The notes under the pieces: model-generated
Told to the model about the DNA's origin: nothing
The model's input: only the letters and a program-made list of their open reading frames with translations
Databases searched by the model: none
From: Opisthocomus hoazin
Taxonomy: Eukaryota; Chordata; Aves; Opisthocomiformes; Opisthocomidae
Direction: 5' to 3'
Length of the DNA: 64,000 bases
Assembly: GCF_030867145.1 (NCBI RefSeq)
Contig: NC_134428.1
Coordinates: 19,447,537 to 19,511,536 of the forward strand
Translations under genes and position numbers: made by a program
Shown here: one piece after another, positions 1-64,000 of the stretch
Position numbering within the stretch: the stretch's first letter is position 1
Layout: the number at the start of each line of letters is the position of its first letter

Positions 1-222
1 TAGCCCTCTGAGGTGAAAAACCTTGAACATGCTGAAAAGAACACTGTACTTGATAGAAGCATTGTATCCCCAGCCAATGACTAGACTTGAACAGTATCTT
101 TACTAGTTGGTTTTGAGGAAAAGAACTGGTATGTTCACGAAGCTTTGTACAAATCTCTGGCTGAAAAGTCTTCAGGAAGAAATGAGTAATTATTTCGGCT
201 AACCTGATACCTCTTTTTTAAG

Positions 223-2494
223 GTGGCAGCATTCTGAGTGCTCGCTGTTCTGAAACCTATGACAGCAAAACAGCAGTGATCAGCCTCTTTGGAATTCCTC
301 TGTGGTACCTCTCTCAGCCTCCAAGGGCGGTGATTCAGGTAATTAAAGGCCGAGTGAAGAAATTCAGCAATGTTATTTTGTGCTGAGGGGTTTGGATTGT
401 TTCTTGGATGCTGGATGTTTCTGTCTGCAACACACTGTGGGGCACGGGTCCTTTGAACGATGTTCCCAAGAGTGCCATTCTTCTGGTAGTTCCTGGGCAC
501 TGCTCAAGTCGTCTTCTAGCAAAACAAAGACCCTGCTAGGAGGCTTGGGTGGTACACTGGACTTCTGCAGAGTGTGAGCACTGGGAAGGTTCCTGTTGTG
601 AAGTAGTCTCCAGGCGGATCTTCAAAACGCTGCTGGCTGTTTGGGTGGATGTGCTGTCTCCCTGAAGGATGCTACCAAATAGATTATATTCTGCCACTTA
701 CTCTCTAAGACTGTCCCTAATAATTCAGAATTCGCCACAACTCTTTCTGGCAAAATGCTTGTGGCTGCAGGTTTTGTTGTTGCTGTTGTGTTCCATCCTG
801 TTCTCTCCCCTTTCCTCCTGTCTAGCCGGACGTGTATCCAGGAAACTGCTGGGCTTTCAAAGGATCACAGGGGTATCTCGTAGTTCGACTTTCAAGGAAG
901 ATCTATCCGACTGCCTTTACGTTGGAACACATCCCAAAAGCACTTTCAGCAACAGGAGAGATCTCCAGTGCTCTGAGGAGCTTTGCAGTATATGTAAGTC
1001 TGTCTGTGAACTTCAGAGGATATTTGTATGCATAAAGAATATTTGTGGCGCAGATCTTGGAAAATAAGGACTGAAGGGAGGACAGCTAAGGAGAGAAACT
1101 GCTTGCTTTTAAAATTGCTGTTTTTGTAATCAGCTTTGAGATTAGGAATAAGAAGTGTTGCAGCTAATTTTGAGGGAGCTGTTTCTTTTTTTCCTGCTTT
1201 ATACAGTAGTAAATATTTTTGGAGGGAGGTGACTGTTTTTGATTTGGTATCGTTCTTTCAGGCACTGGAACTGTTCCATCCTTCCACCACTCCTACTGCT
1301 TACCCTCTCCCTCCCCAGTGTTGGCTTTGCATCTTGTCTGTGATGTGCCTTCAGTGTGTTTTAAATTGATTTTAACTAGCACCACAGCTGCTTAGGCAGG
1401 ACTGCAGAACAGAAGACCACAGGCTACATCAGAGTGTAGCTGTGATCCCTGAGAACATTTGTCTAGCTCCATTAAATGCTGAAGCCGCCGTCTGCAAGCA
1501 TCTGAATCTTGGCTTCCGTCTTGTTTGTGATGTTGCTGTTTTCTCATTCTTGTTTGTCCTGAGCAGTTTACATTGTACACTGCGATCTTGGTTGTGCCAT
1601 GGAAATGATGGGGTTTGACCGTGAAAACAGCAACATACAAACATAGCACAGCTCTTTGCAGTTCAGGAAAGTCAAATGCAGAGCTGTGGCTGAAGAAGCA
1701 TGAAGTTCCACGGGAAGTATTCTGACCTCGGTTTCAGAGACTTGCGTTGACAGGCAGTTAGGTAGGCATGCTTCTGGCTTTGGTTTGACTTGAAATGTGA
1801 TGGAAGCAAACGTCTTTCTCCTGTTGTTGTAGGGTCTAGATAATGAATATCAAGAAGGCGGCAAGCTTCTAGGACAGTATGTCTACGACCAAGACGGAGA
1901 ACCACTGCAGACCTTTCCAGTGATGGTAAGTCTGGATGAGAAGATTTCAAGTGTCAGAAGAAGCACACGCATATTTTCTAGGGTAGTGCACAATGAGCAG
2001 TGAAGGAAAAAGGCTTCATTCTCTGTTGGGCACCGTAGAAACTGAGGTGGAAAGTAGCTACTGATCTGCCTCAAAACCTAAGGTTCGGATAGTTTAGAGG
2101 GGAGGAAAGTTTTGTGCCAGGTGGACACAAGTGGTGTGAAGATACCGAACGTATGAGGAGTCTGCTTCATGCTGCTTCTGACTCCCTTCACAAAAAAAAC
2201 CCCAACAAACCGGTTGTAAGGCAAAGAAGGTTCTGTTCCAAGTGGCAGAAGGTTCCCAAGGCATCACTCAGTTGTTAATCAAAGTTGGTAGTTGCAGGAA
2301 TGAAGGAAAGCACCTTCAGTTGCACCTGTTTATACTCCAAACCGAACTCTGGTTTGTGTGTTTGTTTTTTCCTTCTGCAGGAGAAAAGTGAAAACGCATT
2401 CCAAATAGTGGAACTGAGAGTGTTTTCTAACTGGGGACATCCGGAATATACCTGCCTTTATCGGTTCAGAGTGCATGGGAAACTTGCCGAATAA
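223..2494 (+). CDS. SUN1: SUN1-like copy 0: SUN-domain exons, 3' part of gene
   Basis: These are the last four coding exons of a SUN1-like gene whose 5' part lies before the window: 223-338, 826-993, 1833-1925 and 2381-2494 (TAA at 2492-2494). All have AG/GT borders and matching phases. The translation follows vertebrate SUN1 almost residue for residue through the SUN domain, with motifs CSETYDSKTA, FGIPLWYLSQ, YPGNCWAFKGSQGYLVVRLS, FTLEHIPK, YDQDGEPLQ and SNWGHPEYTCLYRFRVHG. The SUN domain sits in the perinuclear space and, as a trimer, binds KASH peptides of nesprins in the LINC complex. Introns 339-825, 994-1832 and 1926-2380 hold no further gene that I can recognise. Confidence 0.9.
994..1832 (+). 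other. SUN1 intron between SUN-domain exons 2 and 3
   Basis: The intron is bounded by GTAAGT and GTTGTAG. I find no repeat or gene in it; open frames on either strand are short and unmatched. Confidence 0.6.
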
Positions 2495-2582
2495 TCTCCA
2501 GCACTTCAGCTTGGACTGGTTTTACGGTTGTGCATTTTGTTCTCGACTTTTGTATATGCCGGAAAGCCTAGAAGACTGGAAT

Positions 2583-3268
2583 CTTGCCTTTTTCTTCATG
2601 GAGGCAGTCGTGATGCGTGGGGCTGACTGCCTAGGTCTGGGCAAGCCCGTGCGTGGGCCTTCGTCCGCCTCGTCATTTGCCTGCCCCTCCGGTTCCATTG
2701 CCTCATACCTATTGCGTCAGGGCACCTGGTGTGGAGAGGGAGGCCAGGAGGGGATTCGCCTGCCGCCCCGAGCAGGGACCCGTTTCCATTCCCCGCTGTC
2801 TCTCAGGTGCTCTCCTTCAGCCTGGTGGCGAGAGGGCAGGGGATCTTCTGCTTCTTGCGGAACATCCATCCTCTGCGCTTGTTTCGGGGGTGGCAGGGCA
2901 TGGCTCCACCAGTCTATTTCCCCCTCGCACTCCCTGATGCTCCTGAACCTTTCTGCCTCCTCTTTAAGCTCTGCCACCAGGACGAGCAGATCATCCACCT
3001 GGTCACAGCGCACGCAGGCATTCTGCCTGCTGCCCTCCCATACCAGTGACAGGCTCGGGCACTCCCTGCAGCCAGAGACCTGCACAGCTGCCTGTTTATG
3101 CGGGAGCTCTGTCTGGGTCGCCGTATTCCGCCTGGTGACGGCTTTCAGGCGAGTGGAGACCCTAGCTACCAGCTGAGCAAGTGATGACCACCGGCTGAAT
3201 TTACCCCGGTAGCTGGCCGAGCGTCGGGGCCCTGCCTGCGCCAGCTGCCGTGCCAACTGCCGTGCCAA
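2583..3268 (-). pseudogene. CR1 ORF1 fragment in the inverted segment
   Basis: Read on the minus strand, this is CR1 ORF1: an open stretch of 183 codons (2717-3268), then a TGA, then continuation in the same frame with RNRYEAMEPEGQAN and PRITTASMKKK to the insertion edge. It contains a paired-cysteine motif (C67-x2-C70, C85-x2-C88) followed by a short coiled coil, AELKEEAERF, and EIDWW. The esterase-like part that follows in full CR1 ORF1 is absent. Equivalents: 14710-15395, 31051-31724, 43167-43840 and 55283-55956. Units 3-5 are four codons shorter through loss of one 12-bp motif. Confidence 0.85.
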
Positions 3269-3280
3269 TTGCTGTGGCAG
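3245..3280. repeat. 12-bp motif repeated three times in the CR1 5' region
   Basis: CTGCCGTGCCAA occurs twice, followed by a diverged third copy, TTGCTGTGGCAG. Units 1 and 2 (15372-15407) have three copies and units 3-5 have two. In CR1 orientation this is near the start of ORF1, and each copy changes ORF1 by four codons. Confidence 0.85.
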
Positions 3281-3550
3281 GCCCTGTTTGCCTGTCCTGG
3301 TGGCCGCACTGCGGGTCGCTCGTGCTCCCTCGGGGAGCTTTTGTGAGGGGGGAGGGTGCCGCCGTCACTCTTGACCCCACTCTTCTTTGGGGGAGGGGGG
3401 TTGGGGGGGGCACGCTCTCTCTCGCCAGGCGGCTGTCTCGGCTGTTGTGCCGCTGAGAAAAGGTTTCCCCGGTGCGATCACTCGCTCCGGAGCCCTTCAC
3501 TGTGCGGTCTGTTCTTCTCTGCTGCCTCCAAACTGACAAGATGCTGTTGA

Positions 3551-5183
3551 GAGGATGCAGAGAAGGCAGAGCTACTGAATGCCTTCTTTGCTTCAGTCTT
3601 CAGTGCCAAGGCAGGCCCTCAGGAATCCCAGGCCCCGGAGGTAAGAGAGGAAGCCTACAGAGAGGATGACTTTCCCTTGGTCGAGGAGGACTGTGTGAGG
3701 GATCGCTTAAGCGATCTGGACGTCCACAAATCCATGGGCCCCGATGGAATGCACCCACGAGTGCTGAGGGAGCTGGCGGATGTCATTGCTGAGCCACTCT
3801 CCATCTTCTTTGAGAGGTCCTGGAGGACAGGAGAGGTGCCGGAGGACTGGAGAAAGGCCAGTGTCACTCCAGTCTTCAACAAGGGCAAGAAGGAGGACCC
3901 AGGGAACTACAGGCCGGTCAGCCTCACCTCCATCCCGGGAAAGGTGATGGAGCAGCTTATCCTGGAGGTCATCAACAAGCAAGTGGAAGAAAAGAAGGTT
4001 ATCAGGAGTAGTCAGCGTGGATTCACCAAGGGGAAATCATGCTTGACCAATCTGATAGCTTTCTACGATGACATGACTGGCCGGGTAGATGAAGGGAGAG
4101 CCATAGATGTTATCTACCTAGACTTCAGCAAGGCTTTCGACACAGTCTCCCATAATATTGTCCTAGGGAAGCTCAGGAAGTATGGGCTGGATGAGTGGTC
4201 GGTGAGGTGGATTGAGAACTGGCTGAATGGCAGAACTCAGAGGGTTGTCATCAGCGGCGCTGAGTCTAGTTGGAGGCCGGTAACTAGTGGTGTCCCCCAG
4301 GGGTCAGTACTGGGCCCAGCCTTGTTCAACTTCTTCATCAGTGACCTGGATGAAGAGTTAGAGTGTACCCTCAGCAAGTTTGCTGATGACACCAAACTGG
4401 GAGGAGTGGTAGATACACCAGCAGGCTGTGCTGCCATTCAGCGTGACCTGGACAGGCTGGAAAGTTGGGCAGAGAGGAACCTGATGAGGTTCAACAAAGG
4501 CAAATGCAGGGTCCTGCACATGGGGAGGAACAACCCCAGGCATCAGTACAGGCTTGGGGCGGACCTGCTGGAGAGCAGCTGTGCGGAGAGGGACCTGGGT
4601 GTCCTGGTGGACGACAGGTTAACCATGAGCCAGCAGTGTGCCCTGGCTGCCAAGAAGGCCAATGGCATTCTGGGATGCATCAAAAGGAGTGTGGCCAGCA
4701 GGTCGAGGAAGGTTCTCCTTCCCCTCTACACTGCCCTAGTGAGGCCTCTATCTAGAGTACTCTGTCCAGTTCTGGGCTCCCCAGTTCAAGAAAGATGAGG
4801 AGCTACTGGAGAGAGTCCAGCGGAGGGCTACAAGGATGGTGAGGGGACTGGAACATCTCTGCTATGAGGAGAGGCTGAGGGAGCTGGGCTTGTTCAGCCT
4901 GAAGAAGAGAAGGCTGCGAGGGGACCTAATAAATTCTTACAAATATCTGAAGGGTGGGTGTCAGGAGGATGGGGCCAAGCTCTTTTCAGTGGTGCCCAGT
5001 GACAGGACAAGGGGCAATGAGCACAAACTGAAGCACAGGAAGTTCCGTCTGAATATGAGGAAGATTTTCTTCCCTCTGAGGGTGACGGAGCACTGGAACA
5101 GGCTGCCCAGGGAGGTTGTGGAGTCTCCTTCTCTGGAGATATTCAAGACCCGCCTGGACAAGGTCCTCTACAACCTACTGTAG
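3551..5183 (+). pseudogene. CR1 ORF2 reverse-transcriptase part, frameshifted
   Basis: The sense ORF2 begins at [13 protein letters not shown] and lacks the endonuclease. RT motifs present are [27 protein letters not shown] and FADDTKL (catalytic FADD). An extra base near 4749 in CTCTATCTAGAGT, against CTCATCTGGAGT in unit 5, breaks the frame after LYTALVRP. The C-terminal part then continues in another frame, ending [12 protein letters not shown] before TAG at 5181-5183. Units 2 (15678-17310), 3 (32008-33640) and 4 (44124-45756) share this change. Confidence 0.9.
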
Positions 5184-5263
5184 GTGACCCTGCTCCGGCA
5201 GGAGGGTTGGGCTAGATGACCCACAGAGGTCCCTTCCAACCCCTACCATTCTGTGATTCTGTG

Positions 5264-5563
5264 AGATGTTTAAAGAAAAGAGTTTTAATTTTTGAAAGCG
5301 CGCGTAATGCTTGAAAGAAGAAATCAAAGTTTCTTTCCTGTATTTTTGATCACCTGCTGCAATCGCTACGCCAGTAAAACCCAAGGAGTGCCCCTTGCCC
5401 GAGGGGCAGACGCAGGGGCTTTGTTGCCAAATGCCTTCTCCCCCTTCCTCTCTCCCCCCGGCTGGGTCTCAGCGGTCTGCAATACCCTCTCCCCAGTTCG
5501 TGCCTGAGATGTTGGGGCTTGGGTTCATTCCGCTCTCTGAGCCCCCTTCCCTCAGCTGCGTCG
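5264..5563 (+). promoter_or_regulatory. GET4 upstream, CpG-rich promoter-like region, unit 1
   Basis: This is host sequence between the CR1 tail and the GET4 ATG. Its first 100 bases are the continuation of the SUN1 3' flank. The rest becomes GC- and C-rich, with CCCCTTGCCCGAGGGGCAG and pyrimidine-rich CTCTCCCCCC, and runs into a CpG-dense exon. No TATA box is evident; housekeeping genes such as GET4 usually have such promoters. Promoter activity is inferred from position. Confidence 0.45.
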
Positions 5564-5718
5564 ATGGCGGCCGCGATGATGGCGGCGGAGCAGGAAGCCG
5601 TCAAAGGCGGCGGCAGGAACCGCGGCGGCGTGCAGCGCGTGGAGGGCAAGCTGCGCGCCAGCGTCGAGAAGGGCGACTGCTACGAGGCGCACCAGATGTA
5701 CCGGACGCTCTTCCTCAG
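5564..5718 (+). CDS. GET4: GET4 exon 1, unit 1 (orphan first exon)
   Basis: ATG opens [13 protein letters not shown], then [37 protein letters not shown], ending in phase 2 at AG before GTGGGG. This matches the start of vertebrate GET4 (TRC35), which in the cytosol forms the BAG6-UBL4A-GET4 complex that hands tail-anchored proteins to the targeting ATPase. GET4 exon 2 is not found downstream, and exon 3 survives only as a damaged relic, so no GET4 protein can be made here. The exon lies 3' of SUN1 on the same strand, as in other vertebrates, but here another SUN1 copy follows it. Confidence 0.9.
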
Positions 5719-5988
5719 GTGGGGCCCGGCCCGCCGCCCTGCCCCTCCCCGCCCGGCCTTCCAGAGCCTTCCCACGCACCCAGCGTAACCACATCTGTTT
5801 TGCTTTCCTGGAAGCTTCTCTTCTGATGCCATCAAATGACTATAACTTTTGTGTAAGGGAATGCTGAGACTTGGTACTGTGCCTTAGCTGTAGATGTTGA
5901 TGAAAAGACTAAATCTACAAAATTCTGGTTGATGTTTTCTTTTCTGTACCGATATGTTCATCACTAGCAGCATCTGTCTGTTTTGTAG

Positions 5989-6067
5989 CAAAACAGTGCT
6001 GCTGATGTGTCCGTGCTGGGTTTGGAGTCTGGAGAAATCGGATGCAAAAGTAGCAGAGGACCTTTAG
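5989..6067 (+). pseudogene. GET4: GET4 exon 3 relic, unit 1
   Basis: The 79-bp block follows TTTTGTAG and precedes GTGAGG. It begins QNSAADVSVL-LES, matching human GET4 QNSAADLSMLVLES, then changes frame by an apparent two-base loss and continues LEKSDAKVAEDL, matching LEKAEVEVADELL. Joined to GET4 exon 1 (phase 2) it would read to a TAG at its last codon. GET4 exon 2, which should precede it, is absent from 5719-5988. Confidence 0.8.
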
Positions 6068-6287
6068 GTGAGGTGACTTTTGCACTCGCTTTGACGTTGC
6101 TCAGATGTGCTTTGAGTTGGAGACTGGTAACAACAGTCACTGTGCAACCTGAAATGCTTTTTGTATGCCCTCCCAGATGGCTAAGGGTTACCTTCGTCAT
6201 AGCAATGGACTGGGGGACAACTCGATTAGAGAATAGTGGGTTCCTGATAACTTTGTGGGCATGCTTAGAACAATTTTTCCTGTCAGA

Positions 6288-6528
6288 TTGTGCCAGGGGA
6301 GGTTTAGAGGAGATACTGGGATAGATATCTTCACTGAAAGGGTTGTCAAGCATTGGCACAGGCTGCCCAGGGAAGCGGCTGAGTCGCCATCCCTGGAGGT
6401 ATTTAAAAGACTTGTAGATGTGGTGCTCAGGGACATGGTTTAGTGGTAGACTTGGCGGTGTTATGTTCATGGTTGGACTTGATGATCTTCAAGGTCTTTT
6501 CCAACCTAAATGATCCCGTGATTCTACA
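6288..6528 (+). mobile_element. Short CR1 3' end, unit 1
   Basis: This is a 5'-truncated CR1 of about 240 bp. It contains CAGGCTGCCCAGGGAAGCGG, translating as HWHRLPREAAESPSLEVFKR (end of ORF2), then GGTTGGACTTGATGATCTTC, CTTTTCCAACCTAAATGAT and the tail TGATTCTA. It belongs to a CR1 subfamily different from the large insertion, whose tail reads GACCCACAGAGGTCCCTTCC. It lies in the fused GET4/SUN1 intron. Confidence 0.88.
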
Positions 6529-6661
6529 ATACAAATGACATTATTACTTTGTAATGTTCTGGGGTCTTTAACGCTTGTGTTTTTGTTTAGGATTTTGGGG
6601 AGAAGGAGCTGCTTTCATTGACAATATTGTGCTCAGCTCTTTTTTTTTATTATTTTTTTAG

Positions 6662-6892
6662 AAACAAAAGCCCCAGGAACGTTGGAAATAACGTGTGACA
6701 TCTCTGTACATCCCTGTGGCCCAAGAAGGGACAGACGCCTTAAGAAAGCTAGCCTAGAACACTGGAGAAAAGCACCGGAGCGTTTAGATTCTTGGGTCAC
6801 AATGCTGGGTGGTTCTAGAAGCTGGTCTTCTGCTGCGCAGTGCCCTGTAGCAAGGAGCTCGGCTCAGCTACGCAGCAGTGTTTCCTTCGAGT
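6662..6892 (+). other. Unrecognised exon-like open block, phase 1-1
   Basis: A 231-bp block is flanked by a long T-rich tract plus TTTTTTTAG and by the donor GTAAGT. One frame is open through all 77 codons, with fragments PRRDRRLKKASLEHWRK and GSRSWSSAAQ. It enters in phase 1 and leaves in phase 1, which fits the phase needed by the SUN1 exon at 9107. An in-frame ATG at 6802 has A at -3. I do not recognise the sequence as SUN1, GET4 or CR1. Equivalents: 18789-19019, 23003-23233, 35119-35349, 47235-47465 and 59358-59588. Confidence 0.45.
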
Positions 6893-9800
6893 GTAAGTAT
6901 GAGGCTTCTGCTTGAGGCTAAACTTCTGTTTTAGTACGTTTCTTTCCTGCCGATTCCTCTGTTTAATCTGTTAGTGATTGCCTTGTGTTGCTGATTTGCC
7001 TTGATTGTAAGTTTTCCTGGGGGTTCTGAGAGAATCAAATGTCGAAGTGCGGAGTAGAGTTCCTGGGGTAATGATGGGAAGCTTGTCTGCCTGTAAACTT
7101 GCCTCTGTAGGATAAACCAGAGAGAAAGGGATGAAAGACAAAACCATTTTTTGATTTGTTCAGAGTTAAAGATTTGTAATGATTGAGAGATGAAGAAATC
7201 TTTTAAAAACACTTGTTTTTTTTTAAACTCCTGGTAGTTAAACTAGTGTAGCTAAAGTAGGGAGGTCTTGAAGTGTCTTCAAGTGGGGAAGTTGCTTCTG
7301 GGTTGGCGTGTATGAACGTGTGTCCTCATCTTCCCTCTTTCCCCATCCATGTTTCCGTTCTGCCCTCAGACGTGTGCACGTACTCACTCTTTTGTTTTAG
7401 ATGTCTGCCTGCTGGAAATTCACAGTCCAGTGAGTAAACTTGATTTACTGGTGTGGTCAGCATCAGGACGCGTTGCACAGTCAAGTGAATGTGCCAGGCA
7501 AACGTATATGTGATGCAGCACCGTAGATTGTATAGATGTAATTCTCTGTTGTCATCTGTGCATAGAGTACTGTATTTGAAGAATGGTAAACACGTAGCTT
7601 GTCTTTGCAAAGCCAAAGGAAAAGCTTTCTCTTGTTTGTGCGTAGCCAGAAGTGTGTTTCAACTTAACATACCTTCACCTGACAGTTTCAAATTCGTGGC
7701 ACTGCAGTGTTTCCTGAGGGGGTTTTTGTCTGTGGCTGGCTGGTTTGTTTTTGCAAGGAGGTACAAGTATGCTTTTCTGGAACCTACTTTTTTCGTTGAA
7801 GAGGAGAATACTTTACGTAGACAATACTCCAGGTGTTGTGTAGGAGAAGATCAACAAATGACTATATCATAGAATCATAGAATCGTACGTTGGAAAAGAC
7901 CTCTAAGATCATCAAGTCCAACCGTCAATGACTATTTGTTTCCAGTCAGTGTGCCTGTGCCCTGGAGTTGTTTCAATCTCAGTAGAATGTGTTCGAAACT
8001 TTCAAATACCTGGCTCTTCAAACAGAATCTTAAAATACGGTAGTACCGAAGTAGTTACCAAGCAACAGAAACGGCATAAGCTTGTAATTAGCTGCTTTCA
8101 AGTCAGATGGGAGGTAAGAAAAGGTGCAGTTGTCATTCATATTTAGTTTGCTGCTCCCGTGGCAGAATGCTTTTCACTGTCTGTTACCCTACTACATTGA
8201 CGTCTGAATGTATGGATCTGTTTCTGTTCATGTAGTGGACTGCAAAATGCATTCAATACCAATCATAAAGTGGCTTTTCTTTGCAGTATTAAAATCAGTG
8301 GGACTTTTAGTGGGACTTTTACTTGGAGTTCTTGTCAGATATCGTAGTTGATTGTGGCGCTTCCTTACTTTTGGGACCAATTTTTTTTTTTTCTCCCCCT
8401 TGAAGGTCTTGATGGTGAAGGCAACCCTAAATTTAACTATGGTTTCATTTTCTTTCCGAGTGCATTTTATTCCATGGTGACTAGCGATGGCGATACTGAT
8501 AGCAATGCACTAGAGGCTTTCGTACAAGCTTGGCACACTGCTTACCTATTAGGAAAAACAAGGTGTAGGGACAGCATACACCTTGTATGTTAGAAAGAAG
8601 AAGTCATATTGTTAATTGATTCCACTTTGGGGCAGTTGGTACACTTGACAGGTTGAAAAGCTGCCTTGAAAGGAAAGCAAGGTATGAGGTATTGGTGTGC
8701 AGAAGATTTGAATAAAGGGGTTTTAACATTTTATTTTTGTTCTAGTGAGAGTCAGTTTTTCCAGGAGTCTTCTAGAGGGATAGCATCTTCCCTGTGAGAT
8801 GAGCGTTCGCTAGCTTGAATGACAGAGGCATCAAGAATCTGTGGAGTGCCCTTTATTCAGCAAAGGAAAATGATTTGAGACACTTCAGTCACCAAGATGC
8901 TTTGCAAAATACTGGGTTGCTAGATCTACAGTCCCTCAGATGAAGCCAGACATATCTGCTAATCTAAAAATGTATGCGTTGGCTGTGCTCACGCATTTCT
9001 CTGCTCTGCAAAGCATTCTTGGCCACAGTTGCATGTCCCTCTGCTTGGTTCCTTTGAACACGTGCCGCAGTAATGACATTTCGCGCTACCACTTTTTGTC
9101 TTCTAGGGAGGGCAGCTTCTGGCATGTACAGGTTACTCAGAACTGGATGGTATCAACTTGCTACTCTGATGTCTTTTCTCAAGGTGTTTCTTCTAAAGAG
9201 GTGCGTATCCTTTGAGAAAAGTGTTTTGTGAGCAAATGATTTACCCAGTTATAAAACAATACAAGAGGAGAAATGTGTTGTTTCATGTGAACTTTCCTCT
9301 TTCTTTCTCTAGATGCCTTCCAAAGACCTACAAGCTGTTCCTGTTTCTTCTGCCGCTCCTGTTTCCACTAGGTACGTGAATCGCTTAGTTATACTACAGA
9401 CCGGTGTATGCTTACTGCAGCCGTTCCAAGAGAGCGTTTTTAGTTGAGCTCTCGGTTTATGAAGAAGACGCAGAAGCAAAAAAGAGCAAGTTTGTTTGTG
9501 ACTAGGGCAGCAATTCAAGCTTTCAAAGTACTGACAAGTCAGTAGCCTTCCCCTTGCCGTGAAAGGAATACCCTCAATTTAATTTCGTAGAGCTCTTTAG
9601 AAAGTGAGAGTGGGTGGGTAAATGCACTGAAGTCCTTTTTTCTTCACCTGCCTTGATAAGAATATCAGTGAGGTCACAAAGAGCAGGTTGTGTACCGATT
9701 GCTTTGATTGTTGTTAATCTCCGTAAAAGTGGGGTTAGGTTCTTTGAGCAACTCATCCAAAGTCTTTCCCTTGCTCTGGACCATCCTTGAGTTGCTTAAA

Positions 9801-12800
9801 ATACTGCTGTTTAGACTGGTTAGTTGACAGTATTCCAGGCCAGCTGTCTTCTTTGAAATAAACAAACTCAGTTTCGAACACTTGCTGAAAGTGGTGGGCT
9901 GTTTCTGAAAAGCAGGTTCATGTCTTCGCATGTCCTAAAAACTTTAGAAACTACTCTGGGGAGAAGATGAAGCTTTGCAGAAACTTACAGTCAGGATTGA
10001 AAATCCTCTGTACTAGGGAGAATAAGAAAGGAAGAACTTCCCTACCCTGTGTAGAAAGTGCTGCTACTTCTTGCTAAGACAGTGCAAAAACAAGCGTCAT
10101 GTTTGTGAACTGCGAGATTGCCTAATATCTAACAAAAGTTGGAAGAAACTTGGGCTTCTGTGGAAACAATGTGGTATGTAGTACGTAGGGTACAGGGCAA
10201 GATATTTTCCATGGAGATAAAAAGCAGTTTTTTACATCTGCCTTCAGTGAGCATGGCCTGTCTTAATTGGTAAATGAGATCTAGGTCCCAGGGACGCAGT
10301 AGTATGAGATTGAGGATATACCATGAGACATAAGCGCAAGCTGCCTGCCATACAACGGTGTGAGCGGTACTGATGGATGTTCCCCAACGTGCTTGAGTGC
10401 TTGACTTCACAGTTTGACAGCTGGCTCATACTGATTTTTGTTTAGACTGGAGTAGTGTGCGCTGTGTGACGTCTAGCTTGCAAACTTAAGGTAGCTTGTG
10501 TCACGAAGTAGGAAGACGACCTGTAGATCTAAGCAGTCTTCAGGGGGAATTCTCTTGAACACCCTTTTTGCCTTTTGTTTGTGATCTAGGTATATGGTTC
10601 TGGGGGTTTGATGGCTGCTTCTCACTATTACCTTTGTTGAACTGGATCAAAATTGATAGAATACAGAGAACAGAGGACTCTCTCCGTGTTCGTGAACCGC
10701 AGGCTGATTCTTTGCACTCTGTGCAACCTCCAGAGGTAAGGGAGAACAGTCTAGGGAAGAACTCTGGTATCTTGGAAGACTTCTTAACTGCCATGCCTTC
10801 AATATTTGGCAAGAACTACTTGACACACAAGGCTAATGTGAATAAATGTCTTGATCTTTACATATATTAAAAAAATATTCTGTATACCTTAGGATTCCAT
10901 CGACATCTTTGCTTCTGGTCGTGAAAGTGAGCTGGAAAAGCAAATGGCCTTTCTGTCTGAGAGATACCATCACCTTGATGAAAAATATAGCAAAGTGATG
11001 CTTCTACTCCAGAACCTTCAAGATCAGGTTGCCCAGAAAAGTGACAAAAGCGAAACATTGACGCTAATACGAAATATGATGGGTCAACATCCTCAAGATG
11101 TGAGACTGGAGCAAAAGGTAAGATAGTCAGTTGTTGGTGCTTTTGGGTGGTGATCGACGTATCCTGTTTTAGTAATGCAGATTGCTAGCCATTTGATTCA
11201 GGCTTGCGTCCAATTTTGTGAGCAAAAGTGATTTGCAGCCTTTTCTGCGGGATCTAGAGTTGCAGATCCTCCAGAAGATCGCTCTCCATATGTCTGTGAC
11301 AAGCCAAAAGCTAACATCTGCAGTAGTAACAAAGGCTGTGACTAATGCAGGGGTTCGTGGAATCACAGAAGCGGTGAGTGAGTTGAAGTTCTCGCAAGTT
11401 CAACTAAAACCGTCAGGAGTCCTTTTCTAGGCATTTTTTGGAGCATCGCAGTCAATATAAACGTCAGTGACTTGAAGAGATGTTTAGAACATGAATTGAA
11501 ATGGGGAGAACTACAGAAAATGCTTGATGAAGCGTACGCTTACAGCATTGCTTGTTGCCTGTTGCGAATGTTGTTTTTTTTTTTCCAAAGTATGCTATCT
11601 TGAAAATTGCAGAATTCCCAAAAAAACAGCTATACCAAAGCAATGCAGCTCAGGGTCTGGGGAAGGTGGGGGAAAGAATGCAACTTTTGAAGAAAGCACC
11701 AGTCAATATGCAGTATGAATTTGTATTTTAAGCCAAAAAACCATGCACTAAAAATGGCCTCTGTCTTGAGAGAGGCTTTCAAAGACTTGCGATGGAGTGC
11801 AGCATCTCAAAAAGATGCTTATTCTACATGTATACAGATGTGTATAGATCAATTACTTTATCAGTTGATATTATTAAATTCTTCCCTTTCTCCCCTTCTG
11901 TGTGTATATCTGTAGCAAGTCCAGACTATTGTAAACAATGCCCTGAAACTTTTCTCTCAAGACAAGACTGGTATGGTGGATTTCGCCTTGGAATCTGGAG
12001 GTAAATAGTGGAGGAAACTCCACTTTCACGATTCGTGTTATTTTATAGTATCTACTAAAAATGTCGAAAGATCTGCTTGCGTGGGGTGTACGCACCACTG
12101 AACTCGCTAGGGAAAATGTGTATGTTTTAGCCCTCTGAGGTGAAAAACCTTGAACATGCTGAAAAGAACACTGTACTTGATAGAAGCATTGTATCCCCAG
12201 CCAATGACTAGACTTGAACAGTATCTTTACTAGTTGGTTTTGAGGAAAAGAACTGGTATGTTCACGAAGCTTTGTACAAATCTCTGGCTGAAAAGTCTTC
12301 AGGAAGAAATGAGTAATTATTTCGGCTAACCTGATACCTCTTTTTTAAGGTGGCAGCATTCTGAGTGCTCGCTGTTCTGAAACCTATGACAGCAAACCAG
12401 CAGTGATCAGCCTCTTTGGAATTCCTCTGTGGTACCTCTCTCAGCCTCCAAGGGCGGTGATTCAGGTAATTAAAGGCCGAGTGAAGAAATTCAGCAATGT
12501 TATTTTGTGCTGAGGGGTTTGGATTGTTTCTTGGATGCTGGATGTTTCTGTCTGCAACACACTGTGGGGCACGGGTCCTTTGAACGATGTTCCCAAGAGT
12601 GCCATTCTTCTGGTAGTTCCTGGGCACTGCTCAAGTCGTCTTCTAGCAAAACAAAGACCCTGCTAGGAGGCTTGGGTGGTACACTGGACTTCTGCAGAGT
12701 GTGAGCACTGGGAAGGTTCCTGTTGTGAAGTAGTCTCCAGGCGGATCTTCAAAACGCTGCTGGCTGTTTGGGTGGATGTGCTGTCTCCCTGAAGGATGCT

Positions 12801-14621
12801 ACCAAATAGATTATATTCTGCCACTTACTCTCTAAGACTGTCCCTAATAATTCAGAATTCGCCACAACTCTTTCTGGCAAAATGCTTGTGGCTGCAGGTT
12901 TTGTTGTTGCTGTTGTGTTCCATCCTGTTCTCTCCCCTTTCCTCCTGTCTAGCCGGACGTGTATCCAGGAAACTGCTGGGCTTTCAAAGGATCACAGGGG
13001 TATCTCGTAGTTCGACTTTCAAGGAAGATCTATCCGACTGCCTTTACGTTGGAACACATCCCAAAAGCACTTTCAGCAACAGGAGAGATCTCCAGTGCTC
13101 TGAGGAGCTTTGCAGTATATGTAAGTCTGTCTGTGAACTTCAGAGGATATTTGTATGCATAAAGAATATTTGTGGCGCAGATCTTGGAAAATAAGGACTG
13201 AAGGGAGGACAGCTAAGGAGAGAAACTGCTTGCTTTTAAAATTGCTGTTTTTGTAATCAGCTTTGAGATTAGGAATAAGAAGTGTTGCAGCTAATTTTGA
13301 GGGAGCTGTTTCTTTTTTTCCTGCTTTATACAGTAGTAAATATTTTTGGAGGGAGGTGACTGTTTTTGATTTGGTATCGTTCTTTCAGGCACTGGAACTG
13401 TTCCATCCTTCCACCACTCCTACTGCTTACCCTCTCCCTCCCCAGTGTTGGCTTTGCATCTTGTCTGTGATGTGCCTTCAGTGTGTTTTAAATTGATTTT
13501 AACTAGCACCACAGCTGCTTAGGCAGGACTGCAGAACAGAAGACCACAGGCTACATCAGAGTGTAGCTGTGATCCCTGAGAACATTTGTCTAGCTCCATT
13601 AAATGCTGAAGCCGCCGTCTGCAAGCATCTGAATCTTGGCTTCCGTCTTGTTTGTGATGTTGCTGTTTTCTCATTCTTGTTTGTCCTGAGCAGTTTACAT
13701 TGTACACTGCGATCTTGGTTGTGCCATGGAAATGATGGGGTTTGACCATGAAAACAGCAACATACAAACATAGCACAGCTCTTTGCAGTTCAGGAAAGTC
13801 AAATGCAGAGCTGTGGCTGAAGAAGCATGAAGTTCCACGGGAAGTATTCTGACCTCGGTTTCAGAGACTTGCGTTGACAGGCAGTTAGGTAGGCATGCTT
13901 CTGGCTTTGGTTTGACTTGAAATGTGATGGAAGCAAACGTCTTTCTCCTGTTGTTCTAGGGTCTAGATAATGAATATCAAGAAGGCGGCAAGCTTCTAGG
14001 ACAGTATGTCTACGACCAAGACGGAGAACCACTGCAGACCTTTCCAGTGATGGTAAGTCTGGATGAGAAGATTTCAAGTGTCAGAAGAAGCACACGCATA
14101 TTTTCTAGGGTAGTGCACAATGAGCAGTGAAGGAAAAAGGCTTCATTCTCTGTTGGGCACCGTAGAAACTGAGGTGGAAAGTAGCTACTGATCTGCCTCA
14201 AAACCTAAGGTTCGGATAGTTTAGAGGGGAGGAAAGTTTTGTGCCAGGTGGACACAAGTGGTGTGAAGATACCGAACGTATGAGGAGTCTGCTTCATGCT
14301 GCTTCTGACTCCCTTCACAAAAAAAACCCCAACAAACCGGTTGTAAGGCAAAGAAGGTTCTGTTCCAAGTGGCAGAAGGTTCCCAAGGCATCACTCAGTT
14401 GTTAATCAAAGTTGGTAGTTGCAGGAATGAAGGAAAGCACCTTCAGTTGCACCTGTTTATACTCCAAACCGAACTCTGGTTTGTGTGTTTGTTTTTTCCT
14501 TCTGCAGGAGAAAAGTGAAAACGCATTCCAAATAGTGGAACTGAGAGTGTTTTCTAACTGGGGACATCCGGAATATACCTGCCTTTATCGGTTCAGAGTG
14601 CATGGGAAACTTGCCGAATAA
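6662..14621 (+). CDS. SUN1: SUN1-like gene copy 1 (membrane helix, stalk, SUN domain)
   Basis: This copy can be followed across the unit border: 6662-6892 (unrecognised, optional), 9107-9200, 9313-9371, 10590-10735, 10893-11117, 11202-11373, 11916-12000, 12350-12465, 12953-13120, 13960-14052 and 14508-14621. Every exon has AG/GT borders. Phases match at each join except 11117 to 11202, where stalk exons known from SUN1 are absent. Leaving out 11202-11373 gives a single frame from the ATG at 6802 to the stop at 14619-14621 (about 396 residues). Compared with full-length SUN1, the nucleoplasmic lamin-binding region and most of the coiled coil are missing. GET4 exon 1 (5564-5718) lies upstream on the same strand. 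This copy has Pro for Thr in SETYDSKPA. It could be a functional short SUN protein or a decaying copy; expression is unknown. Confidence 0.7.
6893..9106 (+). other. Intron-like stretch without recognised gene
   Basis: Apart from the 57-bp antisense CR1 end, I recognise nothing coding. Short open stretches (for example 7489-7872) lack splice borders and homology. A T-run near 8381-8392 varies in length between units. The original junction between GET4 and SUN1 intron sequence probably lies in or just before this region, but nothing marks it. Equivalent stretches follow 19019, 23233, 35349, 47465 and 59588. Confidence 0.5.
7867..7923 (-). mobile_element. 57-bp antisense CR1 3' end, unit 1
   Basis: TCATAGAATCATAGAATCG then GTTGGAAAAGACCTCTAAG and ATCATCAAGTCCAACC are the reverse complement of a CR1 3' terminus with its repeated ATTCTATGA tail. 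Only the last 57 bases of the element are present. Equivalents: 19994-20050, 24208-24264, 36324-36380, 48440-48496 and 60563-60619. Confidence 0.82.
9107..9200 (+). CDS. SUN1: SUN1-like exon before the membrane helix
   Basis: The exon follows CTTCTAG and precedes GTGCGT. Read in phase 1-2 it gives RAASGMYRLL, then RTGWYQLATLMSFL and KVFLLKR. This matches the SUN1 stretch recalled as GKAASGVFWWLGIGWYQFVT then LISWLNVFLLTR in human. That stretch is the hydrophobic, membrane-associated part just before the transmembrane helix. Another frame of the same bases is also open and would mislead a simple ORF search. Confidence 0.85.
9313..9371 (+). CDS. SUN1: SUN1-like transmembrane exon
   Basis: This 59-bp exon (acceptor TTTCTCTAG, donor GTACGTG) encodes CLPKTYKLFLFLLPLLFPL in phase 2-1. 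It aligns with human SUN1 KFLVLLIPLFLLLAG, the single inner-nuclear-membrane helix. The last Pro is Leu in units 3-5 (CCA to CTA). Because the exon starts with one base completing a codon, it is also in phase with the end of GET4 exon 1. Equivalents: 21440-21498, 25654-25712, 37770-37828, 49886-49944 and 62009-62067. Confidence 0.87.
9372..10589 (+). other. SUN1 intron after the membrane exon
   Basis: This is a 1.2-kb intron bounded by GTACGTG and GATCTAG. The minus-strand open stretches here show no homology or splice structure. In unit 2 the breakpoint of the 4.2-kb duplication falls in this intron (22547/22549). Confidence 0.6.
10590..10735 (+). CDS. SUN1: SUN1-like exon just luminal of the membrane
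   Basis: The exon lies between GATCTAG and GTAAGG in phase 1-0. It encodes IWFWGFDGCFSLLPLLNWIK then IDRIQRTEDS, matching SUN1 GNFFSFLPVLNW followed by HRTQRVDD. In SUN1 this region links the membrane helix to the coiled-coil stalk in the perinuclear space. Confidence 0.88.
10893..11117 (+). CDS. SUN1: SUN1-like stalk exon, coiled coil
   Basis: This 75-codon exon, phase 0-0 (CCTTAG acceptor, GTAAGA donor), is helical and heptad-rich: SELEKQMAFLSERYHHLDEK and KVMLLLQNLQDQV. It corresponds to the first part of the SUN1 luminal stalk that helps form the trimer. Only 84 bp follow before the next exon, whereas SUN1 normally has several more stalk exons here. Confidence 0.85.
11202..11373 (+). CDS. 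SUN1: SUN1-like exon before the SUN domain, out of phase upstream
   Basis: The exon encodes NFVSKSDLQPFLRDLELQIL and later AGVRGITEA, clearly the SUN1 segment QFVSKGDLQTMLRDLQLQIL to GITEA. It begins in phase 2 and ends in phase 0. The exon at 10893-11117 ends in phase 0, so direct splicing shifts the frame. Other AGs nearby lead at once to stops. The exon is probably skipped, or it marks the copy as damaged. Its own reading frame is intact in all complete copies. Confidence 0.83.
11374..11915 (+). other. SUN1 intron between stalk end and SUN lead-in exon
   Basis: The intron is bounded by GTGAGT and CTGTAG. It contains an 11-T run near 11575 and no recognised feature. Confidence 0.6.
11916..12000 (+). 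CDS. SUN1: SUN1-like exon leading into the SUN domain
   Basis: The exon lies between CTGTAG and GTAAAT in phase 0-1. It encodes QVQTIVNNALKLFSQDKTG and MVDFALESGG, nearly identical to SUN1. It starts in phase 0, so it joins in frame either to the stalk exon 10893-11117 or to 11202-11373. Confidence 0.9.
12350..12465 (+). CDS. SUN1: SUN-domain exon 1 of copy 1
   Basis: The exon starts with GT completing Gly and then reads GSILSARCSETYDSKPA and FGIPLWYLSQPPRAVIQ. The donor is GTAATT. It is the beginning of the SUN beta-sandwich. Only this copy has Pro in place of Thr at SKPA. Confidence 0.9.
12953..13120 (+). CDS. SUN1: SUN-domain exon 2 of copy 1
   Basis: The exon has 56 codons in phase 0-0, from PDVYPGNCWAFKGSQGYLVV to ALRSFAVY. 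It contains the conserved NCWAFKGSQG and FTLEHIPK motifs of the SUN fold. Borders are TGTCTAG and GTAAGT. A longer open frame over the same bases (12796-13194) is out of register and not meaningful. Confidence 0.91.
13960..14052 (+). CDS. SUN1: SUN-domain exon 3 of copy 1
   Basis: The exon has 31 codons in phase 0-0, GLDNEYQEGGKLLGQYVYD then QDGEPLQTFPVM, matching SUN1 GLENEYQEEGQLLGQFTYD. The acceptor here is TTCTAG, against TTGTAG in other units. Confidence 0.9.
14508..14621 (+). CDS. SUN1: SUN-domain exon 4 and stop of copy 1
   Basis: The final exon runs EKSENAFQIVELRVFSNW, GHPEYTCLYRFRVHGKLAE, TAA. The C-terminal stretch ending in YRFRVHG forms part of the KASH-binding pocket in SUN1/SUN2 structures and is unchanged. 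The 3' untranslated region is interrupted after about 85 bases by the CR1. Confidence 0.91.
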   Translation, partial: EKSENAFQIVELRVFSNWGHPEYTCLYRFRVHGKLAE

Positions 14622-14706
14622 TCTCCAGCACTTCAGCTTGGACTGGTTTTACGGTTGTGCATTTTGTTCTCGACTTTTGTATATGCCGGAAAGCCTAGAA
14701 GACTGG

Positions 14707-17390
14707 AATCTTGCCTTTTTCTTCATGGAGGCAGTCGTGATGCGTGGGGCTGACTGCCTAGGTCTGGGCAAGCCCGTGCGTGGGCCTTCGTCCGCCTCGT
14801 CATTTGCCTGCCCCTCCGGTTCCATTGCCTCATACCTATTGCGTCAGGGCACCTGGTGTGGAGAGGGAGGCCAGGAGGGGATTCGCCTGCCGCCCCGAGC
14901 AGGGACCCGTTTCCATTCCCCGCTGTCTCTCAGGTGCTCTCCTTCAGCCTGGTGGCGAGAGGGCAGGGGATCTTCTGCTTCTTGCGGAACATCCATCCTC
15001 TGCGCTTGTTTCGGGGGTGGCAGGGCATGGCTCCACCAGTCTATTTCCCCCTCGCACTCCCTGATGCTCCTGAACCTTTCTGCCTCCTCTTTAAGCTCTG
15101 CCACCAGGACGAGCAGATCATCCACCTGGTCACAGCGCACGCAGGCATTCTGCCTGCTGCCCTCCCATACCAGTGACAGGCTCGGGCACTCCCTGCAGCC
15201 AGAGACCTGCACAGCTGCCTGTTTATGCGGGAGCTCTGTCTGGGTCGCCGTATTCCGCCTGGTGACGGCTTTCAGGCGAGTGGAGACCCTAGCTACCAGC
15301 TGAGCAAGTGATGACCACCGGCTGAATTTACCCCGGTAGCTGGCCGAGCCTCGGGGCCCTGCCTGCGCCAGCTGCCGTGCCAACTGCCGTGCCAATTGCT
15401 GTGGCAGGCCCTGTTTGCCTGTCCTGGTGGCCGCACTGCGGGTCGCTCGTGCTCCCTCGGGGAGCTTTTGTGAGGGGGGAGGGTGCCGCCGTCACTCTTG
15501 ACCCCACTCTTCTTTGGGGGAGGGGGGTTGGGGGGGGCACGCTCTCTCTCGCCAGGCGGCTGTCTCGGCTGTTGTGCCGCTGAGAAAAGGTTTCCCCGGT
15601 GCGATCACTCGCTCCGGAGCCCTTCACTGTGCGGTCTGTTCTTCTCTGCTGCCTCCAAACTGACAAGATGCTGTTGAGAGGATGCAGAGAAGGCAGAGCT
15701 ACTGAATGCCTTCTTTGCTTCAGTCTTCAGTGCCAAGGCAGGCCCTCAGGAATCCCAGGCCCCGGAGGTAAGAGAGGAAGCCTACAGAGAGGATGACTTT
15801 CCCTTGGTCGAGGAGGACTGTGTGAGGGATCGCTTAAGCGATCTGGACGTCCACAAATCCATGGGCCCCGATGGAATGCACCCACGAGTGCTGAGGGAGC
15901 TGGCGGATGTCATTGCTGAGCCACTCTCCATCTTCTTTGAGAGGTCCTGGAGGACAGGAGAGGTGCCGGAGGACTGGAGAAAGGCCAGTGTCACTCCAGT
16001 CTTCAACAAGGGCAAGAAGGAGGACCCAGGGAACTACAGGCCGGTCAGCCTCACCTCCATCCCGGGAAAGGTGATGGAGCAGCTTATCCTGGAGGTCATC
16101 AACAAGCAAGTGGAAGAAAAGAAGGTTATCAGGAGTAGTCAGCGTGGATTCACCAAGGGGAAATCATGCTTGACCAATCTGATAGCTTTCTACGATGACA
16201 TGACTGGCCGGGTAGATGAAGGGAGAGCCATAGATGTTATCTACCTAGACTTCAGCAAGGCTTTCGACACAGTCTCCCATAATATCGTCCTAGGGAAGCT
16301 CAGGAAGTATGGGCTGGATGAGTGGTCGGTGAGGTGGATTGAGAACTGGCTGAATGGCAGAACTCAGAGGGTTGTCATCAGCGGCGCTGAGTCTAGTTGG
16401 AGGCCGGTAACTAGTGGTGTCCCCCAGGGGTCAGTACTGGGCCCAGCCTTGTTCAACTTCTTCATCAGTGACCTGGATGAAGAGTTAGAGTGTACCCTCA
16501 GCAAGTTTGCTGATGACACCAAACTGGGAGGAGTGGTAGATACACCAGCAGGCTGTGCTGCCATTCAGCGTGACCTGGACAGGCTGGAAAGTTGGGCAGA
16601 GAGGAACCTGATGAGGTTCAACAAAGGCAAATGCAGGGTCCTGCACATGGGGAGGAACAACCCCAGGCATCAGTACAGGCTTGGGGCGGACCTGCTGGAG
16701 AGCAGCTGTGCGGAGAGGGACCTGGGTGTCCTGGTGGACGACAGGTTAACCATGAGCCAGCAGTGTGCCCTGGCTGCCAAGAAGGCCAATGGCATTCTGG
16801 GATGCATCAAAAGGAGTGTGGCCAGCAGGTCGAGGAAGGTTCTCCTTCCCCTCTACACTGCCCTAGTGAGGCCTCTATCTAGAGTACTCTGTCCAGTTCT
16901 GGGCTCCCCAGTTCAAGAAAGATGAGGAGCTACTGGAGAGAGTCCAGCGGAGGGCTACAAGGATGGTGAGGGGACTGGAACATCTCTGCTATGAGGAGAG
17001 GCTGAGGGAGCTGGGCTTGTTCAGCCTGAAGAAGAGAAGGCTGCGAGGGGACCTAATAAATGCTTACAAATATCTGAAGGGTGGGTGTCAGGAGGATGGG
17101 GCCAAGCTCTTTTCAGTGGTGCCCAGTGACAGGACAAGGGGCAATGAGCACAAACTGAAGCACAGGAAGTTCCGTCTGAATATGAGGAAGATTTTCTTCC
17201 CTCTGAGGGTGACGGAGCACTGGAACAGGCTGCCCAGGGAGGTTGTGGAGTCTCCTTCTCTGGAGATATTCAAGACCCGCCTGGACAAGGTCCTCTACAA
17301 CCTACTGTAGGTGACCCTGCTCCGGCAGGAGGGTTGGGCTAGATGACCCACAGAGGTCCCTTCCAACCCCTACCATTCTGTGATTCTGTG
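14707..17390 (+). mobile_element. CR1 LINE with inverted 5' part, unit 2
   Basis: This has the same insertion and structure as in unit 1. It shares the ORF2 frame break. It differs by AATAAATGC for AATAAATTC in the RT C-terminal region and by AATATCGTCC, which is shared only with unit 5. Confidence 0.92.
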
Positions 17391-17690
17391 AGATGTTTAA
17401 AGAAAAGAGTTTTAATTTTTGAAAGCGCGCGTAATGCTTGAAAGAAGAAATCAAAGTTTCTTTCCTGTATTTTTGATCACCTGCTGCAATCGCTACGCCA
17501 GTAAAACCCAAGGAGTGCCCCTTGCCCGAGGGGCAGACGCAGGGGCTTTGTTGCCAAATGCCTTCTCCCCCTTCCTCTCTCCCCCCGGCTGGGTCTCAGC
17601 GGTCTGCAATACCCTCTCCCCAGTTCGTGCCTGAGATGTTGGGGCTTGGGTTCATTCCGCTCTCTGAGCCCCCTTCCCTCAGCTGCGTCG
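17391..17690 (+). promoter_or_regulatory. GET4 upstream promoter-like region, unit 2
   Basis: This is the same as 5264-5563 by eye. It stands upstream of SUN1-like copy 2. Confidence 0.42.
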
Positions 17691-17845
17691 ATGGCGGCCG
17701 CGATGATGGCGGCGGAGCAGGAAGCCGTCAAAGGCGGCGGCAGGAACCGCGGCGGCGTGCAGCGCGTGGAGGGCAAGCTGCGCGCCAGCGTCGAGAAGGG
17801 CGACTGCTACGAGGCGCACCAGATGTACCGGACGCTCTTCCTCAG
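17691..17845 (+). CDS. GET4: GET4 exon 1, unit 2
   Basis: The sequence is identical by eye to 5564-5718, with the same donor. A run of eight C follows in the intron (CCTCCCCCCCCGGCC), a site that varies between units. Confidence 0.88.
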
Positions 17846-18115
17846 GTGGGGCCCGGCCCGCCGCCCTGCCCCTCCCCCCCCGGCCTTCCAGAGCCTTCCC
17901 ACGCACCCAGCGTAACCACATCTGTTTTGCTTTCCTGGAAGCTTCTCTTCTGATGCCATCAAATGACTATAACTTTTGTGTAAGGGAATGCTGAGACTTG
18001 GTACTGTGCCTTAGCTGTAGATGTTGATGAAAAGACTAAATCTACAAAATTCTGGTTGATGTTTTCTTTTCTGTACCGATATGTTCATCACTAGCAGCAT
18101 CTGTCTGTTTTGTAG

Positions 18116-18194
18116 CAAAACAGTGCTGCTGATGTGTCCGTGCTGGGTTTGGAGTCTGGAGAAATCGGATGCAAAAGTAGCAGAGGACCTTTAG
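18116..18194 (+). pseudogene. GET4: GET4 exon 3 relic, unit 2
   Basis: This has the same relic and the same frame change as at 5989-6067. Confidence 0.78.
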
Positions 18195-18334
18195 GTGAGG
18201 TGACTTTTGCACTCGCTTTGACGTTGCTCAGATGTGCTTTGAGTTGGAGACTGGTAACAACAGTCACTGTGCAACCTGAAATGCTTTTTGTATGCCCTCC
18301 CAGATGGCTAAGGGTTACCTTCGTCATAGCAATG

Positions 18335-21300
18335 GACTGGGGGACAACTCGATTAGAGAATAGTGGGTTCCTGATAACTTTGTGGGCATGCTTAGAACAA
18401 TTTTTCCTGTCAGATTGTGCCAGGGGAGGTTTAGAGGAGATACTGGGATAGATATCTTCACTGAAAGGGTTGTCAAGCATTGGCACAGGCTGCCCAGGGA
18501 AGCGGCTGAGTCGCCATCCCTGGAGGTATTTAAAAGACTTGTAGATGTGGTGCTCAGGGACATGGTTTAGTGGTAGACTTGGCGGTGTTATGTTCATGGT
18601 TGGACTTGATGATCTTCAAGGTCTTTTCCAACCTAAATGATCCCGTGATTCTACAATACAAATGACATTATTACTTTGTAATGTTCTGGGGTCTTTAACG
18701 CTTGTGTTTTTGTTTAGGATTTTGGGGAGAAGGAGCTGCTTTCATTGACAATATTGTGCTCAGCTCTTTTTTTTTATTATTTTTTTAGAAACAAAAGCCC
18801 CAGGAACGTTGGAAATAACGTGTGACATCTCTGTACATCCCTGTGGCCCAAGAAGGGACAGACGCCTTAAGAAAGCTAGCCTAGAACACTGGAGAAAAGC
18901 ACCGGAGCGTTTAGATTCTTGGGTCACAATGCTGGGTGGTTCTAGAAGCTGGTCTTCTGCTGCGCAGTGCCCTGTAGCAAGGAGCTCGGCTCAGCTACGC
19001 AGCAGTGTTTCCTTCGAGTGTAAGTATGAGGCTTCTGCTTGAGGCTAAACTTCTGTTTTAGTACGTTTCTTTCCTACCGATTCCTCTGTTTAATCTGTTA
19101 GTGATTGCCTTGTGTTGCTGATTTGCCTTGATTGTAAGTTTTCCTGGGGGTTCTGAGAGAATCAAATGTCGAAGTGCGGAGTAGAGTTCCTGGGGTAATG
19201 ATGGGAAGCTTGTCTGCCTGTAAACTTGCCTCTGTAGGATAAACCAGAGAGAAAGGGATGAAAGACAAAACCATTTTTTGATTTGTTCAGAGTTAAAGAT
19301 TTGTAATGATTGAGAGATGAAGAAATCTTTTAAAAACACTTGTTTTTTTTTAAACTCCTGGTAGTTAAACTAGTGTAGCTAAAGTAGGGAGGTCTTGAAG
19401 TGTCTTCAAGTGGGGAAGTTGCTTCTGGGTTGGCGTGTATGAACGTGTGTCCTCATCTTCCCTCTTTCCCCATCCATGTTTCCGTTCTGCCCTCAGACGT
19501 GTGCACGTACTCACTCTTTTGTTTTAGATGTCTGCCTGCTGGAAATTCACAGTCCAGTGAGTAAACTTGATTTACTGGTGTGGTCAGCATCAGGACGCGT
19601 TGCACAGTCAAGTGAATGTGCCAGGCAAACGTATATGTGATGCAGCACCGTAGATTGTATAGATGTAATTCTCTGTTGTCATCTGTGCATAGAGTACTGT
19701 ATTTGAAGAATGGTAAACACGTAGCTTGTCTTTGCAAAGCCAAAGGAAAAGCTTTCTCTTGTTTGTGCGTAGCCAGAAGTGTGTTTCAACTTAACATACC
19801 TTCACCTGACAGTTTCAAATTCGTGGCACTGCAGTGTTTCCTGAGGGGGTTTTTGTCTGTGGCTGGCTGGTTTGTTTTTGCAAGGAGGTACAAGTATGCT
19901 TTTCTGGAACCTACTTTTTTCGTTGAAGAGGAGAATACTTTACGTAGACAATACTCCAGGTGTTGTGTAGGAGAAGATCAACAAATGACTATATCATAGA
20001 ATCATAGAATCGTACGTTGGAAAAGACCTCTAAGATCATCAAGTCCAACCGTCAATGACTATTTGTTTCCAGTCAGTGTGCCTGTGCCCTGGAGTTGTTT
20101 CAATCTCAGTAGAATGTGTTCGAAACTTTCAAATACCTGGCTCTTCAAACAGAATCTTAAAATACGGTAGTACCGAAGTAGTTACCAAGCAACAGAAACG
20201 GCATAAGCTTGTAATTAGCTGCTTTCAAGTCAGATGGGAGGTAAGAAAAGGTGCAGTTGTCATTCATATTTAGTTTGCTGCTCCCGTGGCAGAATGCTTT
20301 TCACTGTCTGTTACCCTACTACATTGACGTCTGAATGTATGGATCTGTTTCTGTTCATGTAGTGGACTGCAAAATGCATTCAATACCAATCATAAAGTGG
20401 CTTTTCTTTGCAGTATTAAAATCAGTGGGACTTTTAGTGGGACTTTTACTTGGAGTTCTTGTCAGATATCGTAGTTGATTGTGGCGCTTCCTTACTTTTG
20501 GGACCAATTTTTTTTTTTTCTCCCCCTTGAAGGTCTTGATGGTGAAGGCAACCCTAAATTTAACTATGGTTTCATTTTCTTTCCGAGTGCATTTTATTCC
20601 ATGGTGACTAGCGATGGCGATACTGATAGCAATGCACTAGAGGCTTTCGTACAAGCTTGGCACACTGCTTACCTATTAGGAAAAACAAGGTGTAGGGACA
20701 GCATACACCTTGTATGTTAGAAAGAAGAAGTCATATTGTTAATTGATTCCACTTTGGGGCAGTTGGTACACTTGACAGGTTGAAAAGCTGCCTTGAAAGG
20801 AAAGCAAGGTATGAGGTATTGGTGTGCAGAAGATTTGAATAAAGGGGTTTTAACATTTTATTTTTGTTCTAGTGAGAGTCAGTTTTTCCAGGAGTCTTCT
20901 AGAGGGATAGCATCTTCCCTGTGAGATGAGCGTTCGCTAGCTTGAATGACAGAGGCATCAAGAATCTGTGGAGTGCCCTTTATTCAGCAAAGGAAAATGA
21001 TTTGAGACACTTCAGTCACCAAGATGCTTTGCAAAATACTGGGTTGCTAGATCTACAGTCCCTCAGATGAAGCCAGACATATCTGCTAATCTAAAAATGT
21101 ATGCGTTGGCTGTGCTCACGCATTTCTCTGCTCTGCAAAGCATTCTTGGCCACAGTTGCATGTCCCTCTGCTTGGTTCCTTTGAACACGTGCCGCAGTAA
21201 TGACATTTCGCGCTACCACTTTTTGTCTTCTAGGGAGGGCAGCTTCTGGCATGTACAGGTTACTCAGAACTGGATGGTATCAACTTGCTACTCTGATGTC

Positions 21301-22547
21301 TTTTCTCAAGGTGTTTCTTCTAAAGAGGTGCGTATCCTTTGAGAAAAGTGTTTTGTGAGCAAATGATTTACCCAGTTATAAAACAATACAAGAGGAGAAA
21401 TGTGTTGTTTCATGTGAACTTTCCTCTTTCTTTCTCTAGATGCCTTCCAAAGACCTACAAGCTGTTCCTGTTTCTTCTGCCGCTCCTGTTTCCACTAGGT
21501 ACGTGAATCGCTTAGTTATACTACAGACCGGTGTATGCTTACTGCAGCCGTTCCAAGAGAGCGTTTTTAGTTGAGCTCTCGGTTTATGAAGAAGACGCAG
21601 AAGCAAAAAAGAGCAAGTTTGTTTGTGACTAGGGCAGCAATTCAAGCTTTCAAAGTACTGACAAGTCAGTAGCCTTCCCCTTGCCGTGAAAGGAATACCC
21701 TCAATTTAATTTCGTAGAGCTCTTTAGAAAGTGAGAGTGGGTGGGTAAATGCACTGAAGTCCTTTTTTCTTCACCTGCCTTGATAAGAATAGCAGTGAGG
21801 TCACAAAGAGCAGGTTGTGTACCGATTGCTTTGATTGTTGTTAATCTCCGTAAAAGTGGGGTTAGGTTCTTTGAGCAACTCATCCAAAGTCTTTCCCTTG
21901 CTCTGGACCATCCTTGAGTTGCTTAAAATACTGCTGTTTAGACTGGTTAGTTGACAGTATTCCAGGCCAGCTGTCTTCTTTGAAATAAACAAACTCAGTT
22001 TCGAACACTTGCTGAAAGTGGTGGGCTGTTTCTGAAAAGCAGGTTCATGTCTTCGCATGTCCTAAAAACTTTAGAAACTACTCTGGGGAGAAGATGAAGC
22101 TTTGCAGAAACTTACAGTCAGGATTGAAAATCCTCTGTACTAGGGAGAATAAGAAAGGAAGAACTTCCCTACCCTGTGTAGAAAGTGCTGCTACTTCTTG
22201 CTAAGACAGTGCAAAAACAAGCGTCATGTTTGTGAACTGCGAGATTGCCTAATATCTAACAAAAGTTGGAAGAAACTTGGGCTTCCGTGGAAACAATGTG
22301 GTATGTAGTACGTAGGGTACAGGGCAAGATATTTTCCATGGAGATAAAAAGCAGTTTTTTACATCTGCCTTCAGTGAGCATGGCCTGTCTTAATTGGTAA
22401 ATGAGATCTAGGTCCCAGGGACGCAGTAGTATGAGATTGAGGATATACCATGAGACATAAGCGCAAGCTGCCTGCCATACAACGGTGTGAGCGGTACTGA
22501 TGGATGTTCCCCAACGTGCTTGAGTGCTTGACTTCACAGTTTGACAG
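18335..22547 (+). repeat. 4.2-kb internal duplication in unit 2, left copy
   Basis: This 4213-bp segment is equivalent to unit-1 positions 6208-10420. It holds the short CR1 3' end, the unrecognised exon block, the antisense CR1 end, and the two SUN1 membrane exons. It repeats at 22549-26761. The left copy carries unit-1-like variants. Confidence 0.95.
18415..18655 (+). mobile_element. Short CR1 3' end, unit 2 left copy
   Basis: This is the same element as 6288-6528, inside the left copy of the 4.2-kb duplication. Confidence 0.87.
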
Positions 22548-25500
22548 TGACTGGGGGACAACTCGATTAGAGAATAGTGGGTTCCTGATAACTTTGTGGG
22601 CATGCTTAGAACAATTTTTCCTGTCAGATTGTGCCAGGGGAGGTTTAGAGGAGATACTGGGATAGGTATCTTCACTGAAAGGGTTGTCAAGCATTGGCAC
22701 AGGCTGCCCAGGGAAGCGGCTGAGTCGCCATCCCTGGAGGTATTTAAAAGACTTGTAGATGTGGTGCTCAGGGACATGGTTTAGTGGTAGACTTGGCGGT
22801 GTTATCTTCATGGTTGGACTTGATGATCTTCAAGGTCTTTTCCAACCTAAATGATCCCGTGATTCTACAATACAAATGACATTATTACTTTGTAATGTTC
22901 TGGGGTCTTTAACGCTTGTGTTTTTGTTTAGGATTTTGGGGAGAAGGAGCTGCTTTCATTGACAATATTGTGCTCAGCTCTTTTTTTTTATTATTTTTTT
23001 AGAAACAAAAGCCCCAGGAACGTTGGAAATAACGTGTGACATCTCTGTGCATCCCTGTGGCCCAAGAAGGGACAGACGCCTTAAGAAAGCTAGCCTAGAA
23101 CACTGGAGAAAAGCACCGGAGCGTTTAGATTCTTGGGTCACAATGCTGGGTGGTTCTAGAAGCTGGTCTTCTGCTGCGCAGTGCCCTGTAGCAAGGAGCT
23201 CGGCTCAGCTACGCAGCAGTGTTTCCTTCGAGTGTAAGTATGAGGCTTCTGCTTGAGGCTAAACTTCTGTTTTAGTACGTTTCTTTCCTGCCGATTCCTC
23301 TGTTTAATCTGTTAGTGATTGCCTTGTGTTGCTGATTTGCCTTGATTGTAAGTTTTCCTGGGGGTTCTGAGAGAATCAAATGTCGAAGTGCGGAGTAGAG
23401 TTCCTGGGGTAATGATGGGAAGCTTGTCTGCCTGTAAACTTGCCTCTGTAGGATAAACCAGAGAGAAAGGGATGAAAGACAAAACCATTTTTTGATTTGT
23501 TCAGAGTTAAAGGTTTGTAATAATTGAGAGATGAAGAAATCTTTTAAAAACACTTGTTTTTTTTTAAACTCCTGGTAGTTAAACTAGTGTAGCTAAAGTA
23601 GGGAGGTCTTGAAGTGTCTTCAAGTGGGGAAGTTGCTTCTGGGTTGGCGTGTATGAACGTGTGTCCTCATCTTCCCTCTTTCCCCATCCATGTTTCCGTT
23701 CTGCCCTCAGACGTGTGCACGTACTCACTCTTTTGTTTTAGATGTCTGCCTGCTGGAAATTCACAGTCCAGTGAGTAAACTTGATTTACTGGTGTGGTCA
23801 GCATCAGGACGCGTTGCACAGTCAAGTGAATGTGCCAGGCAAACGTATATGTGATGCAGCACCGTAGATTGTATAGATGTAATTCTCTGTTGTCATCTGT
23901 GCATAGAGTACTGTATTTGAAGATTGGTAAACACGTAGCTTGTCTTTGCAAAGCCAAAGGAAAAGCTTTCTCTTGTTTGTGCGTAGCCAGAAGTGTGTTT
24001 CAACTTAACATACCTTCACCTGACAGTTTCAAATTCGTGGCACTGCAGTGTTTCCTGAGGGGGTTTTTGTCTGTGGCTGGCTGGTTTGTTTTTGCAAGGA
24101 GGTACAAGTATGCTTTTCTGGAACCTACTTTTTTCGTTGAAGAGGAGAATACTTTACGTAGACAATACTCCAGGTGTTGTGTAGGAGAAGATCAACAAAT
24201 GACTATATCATAGAATCATAGAATCGTACGTTGGAAAAGACCTCTAAGATCATCAAGTCCAACCGTCAATGACTATTTGTTTCCAGTCAGTGTGCCTGTG
24301 CCCTGGAGTTGTTTCAATCTCAGTAGAATGTGTTCGAAACTTTCAAATACCTGGCTCTTCAAACAGAATCTTAAAATACGGTAGTACCGAAGTAGTTACC
24401 AAGCAACAGAAACGGCATAAGCTTGTAATTAGCTGCTTTCAAGTCAGATGGGAGGTAAGAAAAGGTGCAGTTGTCATTCATATTTAGTTTGCTGCTCCCG
24501 TGGCAGAATGCTTTTCACTGTCTGTTACCCTACTACATTGACGTCTGAATGTATGGATCTGTTTCTGTTCATGTAGTGGACTGCAAAATGCATTCAATAC
24601 CAATCATAAAGTGGCTTTTCTTTGCAGTATTAAAATCAGTGGGACTTTTAGTGGGACTTTTACTTGGAGTTCTTGTCAGATATCGTAGTTGATTGTGGCG
24701 CTTCCTTACTTTTGGGACCAATTTTTTTTTTTTCTCCCCCTTGAAGGTCTTGATGGTGAAGGCAACCCTAAATTTAACTATGGTTTCATTTTCTTTCCGA
24801 GTGCATTTTATTCCATGGTGACTAGCGATGGCGATACTGATAGCAATGCACTAGAGGCTTTCGTACAAGCTTGGCACACTGCTTACCTATTAGGAAAAAC
24901 AAGGTGTAGGGACAGCATACACCTTGTATGTTAGAAAGAAGAAGTCATATTGTTAATTGATTCCACTTTGGGGCAGTTGGTACACTTGACAGGTTGAAAA
25001 GCTGCCTTGAAAGGAAAGCAAGGTATGAGGTATTGGTGTGCAGAAGATTTGAATAAAGGGGTTTTAACATTTTATTTTTGTTCTAGTGAGAGTCAGTTTT
25101 TCCAGGAGTCTTCTAGAGGGATAGCATCTTCCCTGTGAGATGAGCGTTCGCTAGCTTGAATGACAGAGGCATCAAGAATCTGTGGAGTGCCCTTTATTCA
25201 GCAAAGGAAAATGATTTGAGACACTTCAGTCACCAAGATGCTTTGCAAAATACTGGGTTGCTAGATCTACAGTCCCTCAGATGAAGCCAGACATATCTGC
25301 TAATCTAAAAATGTATGCGTTGGCTGTGCTCACGCATTTCTCTGCTCTGCAAAGCATTCTTGGCCACAGTTGCATGTCCCTCTGCTTGGTTCCTTTGAAC
25401 ACGTGCCGCAGTAATGACATTTCGCGCTACCACTTTTTGTCTTCTAGGGAGGGCAGCTTCTGGCATGTACAGGTTACTCAGAACTGGATGGTATCAACTT

Positions 25501-28500
25501 GCTACTCTGATGTCTTTTCTCAAGGTGTTTCTTCTAAAGAGGTGCGTATCCTTTGAGAAAAGTGTTTTGTGAGCAAATGATTTACCCAGTTATAAAACAA
25601 TACAAGAGGAGAAATGTGTTGTTTCATGTGAACTTTCCTCTCTCTTTCTCTAGATGCCTTCCAAAGACCTACAAGCTGTTCCTGTTTCTTCTGCCGCTCC
25701 TGTTTCCACTAGGTACGTGAATCGCTTAGTTATACTACAGACCGGTGTATGCTTACTGCAGCCGTTCCAAGAGAGCGTTTTTAGTTGAGCTCTCGGTTTA
25801 TGAAGAAGACGCAGAAGCAAAAAAGAGCAAGTTTGTTTGTGACTAGGGCAGCAATTCAAGCTTTCAAAGTACTGACAAGTCAGTAGCCTTCCCCTTGCCG
25901 TGAAAGGAATACCCTCAATTTAATTTCGTAGAGCTCTTTAGAAAGTGAGAGTGGGTGCGTAAATGCACTGAAGTCCTTTTTTCTTCACCTGCCTTGATAA
26001 GAATATCAGTGAGGTCACAAAGAGCAGGTTGTGTACCGATTGCTTTGATTGTTGTTAATCTCCGTAAAAGTGGGGTTAGGTTCTTTGAGCAACTCATCCA
26101 AAGTCTTTCCCTTGCTCTGGACCATCCTTGAGTTGCTTAAAATACTGCTGTTTAGACTGGTTAGTTGACAGTATTCCAGGCCAGCTGTCTTCTTTGAAAT
26201 AAACAAACTCAGTTTCGAACACTTGCTGAAAGTGGTGGGCTGTTTCTGAAAAGCAGGTTCATGTCTTCGCATGTCCTAAAAACTTTAGAAACTACTCTGG
26301 GGAGAAGATGAAGCTTTGCAGAAACTTACAGTCAGGATTGAAAATCCTCTCTACTAGGGAGAATAAGAAAGGAAGAACTTCCCTACCCTGTGTAGAAAGT
26401 GCTGCTACTTCTTGCTAAGACAGTGCAAAAACAAGCGTCATGTTTGTGAACTGCGAGATTGCCTAATATCTAACAAAAGTTGGAAGAAACTTGGGCTTCC
26501 GTGGAAACAATGTGGTATGTAGTACGTAGGGTACAGGGCAAGATATTTTCCATGGAGATAAAAAGCAGTTTTTTACATCTGCCTTCAGTGAGCATGGCCT
26601 GTCTTAATTGGTAAATGAGATCTAGGTCCCAGGGACGCAGTAGTATGAGATTGAGGATATACCATGAGACATAAGCGCAAGCTGCCTGCCATACAACGGT
26701 GTGAGCGGTACTGATGGATGTTCCCCAATGTGCTTGAGTGCTTGACTTCACAGTTTGACAGCTGGCTCATACTGATTTTTGTTTAGACTGGAGTAGTGTG
26801 CGCTGTGTGACGTCTAGCTTGCAAACTTAAGGTAGCTTGTGTCACGAAGTAGGAAGACGACCTGTAGATCTAAGCAGTCTTCAGGGGGAATTCTCTTGAA
26901 CACCCTTTTTGCCTTTTGTTTGTGATCTAGGTATATGGTTCTGGGGGTTTGATGGCTGCTTCTCACTATTACCTTTGTTGAACTGGATCAAAATTGATAG
27001 AATACAGAGAACAGAGGACTCTCTCCGTGTTCGTGAACCGCAGGCTGATTCTTTGCACTCTGTGCAACCTCCAGAGGTAAGGGAGAACAGTCTAGGGAAG
27101 AACTCTGGTATCTTGGAAGACTTCTTAACTGCCATGCCTTCAATATTTGGCAAGAACTACTTGACACACAAGGCTAATGTGAATAAATGTCTTGATCTTT
27201 ACATATATTAAAAAAATATTCTGTATACCTTAGGATTCCATCGACATCTTTGCTTCTGGTCGTGAAAGTGAGCTGGAAAAGCAAATGGCCTTTCTGTCTG
27301 AGAGATACCATCACCTTGATGAAAAATATAGCAAAGTGATGCTTCTACTCCAGAACCTTCAAGATCAGGTTGCCCAGAAAAGTGACAAAAGCGAAACATT
27401 GACGCTAATACGAAATATGATGGGTCAACATCCTCAAGATGTGAGACTGGAGCAAAAGGTAAGATAGTCAGTTGTTGGTGCTTTTGGGTGGTGATCGACG
27501 TATCCTGTTTTAGTAATGCAGATTGCTAGCCATTTGATTCAGGCTTGCGTCCAATTTTGTGAGCAAAAGTGATTTGCAGCCTTTTCTGCGGGATCTAGAG
27601 TTGCAGATCCTCCAGAAGATCGCTCTCCATATGTCTGTGACAAGCCAAAAGCTAACATCTGCAGTAGTAACAAAGGCTGTGACTAATGCAGGGGTTCGTG
27701 GAATCACAGAAGCGGTGAGTGAGTTGAAGTTCTCGCAAGTTCAACTAAAACCGTCAGGAGTCCTTTTCTAGGCATTTTTTGGAGCATCGCAGTCAATATA
27801 AACGTCAGTGACTTGAAGAGATGTTTAGAACATGAATTGAAATGGGGAGAACTACAGAAAATGCTTGATGAAGCGTACGCTTACAGCATTGCTTGTTGCC
27901 TGTTGCGAATGTTGTTTTTTTTTTTCCAAAGTATGCTATCTTGAAAATTGCAGAATTCCCAAAAAAACAGCTATACCAAAGCAATGCAGCTCAGGGTCTG
28001 GGGAAGGTGGGGGAAAGAATGCAACCTTTGAAGAAAGCACCAGTCAATATGCAGTATGAATTTGTATTTTAAGCCAAAAAACCATGCACTAAAAATGGCC
28101 TCTGTCTTGAGAGAGGCTTTCAAAGACTTGCGATGGAGTGCAGCATCTCAAAAAGATGCTTATTCTACATGTATACAGATGTGTATAGATCAATTACTTT
28201 ATCAGTTGATATTATTAAATTCTTCCCTTTCTCCCCTTCTGTGTGTATATCTGTAGCAAGTCCAGACTATTGTAAACAATGCCCTGAAACTTTTCTCTCA
28301 AGACAAGACTGGTATGGTGGATTTCGCCTTGGAATCTGGAGGTAAATAGTGGAGGAAACTCCACTTTCACGATTCGTGTTATTTTATAGTATCTACTAAA
28401 AATGTCGAAAGATCTGCTTGCGTGGGGTGTACGCACCACTGAACTCGCTAGGGAAAATGTGTATGTTTTAGCCCTCTGAGGTGAAAAACCTTGAACATGC

Positions 28501-30962
28501 TGAAAAGAACACTGTACTTGATAGAAGCATTGTATCCCCAGCCAATGACTAGACTTGAACAGTATCTTTACTAGTTGGTTTTGAGGAAAAGAACTGGTAT
28601 GTTCACGAAGCTTTGTACAAATCTCTGGCTGAAAAGTCTTCAGGAAGAAATGAGTAATTATTTCGGCTAACCTGATACCTCTTTTTTAAGGTGGCAGCAT
28701 TCTGAGTGCTCGCTGTTCTGAAACCTATGACAGCAAAACAGCAGTGATCAGCCTCTTTGGAATTCCTCTGTGGTACCTCTCTCAGCCTCCAAGGGCGGTG
28801 ATTCAGGTAATTAAAGGCCGAGTGAAGAAATTCAGCAATGTTATTTTGTGCTGAGGGGTTTGGATTGTTTCTTGGATGCTGGATGTTTCTGTCTGCAACA
28901 CACTGTGGGGCACGGGTCCTTTGAACGATGTTCCCAAGAGTGCCATTCTTCTGGTAGTTCCTGGGCACTGCTCAAGTCGTCTTCTAGCAAAACAAAGACC
29001 CTGCTAGGAGGCTTGGGTGGTACACTGGACTTCTGCAGAGTGTGAGCACTGGGAAGGTTCCTGTTGTGAAGTAGTCTCCAGGCGGATCTTCAAAACGCTG
29101 CTGGCTGTTTGGGTGGATGTGCTGTCTCCCTGAAGGATGCTACCAAATAGATTATATTCTGCCACTTACTCTCTAAGACTGTCCCTAATAATTCAGAATT
29201 CGCCACAACTCTTTCTGGCAAAATGCTTGTGGCTGCAGGTTTTGTTGTTGCTGTTGTGTTCCATCCTGTTCTCTCCCCTTTCCTCCTGTCTAGCCGGACG
29301 TGTATCCAGGAAACTGCTGGGCTTTCAAAGGATCACAGGGGTATCTCGTAGTTCGACTTTCAAGGAAGATCTATCCGACTGCCTTTACGTTGGAACACAT
29401 CCCAAAAGCACTTTCAGCAACAGGAGAGATCTCCAGTGCTCTGAGGAGCTTTGCAGTATATGTAAGTCTGTCTGTGAACTTCAGAGGATATTTGTATGCA
29501 TAAAGAATATTTGTGGCGCAGATCTTGGAAAATAAGGACTGAAGGGAGGACAGCTAAGGAGAGAAACTGCTTGCTTTTAAAATTGCTGTTTTTGTAATCA
29601 GCTTTGAGATTAGGAATAAGAAGTGTTGCAGCTAATTTTGAGGGAGCTGTTTCTTTTTTTCCTGCTTTATACAGTAGTAAATATTTTTGGAGGGAGGTGA
29701 CTGTTTTTGATTTGGTATCGTTCTTTCAGGCACTGGAACTGTTCCATCCTTCCACCACTCCTACTGCTTACCCTCTCCCTCCCCAGTGTTGGCTTTGCAT
29801 CTTGTCTGTGATGTGCCTTCAGTGTGTTTTAAATTGATTTTAACTAGCACCACAGCTGCTTAGGCAGGACTGCAGAACAGAAGACCACAGGCTACATCAG
29901 AGTGTAGCTGTGATCCCTGAGAACATTTGTCTAGCTCCATTAAATGCTGAAGCCGCCGTCTGCAAGCATCTGAATCTTGGCTTCCGTCTTGTTTGTGATG
30001 TTGCTGTTTTCTCATTCTTGTTTGTCCTGAGCAGTTTACATTGTCCACTGCGATCTTGGTTGTGCCATGGAAATGATGGGGTTTGACCATGAAAACAGCA
30101 ACATACAAACATAGCACAGCTCTTTGCAGTTCAGGAAAGTCAAATGCAGAGCTGTGGCTGAAGAAGCATGACGTTCCACGGGAAGTATTCTGACCTCGGT
30201 TTCAGAGACTTGCGTTGACAGGCAGTTAGGTAGGCATGCTTCTGGCTTTGGTTTGACTTGAAATGTGATGGAAGCAAACGTCTTTCTCCTGTTGTTGTAG
30301 GGTCTAGATAATGAATATCAAGAAGGCGGCAAGCTTCTAGGACAGTATGTCTACGACCAAGACGGAGAACCACTGCAGACCTTTCCAGTGATGGTAAGTC
30401 TGGATGAGAAGATTTCAAGTGTCAGAAGAAGCACACGCATATTTTCTAGGGTAGTGCACAATGAGCAGTGAAGGAAAAAGGCTTCATTCTCTGTTGGGCA
30501 CCGTAGAAACTGAGGTGGAAAGTAGCTACTGATCTGCCTCAAAACCTAAGGTTCGGATAGGTTAGAGGGGAGGAAAGTTTTGTGCCAGGTGGACACAAGT
30601 GGTGTGAAGATACCGAACGTATGAGGAGTCTGCTTCATGCTGCTTCTGACTCCCTTCACAAAAAAAACCCCAACAAACCGGTTGTAAGGCAAAGAAGGTT
30701 CTGTTCCAAGTGGCAGAAGGTTCCCAAGGCATCACTCAGTTGTTAATCAAAGTTGGTAGTTGCAGAAATGAAGGAAAGCGCCTTCAGTTGCACCTGTTTA
30801 TACTCCAAACCGAACTCTGGTTTGTGTGTTTGTTTTTTCCTTCTGCAGGAGAAAAGTGAAAACGCATTCCAAATAGTGGAACTGAGAGTGTTTTCTAACT
30901 GGGGACATCCGGAATATACCTGCCTTTATCGGTTCAGAGTGCATGGGAAACTTGCCGAATAA
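18789..30962 (+). CDS. SUN1: SUN1-like gene copy 2, with duplicated membrane exons
   Basis: Exons: 18789-19019, 21234-21327, 21440-21498, then again 23003-23233, 25448-25541 and 25654-25712, followed by 26931-27076, 27234-27458, 27543-27714, 28257-28341, 28691-28806, 29294-29461, 30301-30393 and 30849-30962. The 4.2-kb duplication repeats the block that enters and leaves in phase 1, so using both sets would keep the frame and predict two hydrophobic helices. The same phase break occurs before 27543. GET4 exon 1 is upstream at 17691. Confidence 0.68.
22549..26761 (+). repeat. 4.2-kb internal duplication in unit 2, right copy
   Basis: This is the second copy of the 4213-bp segment, starting one base after the breakpoint (an extra T at 22548). 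It carries several variants typical of units 3-5, such as CTCTCTTTCTCTAG before the membrane exon, so it is not a simple copy of its left neighbour. Confidence 0.95.
22629..22869 (+). mobile_element. Short CR1 3' end, unit 2 right copy
   Basis: This is the same element in the right copy of the duplication, with GATAGGTATC for GATAGATATC and TTATCTTCATGG for TTATGTTCATGG. It begins about 80 bp after the breakpoint. Confidence 0.87.
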
Positions 30963-31047
30963 TCTCCAGCACTTCAGCTTGGACTGGTTTTACGGTTGTG
31001 CATTTTGTTCTCGATTTTTGTATATGCCGGAAAGCCTAGAAGACTGG

Positions 31048-33720
31048 AATCTTGCCTTTTTCTTCGTGGAGGCAGTCGTGATGCGTGGGGCTGACTGCCT
31101 AGGTCTGGGCAAGCCCGTGCGTGGGCCTTCGTCCGCCTCATCATTTGCCTGCCCCTCCGGTTCCATTGCCTCATACCTATTGCGTCAGGGCACCTGGTGT
31201 GGAGAGGGAGGCCAGGAGGGGATTCGCCTGCCGCCCCGAGCAGGGACCCGTTTCCATTCCCCGCTGTCTCTCAGGTGCTCTCCTTCAGCCTGGTGGCGAG
31301 AGGGCAGGGGATCTTCTGCTTCTTGCGGAACATCCATCCTGTGCGCTTGTTTCGGGGGTGGCAGGGCATGGCTCCACCAGTCTATTTCCCCCTCGCACTC
31401 CCTGATGCTCCTGAACCTTTCTGCCTCCTCTTTAAGCTCTGCCACCAGGACGAGCAGATCATCCACCTGGTCACAGCGCACGCAGGCGTTCTGCCTGCTG
31501 CCCTCCCATACCAGTGACAGGCTCGGGCACTCCCTGCAGCCAGAGACCTGCACAGCTGCCTGTTTATGCGGGAGCTCTGTCTGGGTCGCCGTATTCCGCC
31601 TGGTGACGGCTTTCAGGCGAGTGGAGACCCTAGCTACCAGCTGAGCAAGTGATGACCACCGGCTGAATTTACCCCGGTAGCTGGCCGAGCCTCGGGGCCC
31701 TGCCTGCACCAGCTGCCGTGCCAACTGCCGTGGCAGGCCCTGTTTGCCCGTCCTGGTCGCCGCACTGCGGGTCGCTCGTGCTCCCTCGGGGCTGCTTTTG
31801 TGAGGGGGGAGGGTGCCGCCGTCACTCTTGACCCCGCTCTTCTTTGGGGGAGGGTGGTTTGGGGGGGCACGCTCTCTCTCGCCGGGCGGCTGTCTCGGCT
31901 GTTGTGCCGCTGAGAAAAGGTTTCCCCGGTGCGATCACTCGCTCCGGAGCCCTTCACTGTGCGGTCTGTTCTTCTCTGCTGCCTCCAAACTGACAAGATG
32001 CTGTTGAGAGGATGCAGAGAAGGCAGAGCTACTGAATGCCTTCTTTGCTTCAGTCTTCAGTGCCAAGGCAGGCCCTCAGGAATCCCAGGCCCCGGAGGTA
32101 AGAGAGGAAGCCTACAGAGAGGATGACTTTCCCTTGGTCGAGGAGGACTGTGTGAGGGATCGCTTAAGCGATCTGGACGTCCACAAATCCATGGGCCCCG
32201 ATGGAATGCACCCACGAGTGCTGAGGGAGCTGGCGGATGTCATTGCTGAGCCACTCTCCATCTTCTTTGAGAGGTCCTGGAGGACAGGAGAGGTGCCGGA
32301 GGACTGGAGAAAGGCCAGTGTCACTCCAGTCTTCAACAAGGGCAAGAAGGAGGACCCAGGGAACTACAGGCCGGTCAGCCTCACCTCCATCCCGGGAAAG
32401 GTGATGGAGCAGCTTATCCTGGAGGTCATCAACAAGCAAGTGGAAGAAAAGAAGGTTATCAGGAGTAGTCAGCGTGGATTCACCAAGGGGAAATCATGCT
32501 TGACCAATCTGATAGCTTTCTACGATGACATGACTGGCCGGGTAGATGAAGGGAGAGCCATAGATGTTATCTACCTAGACTTCAGCAAGGCTTTCGACAC
32601 AGTCTCCCATAATATTGTCCTAGGGAAGCTCAGGAAGTATGGGCTGGATGAGTGGTCGGTGAGGTGGATTGAGAACTGGCTGAATGGCAGAACTCAGAGG
32701 GTTGTCATCAGCGGCGCTGAGTCTAGTTGGAGGCCGGTAACTAGTGGTGTCCCCCAGGGGTCAGTACTGGGCCCAGCCTTGTTCAACTTCTTCATCAGTG
32801 ACCTGGATGAAGAGTTAGAGTGTACCCTCAGCAAGTTTGCTGATGACACCAAACTGGGAGGAGTGGTAGATACACCAGCAGGCTGTGCTGCCATTCAGCG
32901 TGACCTGGACAGGCTGGAAAGTTGGGCAGAGAGGAACCTGATGAGGTTCAACAAAGGCAAATGCAGGGTCCTGCACATGGGGAGGAACAACCCCAGGCAT
33001 CAGTACAGGCTTGGGGCGGACCTGCTGGAGAGCAGCTGTGCGGAGAGGGACCTGGGTGTCCTGGTGGACGACAGGTTAACCATGAGCCAGCAGTGTGCCC
33101 TGGCTGCCAAGAAGGCCAATGGCATTCTGGGATGCATCAAAAGGAGTGTGGCCAGCAGGTCGAGGGAGGTTCTCCTTCCCCTCTACACTGCCCTAGTGAG
33201 GCCTCTATCTAGAGTACTCTGTCCAGTTCTGGGCTCCCCAGTTCAAGAAAGATGAGGAGCTACTGGAGAGAGTCCAGCGGAGGGCTACAAGGATGGTGAG
33301 GGGACTGGAACATCTCTGCTATGAGGAGAGGCTGAGGGAGCTGGGCTTGTTCAGCCTGAAGAAGAGAAGGCTGCGAGGGGACCTAATAAATGCTTACAAA
33401 TATCTGAAGGGTGGGTGTCAGGAGGATGGGGCCAAGCTCTTTTCAGTGGTGCCCAGTGACAGGACAAGGGGCAATGAGCACAAACTGAAGCACAGGAAGT
33501 TCCGTCTGAATATGAGGAAGATTTTCTTCCCTCTGAGGGTGACGGAGCACTGGAACAGGCTGCCCAGGGAGGTTGTGGAGTCTCCTTCTCTGGAGATATT
33601 CAAGACCCGCCTGGACAAGGTCCTCTACAACCTACTGTAGGTGACCCTGCTCCGGCAGGAGGGTTGGGCTAGATGACCCACAGAGGTCCCTTCCAACCCC
33701 TACCATTCTGTGATTCTGTG
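31048..33720 (+). mobile_element. CR1 LINE with inverted 5' part, unit 3
   Basis: This is the same insertion, with two instead of three 12-bp motifs in the inverted 5' region (31713-31736) and the shared ORF2 frame break. Confidence 0.92.
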
Positions 33721-34020
33721 AGATGTTTAAAGAAAAGAGTTTTAATTTTTGAAAGCGCGCGTAATGCTTGAAAGAAGAAATCAAAGTTTCTTTCCTGTAT
33801 TTTTGATCACCTGCTGCAATCGCTACGCCAGTAAAACCCAAGGAGTGCCCCTTGCCCGAGGGGCAGACGCAGGGGCTTTGTTGCCAAATGCCTTCTCCCC
33901 CTTCCTCTCTCCCCCCGGCTGGGTCTCAGCGGTCTGCAATACCCTCTCCCCAGTTCGTGCCTGAGATGTTGGGGCTTGGGTTCATTCCGCTCTCTGAGCC
34001 CCCTTCCCTCAGCTGCGTCG
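33721..34020 (+). promoter_or_regulatory. GET4 upstream promoter-like region, unit 3
   Basis: This is the same as in unit 1, upstream of SUN1-like copy 3. Confidence 0.42.
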
Positions 34021-34175
34021 ATGGCGGCCGCGATGATGGCGGCGGAGCAGGAAGCCGTCAAAGGCGGCGGCAGGAACCGCGGCGGCGTGCAGCGCGTGGA
34101 GGGCAAGCTGCGCGCCAGCGTCGAGAAGGGCGACTGCTACGAGGCGCACCAGATGTACCGGACGCTCTTCCTCAG
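34021..34175 (+). CDS. GET4: GET4 exon 1, unit 3
   Basis: The sequence is identical by eye to 5564-5718. The first intron shows CCCCAGCC where unit 2 has CCCCGGCC. Confidence 0.88.
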
Positions 34176-34445
34176 GTGGGGCCCGGCCCGCCGCCCTGCC
34201 CCTCCCCCCCCAGCCTTCCAGAGCCTTCCCACGCACCCAGCGTAACCACATCTGTTTTGCTTTCCTGGAAGCTTCTCTTCTGATGCCATCAAATGACTAT
34301 AACTTTTGTGTAAGGGAATGTTGAGACTTGGTACTGTGCCTTAGCTGTAGATGTTGATGAAAAGACTAAATCTACAAAATTCTGGTTGATGTTTTCTTTT
34401 CTGTACCGATATGTTCATCACTAGCAGCATCTGTCTGTTTTGTAG

Positions 34446-34524
34446 CAAAACAGTGCTGCTGATGTGTCCGTGCTGGGTTTGGAGTCTGGAGAAATCGGAT
34501 GCAAAAGTAGCAGAGGACCTTTAG
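34446..34524 (+). pseudogene. GET4: GET4 exon 3 relic, unit 3
   Basis: This has the same relic and the same frame change as at 5989-6067, so the damage predates amplification. Confidence 0.78.
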
Positions 34525-34744
34525 GTGAGGTGACTTTTGCACTCGCTTTGACGTTGCTCAGATGTGCTTTGAGTTGGAGACTGGTAACAACAGTCACTGT
34601 GCAACCTGAAATGCTTTTTGTATGCCCTCCCAGATGGCTAAGGGTTACCTTCGTCATAGCAATGGACTGGGGGACAACTCGATTAGAGAATAGTGGGTTC
34701 CTGATAACTTTGTGGGCATGCTTAGAACAATTTTTCCTGTCAGA

Positions 34745-34985
34745 TTGTGCCAGGGGAGGTTTAGAGGAGATACTGGGATAGATATCTTCACTGAAAGGGT
34801 TGTCAAGCATTGGCACAGGCTGCCCAGGGAAGCGGCTGAGTCGCCATCCCTGGAGGTATTTAAAAGACTTGTAGATGTGGTGCTCAGGGACATGGTTTAG
34901 TGGTAGACTTGGCGGTGTTATGTTCATGGTTGGACTTGATGATCTTCAAGGTCTTTTCCAACCTAAATGATCCCGTGATTCTACA
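34745..34985 (+). mobile_element. Short CR1 3' end, unit 3
   Basis: This is the same element as 6288-6528. Confidence 0.87.
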
Positions 34986-35118
34986 ATACAAATGACATTA
35001 TTACTTTGTAATGTTCTGGGGTCTTTAACGCTTGTGTTTTTGTTTAGGATTTTGGGGAGAAGGAGCTGCTTTCATTGACAATATTGTGCTCAGCTCTTTT
35101 TTTTTATTATTTTTTTAG

Positions 35119-38100
35119 AAACAAAAGCCCCAGGAACGTTGGAAATAACGTGTGACATCTCTGTACATCCCTGTGGCCCAAGAAGGGACAGACGCCTTAA
35201 GAAAGCTAGCCTAGAACACTGGAGAAAAGCACCGGAGCGTTTAGATTCTTGGGTCACAATGCTGGGTGGTTCTAGAAGCTGGTCTTCTGCTGCGCAGTGC
35301 CCTGTAGCAAGGAGCTCGGCTCAGCTACGCAGCAGTGTTTCCTTCGAGTGTAAGTATGAGGCTTCTGCTTGAGGCTAAACTTCTGTTTTAGTACGTTTCT
35401 TTCCTGCCGATTCCTCTGTTTAATCTGTTAGTGATTGCCTTGTGTTGCTGATTTGCCTTGATTGTAAGTTTTCCTGGGGGTTCTGAGAGAATCAAATGTC
35501 GAAGTGCGGAGTAGAGTTCCTGGGGTAATGATGGGAAGCTTGTCTGCCTGTAAACTTGCCTCTGTAGGATAAACCAGAGAGAAAGGGATGAAAGACAAAA
35601 CCATTTTTTGATTTGTTCAGAGTTAAAGATTTGTAATGATTGAGAGATGAAGAAATCTTTTAAAAACACTTGTTTTTTTTTAAACTCCTGGTAGTTAAAC
35701 TAGTGTAGCTAAAGTAGGGAGGTCTTGAAGTGTCTTCAAGTGGGGAAGTTGCTTCTGGGTTGGCGTGTATGAACGTGTGTCCTCATCTTCCCTCTTTCCC
35801 CATCCATGTTTCCGTTCTGCCCTCAGACGTGTGCACGTACTCACTCTTTTGTTTTAGATGTCTGCCTGCTGGAAATTCACAGTCCAGTGAGTAAACTTGA
35901 TTTACTGGTGTGGTCAGCATCAGGACGCGTTGCACAGTCAAGTGAATGTGCCAGGCAAACGTATATGTGATGCAGCACCGTAGATTGTATAGATGTAATT
36001 CTCTGTTGTCATCTGTGCATAGAGTACTGTATTTGAAGATTGGTAAACACGTAGCTTGTCTTTGCAAAGCCAAAGGAAAAGCTTTCTCTTGTTTGTGCGT
36101 AGCCAGAAGTGTGTTTCAACTTAACATACCTTCACCTGACAGTTTCAAATTCGTGGCACTGCAGTGTTTCCTGAGGGGGTTTTTGTCTGTGGCTGGCTGG
36201 TTTGTTTTTGCAAGGAGGTACAAGTATGCTTTTCTGGAACCTACTTTTTTCGTTGAAGAGGAGAATACTTTACGTAGACAATACTCCAGGTGTTGTGTAG
36301 GAGAAGATCAACAAATGACTATATCATAGAATCATAGAATCGTACGTTGGAAAAGACCTCTAAGATCATCAAGTCCAACCGTCAATGACTATTTGTTTCC
36401 AGTCAGTGTGCCTGTGCCCTGGAGTTGTTTCAATCTCAGTAGAATGTGTTCGAAACTTTCAAATACCTGGCTCTTCAAACAGAATCTTAAAATACGGTAG
36501 TACCGAAGTAGTTACCAAGCAACAGAAACGGCATAAGCTTGTAATTAGCTGCTTTCAAGTCAGATGGGAGGTAAGAAAAGGTGCAGTTGTCATTCATATT
36601 TAGTTTGCTGCTCCCGTGGCAGAATGCTTTTCACTGTCTGTTACCCTACTACATTGACGTCTGAATGTATGGATCTGTTTCTGTTCATGTAGTGGACTGC
36701 AAAATGCATTCAATACCAATCATAAAGTGGCTTTTCTTTGCAGTATTAAAATCAGTGGGACTTTTAGTGGGACTTTTACTTGGAGTTCTTGTCAGATATC
36801 GTAGTTGATTGTGGCGCTTCCTTACTTTTGGGACCAATTTTTTTTTTTTTTCCCCCTTGAAGGTCTTGATGGTGAAGGCAACCCTAAATTTAACTATGGT
36901 TTCATTTTCTTTCCGAGTGCATTTTATTCCATGGTGACTAGCGATGGCGATACTGATAGCAATGCACTAGAGGCTTTCGTACAAGCTTGGCACACTGCTT
37001 ACCTATTAGGAAAAACAAGGTGTAGGGACAGCATACACCTTGTATGTTAGAAAGAAGAAGTCATATTGTTAATTGATTCCACTTTGGGGCAGTTGGTACA
37101 CTTGACAGGTTGAAAAGCTGCCTTGAAAAGAAAGCAAGGTATGAGGTATTGGTGTGCAGAAGATTTGAATAAAGGGGTTTTAACATTTTATTTTTGTTCT
37201 AGTGAGAGTCAGTTTTTCCAGGAGTCTTCTAGAGGGATAGCATCTTCCCTGTGAGATGAGCGTTCGCTAGCTTGAATGACAGCGGCATCAAGAATCTGTG
37301 GAGTGCCCTTTATTCAGCAAAGGAAAATGATTTGAGACACTTCAGTCACCAAGATGCTTTGCAAAATACTGGGTTGCTAGATCTACAGTCCCTCAGATGA
37401 AGCCAGACATATCTGCTAATCTAAAAATGTATGCGTTGGCTGTGCTCACGCATTTCTCTGCTCTGCAAAGCATTCTTGGCCACAGTTGCATGTCCCTCTG
37501 CTTGGTTCCTTTGAACACGTGCCGCAGTAATGACATTTCGCGCTACCACTTTTTGTCTTCTAGGGAGGGCAGCTTCTGGCATGTACAGGTTACTCAGAAC
37601 TGGATGGTATCAACTTGCTACTCTGATGTCTTTTCTCAAGGTGTTTCTTCTAAAGAGGTGCGTATCCTTTGAGAAAAGTGTTTTGTGAGCAAATGATTTA
37701 CCCAGTTATAAAACAATACAAGAGGAGAAATGTGTTGTTTCATGTGAACTTTCCTCTCTCTTTCTCTAGATGCCTTCCAAAGACCTACAAGCTGTTCCTG
37801 TTTCTTCTGCCGCTCCTGTTTCTACTAGGTACGTGAATCGCTTAGTTATACTACAGACCGGTGTATGCTTACTGCAGCCGTTCCAAGAGAGCGTTTTTAG
37901 TTGAGCTCTCGGTTTGTGAAGAAGACGCAGAAGCAAAAAAGAGCAAGTTTGTTTGTGACTAGGGCAGCAATTCAAGCTTTCAAAGTACTGACAAGTCAGT
38001 AGCCTTCCCCTTGCCGTGAAAGGAATACCCTCAATTTAATTTCGTAGAGCTCTTTAGAAAGTGAGAGTGGGTGCATAAATGCACTGAAGTCCTTTTTTCT

Positions 38101-41100
38101 TCACCTCCCTTGATAAGAATATCAGTGAGGTCACAAAGAGCAGGTTGTGTACCGATTGCTTTGATTGTTGTTAATCTCCGTAAAAGTGGGGTTAGGTTCT
38201 TTGAGCAACTCATCCGAAGTCTTTCCCTTGCTCTGGACCATCCTTGAGTTGCTTAAAATACTGCTGTTTAGACTGGTTAGTTGACAGTATTCCAGGCCAG
38301 CTGTCTTCTTTGAAATAAACAAACTCAGTTTCGAACACTTGCTGAAAGTGGTGGGCTGTTTCTGAAAAGCAGGTTCATGTCTTCGCATGTCCTAAAAACT
38401 TTAGAAACTACTCTGGGGAGAAGATGAAGCTTCGCAGAAACTTACAGTCAGGATTGAAAATCCTCTGTACTAGGGAGAATAAGAAAGGAAGAACTTCCCT
38501 ACCCTGTGTAGAAAGTGCTGCTACTTCTTGCTAAGACAGTGCAAAAACAAGCGTCATGTTTGTGAACTGCGAGATTGCCTAATATCTAACAAAAGTTGGA
38601 AGAAACTTGGGCTTCCGTGGGAACAATGTGGTATGTAGTACGTAGGGTACAGGGCAAGATATTTTCCATGGAGATAAAAAGCAGTTTTTTACATCTGCCT
38701 TCAGTGAGCATGGCCTGTCTTAATTGGTAAATGAGATCTAGGTCCCAGGGACGCAGTAGTATGAGATTGAGGATATACCATGAGACATAAGCGCAAGCTG
38801 CCTGCCATACAACGGTGTGAGCGGTACTGATGGATGTTCCCCAATGTGCTTGAGTGCTTGACTTCACAGTTTGACAGCTGGCTCATACTGATTTTTGTTT
38901 AGACTGGAGTAGTGTGCGCTGTGTGACGTCTAGCTTGCAAACTTAAGGTAGCTTGTGTCACGAAGTAGGAAGACGACCTGTAGATCTAAGCAGTCTTCAG
39001 GGGGAATTCTCTTGAACACCCTTTTTGCCTTTTGTTTGTGATCTAGGTATATGGTTCTGGGGGTTTGATGGCTGCTTCTCACTATTACCTTTGTTGAACT
39101 GGATCAAAATTGATAGAATACAGAGAACAGAGGACTCTCTCCGTGTTCGTGAACCGCAGGCTGATTCTTTGCACTCTGTGCAACCTCCAGAGGTAAGGGA
39201 GAACAGTCTAGGGAAGAACTCTGGTATCTTGGAAGACTTCTTAACTGCCATGCCTTCAATATTTGGCAAGAACTACTTGACACACAAGGCTAATGTGAAT
39301 AAATGTCTTGATCTTTACATATATTAAAAAAATATTCTGTATACCTTAGGATTCCATCGACATCTTTGCTTCTGGTCGTGAAAGTGAGCTGGAAAAGCAA
39401 ATGGCCTTTCTGTCTGAGAGATACCATCACCTTGATGAAAAATATAGCAAAGTGATGCTTCTACTCCAGAACCTTCAAGATCAGGTTGCCCAGAAAAGTG
39501 ACAAAAGCGAAACATTGACGCTAATACGAAATATGATGGGTCAACATCCTCAAGATGTGAGACTGGAGCAAAAGGTAAGATAGTCAGTTGTTGGTGCTTT
39601 TGGGTGGTGATCGACGTATCCTGTTTTAGTAATGCAGATTGCTAGCCATTTGATTCAGGCTTGCGTCCAATTTTGTGAGCAAAAGTGATTTGCAGCCTTT
39701 TCTGCGGGATCTAGAGTTGCAGATCCTCCAGAAGATCGCTCTCCATATGTCTGTGACAAGCCAAAAGCTAACATCTGCAGTAGTAACAAAGGCTGTGACT
39801 AATGCAGGGGTTCGTGGAATCACAGAAGCGGTGAGTGAGTTGAAGTTCTCGCAAGTTCAACTAAAACCGTCAGGAGTCCTTTTCTAGGCATTTTTTGGAG
39901 CATCGCAGTCAATATAAACGTCAGTGACTTGAAGAGATGTTTAGAACATGAATTGAAATGGGGAGAACTACAGAAAATGCTTGATGAAGCGTACGCTTAC
40001 AGCATTGCTTGTTGCCTGTTGCGAATGTTGTTTTTTTTTTTCCAAAGTATGCTATCTTGAAAATTGCAGAATTCCCAAAAAAACAGCTATACCAAAGCAA
40101 TGCAGCTCAGGGTCTGGGGAAGGTGGGGGAAAGAATGCAACCTTTGAAGAAAGCACCAGTCAATATGCAGTATGAATTTGTATTTTAAGCCAAAAAACCA
40201 TGCACTAAAAATGGCCTCTGTCTTGAGAGAGGCTTTCAAAGACTTGCGATGGAGTGCAGCATCTCAAAAAGATGCTTATTCTACATGTATACAGATGTGT
40301 ATAGATCAATTACTTTATCAGTTGATATTATTAAATTCTTCCCTTTCTCCCCTTCTGTGTGTATATCTGTAGCAAGTCCAGACTATTGTAAACAATGCCC
40401 TGAAACTTTTCTCTCAAGACAAGACTGGTATGGTGGATTTCGCCTTGGAATCTGGAGGTAAATAGTGGAGGAAACTCCACTTTCACGATTCGTGTTATTT
40501 TATAGTATCTACTAAAAATGTCGAAAGATCTGCTTGCGTGGGGTGTACGCACCACTGAACTCGCTAGGGAAAATGTGTATGTTTTAGCCCTCTGAGGTGA
40601 AAAACCTTGAACATGCTGAAAAGAACACTGTACTTGATAGAAGCATTGTATCCCCAGCCAATGACTAGACTTGAACAGTATCTTTACTAGTTGGTTTTGA
40701 GGAAAAGAACTGGTATGTTCACGAAGCTTTGTACAAATCTCTGGCTGAAAAGTCTTCAGGAAGAAATGAGTAATTATTTCGGCTAACCTGATACCTCTTT
40801 TTTAAGGTGGCAGCATTCTGAGTGCTCGCTGTTCTGAAACCTATGACAGCAAAACAGCAGTGATCAGCCTCTTTGGAATTCCTCTGTGGTACCTCTCTCA
40901 GCCTCCAAGGGTGGTGATTCAGGTAATTAAAGGCCGAGTGAAGAAATTCAGCAATGTTATTTTGTGCTGAGGGGTTTGGATTGTTTCTTGGATGCTGGAT
41001 GTTTCTGTCTGCAACACACTGTGGGGCACGGGTCCTTTGAACGATGTTCCCAAGAGTGCCATTCTTCTGGTAGTTCCTGGGCACTGCTCAAGTCGTCTTC

Positions 41101-43078
41101 TAGCAAAACAAAGACCCTGCTAGGAGGCTTGGGTGGTACACTGGACTTCTGCAGAGTGTGAGCACTGGGAAGGTTCCTGTTGTGAAGTAGTCTCCAGGCG
41201 GATCTTCAAAACGCTGCTGGCTGTTTGGGTGGATGTGCTGTCTCCCTGAAGGATGCTACCAAATAGATTATATTCTGCCACTTACTCTCTAAGACTGTCC
41301 CTAATAATTCAGAATTCGCCACAACTCTTTCTGGCAAAATGCTTGTGGCTGCAGGTTTTGTTGTTGCTGTTGTGTTCCATCCTGTTCTCTCCCCTTTCCT
41401 CCTGTCTAGCCGGACGTGTATCCAGGAAACTGCTGGGCTTTCAAAGGATCACAGGGGTATCTCGTAGTTCGACTTTCAAGGAAGATCTATCCGACTGCCT
41501 TTACGTTGGAACACATCCCAAAAGCACTTTCAGCAACAGGAGAGATCTCCAGTGCTCTGAGGAGCTTTGCAGTATATGTAAGTCTGTCTGTGAACTTCAG
41601 AGGATATTTGTATGCATAAAGAATATTTGTGGCGCAGATCTTGGAAAATAAGGAATGAAGGGAGGACAGCTAAGGAGAGAAACTGCTTGCTTTTAAAATT
41701 GCTGTTTTTGTAATCAGCTTTGAGATTAGGAATAAGAAGTGTTGCAGCTAATTTTGAGGGAGCTGTTTCTTTTTTTCCTGCTTTATACAGTAGTAAATAT
41801 TTTTGGAGGGAGGTGACTGTTTTTGATTTGGTATCGTTCTTTCAGGCACTGGAACTGTTCCATCCTTCCACCACTCCTACTGCTTACCCTCTCCCTCCCC
41901 AGTGTTGGCTTTGCATCTTGTCTGTGATGTGCCTTCAGTGTGTTTTAAATTGATTTTAACTAGCACCACAGCTGCTTAGGCAGGACTGCAGAACAGAAGA
42001 CCACAGGCTACATCAGAGTGTAGCTGTGATCCCTGAGAACATTTGTCTAGCTCCATTAAATGCTGAAGCCGCCGTCTGCAAGCATCTGAATCTTGGCTTC
42101 CGTCTTGTTTGTGATGTTGCTGTTTTCTCATTCTTGTTTGTCCTGAGCAGTTTACATTGTCCACTGCGATCTTGGTTGTGCCATGGAAATGATGGGGTTT
42201 GACCATGAAAACAGCAACATACAAACATAGCACAGCTCTTTGCAGTTCAGGAAAGTCAAATGCAGAGCTGTGGCTGAAGAAGCATGAAGTTCCACGGGAA
42301 GTATTCTGACCTCGGTTTCAGAGACTTGCGTTGACAGGCAGTTAGGTAGGCATGCTTCTGGCTTTGGTTTGACTTGAAATGTGATGGAAGCAAACGTCTT
42401 TCTCCTGTTGTTGTAGGGTCTAGATAATGAATATCAAGAAGGCGGCAAGCTTCTAGGACAGTATGTCTACGACCAAGACGGAGAACCACTGCAGACCTTT
42501 CCAGTGATGGTAAGTCTGGATGAGAAGATTTCAAGTGTCAGAAGAAGCACACGCATATTTTCTAGGGTAGTGCACAATGAGCAGTGAAGGAAAAAGGCTT
42601 CATTCTCTGTTGGGCACCGTAGAAACTGAGGTGGAAAGTAGCTACTGATCTGCCTCAAAACCTAAGGTTCGGATAGGTTAGAGGGGAGGAAAGTTTTGTG
42701 CCAGGTGGACACAAGTGGTGTGAAGATACCGAACGTATGAGGAGTCTGCTTCATGCTGCTTCTGACTCCCTTCACAAAAAAAACCCCAACAAACCGGTTG
42801 TAAGGCAAAGAAGGTTCTGTTCCAAGTGGCAGAAGGTTCCCAAGGCATCACTCAGTTGTTAATCAAAGTTGGTAGTTGCAGGAATGAAGGAAAGCGCCTT
42901 CAGTTGCACCTGTTTATACTCCAAACCGAACTCTGGTTTGTGTGTTTGTTTTTTCCTTCTGCAGGAGAAAAGTGAAAACGCATTCCAAATAGTGGAACTG
43001 AGAGTGTTTTCTAACTGGGGACATCCGGAATATACCTGCCTTTATCGGTTCAGAGTGCATGGGAAACTTGCCGAATAA
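35119..43078 (+). CDS. SUN1: SUN1-like gene copy 3
   Basis: Exons: 35119-35349 (unrecognised), 37564-37657, 37770-37828, 39047-39192, 39350-39574, 39659-39830, 40373-40457, 40807-40922, 41410-41577, 42417-42509 and 42965-43078. Splice borders and phases are as in copy 1, including the break before 39659. The membrane helix ends in Leu rather than Pro, and the first SUN exon ends PPRVVIQ as in human SUN1. Confidence 0.7.
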
Positions 43079-43163
43079 TCTCCAGCACTTCAGCTTGGAC
43101 TGGTTTTACGGTTGTGCATTTTGTTCTCGATTTTTGTATATGCCGGAAAGCCTAGAAGACTGG

Positions 43164-45836
43164 AATCTTGCCTTTTTCTTCGTGGAGGCAGTCGTGATGC
43201 GTGGGGCTGACTGCCTAGGTCTGGGCAAGCCCGTGCGTGGGCCTTCGTCCGCCTCATCATTTGCCTGCCCCTCCGGTTCCATTGCCTCATACCTATTGCG
43301 TCAGGGCACCTGGTGTGGAGAGGGAGGCCAGGAGGGGATTCGCCTGCCGCCCCGAGCAGGGACCCGTTTCCATTCCCCGCTGTCTCTCAGGTGCTCTCCT
43401 TCAGCCTGGTGGCGAGAGGGCAGGGGATCTTCTGCTTCTTGCGGAACATCCATCCTGTGCGCTTGTTTCGGGGGTGGCAGGGCATGGCTCCACCAGTCTA
43501 TTTCCCCCTCGCACTCCCTGATGCTCCTGAACCTTTCTGCCTCCTCTTTAAGCTCTGCCACCAGGACGAGCAGATCATCCACCTGGTCACAGCGCACGCA
43601 GGCGTTCTGCCTGCTGCCCTCCCATACCAGTGACAGGCTCGGGCACTCCCTGCAGCCAGAGACCTGCACAGCTGCCTGTTTATGCGGGAGCTCTGTCTGG
43701 GTCGCCGTATTCCGCCTGGTGACGGCTTTCAGGCGAGTGGAGACCCTAGCTACCAGCTGAGCAAGTGATGACCACCGGCTGAATTTACCCCGGTAGCTGG
43801 CCGAGCCTCGGGGCCCTGCCTGCACCAGCTGCCGTGCCAACTGCCGTGGCAGGCCCTGTTTGCCTGTCCTGGTCGCCGCACTGCGGGTCGCTCGTGCTCC
43901 CTCGGGGCTGCTTTTGTGAGGGGGGAGGGTGCCGCCGTCACTCTTGACCCCGCTCTTCTTTGGGGGAGGGTGGTTTGGGGGGGCACGCTCTCTCTCGCCG
44001 GGCGGCTGTCTCGGCTGTTGTGCCGCTGAGAAAAGGTTTCCCCGGTGCGATCACTCGCTCCGGAGCCCTTCACTGTGCGGTCTGTTCTTCTCTGCTGCCT
44101 CCAAACTGACAAGATGCTGTTGAGAGGATGCAGAGAAGGCAGAGCTACTGAATGCCTTCTTTGCTTCAGTCTTCAGTGCCAAGGCAGGCCCTCAGGAATC
44201 CCAGGCCCCGGAGGTAAGAGAGGAAGCCTACAGAGAGGATGACTTTCCCTTGGTCGAGGAGGACTGTGTGAGGGATCGCTTAAGCGATCTGGACGTCCAC
44301 AAATCCATGGGCCCCGATGGAATGCACCCACGAGTGCTGAGGGAGCTGGCGGATGTCATTGCTGAGCCACTCTCCATCTTCTTTGAGAGGTCCTGGAGGA
44401 CAGGAGAGGTGCCGGAGGACTGGAGAAAGGCCAGTGTCACTCCAGTCTTCAACAAGGGCAAGAAGGAGGACCCAGGGAACTACAGGCCGGTGAGCCTCAC
44501 CTCCATCCCGGGAAAGGTGATGGAGCAGCTTATCCTGGAGGTCATCAACAAGCAAGTGGAAGAAAAGAAGGTTATCAGGAGTAGTCAGCGTGGATTCACC
44601 AAGGGGAAATCATGCTTGACCAATCTGATAGCTTTCTACGATGACATGACTGGCCGGGTAGATGAAGGGAGAGCCATAGATGTTATCTACCTAGACTTCA
44701 GCAAGGCTTTCGACACAGTCTCCCATAATATTGTCCTAGGGAAGCTCAGGAAGTATGGGCTGGATGAGTGGTCGGTGAGGTGGATTGAGAACTGGCTGAA
44801 TGGCAGAACTCAGAGGGTTGTCATCAGCGGCGCTGAGTCTAGTTGGAGGCCGGTAACTAGTGGTGTCCCCCAGGGGTCAGTACTGGGCCCAGCCTTGTTC
44901 AACTTCTTCATCAGTGACCTGGATGAAGAGTTAGAGTGTACCCTCAGCAAGTTTGCTGATGACACCAAACTGGGAGGAGTGGTAGATACACCAGCAGGCT
45001 GTGCTGCCATTCAGCGTGACCTGGACAGGCTGGAAAGTTGGGCAGAGAGGAACCTGATGAGGTTCAACAAAGGCAAATGCAGGGTCCTGCACATGGGGAG
45101 GAACAACCCCAGGCATCAGTACAGGCTTGTGGCGGACCTGCTGGAGAGCAGCTGTGCGGAGAGGGACCTGGGTGTCCTGGTGGACGACAGGTTAACCATG
45201 AGCCAGCAGTGTGCCCTGGCTGCCAAGAAGGCCAATGGCATTCTGGGATGCATCAAAAGGAGTGTGGCCAGCAGGTCGAGGGAGGTTCTCCTTCCCCTCT
45301 ACACTGCCCTAGTGAGGCCTCTATCTAGAGTACTCTGTCCAGTTCTGGGCTCCCCAGTTCAAGAAAGATGAGGAGCTACTGGAGAGAGTCCAGCGGAGGG
45401 CTACAAGGATGGTGAGGGGACTGGAACATCTCTGCTATGAGGAGAGGCTGAGGGAGCTGGGCTTGTTCAGCCTGAAGAAGAGAAGGCTGCGAGGGGACCT
45501 AATAAATGCTTACAAATATCTGAAGGGTGGGTGTCAGGAGGATGGGGCCAAGCTCTTTTCAGTGGTGCCCAGTGACAGGACAAGGGGCAATGAGCACAAA
45601 CTGAAGCACAGGAAGTTCCGTCTGAATATGAGGAAGATTTTCTTCCCTCTGAGGGTGACGGAGCACTGGAACAGGCTGCCCAGGGAGGTTGTGGAGTCTC
45701 CTTCTCTGGAGATATTCAAGACCCGCCTGGACAAGGTCCTCTACAACCTACTGTAGGTGACCCTGCTCCGGCAGGAGGGTTGGGCTAGATGACCCACAGA
45801 GGTCCCTTCCAACCCCTACCATTCTGTGATTCTGTG
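43164..45836 (+). mobile_element. CR1 LINE with inverted 5' part, unit 4
   Basis: This is the same insertion, 12-bp motif state and ORF2 frame break as unit 3. It carries Val for Gly in RLVADLLES, as does unit 5. Confidence 0.92.
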
Positions 45837-46136
45837 AGATGTTTAAAGAAAAGAGTTTTAATTTTTGAAAGCGCGCGTAATGCTTGAAAGAAGAAATCAA
45901 AGTTTCTTTCCTGTATTTTTGATCACCTGCTGCAATCGCTACGCCAGTAAAACCCAAGGAGTGCCCCTTGCCCGAGGGGCAGACGCAGGGGCTTTGTTGC
46001 CAAATGCCTTCTCCCCCTTCCTCTCTCCCCCCGGCTGGGTCTCAGCGGTCTGCAATACCCTCTCCCCAGTTCGTGCCTGAGATGTTGGGGCTTGGGTTCA
46101 TTCCGCTCTCTGAGCCCCCTTCCCTCAGCTGCGTCG
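45837..46136 (+). promoter_or_regulatory. GET4 upstream promoter-like region, unit 4
   Basis: This is the same as in unit 1, upstream of SUN1-like copy 4. Confidence 0.42.
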
Positions 46137-46291
46137 ATGGCGGCCGCGATGATGGCGGCGGAGCAGGAAGCCGTCAAAGGCGGCGGCAGGAACCGCGGCG
46201 GCGTGCAGCGCGTGGAGGGCAAGCTGCGCGCCAGCGTCGAGAAGGGCGACTGCTACGAGGCGCACCAGATGTACCGGACGCTCTTCCTCAG
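46137..46291 (+). CDS. GET4: GET4 exon 1, unit 4
   Basis: The sequence is identical by eye to 5564-5718, with the same phase-2 donor. Confidence 0.88.
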
Positions 46292-46561
46292 GTGGGGCCC
46301 GGCCCGCCGCCCTGCCCCTCCCCCCCCGGCCTTCCAGAGCCTTCCCACGCACCCAGCGTAACCACATCTGTTTTGCTTTCCTGGAAGCTTCTCTTCTGAT
46401 GCCATCAAATGACTATAACTTTTGTGTAAGGGAATGTTGAGACTTGGTACTGTGCCTTAGCTGTAGATGTTGATGAAAAGACTAAATCTACAAAATTCTG
46501 GTTGATGTTTTCTTTTCTGTACCGATATGTTCATCACTAGCAGCATCTGTCTGTTTTGTAG

Positions 46562-46640
46562 CAAAACAGTGCTGCTGATGTGTCCGTGCTGGGTTTGGAG
46601 TCTGGAGAAATCGGATGCAAAAGTAGCAGAGGACCTTTAG
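46562..46640 (+). pseudogene. GET4: GET4 exon 3 relic, unit 4
   Basis: This has the same relic and the same frame change as at 5989-6067. Confidence 0.78.
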
Positions 46641-46860
46641 GTGAGGTGACTTTTGCACTCGCTTTGACGTTGCTCAGATGTGCTTTGAGTTGGAGACTGG
46701 TAACAACAGTCACTGTGCAACCTGAAATGCTTTTTGTATGCCCTCCCAGATGGCTAAGGGTTACCTTCGTCATAGCAATGGACTGGGGGACAACTCGATT
46801 AGAGAATAGTGGGTTCCTGATAACTTTGTGGGCATGCTTAGAACAATTTTTCCTGTCAGA

Positions 46861-47101
46861 TTGTGCCAGGGGAGGTTTAGAGGAGATACTGGGATAGATA
46901 TCTTCACTGAAAGGGTTGTCAAGCATTGGCACAGGCTGCCCAGGGAAGCGGCTGAGTCGCCATCCCTGGAGGTATTTAAAAGACTTGTAGATGTGGTGCT
47001 CAGGGACATGGTTTAGTGGTAGACTTGGCGGTGTTATGTTCATGGTTGGACTTGATGATCTTCAAGGTCTTTTCCAACCTAAATGATCCCGTGATTCTAC
47101 A
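46861..47101 (+). mobile_element. Short CR1 3' end, unit 4
   Basis: This is the same element as 6288-6528. Confidence 0.87.
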
Positions 47102-47234
47102 ATACAAATGACATTATTACTTTGTAATGTTCTGGGGTCTTTAACGCTTGTGTTTTTGTTTAGGATTTTGGGGAGAAGGAGCTGCTTTCATTGACAATAT
47201 TGTGCTCAGCTCTTTTTTTTTATTATTTTTTTAG

Positions 47235-50200
47235 AAACAAAAGCCCCAGGAACGTTGGAAATAACGTGTGACATCTCTGTACATCCCTGTGGCCCAAGAA
47301 GGGACAGACGCCTTAAGAAAGCTAGCCTAGAACACTGGAGAAAAGCACCGGAGCGTTTAGATTCTTGGGTCACAATGCTGGGTGGTTCTAGAAGCTGGTC
47401 TTCTGCTGCGCAGTGCCCTGTAGCAAGGAGCTCGGCTCAGCTACGCAGCAGTGTTTCCTTCGAGTGTAAGTATGAGGCTTCTGCTTGAGGCTAAACTTCT
47501 GTTTTAGTACGTTTCTTTCCTGCCGATTCCTCTGTTTAATCTGTTAGTGATTGCCTTGTGTTGCTGATTTGCCTTGATTGTAAGTTTTCCTGGGGGTTCT
47601 GAGAGAATCAAATGTCGAAGTGCGGAGTAGAGTTCCTGGGGTAATGATGGGAAGCTTGTCTGCCTGTAAACTTGCCTCTGTAGGATAAACCAGAGAGAAA
47701 GGGATGAAAGACAAAACCATTTTTTGATTTGTTCAGAGTTAAAGATTTGTAATGATTGAGAGATGAAGAAATCTTTTAAAAACACTTGTTTTTTTTTAAA
47801 CTCCTGGTAGTTAAACTAGTGTAGCTAAAGTAGGGAGGTCTTGAAGTGTCTTCAAGTGGGGAAGTTGCTTCTGGGTTGGCGTGTATGAACGTGTGTCCTC
47901 ATCTTCCCTCTTTCCCCATCCATGTTTCCGTTCTGCCCTCAGACGTGTGCACGTACTCACTCTTTTGTTTTAGATGTCTGCCTGCTGGAAATTCACAGTC
48001 CAGTGAGTAAACTTGATTTACTGGTGTGGTCAGCATCAGGACGCGTTGCACAGTCAAGTGAATGTGCCAGGCAAACGTATATGTGATGCAGCACCGTAGA
48101 TTGTATAGATGTAATTCTCTGTTGTCATCTGTGCATAGAGTACTGTATTTGAAGAATGGTAAACACGTAGCTTGTCTTTGCAAAGCCAAAGGAAAAGCTT
48201 TCTCTTGTTTGTGCGTAGCCAGAAGTGTGTTTCAACTTAACATACCTTCACCTGACAGTTTCAAATTCGTGGCACTGCAGTGTTTCCTGAGGGGGTTTTT
48301 GTCTGTGGCTGGCTGGTTTGTTTTTGCAAGGAGGTACAAGTATGCTTTTCTGGAACCTACTTTTTTCGTTGAAGAGGAGAATACTTTACGTAGACAATAC
48401 TCCAGGTGTTGTGTAGGAGAAGATCAACAAATGACTATATCATAGAATCATAGAATCGTACGTTGGAAAAGACCTCTAAGATCATCAAGTCCAACCGTCA
48501 ATGACTATTTGTTTCCAGTCAGTGTGCCTGTGCCCTGGAGTTGTTTCAATCTCAGTAGAATGTGTTCGAAACTTTCAAATACCTGGCTCTTCAAACAGAA
48601 TCTTAAAATACGGTAGTACCGAAGTAGTTACCAAGCAACAGAAACGGCATAAGCTTGTAATTAGCTGCTTTCAAGTCAGATGGGAGGTAAGAAAAGGTGC
48701 AGTTGTCATTCATATTTAGTTTGCTGCTCCCGTGGCAGAATGCTTTTCACTGTCTGTTACCCTACTACATTGACGTCTGAATGTATGGATCTGTTTCTGT
48801 TCATGTAGTGGACTGCAAAATGCATTCAATACCAATCATAAAGTGGCTTTTCTTTGCAGTATTAAAATCAGTGGGACTTTTAGTGGGACTTTTACTTGGA
48901 GTTCTTGTCAGATATCGTAGTTGATTGTGGCGCTTCCTTACTTTTGGGACCAATTTTTTTTTTTTTTCCCCCTTGAAGGTCTTGATGGTGAAGGCAACCC
49001 TAAATTTAACTATGGTTTCATTTTCTTTCCGAGTGCATTTTATTCCATGGTGACTAGCGATGGCGATACTGATAGCAATGCACTAGAGGCTTTCGTACAA
49101 GCTTGGCACACTGCTTACCTATTAGGAAAAACAAGGTGTAGGGACAGCATACACCTTGTATGTTAGAAAGAAGAAGTCATATTGTTAATTGATTCCACTT
49201 TGGGGCAGTTGGTACACTTGACAGGTTGAAAAGCTGCCTTGAAAAGAAAGCAAGGTATGAGGTATTGGTGTGCAGAAGATTTGAATAAAGGGGTTTTAAC
49301 ATTTTATTTTTGTTCTAGTGAGAGTCAGTTTTTCCAGGAGTCTTCTAGAGGGATAGCATCTTCCCTGTGAGATGAGCGTTCGCTAGCTTGAATGACAGCG
49401 GCATCAAGAATCTGTGGAGTGCCCTTTATTCAGCAAAGGAAAATGATTTGAGACACTTCAGTCACCAAGATGCTTTGCAAAATACTGGGTTGCTAGATCT
49501 ACAGTCCCTCAGATGAAGCCAGACATATCTGCTAATCTAAAAATGTATGCGTTGGCTGTGCTCACGCATTTCTCTGCTCTGCAAAGCATTCTTGGCCACA
49601 GTTGCATGTCCCTCTGCTTGGTTCCTTTGAACACGTGCCGCAGTAATGACATTTCGCGCTACCACTTTTTGTCTTCTAGGGAGGGCAGCTTCTGGCATGT
49701 ACAGGTTACTCAGAACTGGATGGTATCAACTTGCTACTCTGATGTCTTTTCTCAAGGTGTTTCTTCTAAAGAGGTGCGTATCCTTTGAGAAAAGTGTTTT
49801 GTGAGCAAATGATTTACCCAGTTATAAAACAATACAAGAGGAGAAATGTGTTGTTTCATGTGAACTTTCCTCTCTCTTTCTCTAGATGCCTTCCAAAGAC
49901 CTACAAGCTGTTCCTGTTTCTTCTGCCGCTCCTGTTTCTACTAGGTACGTGAATCGCTTAGTTATACTACAGACCGGTGTATGCTTACTGCAGCCGTTCC
50001 AAGAGAGCGTTTTTAGTTGAGCTCTCGGTTTGTGAAGAAGACGCAGAAGCAAAAAAGAGCAAGTTTGTTTGTGACTAGGGCAGCAATTCAAGCTTTCAAA
50101 GTACTGACAAGTCAGTAGCCTTCCCCTTGCCGTGAAAGGAATACCCTCAATTTAATTTCGTAGAGCTCTTTAGAAAGTGAGAGTGGGTGCATAAATGCAC

Positions 50201-53200
50201 TGAAGTCCTTTTTTCTTCACCTCCCTTGATAAGAATATCAGTGAGGTCACAAAGAGCAGGTTGTGTACCGATTGCTTTGATTGTTGTTAATCTCCGTAAA
50301 AGTGGGGTTAGGTTCTTTGAGCAACTCATCCGAAGTCTTTCCCTTGCTCTGGACCATCCTTGAGTTGCTTAAAATACTGCTGTTTAGACTGGTTAGTTGA
50401 CAGTATTCCAGGCCAGCTGTCTTCTTTGAAATAAACAAACTCAGTTTCGAACACTTGCTGAAAGTGGTGGGCTGTTTCTGAAAAGCAGGTTCATGTCTTC
50501 GCATGTCCTAAAAACTTTAGAAACTACTCTGGGGAGAAGATGAAGCTTCGCAGAAACTTACAGTCAGGATTGAAAATCCTCTGTACTAGGGAGAATAAGA
50601 AAGGAAGAACTTCCCTACCCTGTGTAGAAAGTGCTGCTACTTCTTGCTAAGACAGTGCAAAAACAAGCGTCATGTTTGTGAACTGCGAGATTGCCTAATA
50701 TCTAACAAAAGTTGGAAGAAACTTGGGCTTCCGTGGGAACAATGTGGTATGTAGTACGTAGGGTACAGGGCAAGATATTTTCCATGGAGATAAAAAGCAG
50801 TTTTTTACATCTGCCTTCAGTGAGCATGGCCTGTCTTAATTGGTAAATGAGATCTAGGTCCCAGGGACGCAGTAGTATGAGATTGAGGATATACCATGAG
50901 ACATAAGCGCAAGCTGCCTGCCATACAACGGTGTGAGCGGTACTGATGGATGTTCCCCAATGTGCTTGAGTGCTTGACTTCACAGTTTGACAGCTGGCTC
51001 ATACTGATTTTTGTTTAGACTGGAGTAGTGTGCGCTGTGTGACGTCTAGCTTGCAAACTTAAGGTAGCTTGTGTCACGAAGTAGGAAGACGACCTGTAGA
51101 TCTAAGCAGTCTTCAGGGGGAATTCTCTTGAACACCCTTTTTGCCTTTTGTTTGTGATCTAGGTATATGGTTCTGGGGGTTTGATGGCTGCTTCTCACTA
51201 TTACCTTTGTTGAACTGGATCAAAATTGATAGAATACAGAGAACAGAGGACTCTCTCCGTGTTCGTGAACCGCAGGCTGATTCTTTGCACTCTGTGCAAC
51301 CTCCAGAGGTAAGGGAGAACAGTCTAGGGAAGAACTCTGGTATCTTGGAAGACTTCTTAACTGCCATGCCTTCAATATTTGGCAAGAACTACTTGACACA
51401 CAAGGCTAATGTGAATAAATGTCTTGATCTTTACATATATTAAAAAAATATTCTGTATACCTTAGGATTCCATCGACATCTTTGCTTCTGGTCGTGAAAG
51501 TGAGCTGGAAAAGCAAATGGCCTTTCTGTCTGAGAGATACCATCACCTTGATGAAAAATATAGCAAAGTGATGCTTCTACTCCAGAACCTTCAAGATCAG
51601 GTTGCCCAGAAAAGTGACAAAAGCGAAACATTGACGCTAATACGAAATATGATGGGTCAACATCCTCAAGATGTGAGACTGGAGCAAAAGGTAAGATAGT
51701 CAGTTGTTGGTGCTTTTGGGTGGTGATCGACGTATCCTGTTTTAGTAATGCAGATTGCTAGCCATTTGATTCAGGCTTGCGTCCAATTTTGTGAGCAAAA
51801 GTGATTTGCAGCCTTTTCTGCGGGATCTAGAGTTGCAGATCCTCCAGAAGATCGCTCTCCATATGTCTGTGACAAGCCAAAAGCTAACATCTGCAGTAGT
51901 AACAAAGGCTGTGACTAATGCAGGGGTTCGTGGAATCACAGAAGCGGTGAGTGAGTTGAAGTTCTCGCAAGTTCAACTAAAACCGTCAGGAGTCCTTTTC
52001 TAGGCATTTTTTGGAGCATCGCAGTCAATATAAATGTCAGTGACTTGAAGAGATGTTTAGAACATGAATTGAAATGGGGAGAACTACAGAAAATGCTTGA
52101 TGAAGCGTACGCTTACAGCATTGCTTGTTGCCTGTTGCGAATGTTGTTTTTTTTTTTCCAAAGTATGCTATCTTGAAAATTGCAGAATTCCCAAAAAAAC
52201 AGCTATACCAAAGCAATGCAGCTCAGGGTCTGGGGAAGGTGGGGGAAAGAATGCAACCTTTGAAGAAAGCACCAGTCAATATGCAGTATGAATTTGTATT
52301 TTAAGCCAAAAAACCATGCACTAAAAATGGCCTCTGTCTTGAGAGAGGCTTTCAAAGACTTGCGATGGAGTGCAGCATCTCAAAAAGATGCTTATTCTAC
52401 ATGTATACAGATGTGTATAGATCAATTACTTTATCAGTTGATATTATTAAATTCTTCCCTTTCTCCCCTTCTGTGTGTATATCTGTAGCAAGTCCAGACT
52501 ATTGTAAACAATGCCCTGAAACTTTTCTCTCAAGACAAGACTGGTATGGTGGATTTCGCCTTGGAATCTGGAGGTAAATAGTGGAGGAAACTCCACTTTC
52601 ACGATTCGTGTTATTTTATAGTATCTACTAAAAATGTCGAAAGATCTGCTTGCGTGGGGTGTACGCACCACTGAACTCGCTAGGGAAAATGTGTATGTTT
52701 TAGCCCTCTGAGGTGAAAAACCTTGAACATGCTGAAAAGAACACTGTACTTGATAGAAGCATTGTATCCCCAGCCAATGACTAGACTTGAACAGTATCTT
52801 TACTAGTTGGTTTTGAGGAAAAGAACTGGTATGTTCACGAAGCTTTGTACAAATCTCTGGCTGAAAAGTCTTCAGGAAGAAATGAGTAATTATTTCGGCT
52901 AACCTGATACCTCTTTTTTAAGGTGGCAGCATTCTGAGTGCTCGCTGTTCTGAAACCTATGACAGCAAAACAGCAGTGATCAGCCTCTTTGGAATTCCTC
53001 TGTGGTACCTCTCTCAGCCTCCAAGGGTGGTGATTCAGGTAATTAAAGGCCGAGTGAAGAAATTCAGCAATGTTATTTTGTGCTGAGGGGTTTGGATTGT
53101 TTCTTGGATGCTGGATGTTTCTGTCTGCAACACACTGTGGGGCACGGGTCCTTTGAACGATGTTCCCAAGAGTGCCATTCTTCTGGTAGTTCCTGGGCAC

Positions 53201-55194
53201 TGCTCAAGTCGTCTTCTAGCAAAACAAAGACCCTGCTAGGAGGCTTGGGTGGTACACTGGACTTCTGCAGAGTGTGAGCACTGGGAAGGTTCCTGTTGTG
53301 AAGTAGTCTCCAGGCGGATCTTCAAAACGCTGCTGGCTGTTTGGGTGGATGTGCTGTCTCCCTGAAGGATGCTACCAAATAGATTATATTCTGCCACTTA
53401 CTCTCTAAGACTGTCCCTAATAATTCAGAATTCGCCACAACTCTTTCTGGCAAAATGCTTGTGGCTGCAGGTTTTGTTGTTGCTGTTGTGTTCCATCCTG
53501 TTCTCTCCCCTTTCCTCCTGTCTAGCCGGACGTGTATCCAGGAAACTGCTGGGCTTTCAAAGGATCACAGGGGTATCTCGTAGTTCGACTTTCAAGGAAG
53601 ATCTATCCGACTGCCTTTACGTTGGAACACATCCCAAAAGCACTTTCAGCAACAGGAGAGATCTCCAGTGCTCTGAGGAGCTTTGCAGTATATGTAAGTC
53701 TGTCTGTGAACTTCAGAGGATATTTGTATGCATAAAGAATATTTGTGGCGCAGATCTTGGAAAATAAGGACTGAAGGGAGGACAGCTAAGGAGAGAAACT
53801 GCTTGCTTTTAAAATTGCTGTTTTTGTAATCAGCTTTGAGATTAGGAATAAGAAGTGTTGCAGCTAATTTTGAGGGAGCTGTTTCTTTTTTTCCTGCTTT
53901 ATACAGTAGTAAATATTTTTGGAGGGAGGTGACTGTTTTTGATTTGGTATCGTTCTTTCAGGCACTGGAACTGTTCCATCCTTCCACCACTCCTACTGCT
54001 TACCCTCTCCCTCCCCAGTGTTGGCTTTGCATCTTGTCTGTGATGTGCCTTCAGTGTGTTTTAAATTGATTTTAACTAGCACCACAGCTGCTTAGGCAGG
54101 ACTGCAGAACAGAAGACCACAGGCTACATCAGAGTGTAGCTGTGATCCCTGAGAACATTTGTCTAGCTCCATTAAATGCTGAAGCCGCCGTCTGCAAGCA
54201 TCTGAATCTTGGCTTCCGTCTTGTTTGTGATGTTGCTGTTTTCTCATTCTTGTTTGTCCTGAGCAGTTTACATTGTCCACTGCGATCTTGGTTGTGCCAT
54301 GGAAATGATGGGGTTTGACCATGAAAACAGCAACATACAAACATAGCACAGCTCTTTGCAGTTCAGGAAAGTCAAATGCAGAGCTGTGGCTGAAGAAGCA
54401 TGAAGTTCCACGGGAAGTATTCTGACCTCGGTTTCAGAGACTTGCGTTGACAGGCAGTTAGGTAGGCATGCTTCTGGCTTTGGTTTGACTTGAAATGTGA
54501 TGGAAGCAAACGTCTTTCTCCTGTTGTTGTAGGGTCTAGATAATGAATATCAAGAAGGCGGCAAGCTTCTAGGACAGTATGTCTACGACCAAGACGGAGA
54601 ACCACTGCAGACCTTTCCAGTGATGGTAAGTCTGGATGAGAAGATTTCAAGTGTCAGAAGAAGCACACGCATATTTTCTAGGGTAGTGCACAATGAGCAG
54701 TGAAGGAAAAAGGCTTCATTCTCTGTTGGGCACTGTAGAAACTGAGGTGGAAAGTAGCTACTGATCTGCCTCAAAACCTAAGGTTCGGATAGTTTAGAGG
54801 GGAGGAAAGTTTTGTGCCAGGTGGACACAAGTGGTGTGAAGATACCGAACGTATGAGGAGTCTGCTTCATGCTGCTTCTGACTCCCTTCACAAAAAAAAC
54901 CCCAACAAACCGGTTGTAAGGCAAAGAAGGTTCTGTTCCAAGTGGCAGAAGGTTCCCAAGGCATCACTCAGTTATTAATCAAAGTTGGTAGTTGCAGGAA
55001 TGAAGGAAAGCGCCTTCAGTTGCACCTGTTTATACTCCAAACCGAACTCTGGTTTGTGTGTTTGTTTTTTCCTTCTGCAGGAGAAAAGTGAAAACGCATT
55101 CCAAATAGTGGAACTGAGAGTGTTTTCTAACTGGGGACATCCGGAATATACCTGCCTATATCGGTTCAGAGTGCATGGGAAACTTGCCGAATAA
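47235..55194 (+). CDS. SUN1: SUN1-like gene copy 4
   Basis: Exons: 47235-47465 (unrecognised), 49680-49773, 49886-49944, 51163-51308, 51466-51690, 51775-51946, 52489-52573, 52923-53038, 53526-53693, 54533-54625 and 55081-55194. It is practically the same as copy 3. A silent CTA for CTT occurs in the last exon (TCLYRF). GET4 exon 1 lies upstream at 46137. Confidence 0.7.
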
Positions 55195-55279
55195 TCTCCA
55201 GCACTTCAGCTTGGACTGGTTTTACGGTTGTGCATTTTGTTCTCGATTTTTGTATATGCCGGAAAGCCTAGAAGACTGG

Positions 55280-57959
55280 AATCTTGCCTTTTTCTTCGTG
55301 GAGGCAGTCGTGATGCGTGGGGCTGACTGCCTAGGTCTGGGCAAGCCCGTGCGTGGGCCTTCGTCCGCCTCGTCATTTGCCTGCCCCTCCGGTTCCATTG
55401 CCTCATACCTATTGCGTCAGGGCACCTGGTGTGGAGAGGGAGGCCAGGAGGGGATTCGCCTGCCGCCCCGAGCAGGGACCCGTTTCCATTCCCCGCTGTC
55501 TCTCAGGTGCTCTCCTTCAGCCTGGTGGCGAGAGGGCAGGGGATCTTCTGCTTCTTGCGGAACATCCATCCTGTGCGCTTGTTTCGGGGGTGGCAGGGCA
55601 TGGCTCCACCAGTCTATTTCCCCCTCGCACTCCCTGATGCTCCTGAACCTTTCTGCCTCCTCTTTGAGCTCTGCCACCAGGACGAGCAGATCATCCACCT
55701 GGTCACAGCGCACGCAGGCGTTCTGCCTGCTGCCCTCCCATACCAGTGACAGGCTCGGGCACTCCCTGCAGCCAGAGACCTGCACAGCTGCCTGTTTATG
55801 CGGGAGCTCTGTCTGGGTCGCCGTATTCCGCCTGGTGACGGCTTTCAGGCGAGTGGAGACCCTAGCTACCAGCTGAGCGAGTGATGACCACCGGCTGAAT
55901 TTACCCTGGTAGCTGGCCGAGCCTCGGGGCCCTGCCTGCGCCAGCTGCCGTGCCAACTGCCGTGGCAGGCCCTGTTTGCCTGTCCTAGTGGCCGCACTGC
56001 GGGTCGCTCGTGCTCCCTCGGGGCTGCTTTTGTGAGGGGGGAGGGTGCCGCCGTCACTCTTGACCCTGCTCTTCTTTGGGGGAGGGGGGTTTGGGGGGGC
56101 ACGCTCTCTCTCGCCAGGCGGCTGTCTCGGCTGTTGTGCCGCTGAGAAAAGGTTTCCCCGGTGCGATCACTCGCTCCGGAGCCCTTCACTGTGCGGTCTG
56201 TTCTTCTCTGCTGCCTCCAAACTGACAAGATGCTGTTGAGAGGATGCAGAGAAGGCAGAGCTACTGAATGCCTTCTTTGCTTCAGTCTTCAGTGCCAAGG
56301 CAGGCCCTCAGGAATCCCAGGCCCCGGAGGTAAGAGAGGAAGCCTACAGAGAGGATGACTTTCCCTTGGTCGAGGAGGACTGTGTGAGGGATCGCTTAAG
56401 CGATCTGGACGTCCACAAATCCATGGGCCCCGATGGAATGCACCCACGAGTGCTGAGGGAGCTGGCGGATGTCATTGCTGAGCCACTCTCCATCTTCTTT
56501 GAGAGGTCCTGGAGGACAGGAGAGGTGCCGGAGGACTGGAGAAAGGCCAGTGTCACTCCAGTCTTCAACAAGGGCAAGAAGGAGGACCCAGGGAACTACA
56601 GGCCGGTGAGCCTCACCTCCATCCCGGGAAAGGTGATGGAGCAGCTTATCCTGGAGGTCATCAACAAGCAAGTGGAAGAAAAGAAGGTTATCAGGAGTAG
56701 TCAGCGTGGATTCACCAAGGGGAAATCATGCTTGACCAATCTGATAGCTTTCTACGATGACATGACTGGCCGGGTAGATGAAGGGAGAGCCATAGATGTT
56801 ATCTACCTAGACTTCAGCAAGGCTTTCGACACAGTCTCCCATAATATCGTCCTAGGGAAGCTCAGGAAGTATGGGCTGGATGAGTGGTCGGTGAGGTGGA
56901 TTGAGAACTGGCTGAATGGCAGAACTCAGAGGGTTGTCATCAGCGGCGCTGAGTCTAGTTGGAGGCCGGTAACTAGTGGTGTCCCCCAGGGGTCAGTACT
57001 GGGCCCAGCCTTGTTCAACTTCTTCATCAATGACCTGGATGAAGAGTTAGAGTGTACCCTCAGCAAGTTTGCTGATGACACCAAACTGGGAGGAGTGGTA
57101 GATACACCAGCAGGCTGTGCTGCCATTCAGCGTGACCTGGACAGGCTGGAAAGTTGGGCAGAGAGGAACCTGATGAGGTTCAACAAAGGCAAATGCAGGG
57201 TCCTGCACATGGGGAGGAACAACCCCAGGCATCAGTACAGGCTTGTGGCGGACCTGCTGGAGAGCAGCTGTGCGGAGAGGGACCTGGGTGTCCTGGTGGA
57301 CGACAGGTTAACCATGAGCCAGCAGTGTGCCCTGGCTGCCAAGAAGGCCAATGGCATTCTGGGATGCATCAAAAGGAGTGTGGCCAGCAGGTCGAGGGAG
57401 GTTCTCCTTCCCCTCTACACTGCCCTAGTGAGGCCTCATCTGGAGTACTCTGTCCAGTTCTGGGCTCCCCAGTTCAAGAAAGATGAGGAGCTACTGGAGA
57501 GAGTCCAGCGGAGGGCTACAAGGATGGTGAGGGGACTGGAACATCTCTGCTATGAGGAGAGGCTGAGGGAGCTGGGCTTGTTCAGCCTGAAGAAGAGAAG
57601 GCTGCGAGGGGACCTAATAAATGCTTACAAATATCTGAAGGGTGGGTGTCAGGAGGATGGGGCCAAGCTCTTTTCAGTGGTGCCCAGTGACAGGACAAGG
57701 GGCAATGAGCACAAACTGAAGCACAGGAAGTTCCGTCTGAATATGAGGAAGATTTTCTTCCCTCTGAGGGTGACGGAGCACTGGAACAGGCTGCCCAGGG
57801 AGGTTGTGGAGTCTCCTTCTCTGGAGATATTCAAGACCCGCCTGGACAAGGTCCTCTACAACCTACTGTAGGTGACCCTGCTCCGGCAGGAGGGTTGGGC
57901 TAGATGACCCACAGAGGTCCCTTCCAACCCCTACCATTCTGTGATTCTGTGATTCTGTG
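55280..57959 (+). mobile_element. CR1 LINE with inverted 5' part, unit 5 (least altered)
   Basis: This is the same insertion, but the ORF2 frame is unbroken and the 3' tail has three 8-bp repeats instead of two. It is the copy nearest to the state at insertion. Confidence 0.92.
56240..57871 (+). CDS. CR1 ORF2 C-terminal two-thirds, open frame
   Basis: The frame is open for 543 codons, from just after a stop at the inversion junction to TAG. It covers the reverse transcriptase ([26 protein letters not shown]) and the CR1 C-terminal region through [20 protein letters not shown] and KVLYNLL. The endonuclease and a genuine start are missing, so it cannot be an autonomous element. It has FINDLDEE where other units have FISDLDEE; the former is the usual CR1 form. 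Confidence 0.88.
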
Positions 57960-58259
57960 AGATGTTTAAAGAAAAGAGTTTTAATTTTTGAAAGCGCGCG
58001 TAATGCTTGAAAGAAGAAATCAAAGTTTCTTTCCTGTATTTTTGATCACCTGCTGCAATCGCTAGGCCAGTAAAACCCAAGGAGTGCCCCTTGCCCGAGG
58101 GGCAGGCGCAGGGGCTTTGTTGCCAAATGCCTTCTCCCCCTTCCTCTCTCCCCCCGGCTGGGTCTCAGCGGTCTGCAATACCCTCTCCCCAGTTCGTGCC
58201 TGAGATGTTGGGGCTTGGGTTCATTCCGCTCTCTGAGCCCCCTTCCCTCAGCTGCGTCG
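57960..58259 (+). promoter_or_regulatory. GET4 upstream promoter-like region, unit 5
   Basis: This is the same region with a few substitutions (GCTAGGCCAG for GCTACGCCAG, GGCAGGCGCAG for GGCAGACGCAG), upstream of SUN1-like copy 5. Confidence 0.42.
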
Positions 58260-58414
58260 ATGGCGGCCGCGATGATGGCGGCGGAGCAGGAAGCCGTCAA
58301 AGGCGGCGGCAGGAACCGCGGCGGCGTGCAGCGCGTGGAGGGCAAGCTGCGCGCCAGCGTCGAGAAGGGCGACTGCTACGAGGCGCACCAGATGTACCGG
58401 ACGCTCTTCCTCAG
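58260..58414 (+). CDS. GET4: GET4 exon 1, unit 5
   Basis: The coding part is identical by eye to 5564-5718. The following intron differs (CCCTTCCCTGCCCGG). Confidence 0.88.
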
Positions 58415-58684
58415 GTGGGGCCCGGCCCGCCGCCCTGCCCTTCCCTGCCCGGCCTTCCAGAGCCTTCCCACGCACCCAGCGTAACCACATCTGTTTTGCT
58501 TTCCTGGAAGCTTCTCTTCTGATGCCATCAAATGACTATAACTTTTGTGTAAGGGAATGTTGAGACTTGATACTGTGCCTTAGCTGTAGATGTTGATGAA
58601 AAGACTAAATCTACAAAATTCTGGTTGATGTTTTCTTTTCTGTACCGATATGTTCATCACTAGCAGCATCTGTCTGTTTTGTAG

Positions 58685-58763
58685 CAAAACAGTGCTGCTG
58701 ATGTGTCCGTGCTGGGTTTGGAGTCTGGAGAAATCGGATGCAAAAGTAGCAGAGGACCTTTAG
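58685..58763 (+). pseudogene. GET4: GET4 exon 3 relic, unit 5
   Basis: This has the same relic and the same frame change as at 5989-6067. Confidence 0.78.
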
Positions 58764-58983
58764 GTGAGGTGACTTTTGCACTCGCTTTGACGTTGCTCAG
58801 ATGTGCTTTGAGTTGGAGACTGGTAACAACAGTCACTGTGCAACCTGAAATGCTTTTTGTATGCCCTCCCAGATGGCTAAGGGTTACCTTCGTCATAGCA
58901 ATGGACTGGGGGACAACTCGATTAGAGAATAGTGGGTTCCTGATAACTTTGTGGGCATGCTTAGAACAATTTTTCCTGTCAGA

Positions 58984-59224
58984 TTGTGCCAGGGGAGGTT
59001 TAGAGGAGATACTGGGATAGATATCTTCACTGAAAGGGTTGTCAAGCATTGGCACAGGCTGCCCAGGGAAGCGGCTGAGTCGCCATCCCTGGAGGTATTT
59101 AAAAGACTTGTAGATGTGGTGCTCAGGGACATGGTTTAGTGGTAGACTTGGCGGTGTTATGTTCATGGTTGGACTTGATGATCTTCAAGGTCTTTTCCAA
59201 CCTAAATGATCCCGTGATTCTACA
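58984..59224 (+). mobile_element. Short CR1 3' end, unit 5
   Basis: This is the same element as 6288-6528. Confidence 0.87.
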
Positions 59225-59357
59225 ATACAAATGACATTATTACTTTGTAATGTTCTGGGGTCTTTAACGCTTGTGTTTTTGTTTAGGATTTTGGGGAGAA
59301 GGAGCTGCTTTCATTGACAATATTGTGCTCAGCTCTTTTTTTTTATTATTTTTTTAG

Positions 59358-62300
59358 AAACAAAAGCCCCAGGAACGTTGGAAATAACGTGTGACATCTC
59401 TGTACATCCCTGTGGCCCAAGAAGGGACAGACGCCTTAAGAAAGCTAGCCTAGAACACTGGAGAAAAGCACCGGAGCGTTTAGATTCTTGGGTCACAATG
59501 CTGGGTGGTTCTAGAAGCTGGTCTTCTGCTGCGCAGTGCCCTGTAGCAAGGAGCTCGGCTCAGCTACGCAGCAGTGTTTCCTTCGAGTGTAAGTATGAGG
59601 CTTCTGCTTGAGGCTAAACTTCTGTTTTAGTACGTTTCTTTCCTACCGATTCCTCTGTTTAATCTGTTAGTGATTGCCTTGTGTTGCTGATTTGCCTTGA
59701 TTGTAAGTTTTCCTGGGGGTTCTGAGAGAATCAAATGTCGAAGTGCGGAGTAGAGTTCCTGGGGTAATGATGGGAAGCTTGTCTGCCTGTAAACTTGCCT
59801 CTGTAGGATAAACCAGAGAGAAAGGGATGAAAGACAAAACCATTTTTTGATTTGTTCAGAGTTAAAGATTTGTAATGATTGAGAGATGAAGAAATCTTTT
59901 AAAAACACTTGTTTTTTTTTAAACTCCTGGTAGTTAAACTAGTGTAGCTAAAGTAGGGAGGTCTTGAAGTGTCTTCAAGTGGGGAAGTTGCTTCTGGGTT
60001 GGCGTGTATGAACGTGTGTCCTCATCTTTCCTCTTTCCCCATCCATGTTTCCGTTCTGCCCTCAGACGTGTGCACGTACTCACTCTTTTGTTTTAGATGT
60101 CTGCCTGCTGGAAATTCACAGTCCAGTGAGTAAACTTGATTTACTGGTGTGGTCAGCATCAGGACGCGTTGCACAGTCAAGTGAATGTGCCAGGCAAACG
60201 TATATGTGATGCAGCACCGTAGATTGTATAGATGTAATTCTCTGTTGTCATCTGTGCATAGAGTACTGTATTTGAAGAATGGTAAACACGTAGCTTGTCT
60301 TTGCAAAGCCAAAGGAAAAGCTTTCTCTTGTTTGTGCATAGCCAGAAGTGTGTTTCAACTTAACATACCTTCACCTGACAGTTTCAAATTCGTGGCACTG
60401 CAGTGTTTCCTGAGGGGGTTTTTGTCTGTGGCTGGCTGGTTTGTTTTTGCAAGGAGGTACAAGTATGCTTTTCTGGAACCTACTTTTTTCGTTGAAGAGG
60501 AGAATACTTTACGTAGACAATACTCCAGGTGTTGTGTAGGAGAAGATCAACAAATGACTATATCATAGAATCATAGAATCGTACGTTGGAAAAGACCTCT
60601 AAGATCATCAAGTCCAACCGTCAATGACTATTTGTTTCCAGTCAGTGTGCCTGTGCCCTGGAGTTGTTTCAATCTCAGTAGAATGTGTTCGAAACTTTCA
60701 AATACCTGGCTCTTCAAACAGAATCTTAAAATACGGTAGTACCGAAGTAGTTACCAAGCAACAGAAACGGCATAAGCTTGTAATTAGCTGCTTTCAAGTC
60801 AGATGGGAGGTAAGAAAAGGTGCAGTTGTCATTCATATTTAGTTTGCTGCTCCCGTGGCAGAATGCTTTTCACTGTCTGTTACCCTACTACATTGACGTC
60901 TGAATGTATGGATCTGTTTCTGTTCATGTAGTGGACTGCAAAATGCATTCAATACCAATCATAAAGTGGCTTTTCTTTGCAGTATTAAAATCAGTGGGAC
61001 TTTTAGTGGGACTTTTACTTGGAGTTCTTGTCAGATATCGTAGTTGATTGTGGCGCTTCCTTACTTTTGGGACCAATTTTTTTTTTTTTTCCCCCTTGAA
61101 GGTCTTGATGGTGAAGGCAACCCTAAATTTAACTATGGTTTCATTTTCTTTCCGAGTGCATTTTATTCCATGGTGACTAGCGATGGCGATACTGATAGCA
61201 ATGCACTAGAGGCTTTCGTACAAGCTTGGCACACTGCTTACCTATTAGGAAAAACAAGGTGTAGGGACAGCATACACCTTGTATGTTAGAAAGAAGAAGT
61301 CATATTGTTAATTGATTCCACTTTGGGGCAGTTGGTACACTTGACAGGTTGAAAAGCTGCCTTGAAAAGAAAGCAAGGTATGAGGTATTGGTGTGCAGAA
61401 GATTTGAATAAAGGGGTTTTAACATTTTATTTTTGTTCTAGTGAGAGTCAGTTTTTCCAGGAGTCTTCTAGAGGGATAGCATCTTCCCTGTGAGATGAGC
61501 GTTCGCTAGCTTGAATGACAGAGGCATCAAGAATCTGTGGAGTGCCCTTTATTCAGCAAAGGAAAATGATTTGAGACACTTCAGTCACCAAGATGCTTTG
61601 CAAAATACTGGGTTGCTAGATCTACAGTCCCTCAGATGAAGCCAGACATATCTGCTAATCTAAAAATGTATGCGTTGGCTGTGCTCACGCATTTCTCTGC
61701 TCTGCAAAGCATTCTTGGCCACAGTTGCATGTCCCTCTGCTTGGTTCCTTTGAACACGTGCCGCAGTAATGACATTTCGCGCTACCACTTTTTGTCTTCT
61801 AGGGAGGGCAGCTTCTGGCATGTACAGGTTACTCAGAACTGGATGGTATCAACTTGCTACTCTGATGTCTTTTCTCAAGGTGTTTCTTCTAAAGAGGTGC
61901 GTATCCTTTGAGAAAAGTGTTTTGTGAGCAAATGATTTACCCAGTTATAAAACAATACAAGAGGAGAAATGTGTTGTTTCATGTGAACTTTCCTCTCTCT
62001 TTCTCTAGATGCCTTCCAAAGACCTACAAGCTGTTCCTGTTTCTTCTGCCGCTCCTGTTTCTACTAGGTACGTGAATCGCTTAGTTATACTACAGACCGG
62101 TGTATGCTTACTGCAGCCGTTCCAAGAGAGCGTTTTTAGTTGAGCTCTCGGTTTGTGAAGAAGACGCAGAAGCAAAAAAGAGCAAGTTTGTTTGTGACTA
62201 GGGCAGCAATTCAAGCTTTCAAAGTACTGACAAGTCAGTAGCCTTCCCCTTGCCGTGAAAGGAATACCCTCAATTTAATTTCGTAGAGCTCTTTAGAAAG

Positions 62301-64000
62301 TGAGAGTGGGTGCATAAATGCACTGAAGTCCTTTTTTCTTCACCTCCCTTGATAAGAATATCAGTGAGGTCACAAAGAGCAGGTTGTGTACCGATTGCTT
62401 TGATTGTTGTTAATCTCCGTAAAAGTGGGGTTAGGTTCTTTGAGCAACTCATCCGAAGTCTTTCCCTTGCTCTGGACCATCCTTGAGTTGCTTAAAATAC
62501 TGCTGTTTAGACTGGTTAGTTGACAGTATTCCAGGCCAGCTGTCTTCTTTGAAATAAACAAACTCAGTTTCGAACACTTGCTGAAAGTGGTGGGCTGTTT
62601 CTGAAAAGCAGGTTCATGTCTTCGCATGTCCTAAAAACTTTAGAAACTACTCTGGGGAGAAGATGAAGCTTCGCAGAAACTTACAGTCAGGATTGAAAAT
62701 CCTCTCTACTAGGGAGAATAAGAAAGGAAGAACTTCCCTACCCTGTGTAGAAAGTGCTGCTACTTCTTGCTAAGACAGTGCAAAAACAAGCGTCATGTTT
62801 GTGAACTGCGAGATTGCCTAATATCTAACAAAAGTTGGAAGAAACTTGGGCTTCCGTGGAAACAATGTGGTATGTAGTACGTAGGGTACAGGGCAAGATA
62901 TTTTCCATGGAGATAAAAAGCAGTTTTTTACATCTGCCTTCAGTGAGCATGGCCTGTCTTAATTGGTAAATGAGATCTAGGTCCCAGGGACGCAGTAGTA
63001 TGAGATTGAGGATATACCATGAGACATAAGCGCAAGCTGCCTGCCATACAACGGTGTGAGCGGTACTGATGGATGTTCCCCAATGTGCTTGAGTGCTTGA
63101 CTTCACAGTTTGACAGCTGGCTCATACTGATTTTTGTTTAGACTGGAGTAGTGTGCGCTGTGTGACGTCTAGCTTGCAAACTTAAGGTAGCTTGTGTCAC
63201 GAAGTAGGAAGACGACCTGTAGATCTAAGCAGTCTTCAGGGGGAATTCTCTTGAACACCCTTTTTGCCTTTTGTTTGTGATCTAGGTATATGGTTCTGGG
63301 GGTTTGATGGCTGCTTCTCACTATTACCTTTGTTGAACTGGATCAAAATTGATAGAATACAGAGAACAGAGGACTCTCTCCGTGTTCGTGAACCGCAGGC
63401 TGATTCTTTGCACTCTGTGCAACCTCCAGAGGTAAGGGAGAACAGTCTAGGGAAGAACTCTGGTATCTTGGAAGACTTCTTAACTGCCATGCCTTCAATA
63501 TTTGGCAAGAACTACTTGACACACAAGGCTAATGTGAATAAATGTCTTGATCTTTACATATATTAAAAAAATATTCTGTATACCTTAGGATTCCATCAAC
63601 ATCTTTGCTTCTGGTCGTGAAAGTGAGCTGGAAAAGCAAATGGCCTTTCTGTCTGAGAGATACCATCACCTTGATGAAAAATATAGCAAAGTGATGCTTC
63701 TACTCCAGAACCTTCAAGATCAGGTTGCCCAGAAAAGTGACAAAAGCGAAACATTGACGCTAATACGAAATATGATGGGTCAACATCCTCAAGATGTGAG
63801 ACTGGAGCAAAAGGTAAGATAGTCAGTTGTTGGTGCTTTTGGGTGGTGATCGACGTATCCTGTTTTAGTAATGCAGATTGCTAGCCATTTGATTCAGGCT
63901 TGCGTCCAATTTTGTGAGCAAAAGTGATTTGCAGCCTTTTCTGCGGGATCTAGAGTTGCAGATCCTCCAGAAGATCGCTCTCCATATGTCTGTGACAAGC
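59358..64000 (+). CDS. SUN1: SUN1-like gene copy 5 (cut by window end)
   Basis: Exons: 59358-59588 (unrecognised), 61803-61896, 62009-62067, 63286-63431, 63589-63813 and 63898 onward, incomplete. The stalk exon begins DSINIF where the others have DSIDIF. The SUN-domain exons must lie beyond the window if the array continues. Confidence 0.68.

What the first reader, a model, noticed from the sequence alone, without database searches (positions are those of the whole stretch)
5564..14621. GET4 first exon and promoter placed in front of SUN1 3' exons: potential fusion gene
In vertebrates GET4 follows SUN1 on the same strand. Tandem duplication of a block from inside SUN1 to inside GET4 puts each internal SUN1 body downstream of a GET4 promoter and exon 1. 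GET4 exon 1 ends in phase 2, and the membrane exon at 9313 takes phase 2. A transcript joining 5718 to 9313 and omitting 11202-11373 would keep one frame from the GET4 ATG to the SUN stop (387 codons including stop). A SUN protein driven by a housekeeping promoter would be a new gene.
Basis: partly seen in the sequence, partly recalled or inferred. Interest (0 to 1): 0.85.

Follow-up and report, generated by a model that had tools for sequence, protein, structure and literature searches.

The report
Decaying SUN1-GET4 tandem repeat array
A stretch running from inside one gene (SUN1) into the start of its neighbour (GET4) has been copied head to tail some two dozen times; the pieces can be joined on paper into a fusion gene, but the copies change like unused DNA and lack much of the GET4 promoter region, so they look like leftovers and not a new gene.

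Summary
The window lies wholly inside a head-to-tail array with a 12.1-kb unit (five GET4 exon-1 copies, 99.4-99.9% identity) on C15 of a 1.48-Gb genome (25 or more full-length copies). The 387-codon GET4-SUN1 frame exists as stated and is open in 7 of 7 testable places.

The interpretation, a SUN gene driven by the GET4 promoter, is not supported. (1) The 222 CpG-rich bases just before the real GET4 ATG match the genome once, at terminal GET4; fetched core units also lack the intron-1 part of the island. E1 joined to it, to 6662, or to 9107-9313-10590 ends in a stop; 7 of 256 exon subsets keep the frame. (3) SUN exons look neutral: 37 nonsynonymous/nonsense to 12 synonymous changes, and coding sites vary like noncoding sites; 4 of 16 copies with all exons are broken.

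Best reading: a recent in-place segmental-duplication array of chimeric pseudogene fragments. Expression is untested.

The parts
5270..5560 (+). Retained distal upstream DNA of GET4, 92.8% identical to the terminal GET4; the next 222 bp of the real gene are missing after it
5564..5718 (+). GET4 exon 1 copy (E1), phase 2 at its end; reads C for Y and L for F against the PDB GET4 sequence
5784..6284 (+). GET4 fragment around exon 3 (intron before it, relic exon, intron after it), joined to the E1 side by a 4.1-kb gap that removes exon 2 and most of the intron-1 CpG island
5989..6067 (+). Relic of GET4 exon 3 with two small frameshifting gaps; AG/GT sites present; stop in the E1 frame
6285..6540 (+). 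CR1-like LINE 3' end (name and extent from recall) at the GET4/SUN1 duplication junction; its 3' part matches the parental SUN1 intron
6662..6892 (+). Open stretch with AG/GT sites; lies in a parental SUN1 intron, not a SUN1 coding exon; E1 spliced to it meets a stop after 12 residues
9107..9200 (+). SUN1 exon X2 (hydrophobic segment), takes phase 1; contains an internal ATG that opens a 360-codon SUN frame if X6 is skipped
9313..9371 (+). SUN1 membrane exon X3, takes phase 2; in frame if joined directly to E1
10590..10735 (+). SUN1 exon X4
10893..11117 (+). SUN1 exon X5 (coiled coil), ends phase 0
11202..11373 (+). Truncated SUN1 exon X6; its AG comes from intron DNA brought next to it by a 3.1-kb deletion; breaks the frame if included after X5
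11916..12000 (+). SUN1 exon X7
12350..12465 (+). SUN-domain exon S1
12953..13120 (+). SUN-domain exon S2
13960..14052 (+). SUN-domain exon S3
14508..14621 (+). SUN-domain exon S4 with the stop codon
1..64000 (+). Tandem array of the 12.1-kb unit; E1 copies at 5564, 17691, 34021, 46137, 58260

Best explanation
This is an in-place tandem segmental-duplication array at the SUN1-GET4 locus. A block from a 5' intron of SUN1 through the SUN1 3' end into the intron after GET4 exon 3 was duplicated. The copies lost SUN1 N-terminal and coiled-coil exons, GET4 exon 2 and much of the GET4 CpG island, and one shortened form spread to some two dozen near-identical units, presumably by unequal crossing-over and gene conversion (inferred). 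Each unit is a chimeric pseudogene fragment. Its long open frames are inherited from SUN1 and are still open because the spread is recent, not because they are selected (inferred). The working proteins presumably come from the SUN1 at the left edge and the GET4 at the right edge. Shown: arrangement, missing parts, edges, a substitution pattern that fits neutrality. Inferred: recombination mechanism and lack of function.
For: All 44 matches to the SUN1 body of a unit lie on C15; 25 cover the whole query at 95-100% (a lower bound by the tool's own note). SUN1 exon matches from the start Met onward lie at 19271294-19293951, with coiled-coil exons that the units lack. GET4 exon 1 and eight further exon matches lie at 19733331-19744571; the three genome matches to the GET4 family are all there. 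The CpG-rich bases just upstream of the GET4 ATG have 1 match in the genome, at terminal GET4, and none in the 200 kb on the left or in the window; 21 E1 copies align end to end across the place, 20 without change of length and 1 with 15 bases more. Core units: variable sites 10 of 1255 coding against 100 of 8918 noncoding non-CR1, Fisher p 0.38. Distinct changes against the core consensus in 14 of the 25 gene places held: 37 nonsynonymous or nonsense, 12 synonymous, pN/pS 0.89, not different from neutral at kappa 1, 2, 4 and 6. Of 16 array copies with all exons X2-S4, 2 have a stop and 2 a frameshift, all among the diverged outer ones. In 6 of 8 diverged copies coding divergence from a window unit is above noncoding.
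Against: All 7 places in which E1 lies within 5 kb and all fusion exons are held keep the 387-codon frame. Against the parental SUN1, coding divergence is below noncoding in all three segments: 18/524 to 72/1703, 1/85 to 13/611, 2/491 to 26/2094; S2-S4 show 0 differences between parent and core consensus over 375 nt. Constraint on the parent, constraint on the units or gene conversion could each give this. In 2 of 8 diverged copies coding divergence is also below noncoding. X6 skipping, needed for the frame, is made plausible by the loss of its native acceptor, though its pyrimidine count (10 of 16) is no worse than that of X5 (9 of 16). Whether the 222 bp were lost from the units or gained by terminal GET4 cannot be decided without an outgroup. 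The selection test has power only against strong constraint.
Confidence: 0.8

Rival explanations
1. A transcribed new chimeric gene: GET4 exon 1 spliced to the SUN1 membrane exon gives a 386-residue protein with a GET4 N-terminal peptide in place of the SUN1 nucleoplasmic domain.
For: Frame and splice sites exist; open in 7 of 7 testable places; X6 has lost its native acceptor.
Against: Proximal CpG-island segments missing; must skip the exon-3 relic, 6662-6892, X2 and X6; 7 of 256 exon subsets keep the frame and one of these keeps all of X3, X4, X5 and X7; substitution pattern fits neutrality; E1 has an F to L change at a residue where terminal GET4 agrees with the PDB GET4.
Confidence: 0.05
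2. A short SUN1 paralogue started at the ATG inside exon X2 (360 codons, hydrophobic segments plus SUN domain, no nucleoplasmic domain), working like a dominant or sperm-type short SUN protein.
For: The frame is present when X6 is skipped, with or without the exon-3 relic upstream; X2-S4 is open in 12 of 16 array copies with all these exons. Short SUN1 forms exist: mouse Sun1-eta lacks exons 7-10 and is testis-restricted (PMC2919408, section 9 read).
Against: No promoter is known in the unit; upstream ATGs in E1; substitution pattern fits neutrality; broken in 4 of 16 copies.
Confidence: 0.08
3. Assembly artefact: the array is inflated or collapsed.
For: Near-identical units; an odd partial unit at 22548.
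Against: Units differ by scattered variants, outer units are 2-5% diverged with their own rearrangements, and the array is bounded by SUN1 and GET4 sequence on one contig. Exact copy number is not verified.
Confidence: 0.05

Closest known systems
Tandem segmental duplications of vertebrate genomes (117-species survey, PMC13431229; passages seen by find)
   Same: Local head-to-tail duplication within 1 Mb; the passages seen report a bias of vertebrates towards tandem over interspersed duplication
   Different: Here the unit is a chimera of two neighbouring genes, present 25 or more times; the paper's main text has 0 occurrences of SUN1 and of GET4
SUN1 (parental gene at the left edge)
   Same: Exons X2-X5, X7 and S1-S4, same phases
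   Different: Units lack the N-terminal nucleoplasmic exons and the 3.1 kb holding further coiled-coil exons
GET4 (parental gene at the right edge)
   Same: Exon 1 and an exon-3 relic
   Different: Units lack the proximal CpG island, exon 2 and the exons after 3
Mouse testis-specific Sun1-eta isoform (PMC2919408; passages, and section 9)
   Same: A SUN1 form that has lost part of the nucleoplasmic domain
   Different: It is a splice product of the intact gene (lacks exons 7-10), shown by RT-PCR and immunoblot; no transcript data were available here

Membership tests
Chimeric (fusion) gene | Exons of two genes in one order and strand with a continuous reading frame available | tested here: met
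   387-codon frame
Chimeric (fusion) gene | Retains the promoter of the 5' partner | tested here: not met
   CpG-rich segment next to the ATG: 1 genome match, terminal GET4 only; intron-1 island absent from the core units held; 291 bp further upstream kept at 92.8%. Tested by sequence only, not by activity
Chimeric (fusion) gene | Frame preserved by selection | tested here: not met
   pN/pS 0.89, 37 to 12; coding and noncoding diversity alike in core units; parent comparison shows fewer coding than noncoding differences. Weak constraint is not excluded
Chimeric (fusion) gene | Transcribed and translated | not testable with these tools
   no RNA or protein data held
Tandem segmental-duplication array | Head-to-tail copies over 1 kb and over 90% identical | tested here: met
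   12.1-kb unit, 99.4-99.9% within the window; 25 full-length matches at 95-100%
Tandem segmental-duplication array | Flanked by the source genes | tested here: met
   SUN1 on the left, GET4 on the right
SUN-domain protein (Sad1_UNC) | Sad1_UNC domain over the cut-off | tested here: met
   spliced model: 154.2 bits against cut-off 22
Working SUN1 orthologue | N-terminal nucleoplasmic domain present | tested here: not met
   parental exons at 19276503, 19277075 and 19279503 fall in gaps of the unit-to-parent alignment

The most novel reading that the evidence does not exclude
The array is a young germline-expressed family of short, multi-copy SUN1-derived proteins (starting at the X2 methionine, or as the GET4-SUN1 fusion) that compete with SUN1 in meiotic or sperm LINC complexes, kept by copy number and homogenisation with too little time for a selection signal.
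Probability: 0.07. Interest if true: 0.75.

Novelty: new member of a known kind. Interest (0 to 1): 0.27.

Why it matters
It documents a clean case in which both parents of a two-gene chimera still flank 25 or more copies of it, so the missing parts and the spread can be read against them. It also shows why an open fusion frame in a recent array is not by itself evidence of a new gene: here promoter, splice order and substitution pattern speak against it. If transcripts were found after all, it would be a multicopy SUN-domain family, of interest for meiosis.

Tried and rejected
Rejected: 6662-6892 as a SUN1 exon. It maps to a parental SUN1 intron, and E1 spliced to it meets a stop.

Rejected: simple recombination between two matching CR1 elements as the origin of the junction. 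Unit 6285-6540 is CR1-like, but the GET4 side of the parent aligned only up to about unit 6284 and showed no such element in the stretch compared, so only a CR1-associated junction is claimed.

Rejected: constraint on E1. In 87 comparable nt, E1 differs from terminal GET4 at two places, both amino-acid changing.

Not done: the full parental SUN1 coding sequence was not assembled. Its exons are known from matches to a recalled human protein; X2-S4 without the coiled-coil exons is open. No outgroup was available: the host is represented only by the window's own assembly. No call named the species; 'bird' rests on recalled CR1 features and gene content.

Literature: six searches showed no paper on a SUN1-GET4 array in the rows listed (all rows in 8, 9 and 33; 20 of 32 in 34; none found in 52; 8 of 249 in 53). 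Only listings were seen, apart from PMC13431229 (listed; passages) and PMC2919408 (listed; passages and section 9).
Full report
Setting. The window is C15:19447537-19511536 of a 1.48-Gb, 415-contig genome. A self-comparison shows that the whole window is one head-to-tail array with a period of 12.1 kb; copies are 99.4-99.9% identical, with one irregular joint at 22548. GET4 exon 1 occurs at 5564, 17691, 34021, 46137 and 58260. Searching the genome with the SUN1 body of a unit gives 44 matches, all on C15, 25 of them covering the whole query, from 19.285 to 19.730 Mb (40 of 41 candidates scored, so a lower bound). A 514-base query around E1 gives 33 matches, of which 21 are full length.

E1 ends in phase 2, the exon at 9313 takes phase 2, and E1 plus eight SUN1 exons without 11202-11373 gives 1161 nt, 387 codons, one frame. 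E1 matches GET4 in the PDB (7ru9_C, E 4.6e-22). The SUN part matches SUN1 (E 3.8e-101) better than SUN2 (best so named 2.5e-84) and Pfam Sad1_UNC.

The parents are still there. Left of the array, with a recalled human SUN1 as guide, SUN1 exon matches run from the initiator Met at 19271294 to the stop at 19293951, including N-terminal exons at 19276503, 19277075 and 19279503 and coiled-coil exons between 19287270 and 19290371. The full coding sequence was not assembled. Right of the array lies GET4: exon 1 at 19733331 (68 bases read N) and eight further exon matches, numbered 2-9 here, at 19737366-19744571. The three genome matches to the GET4 family are all there.

What the units lack. Compared with the parents, the units lack the N-terminal SUN1 exons, 3.1 kb of coiled-coil exons, GET4 exon 2, and two parts of the GET4 CpG island. 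The 3.1-kb deletion fused intron DNA ending in ATTCAG to the middle of a parental exon. That is why 11202-11373 is out of frame, and it means that this exon has lost its own acceptor. The 222 bp next to the GET4 ATG are 78% GC with CpG o/e 0.87; a 230-base query over them matches the genome once, at terminal GET4. The intron-1 part of the island is absent from the core units held but survives in 3 left-hand relics at 86% identity, so that loss happened within the array lineage. For the 222 bp the direction cannot be shown. The units keep 291 bp of more distal upstream DNA at 92.8% identity. Calling the remainder 'the GET4 promoter' is therefore not justified; weak activity cannot be excluded.

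Splicing. The block carries a relic of GET4 exon 3 (5989-6067) with AG and GT and two frameshifting gaps. E1 spliced to this relic meets a stop at its last codon; E1 to 6662 stops after 12 residues; E1 to 9107 to 9313 to 10590 stops in the last of these. With S1-S4 always kept, 7 of 256 subsets of the eight optional exons keep the frame from the GET4 ATG to the SUN stop; three of the seven include 9107-9200. It must skip exon 9107-9200, whose acceptor has 13 of 16 pyrimidines; X6 has 10 of 16, X5 9 of 16, so this crude measure does not single out X6 as weak. A frame that needs no fusion starts at the ATG in 9107-9200 (360 codons, if 11202-11373 is skipped).

Selection. Among ten core units (seven complete, three partial) 10 of 1255 coding sites vary against 100 of 8918 noncoding non-CR1 sites and 11 of 1782 CR1 sites (Fisher p 0.38 for the first two). 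Parent against core consensus: 5 synonymous and 17 nonsynonymous. One search chained exons into 25 gene places in the sequence held, parent included; these are not the 25 full-length matches. Eight lack exons: four because the fetched sequence ends (19408159, 19420274, 19432401, 19509339) and four because exons were not found (19296258, 19324362, 19468770, 19728005). Of the 17 with X2-S4, 13 are open (parent and 12 copies) and 4 broken: stops at 19309484 and 19332809, frameshifts at 19638190 and 19678632. The pooled test used 14 places, leaving out three whose length differs (one of them, 19696134, open): 36 nonsynonymous, 1 nonsense and 12 synonymous changes; pN/pS is 0.89, and the share is not different from neutral for kappa 1, 2, 4 and 6. 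The fusion frame is open in all 7 places where E1 lies within 5 kb and every exon was held; because these copies are nearly identical, this counts as little more than one observation.

Results against this reading. Against the parental SUN1, coding differences are fewer than noncoding in all three aligned segments (18/524 to 72/1703, 1/85 to 13/611, 2/491 to 26/2094), and in two of eight diverged copies as well, the rightmost and L037; in the other six, coding is above noncoding. S2-S4 show no difference between parent and core over 375 nt. Constraint on the parent or gene conversion could explain this, but weak constraint on the units is not excluded.

Verdict. The anatomy is as described and its origin is confirmed. 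The evidence favours a recent array of chimeric pseudogene fragments, evolving about neutrally, between its two parent genes. Spread by unequal crossing-over or conversion is inferred from the homogeneous core and diverged edges. No RNA evidence was available either way.

Noticed in passing
window 22548: Irregular joint: after unit position 10420 the array jumps back to unit position 6208, giving an extra partial unit with 6662, X2 and X3 but no X4-S4 before the next full set.
   Followed up: partly
parental SUN1, C15:19286958-19293951 (L016, L017): Mosaic divergence from the units: X5 12 of 225 and X6 11 of 172 differ, S2-S4 0 of 375; suggests gene conversion between parent and array.
   Followed up: partly
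L018, L019, L021 (C15:19301275, 19316144, 19339308): Three left-hand relics keep the last 27 nt of GET4 exon 1 and about 350 bp of the intron-1 CpG island that the core units lack.
   Followed up: partly
C15:19295532-19295870: Leftmost relic: the GET4 upstream region and first part of exon 1 joined directly to SUN1 intron DNA, a second, separate GET4-SUN1 join.
   Followed up: no
G000:C300:2989-3177 (+) and 13324-13512 (-): Two Sad1_UNC matches in opposite orientation on contig C300, in long open frames (178 and 339 aa); possibly an inverted pair of another SUN gene.
   Followed up: no
window 3490-5271: A CR1-like LINE fragment (name and extent from recall) sits between the SUN1 stop and the GET4 upstream region in the unit read.
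   Followed up: no
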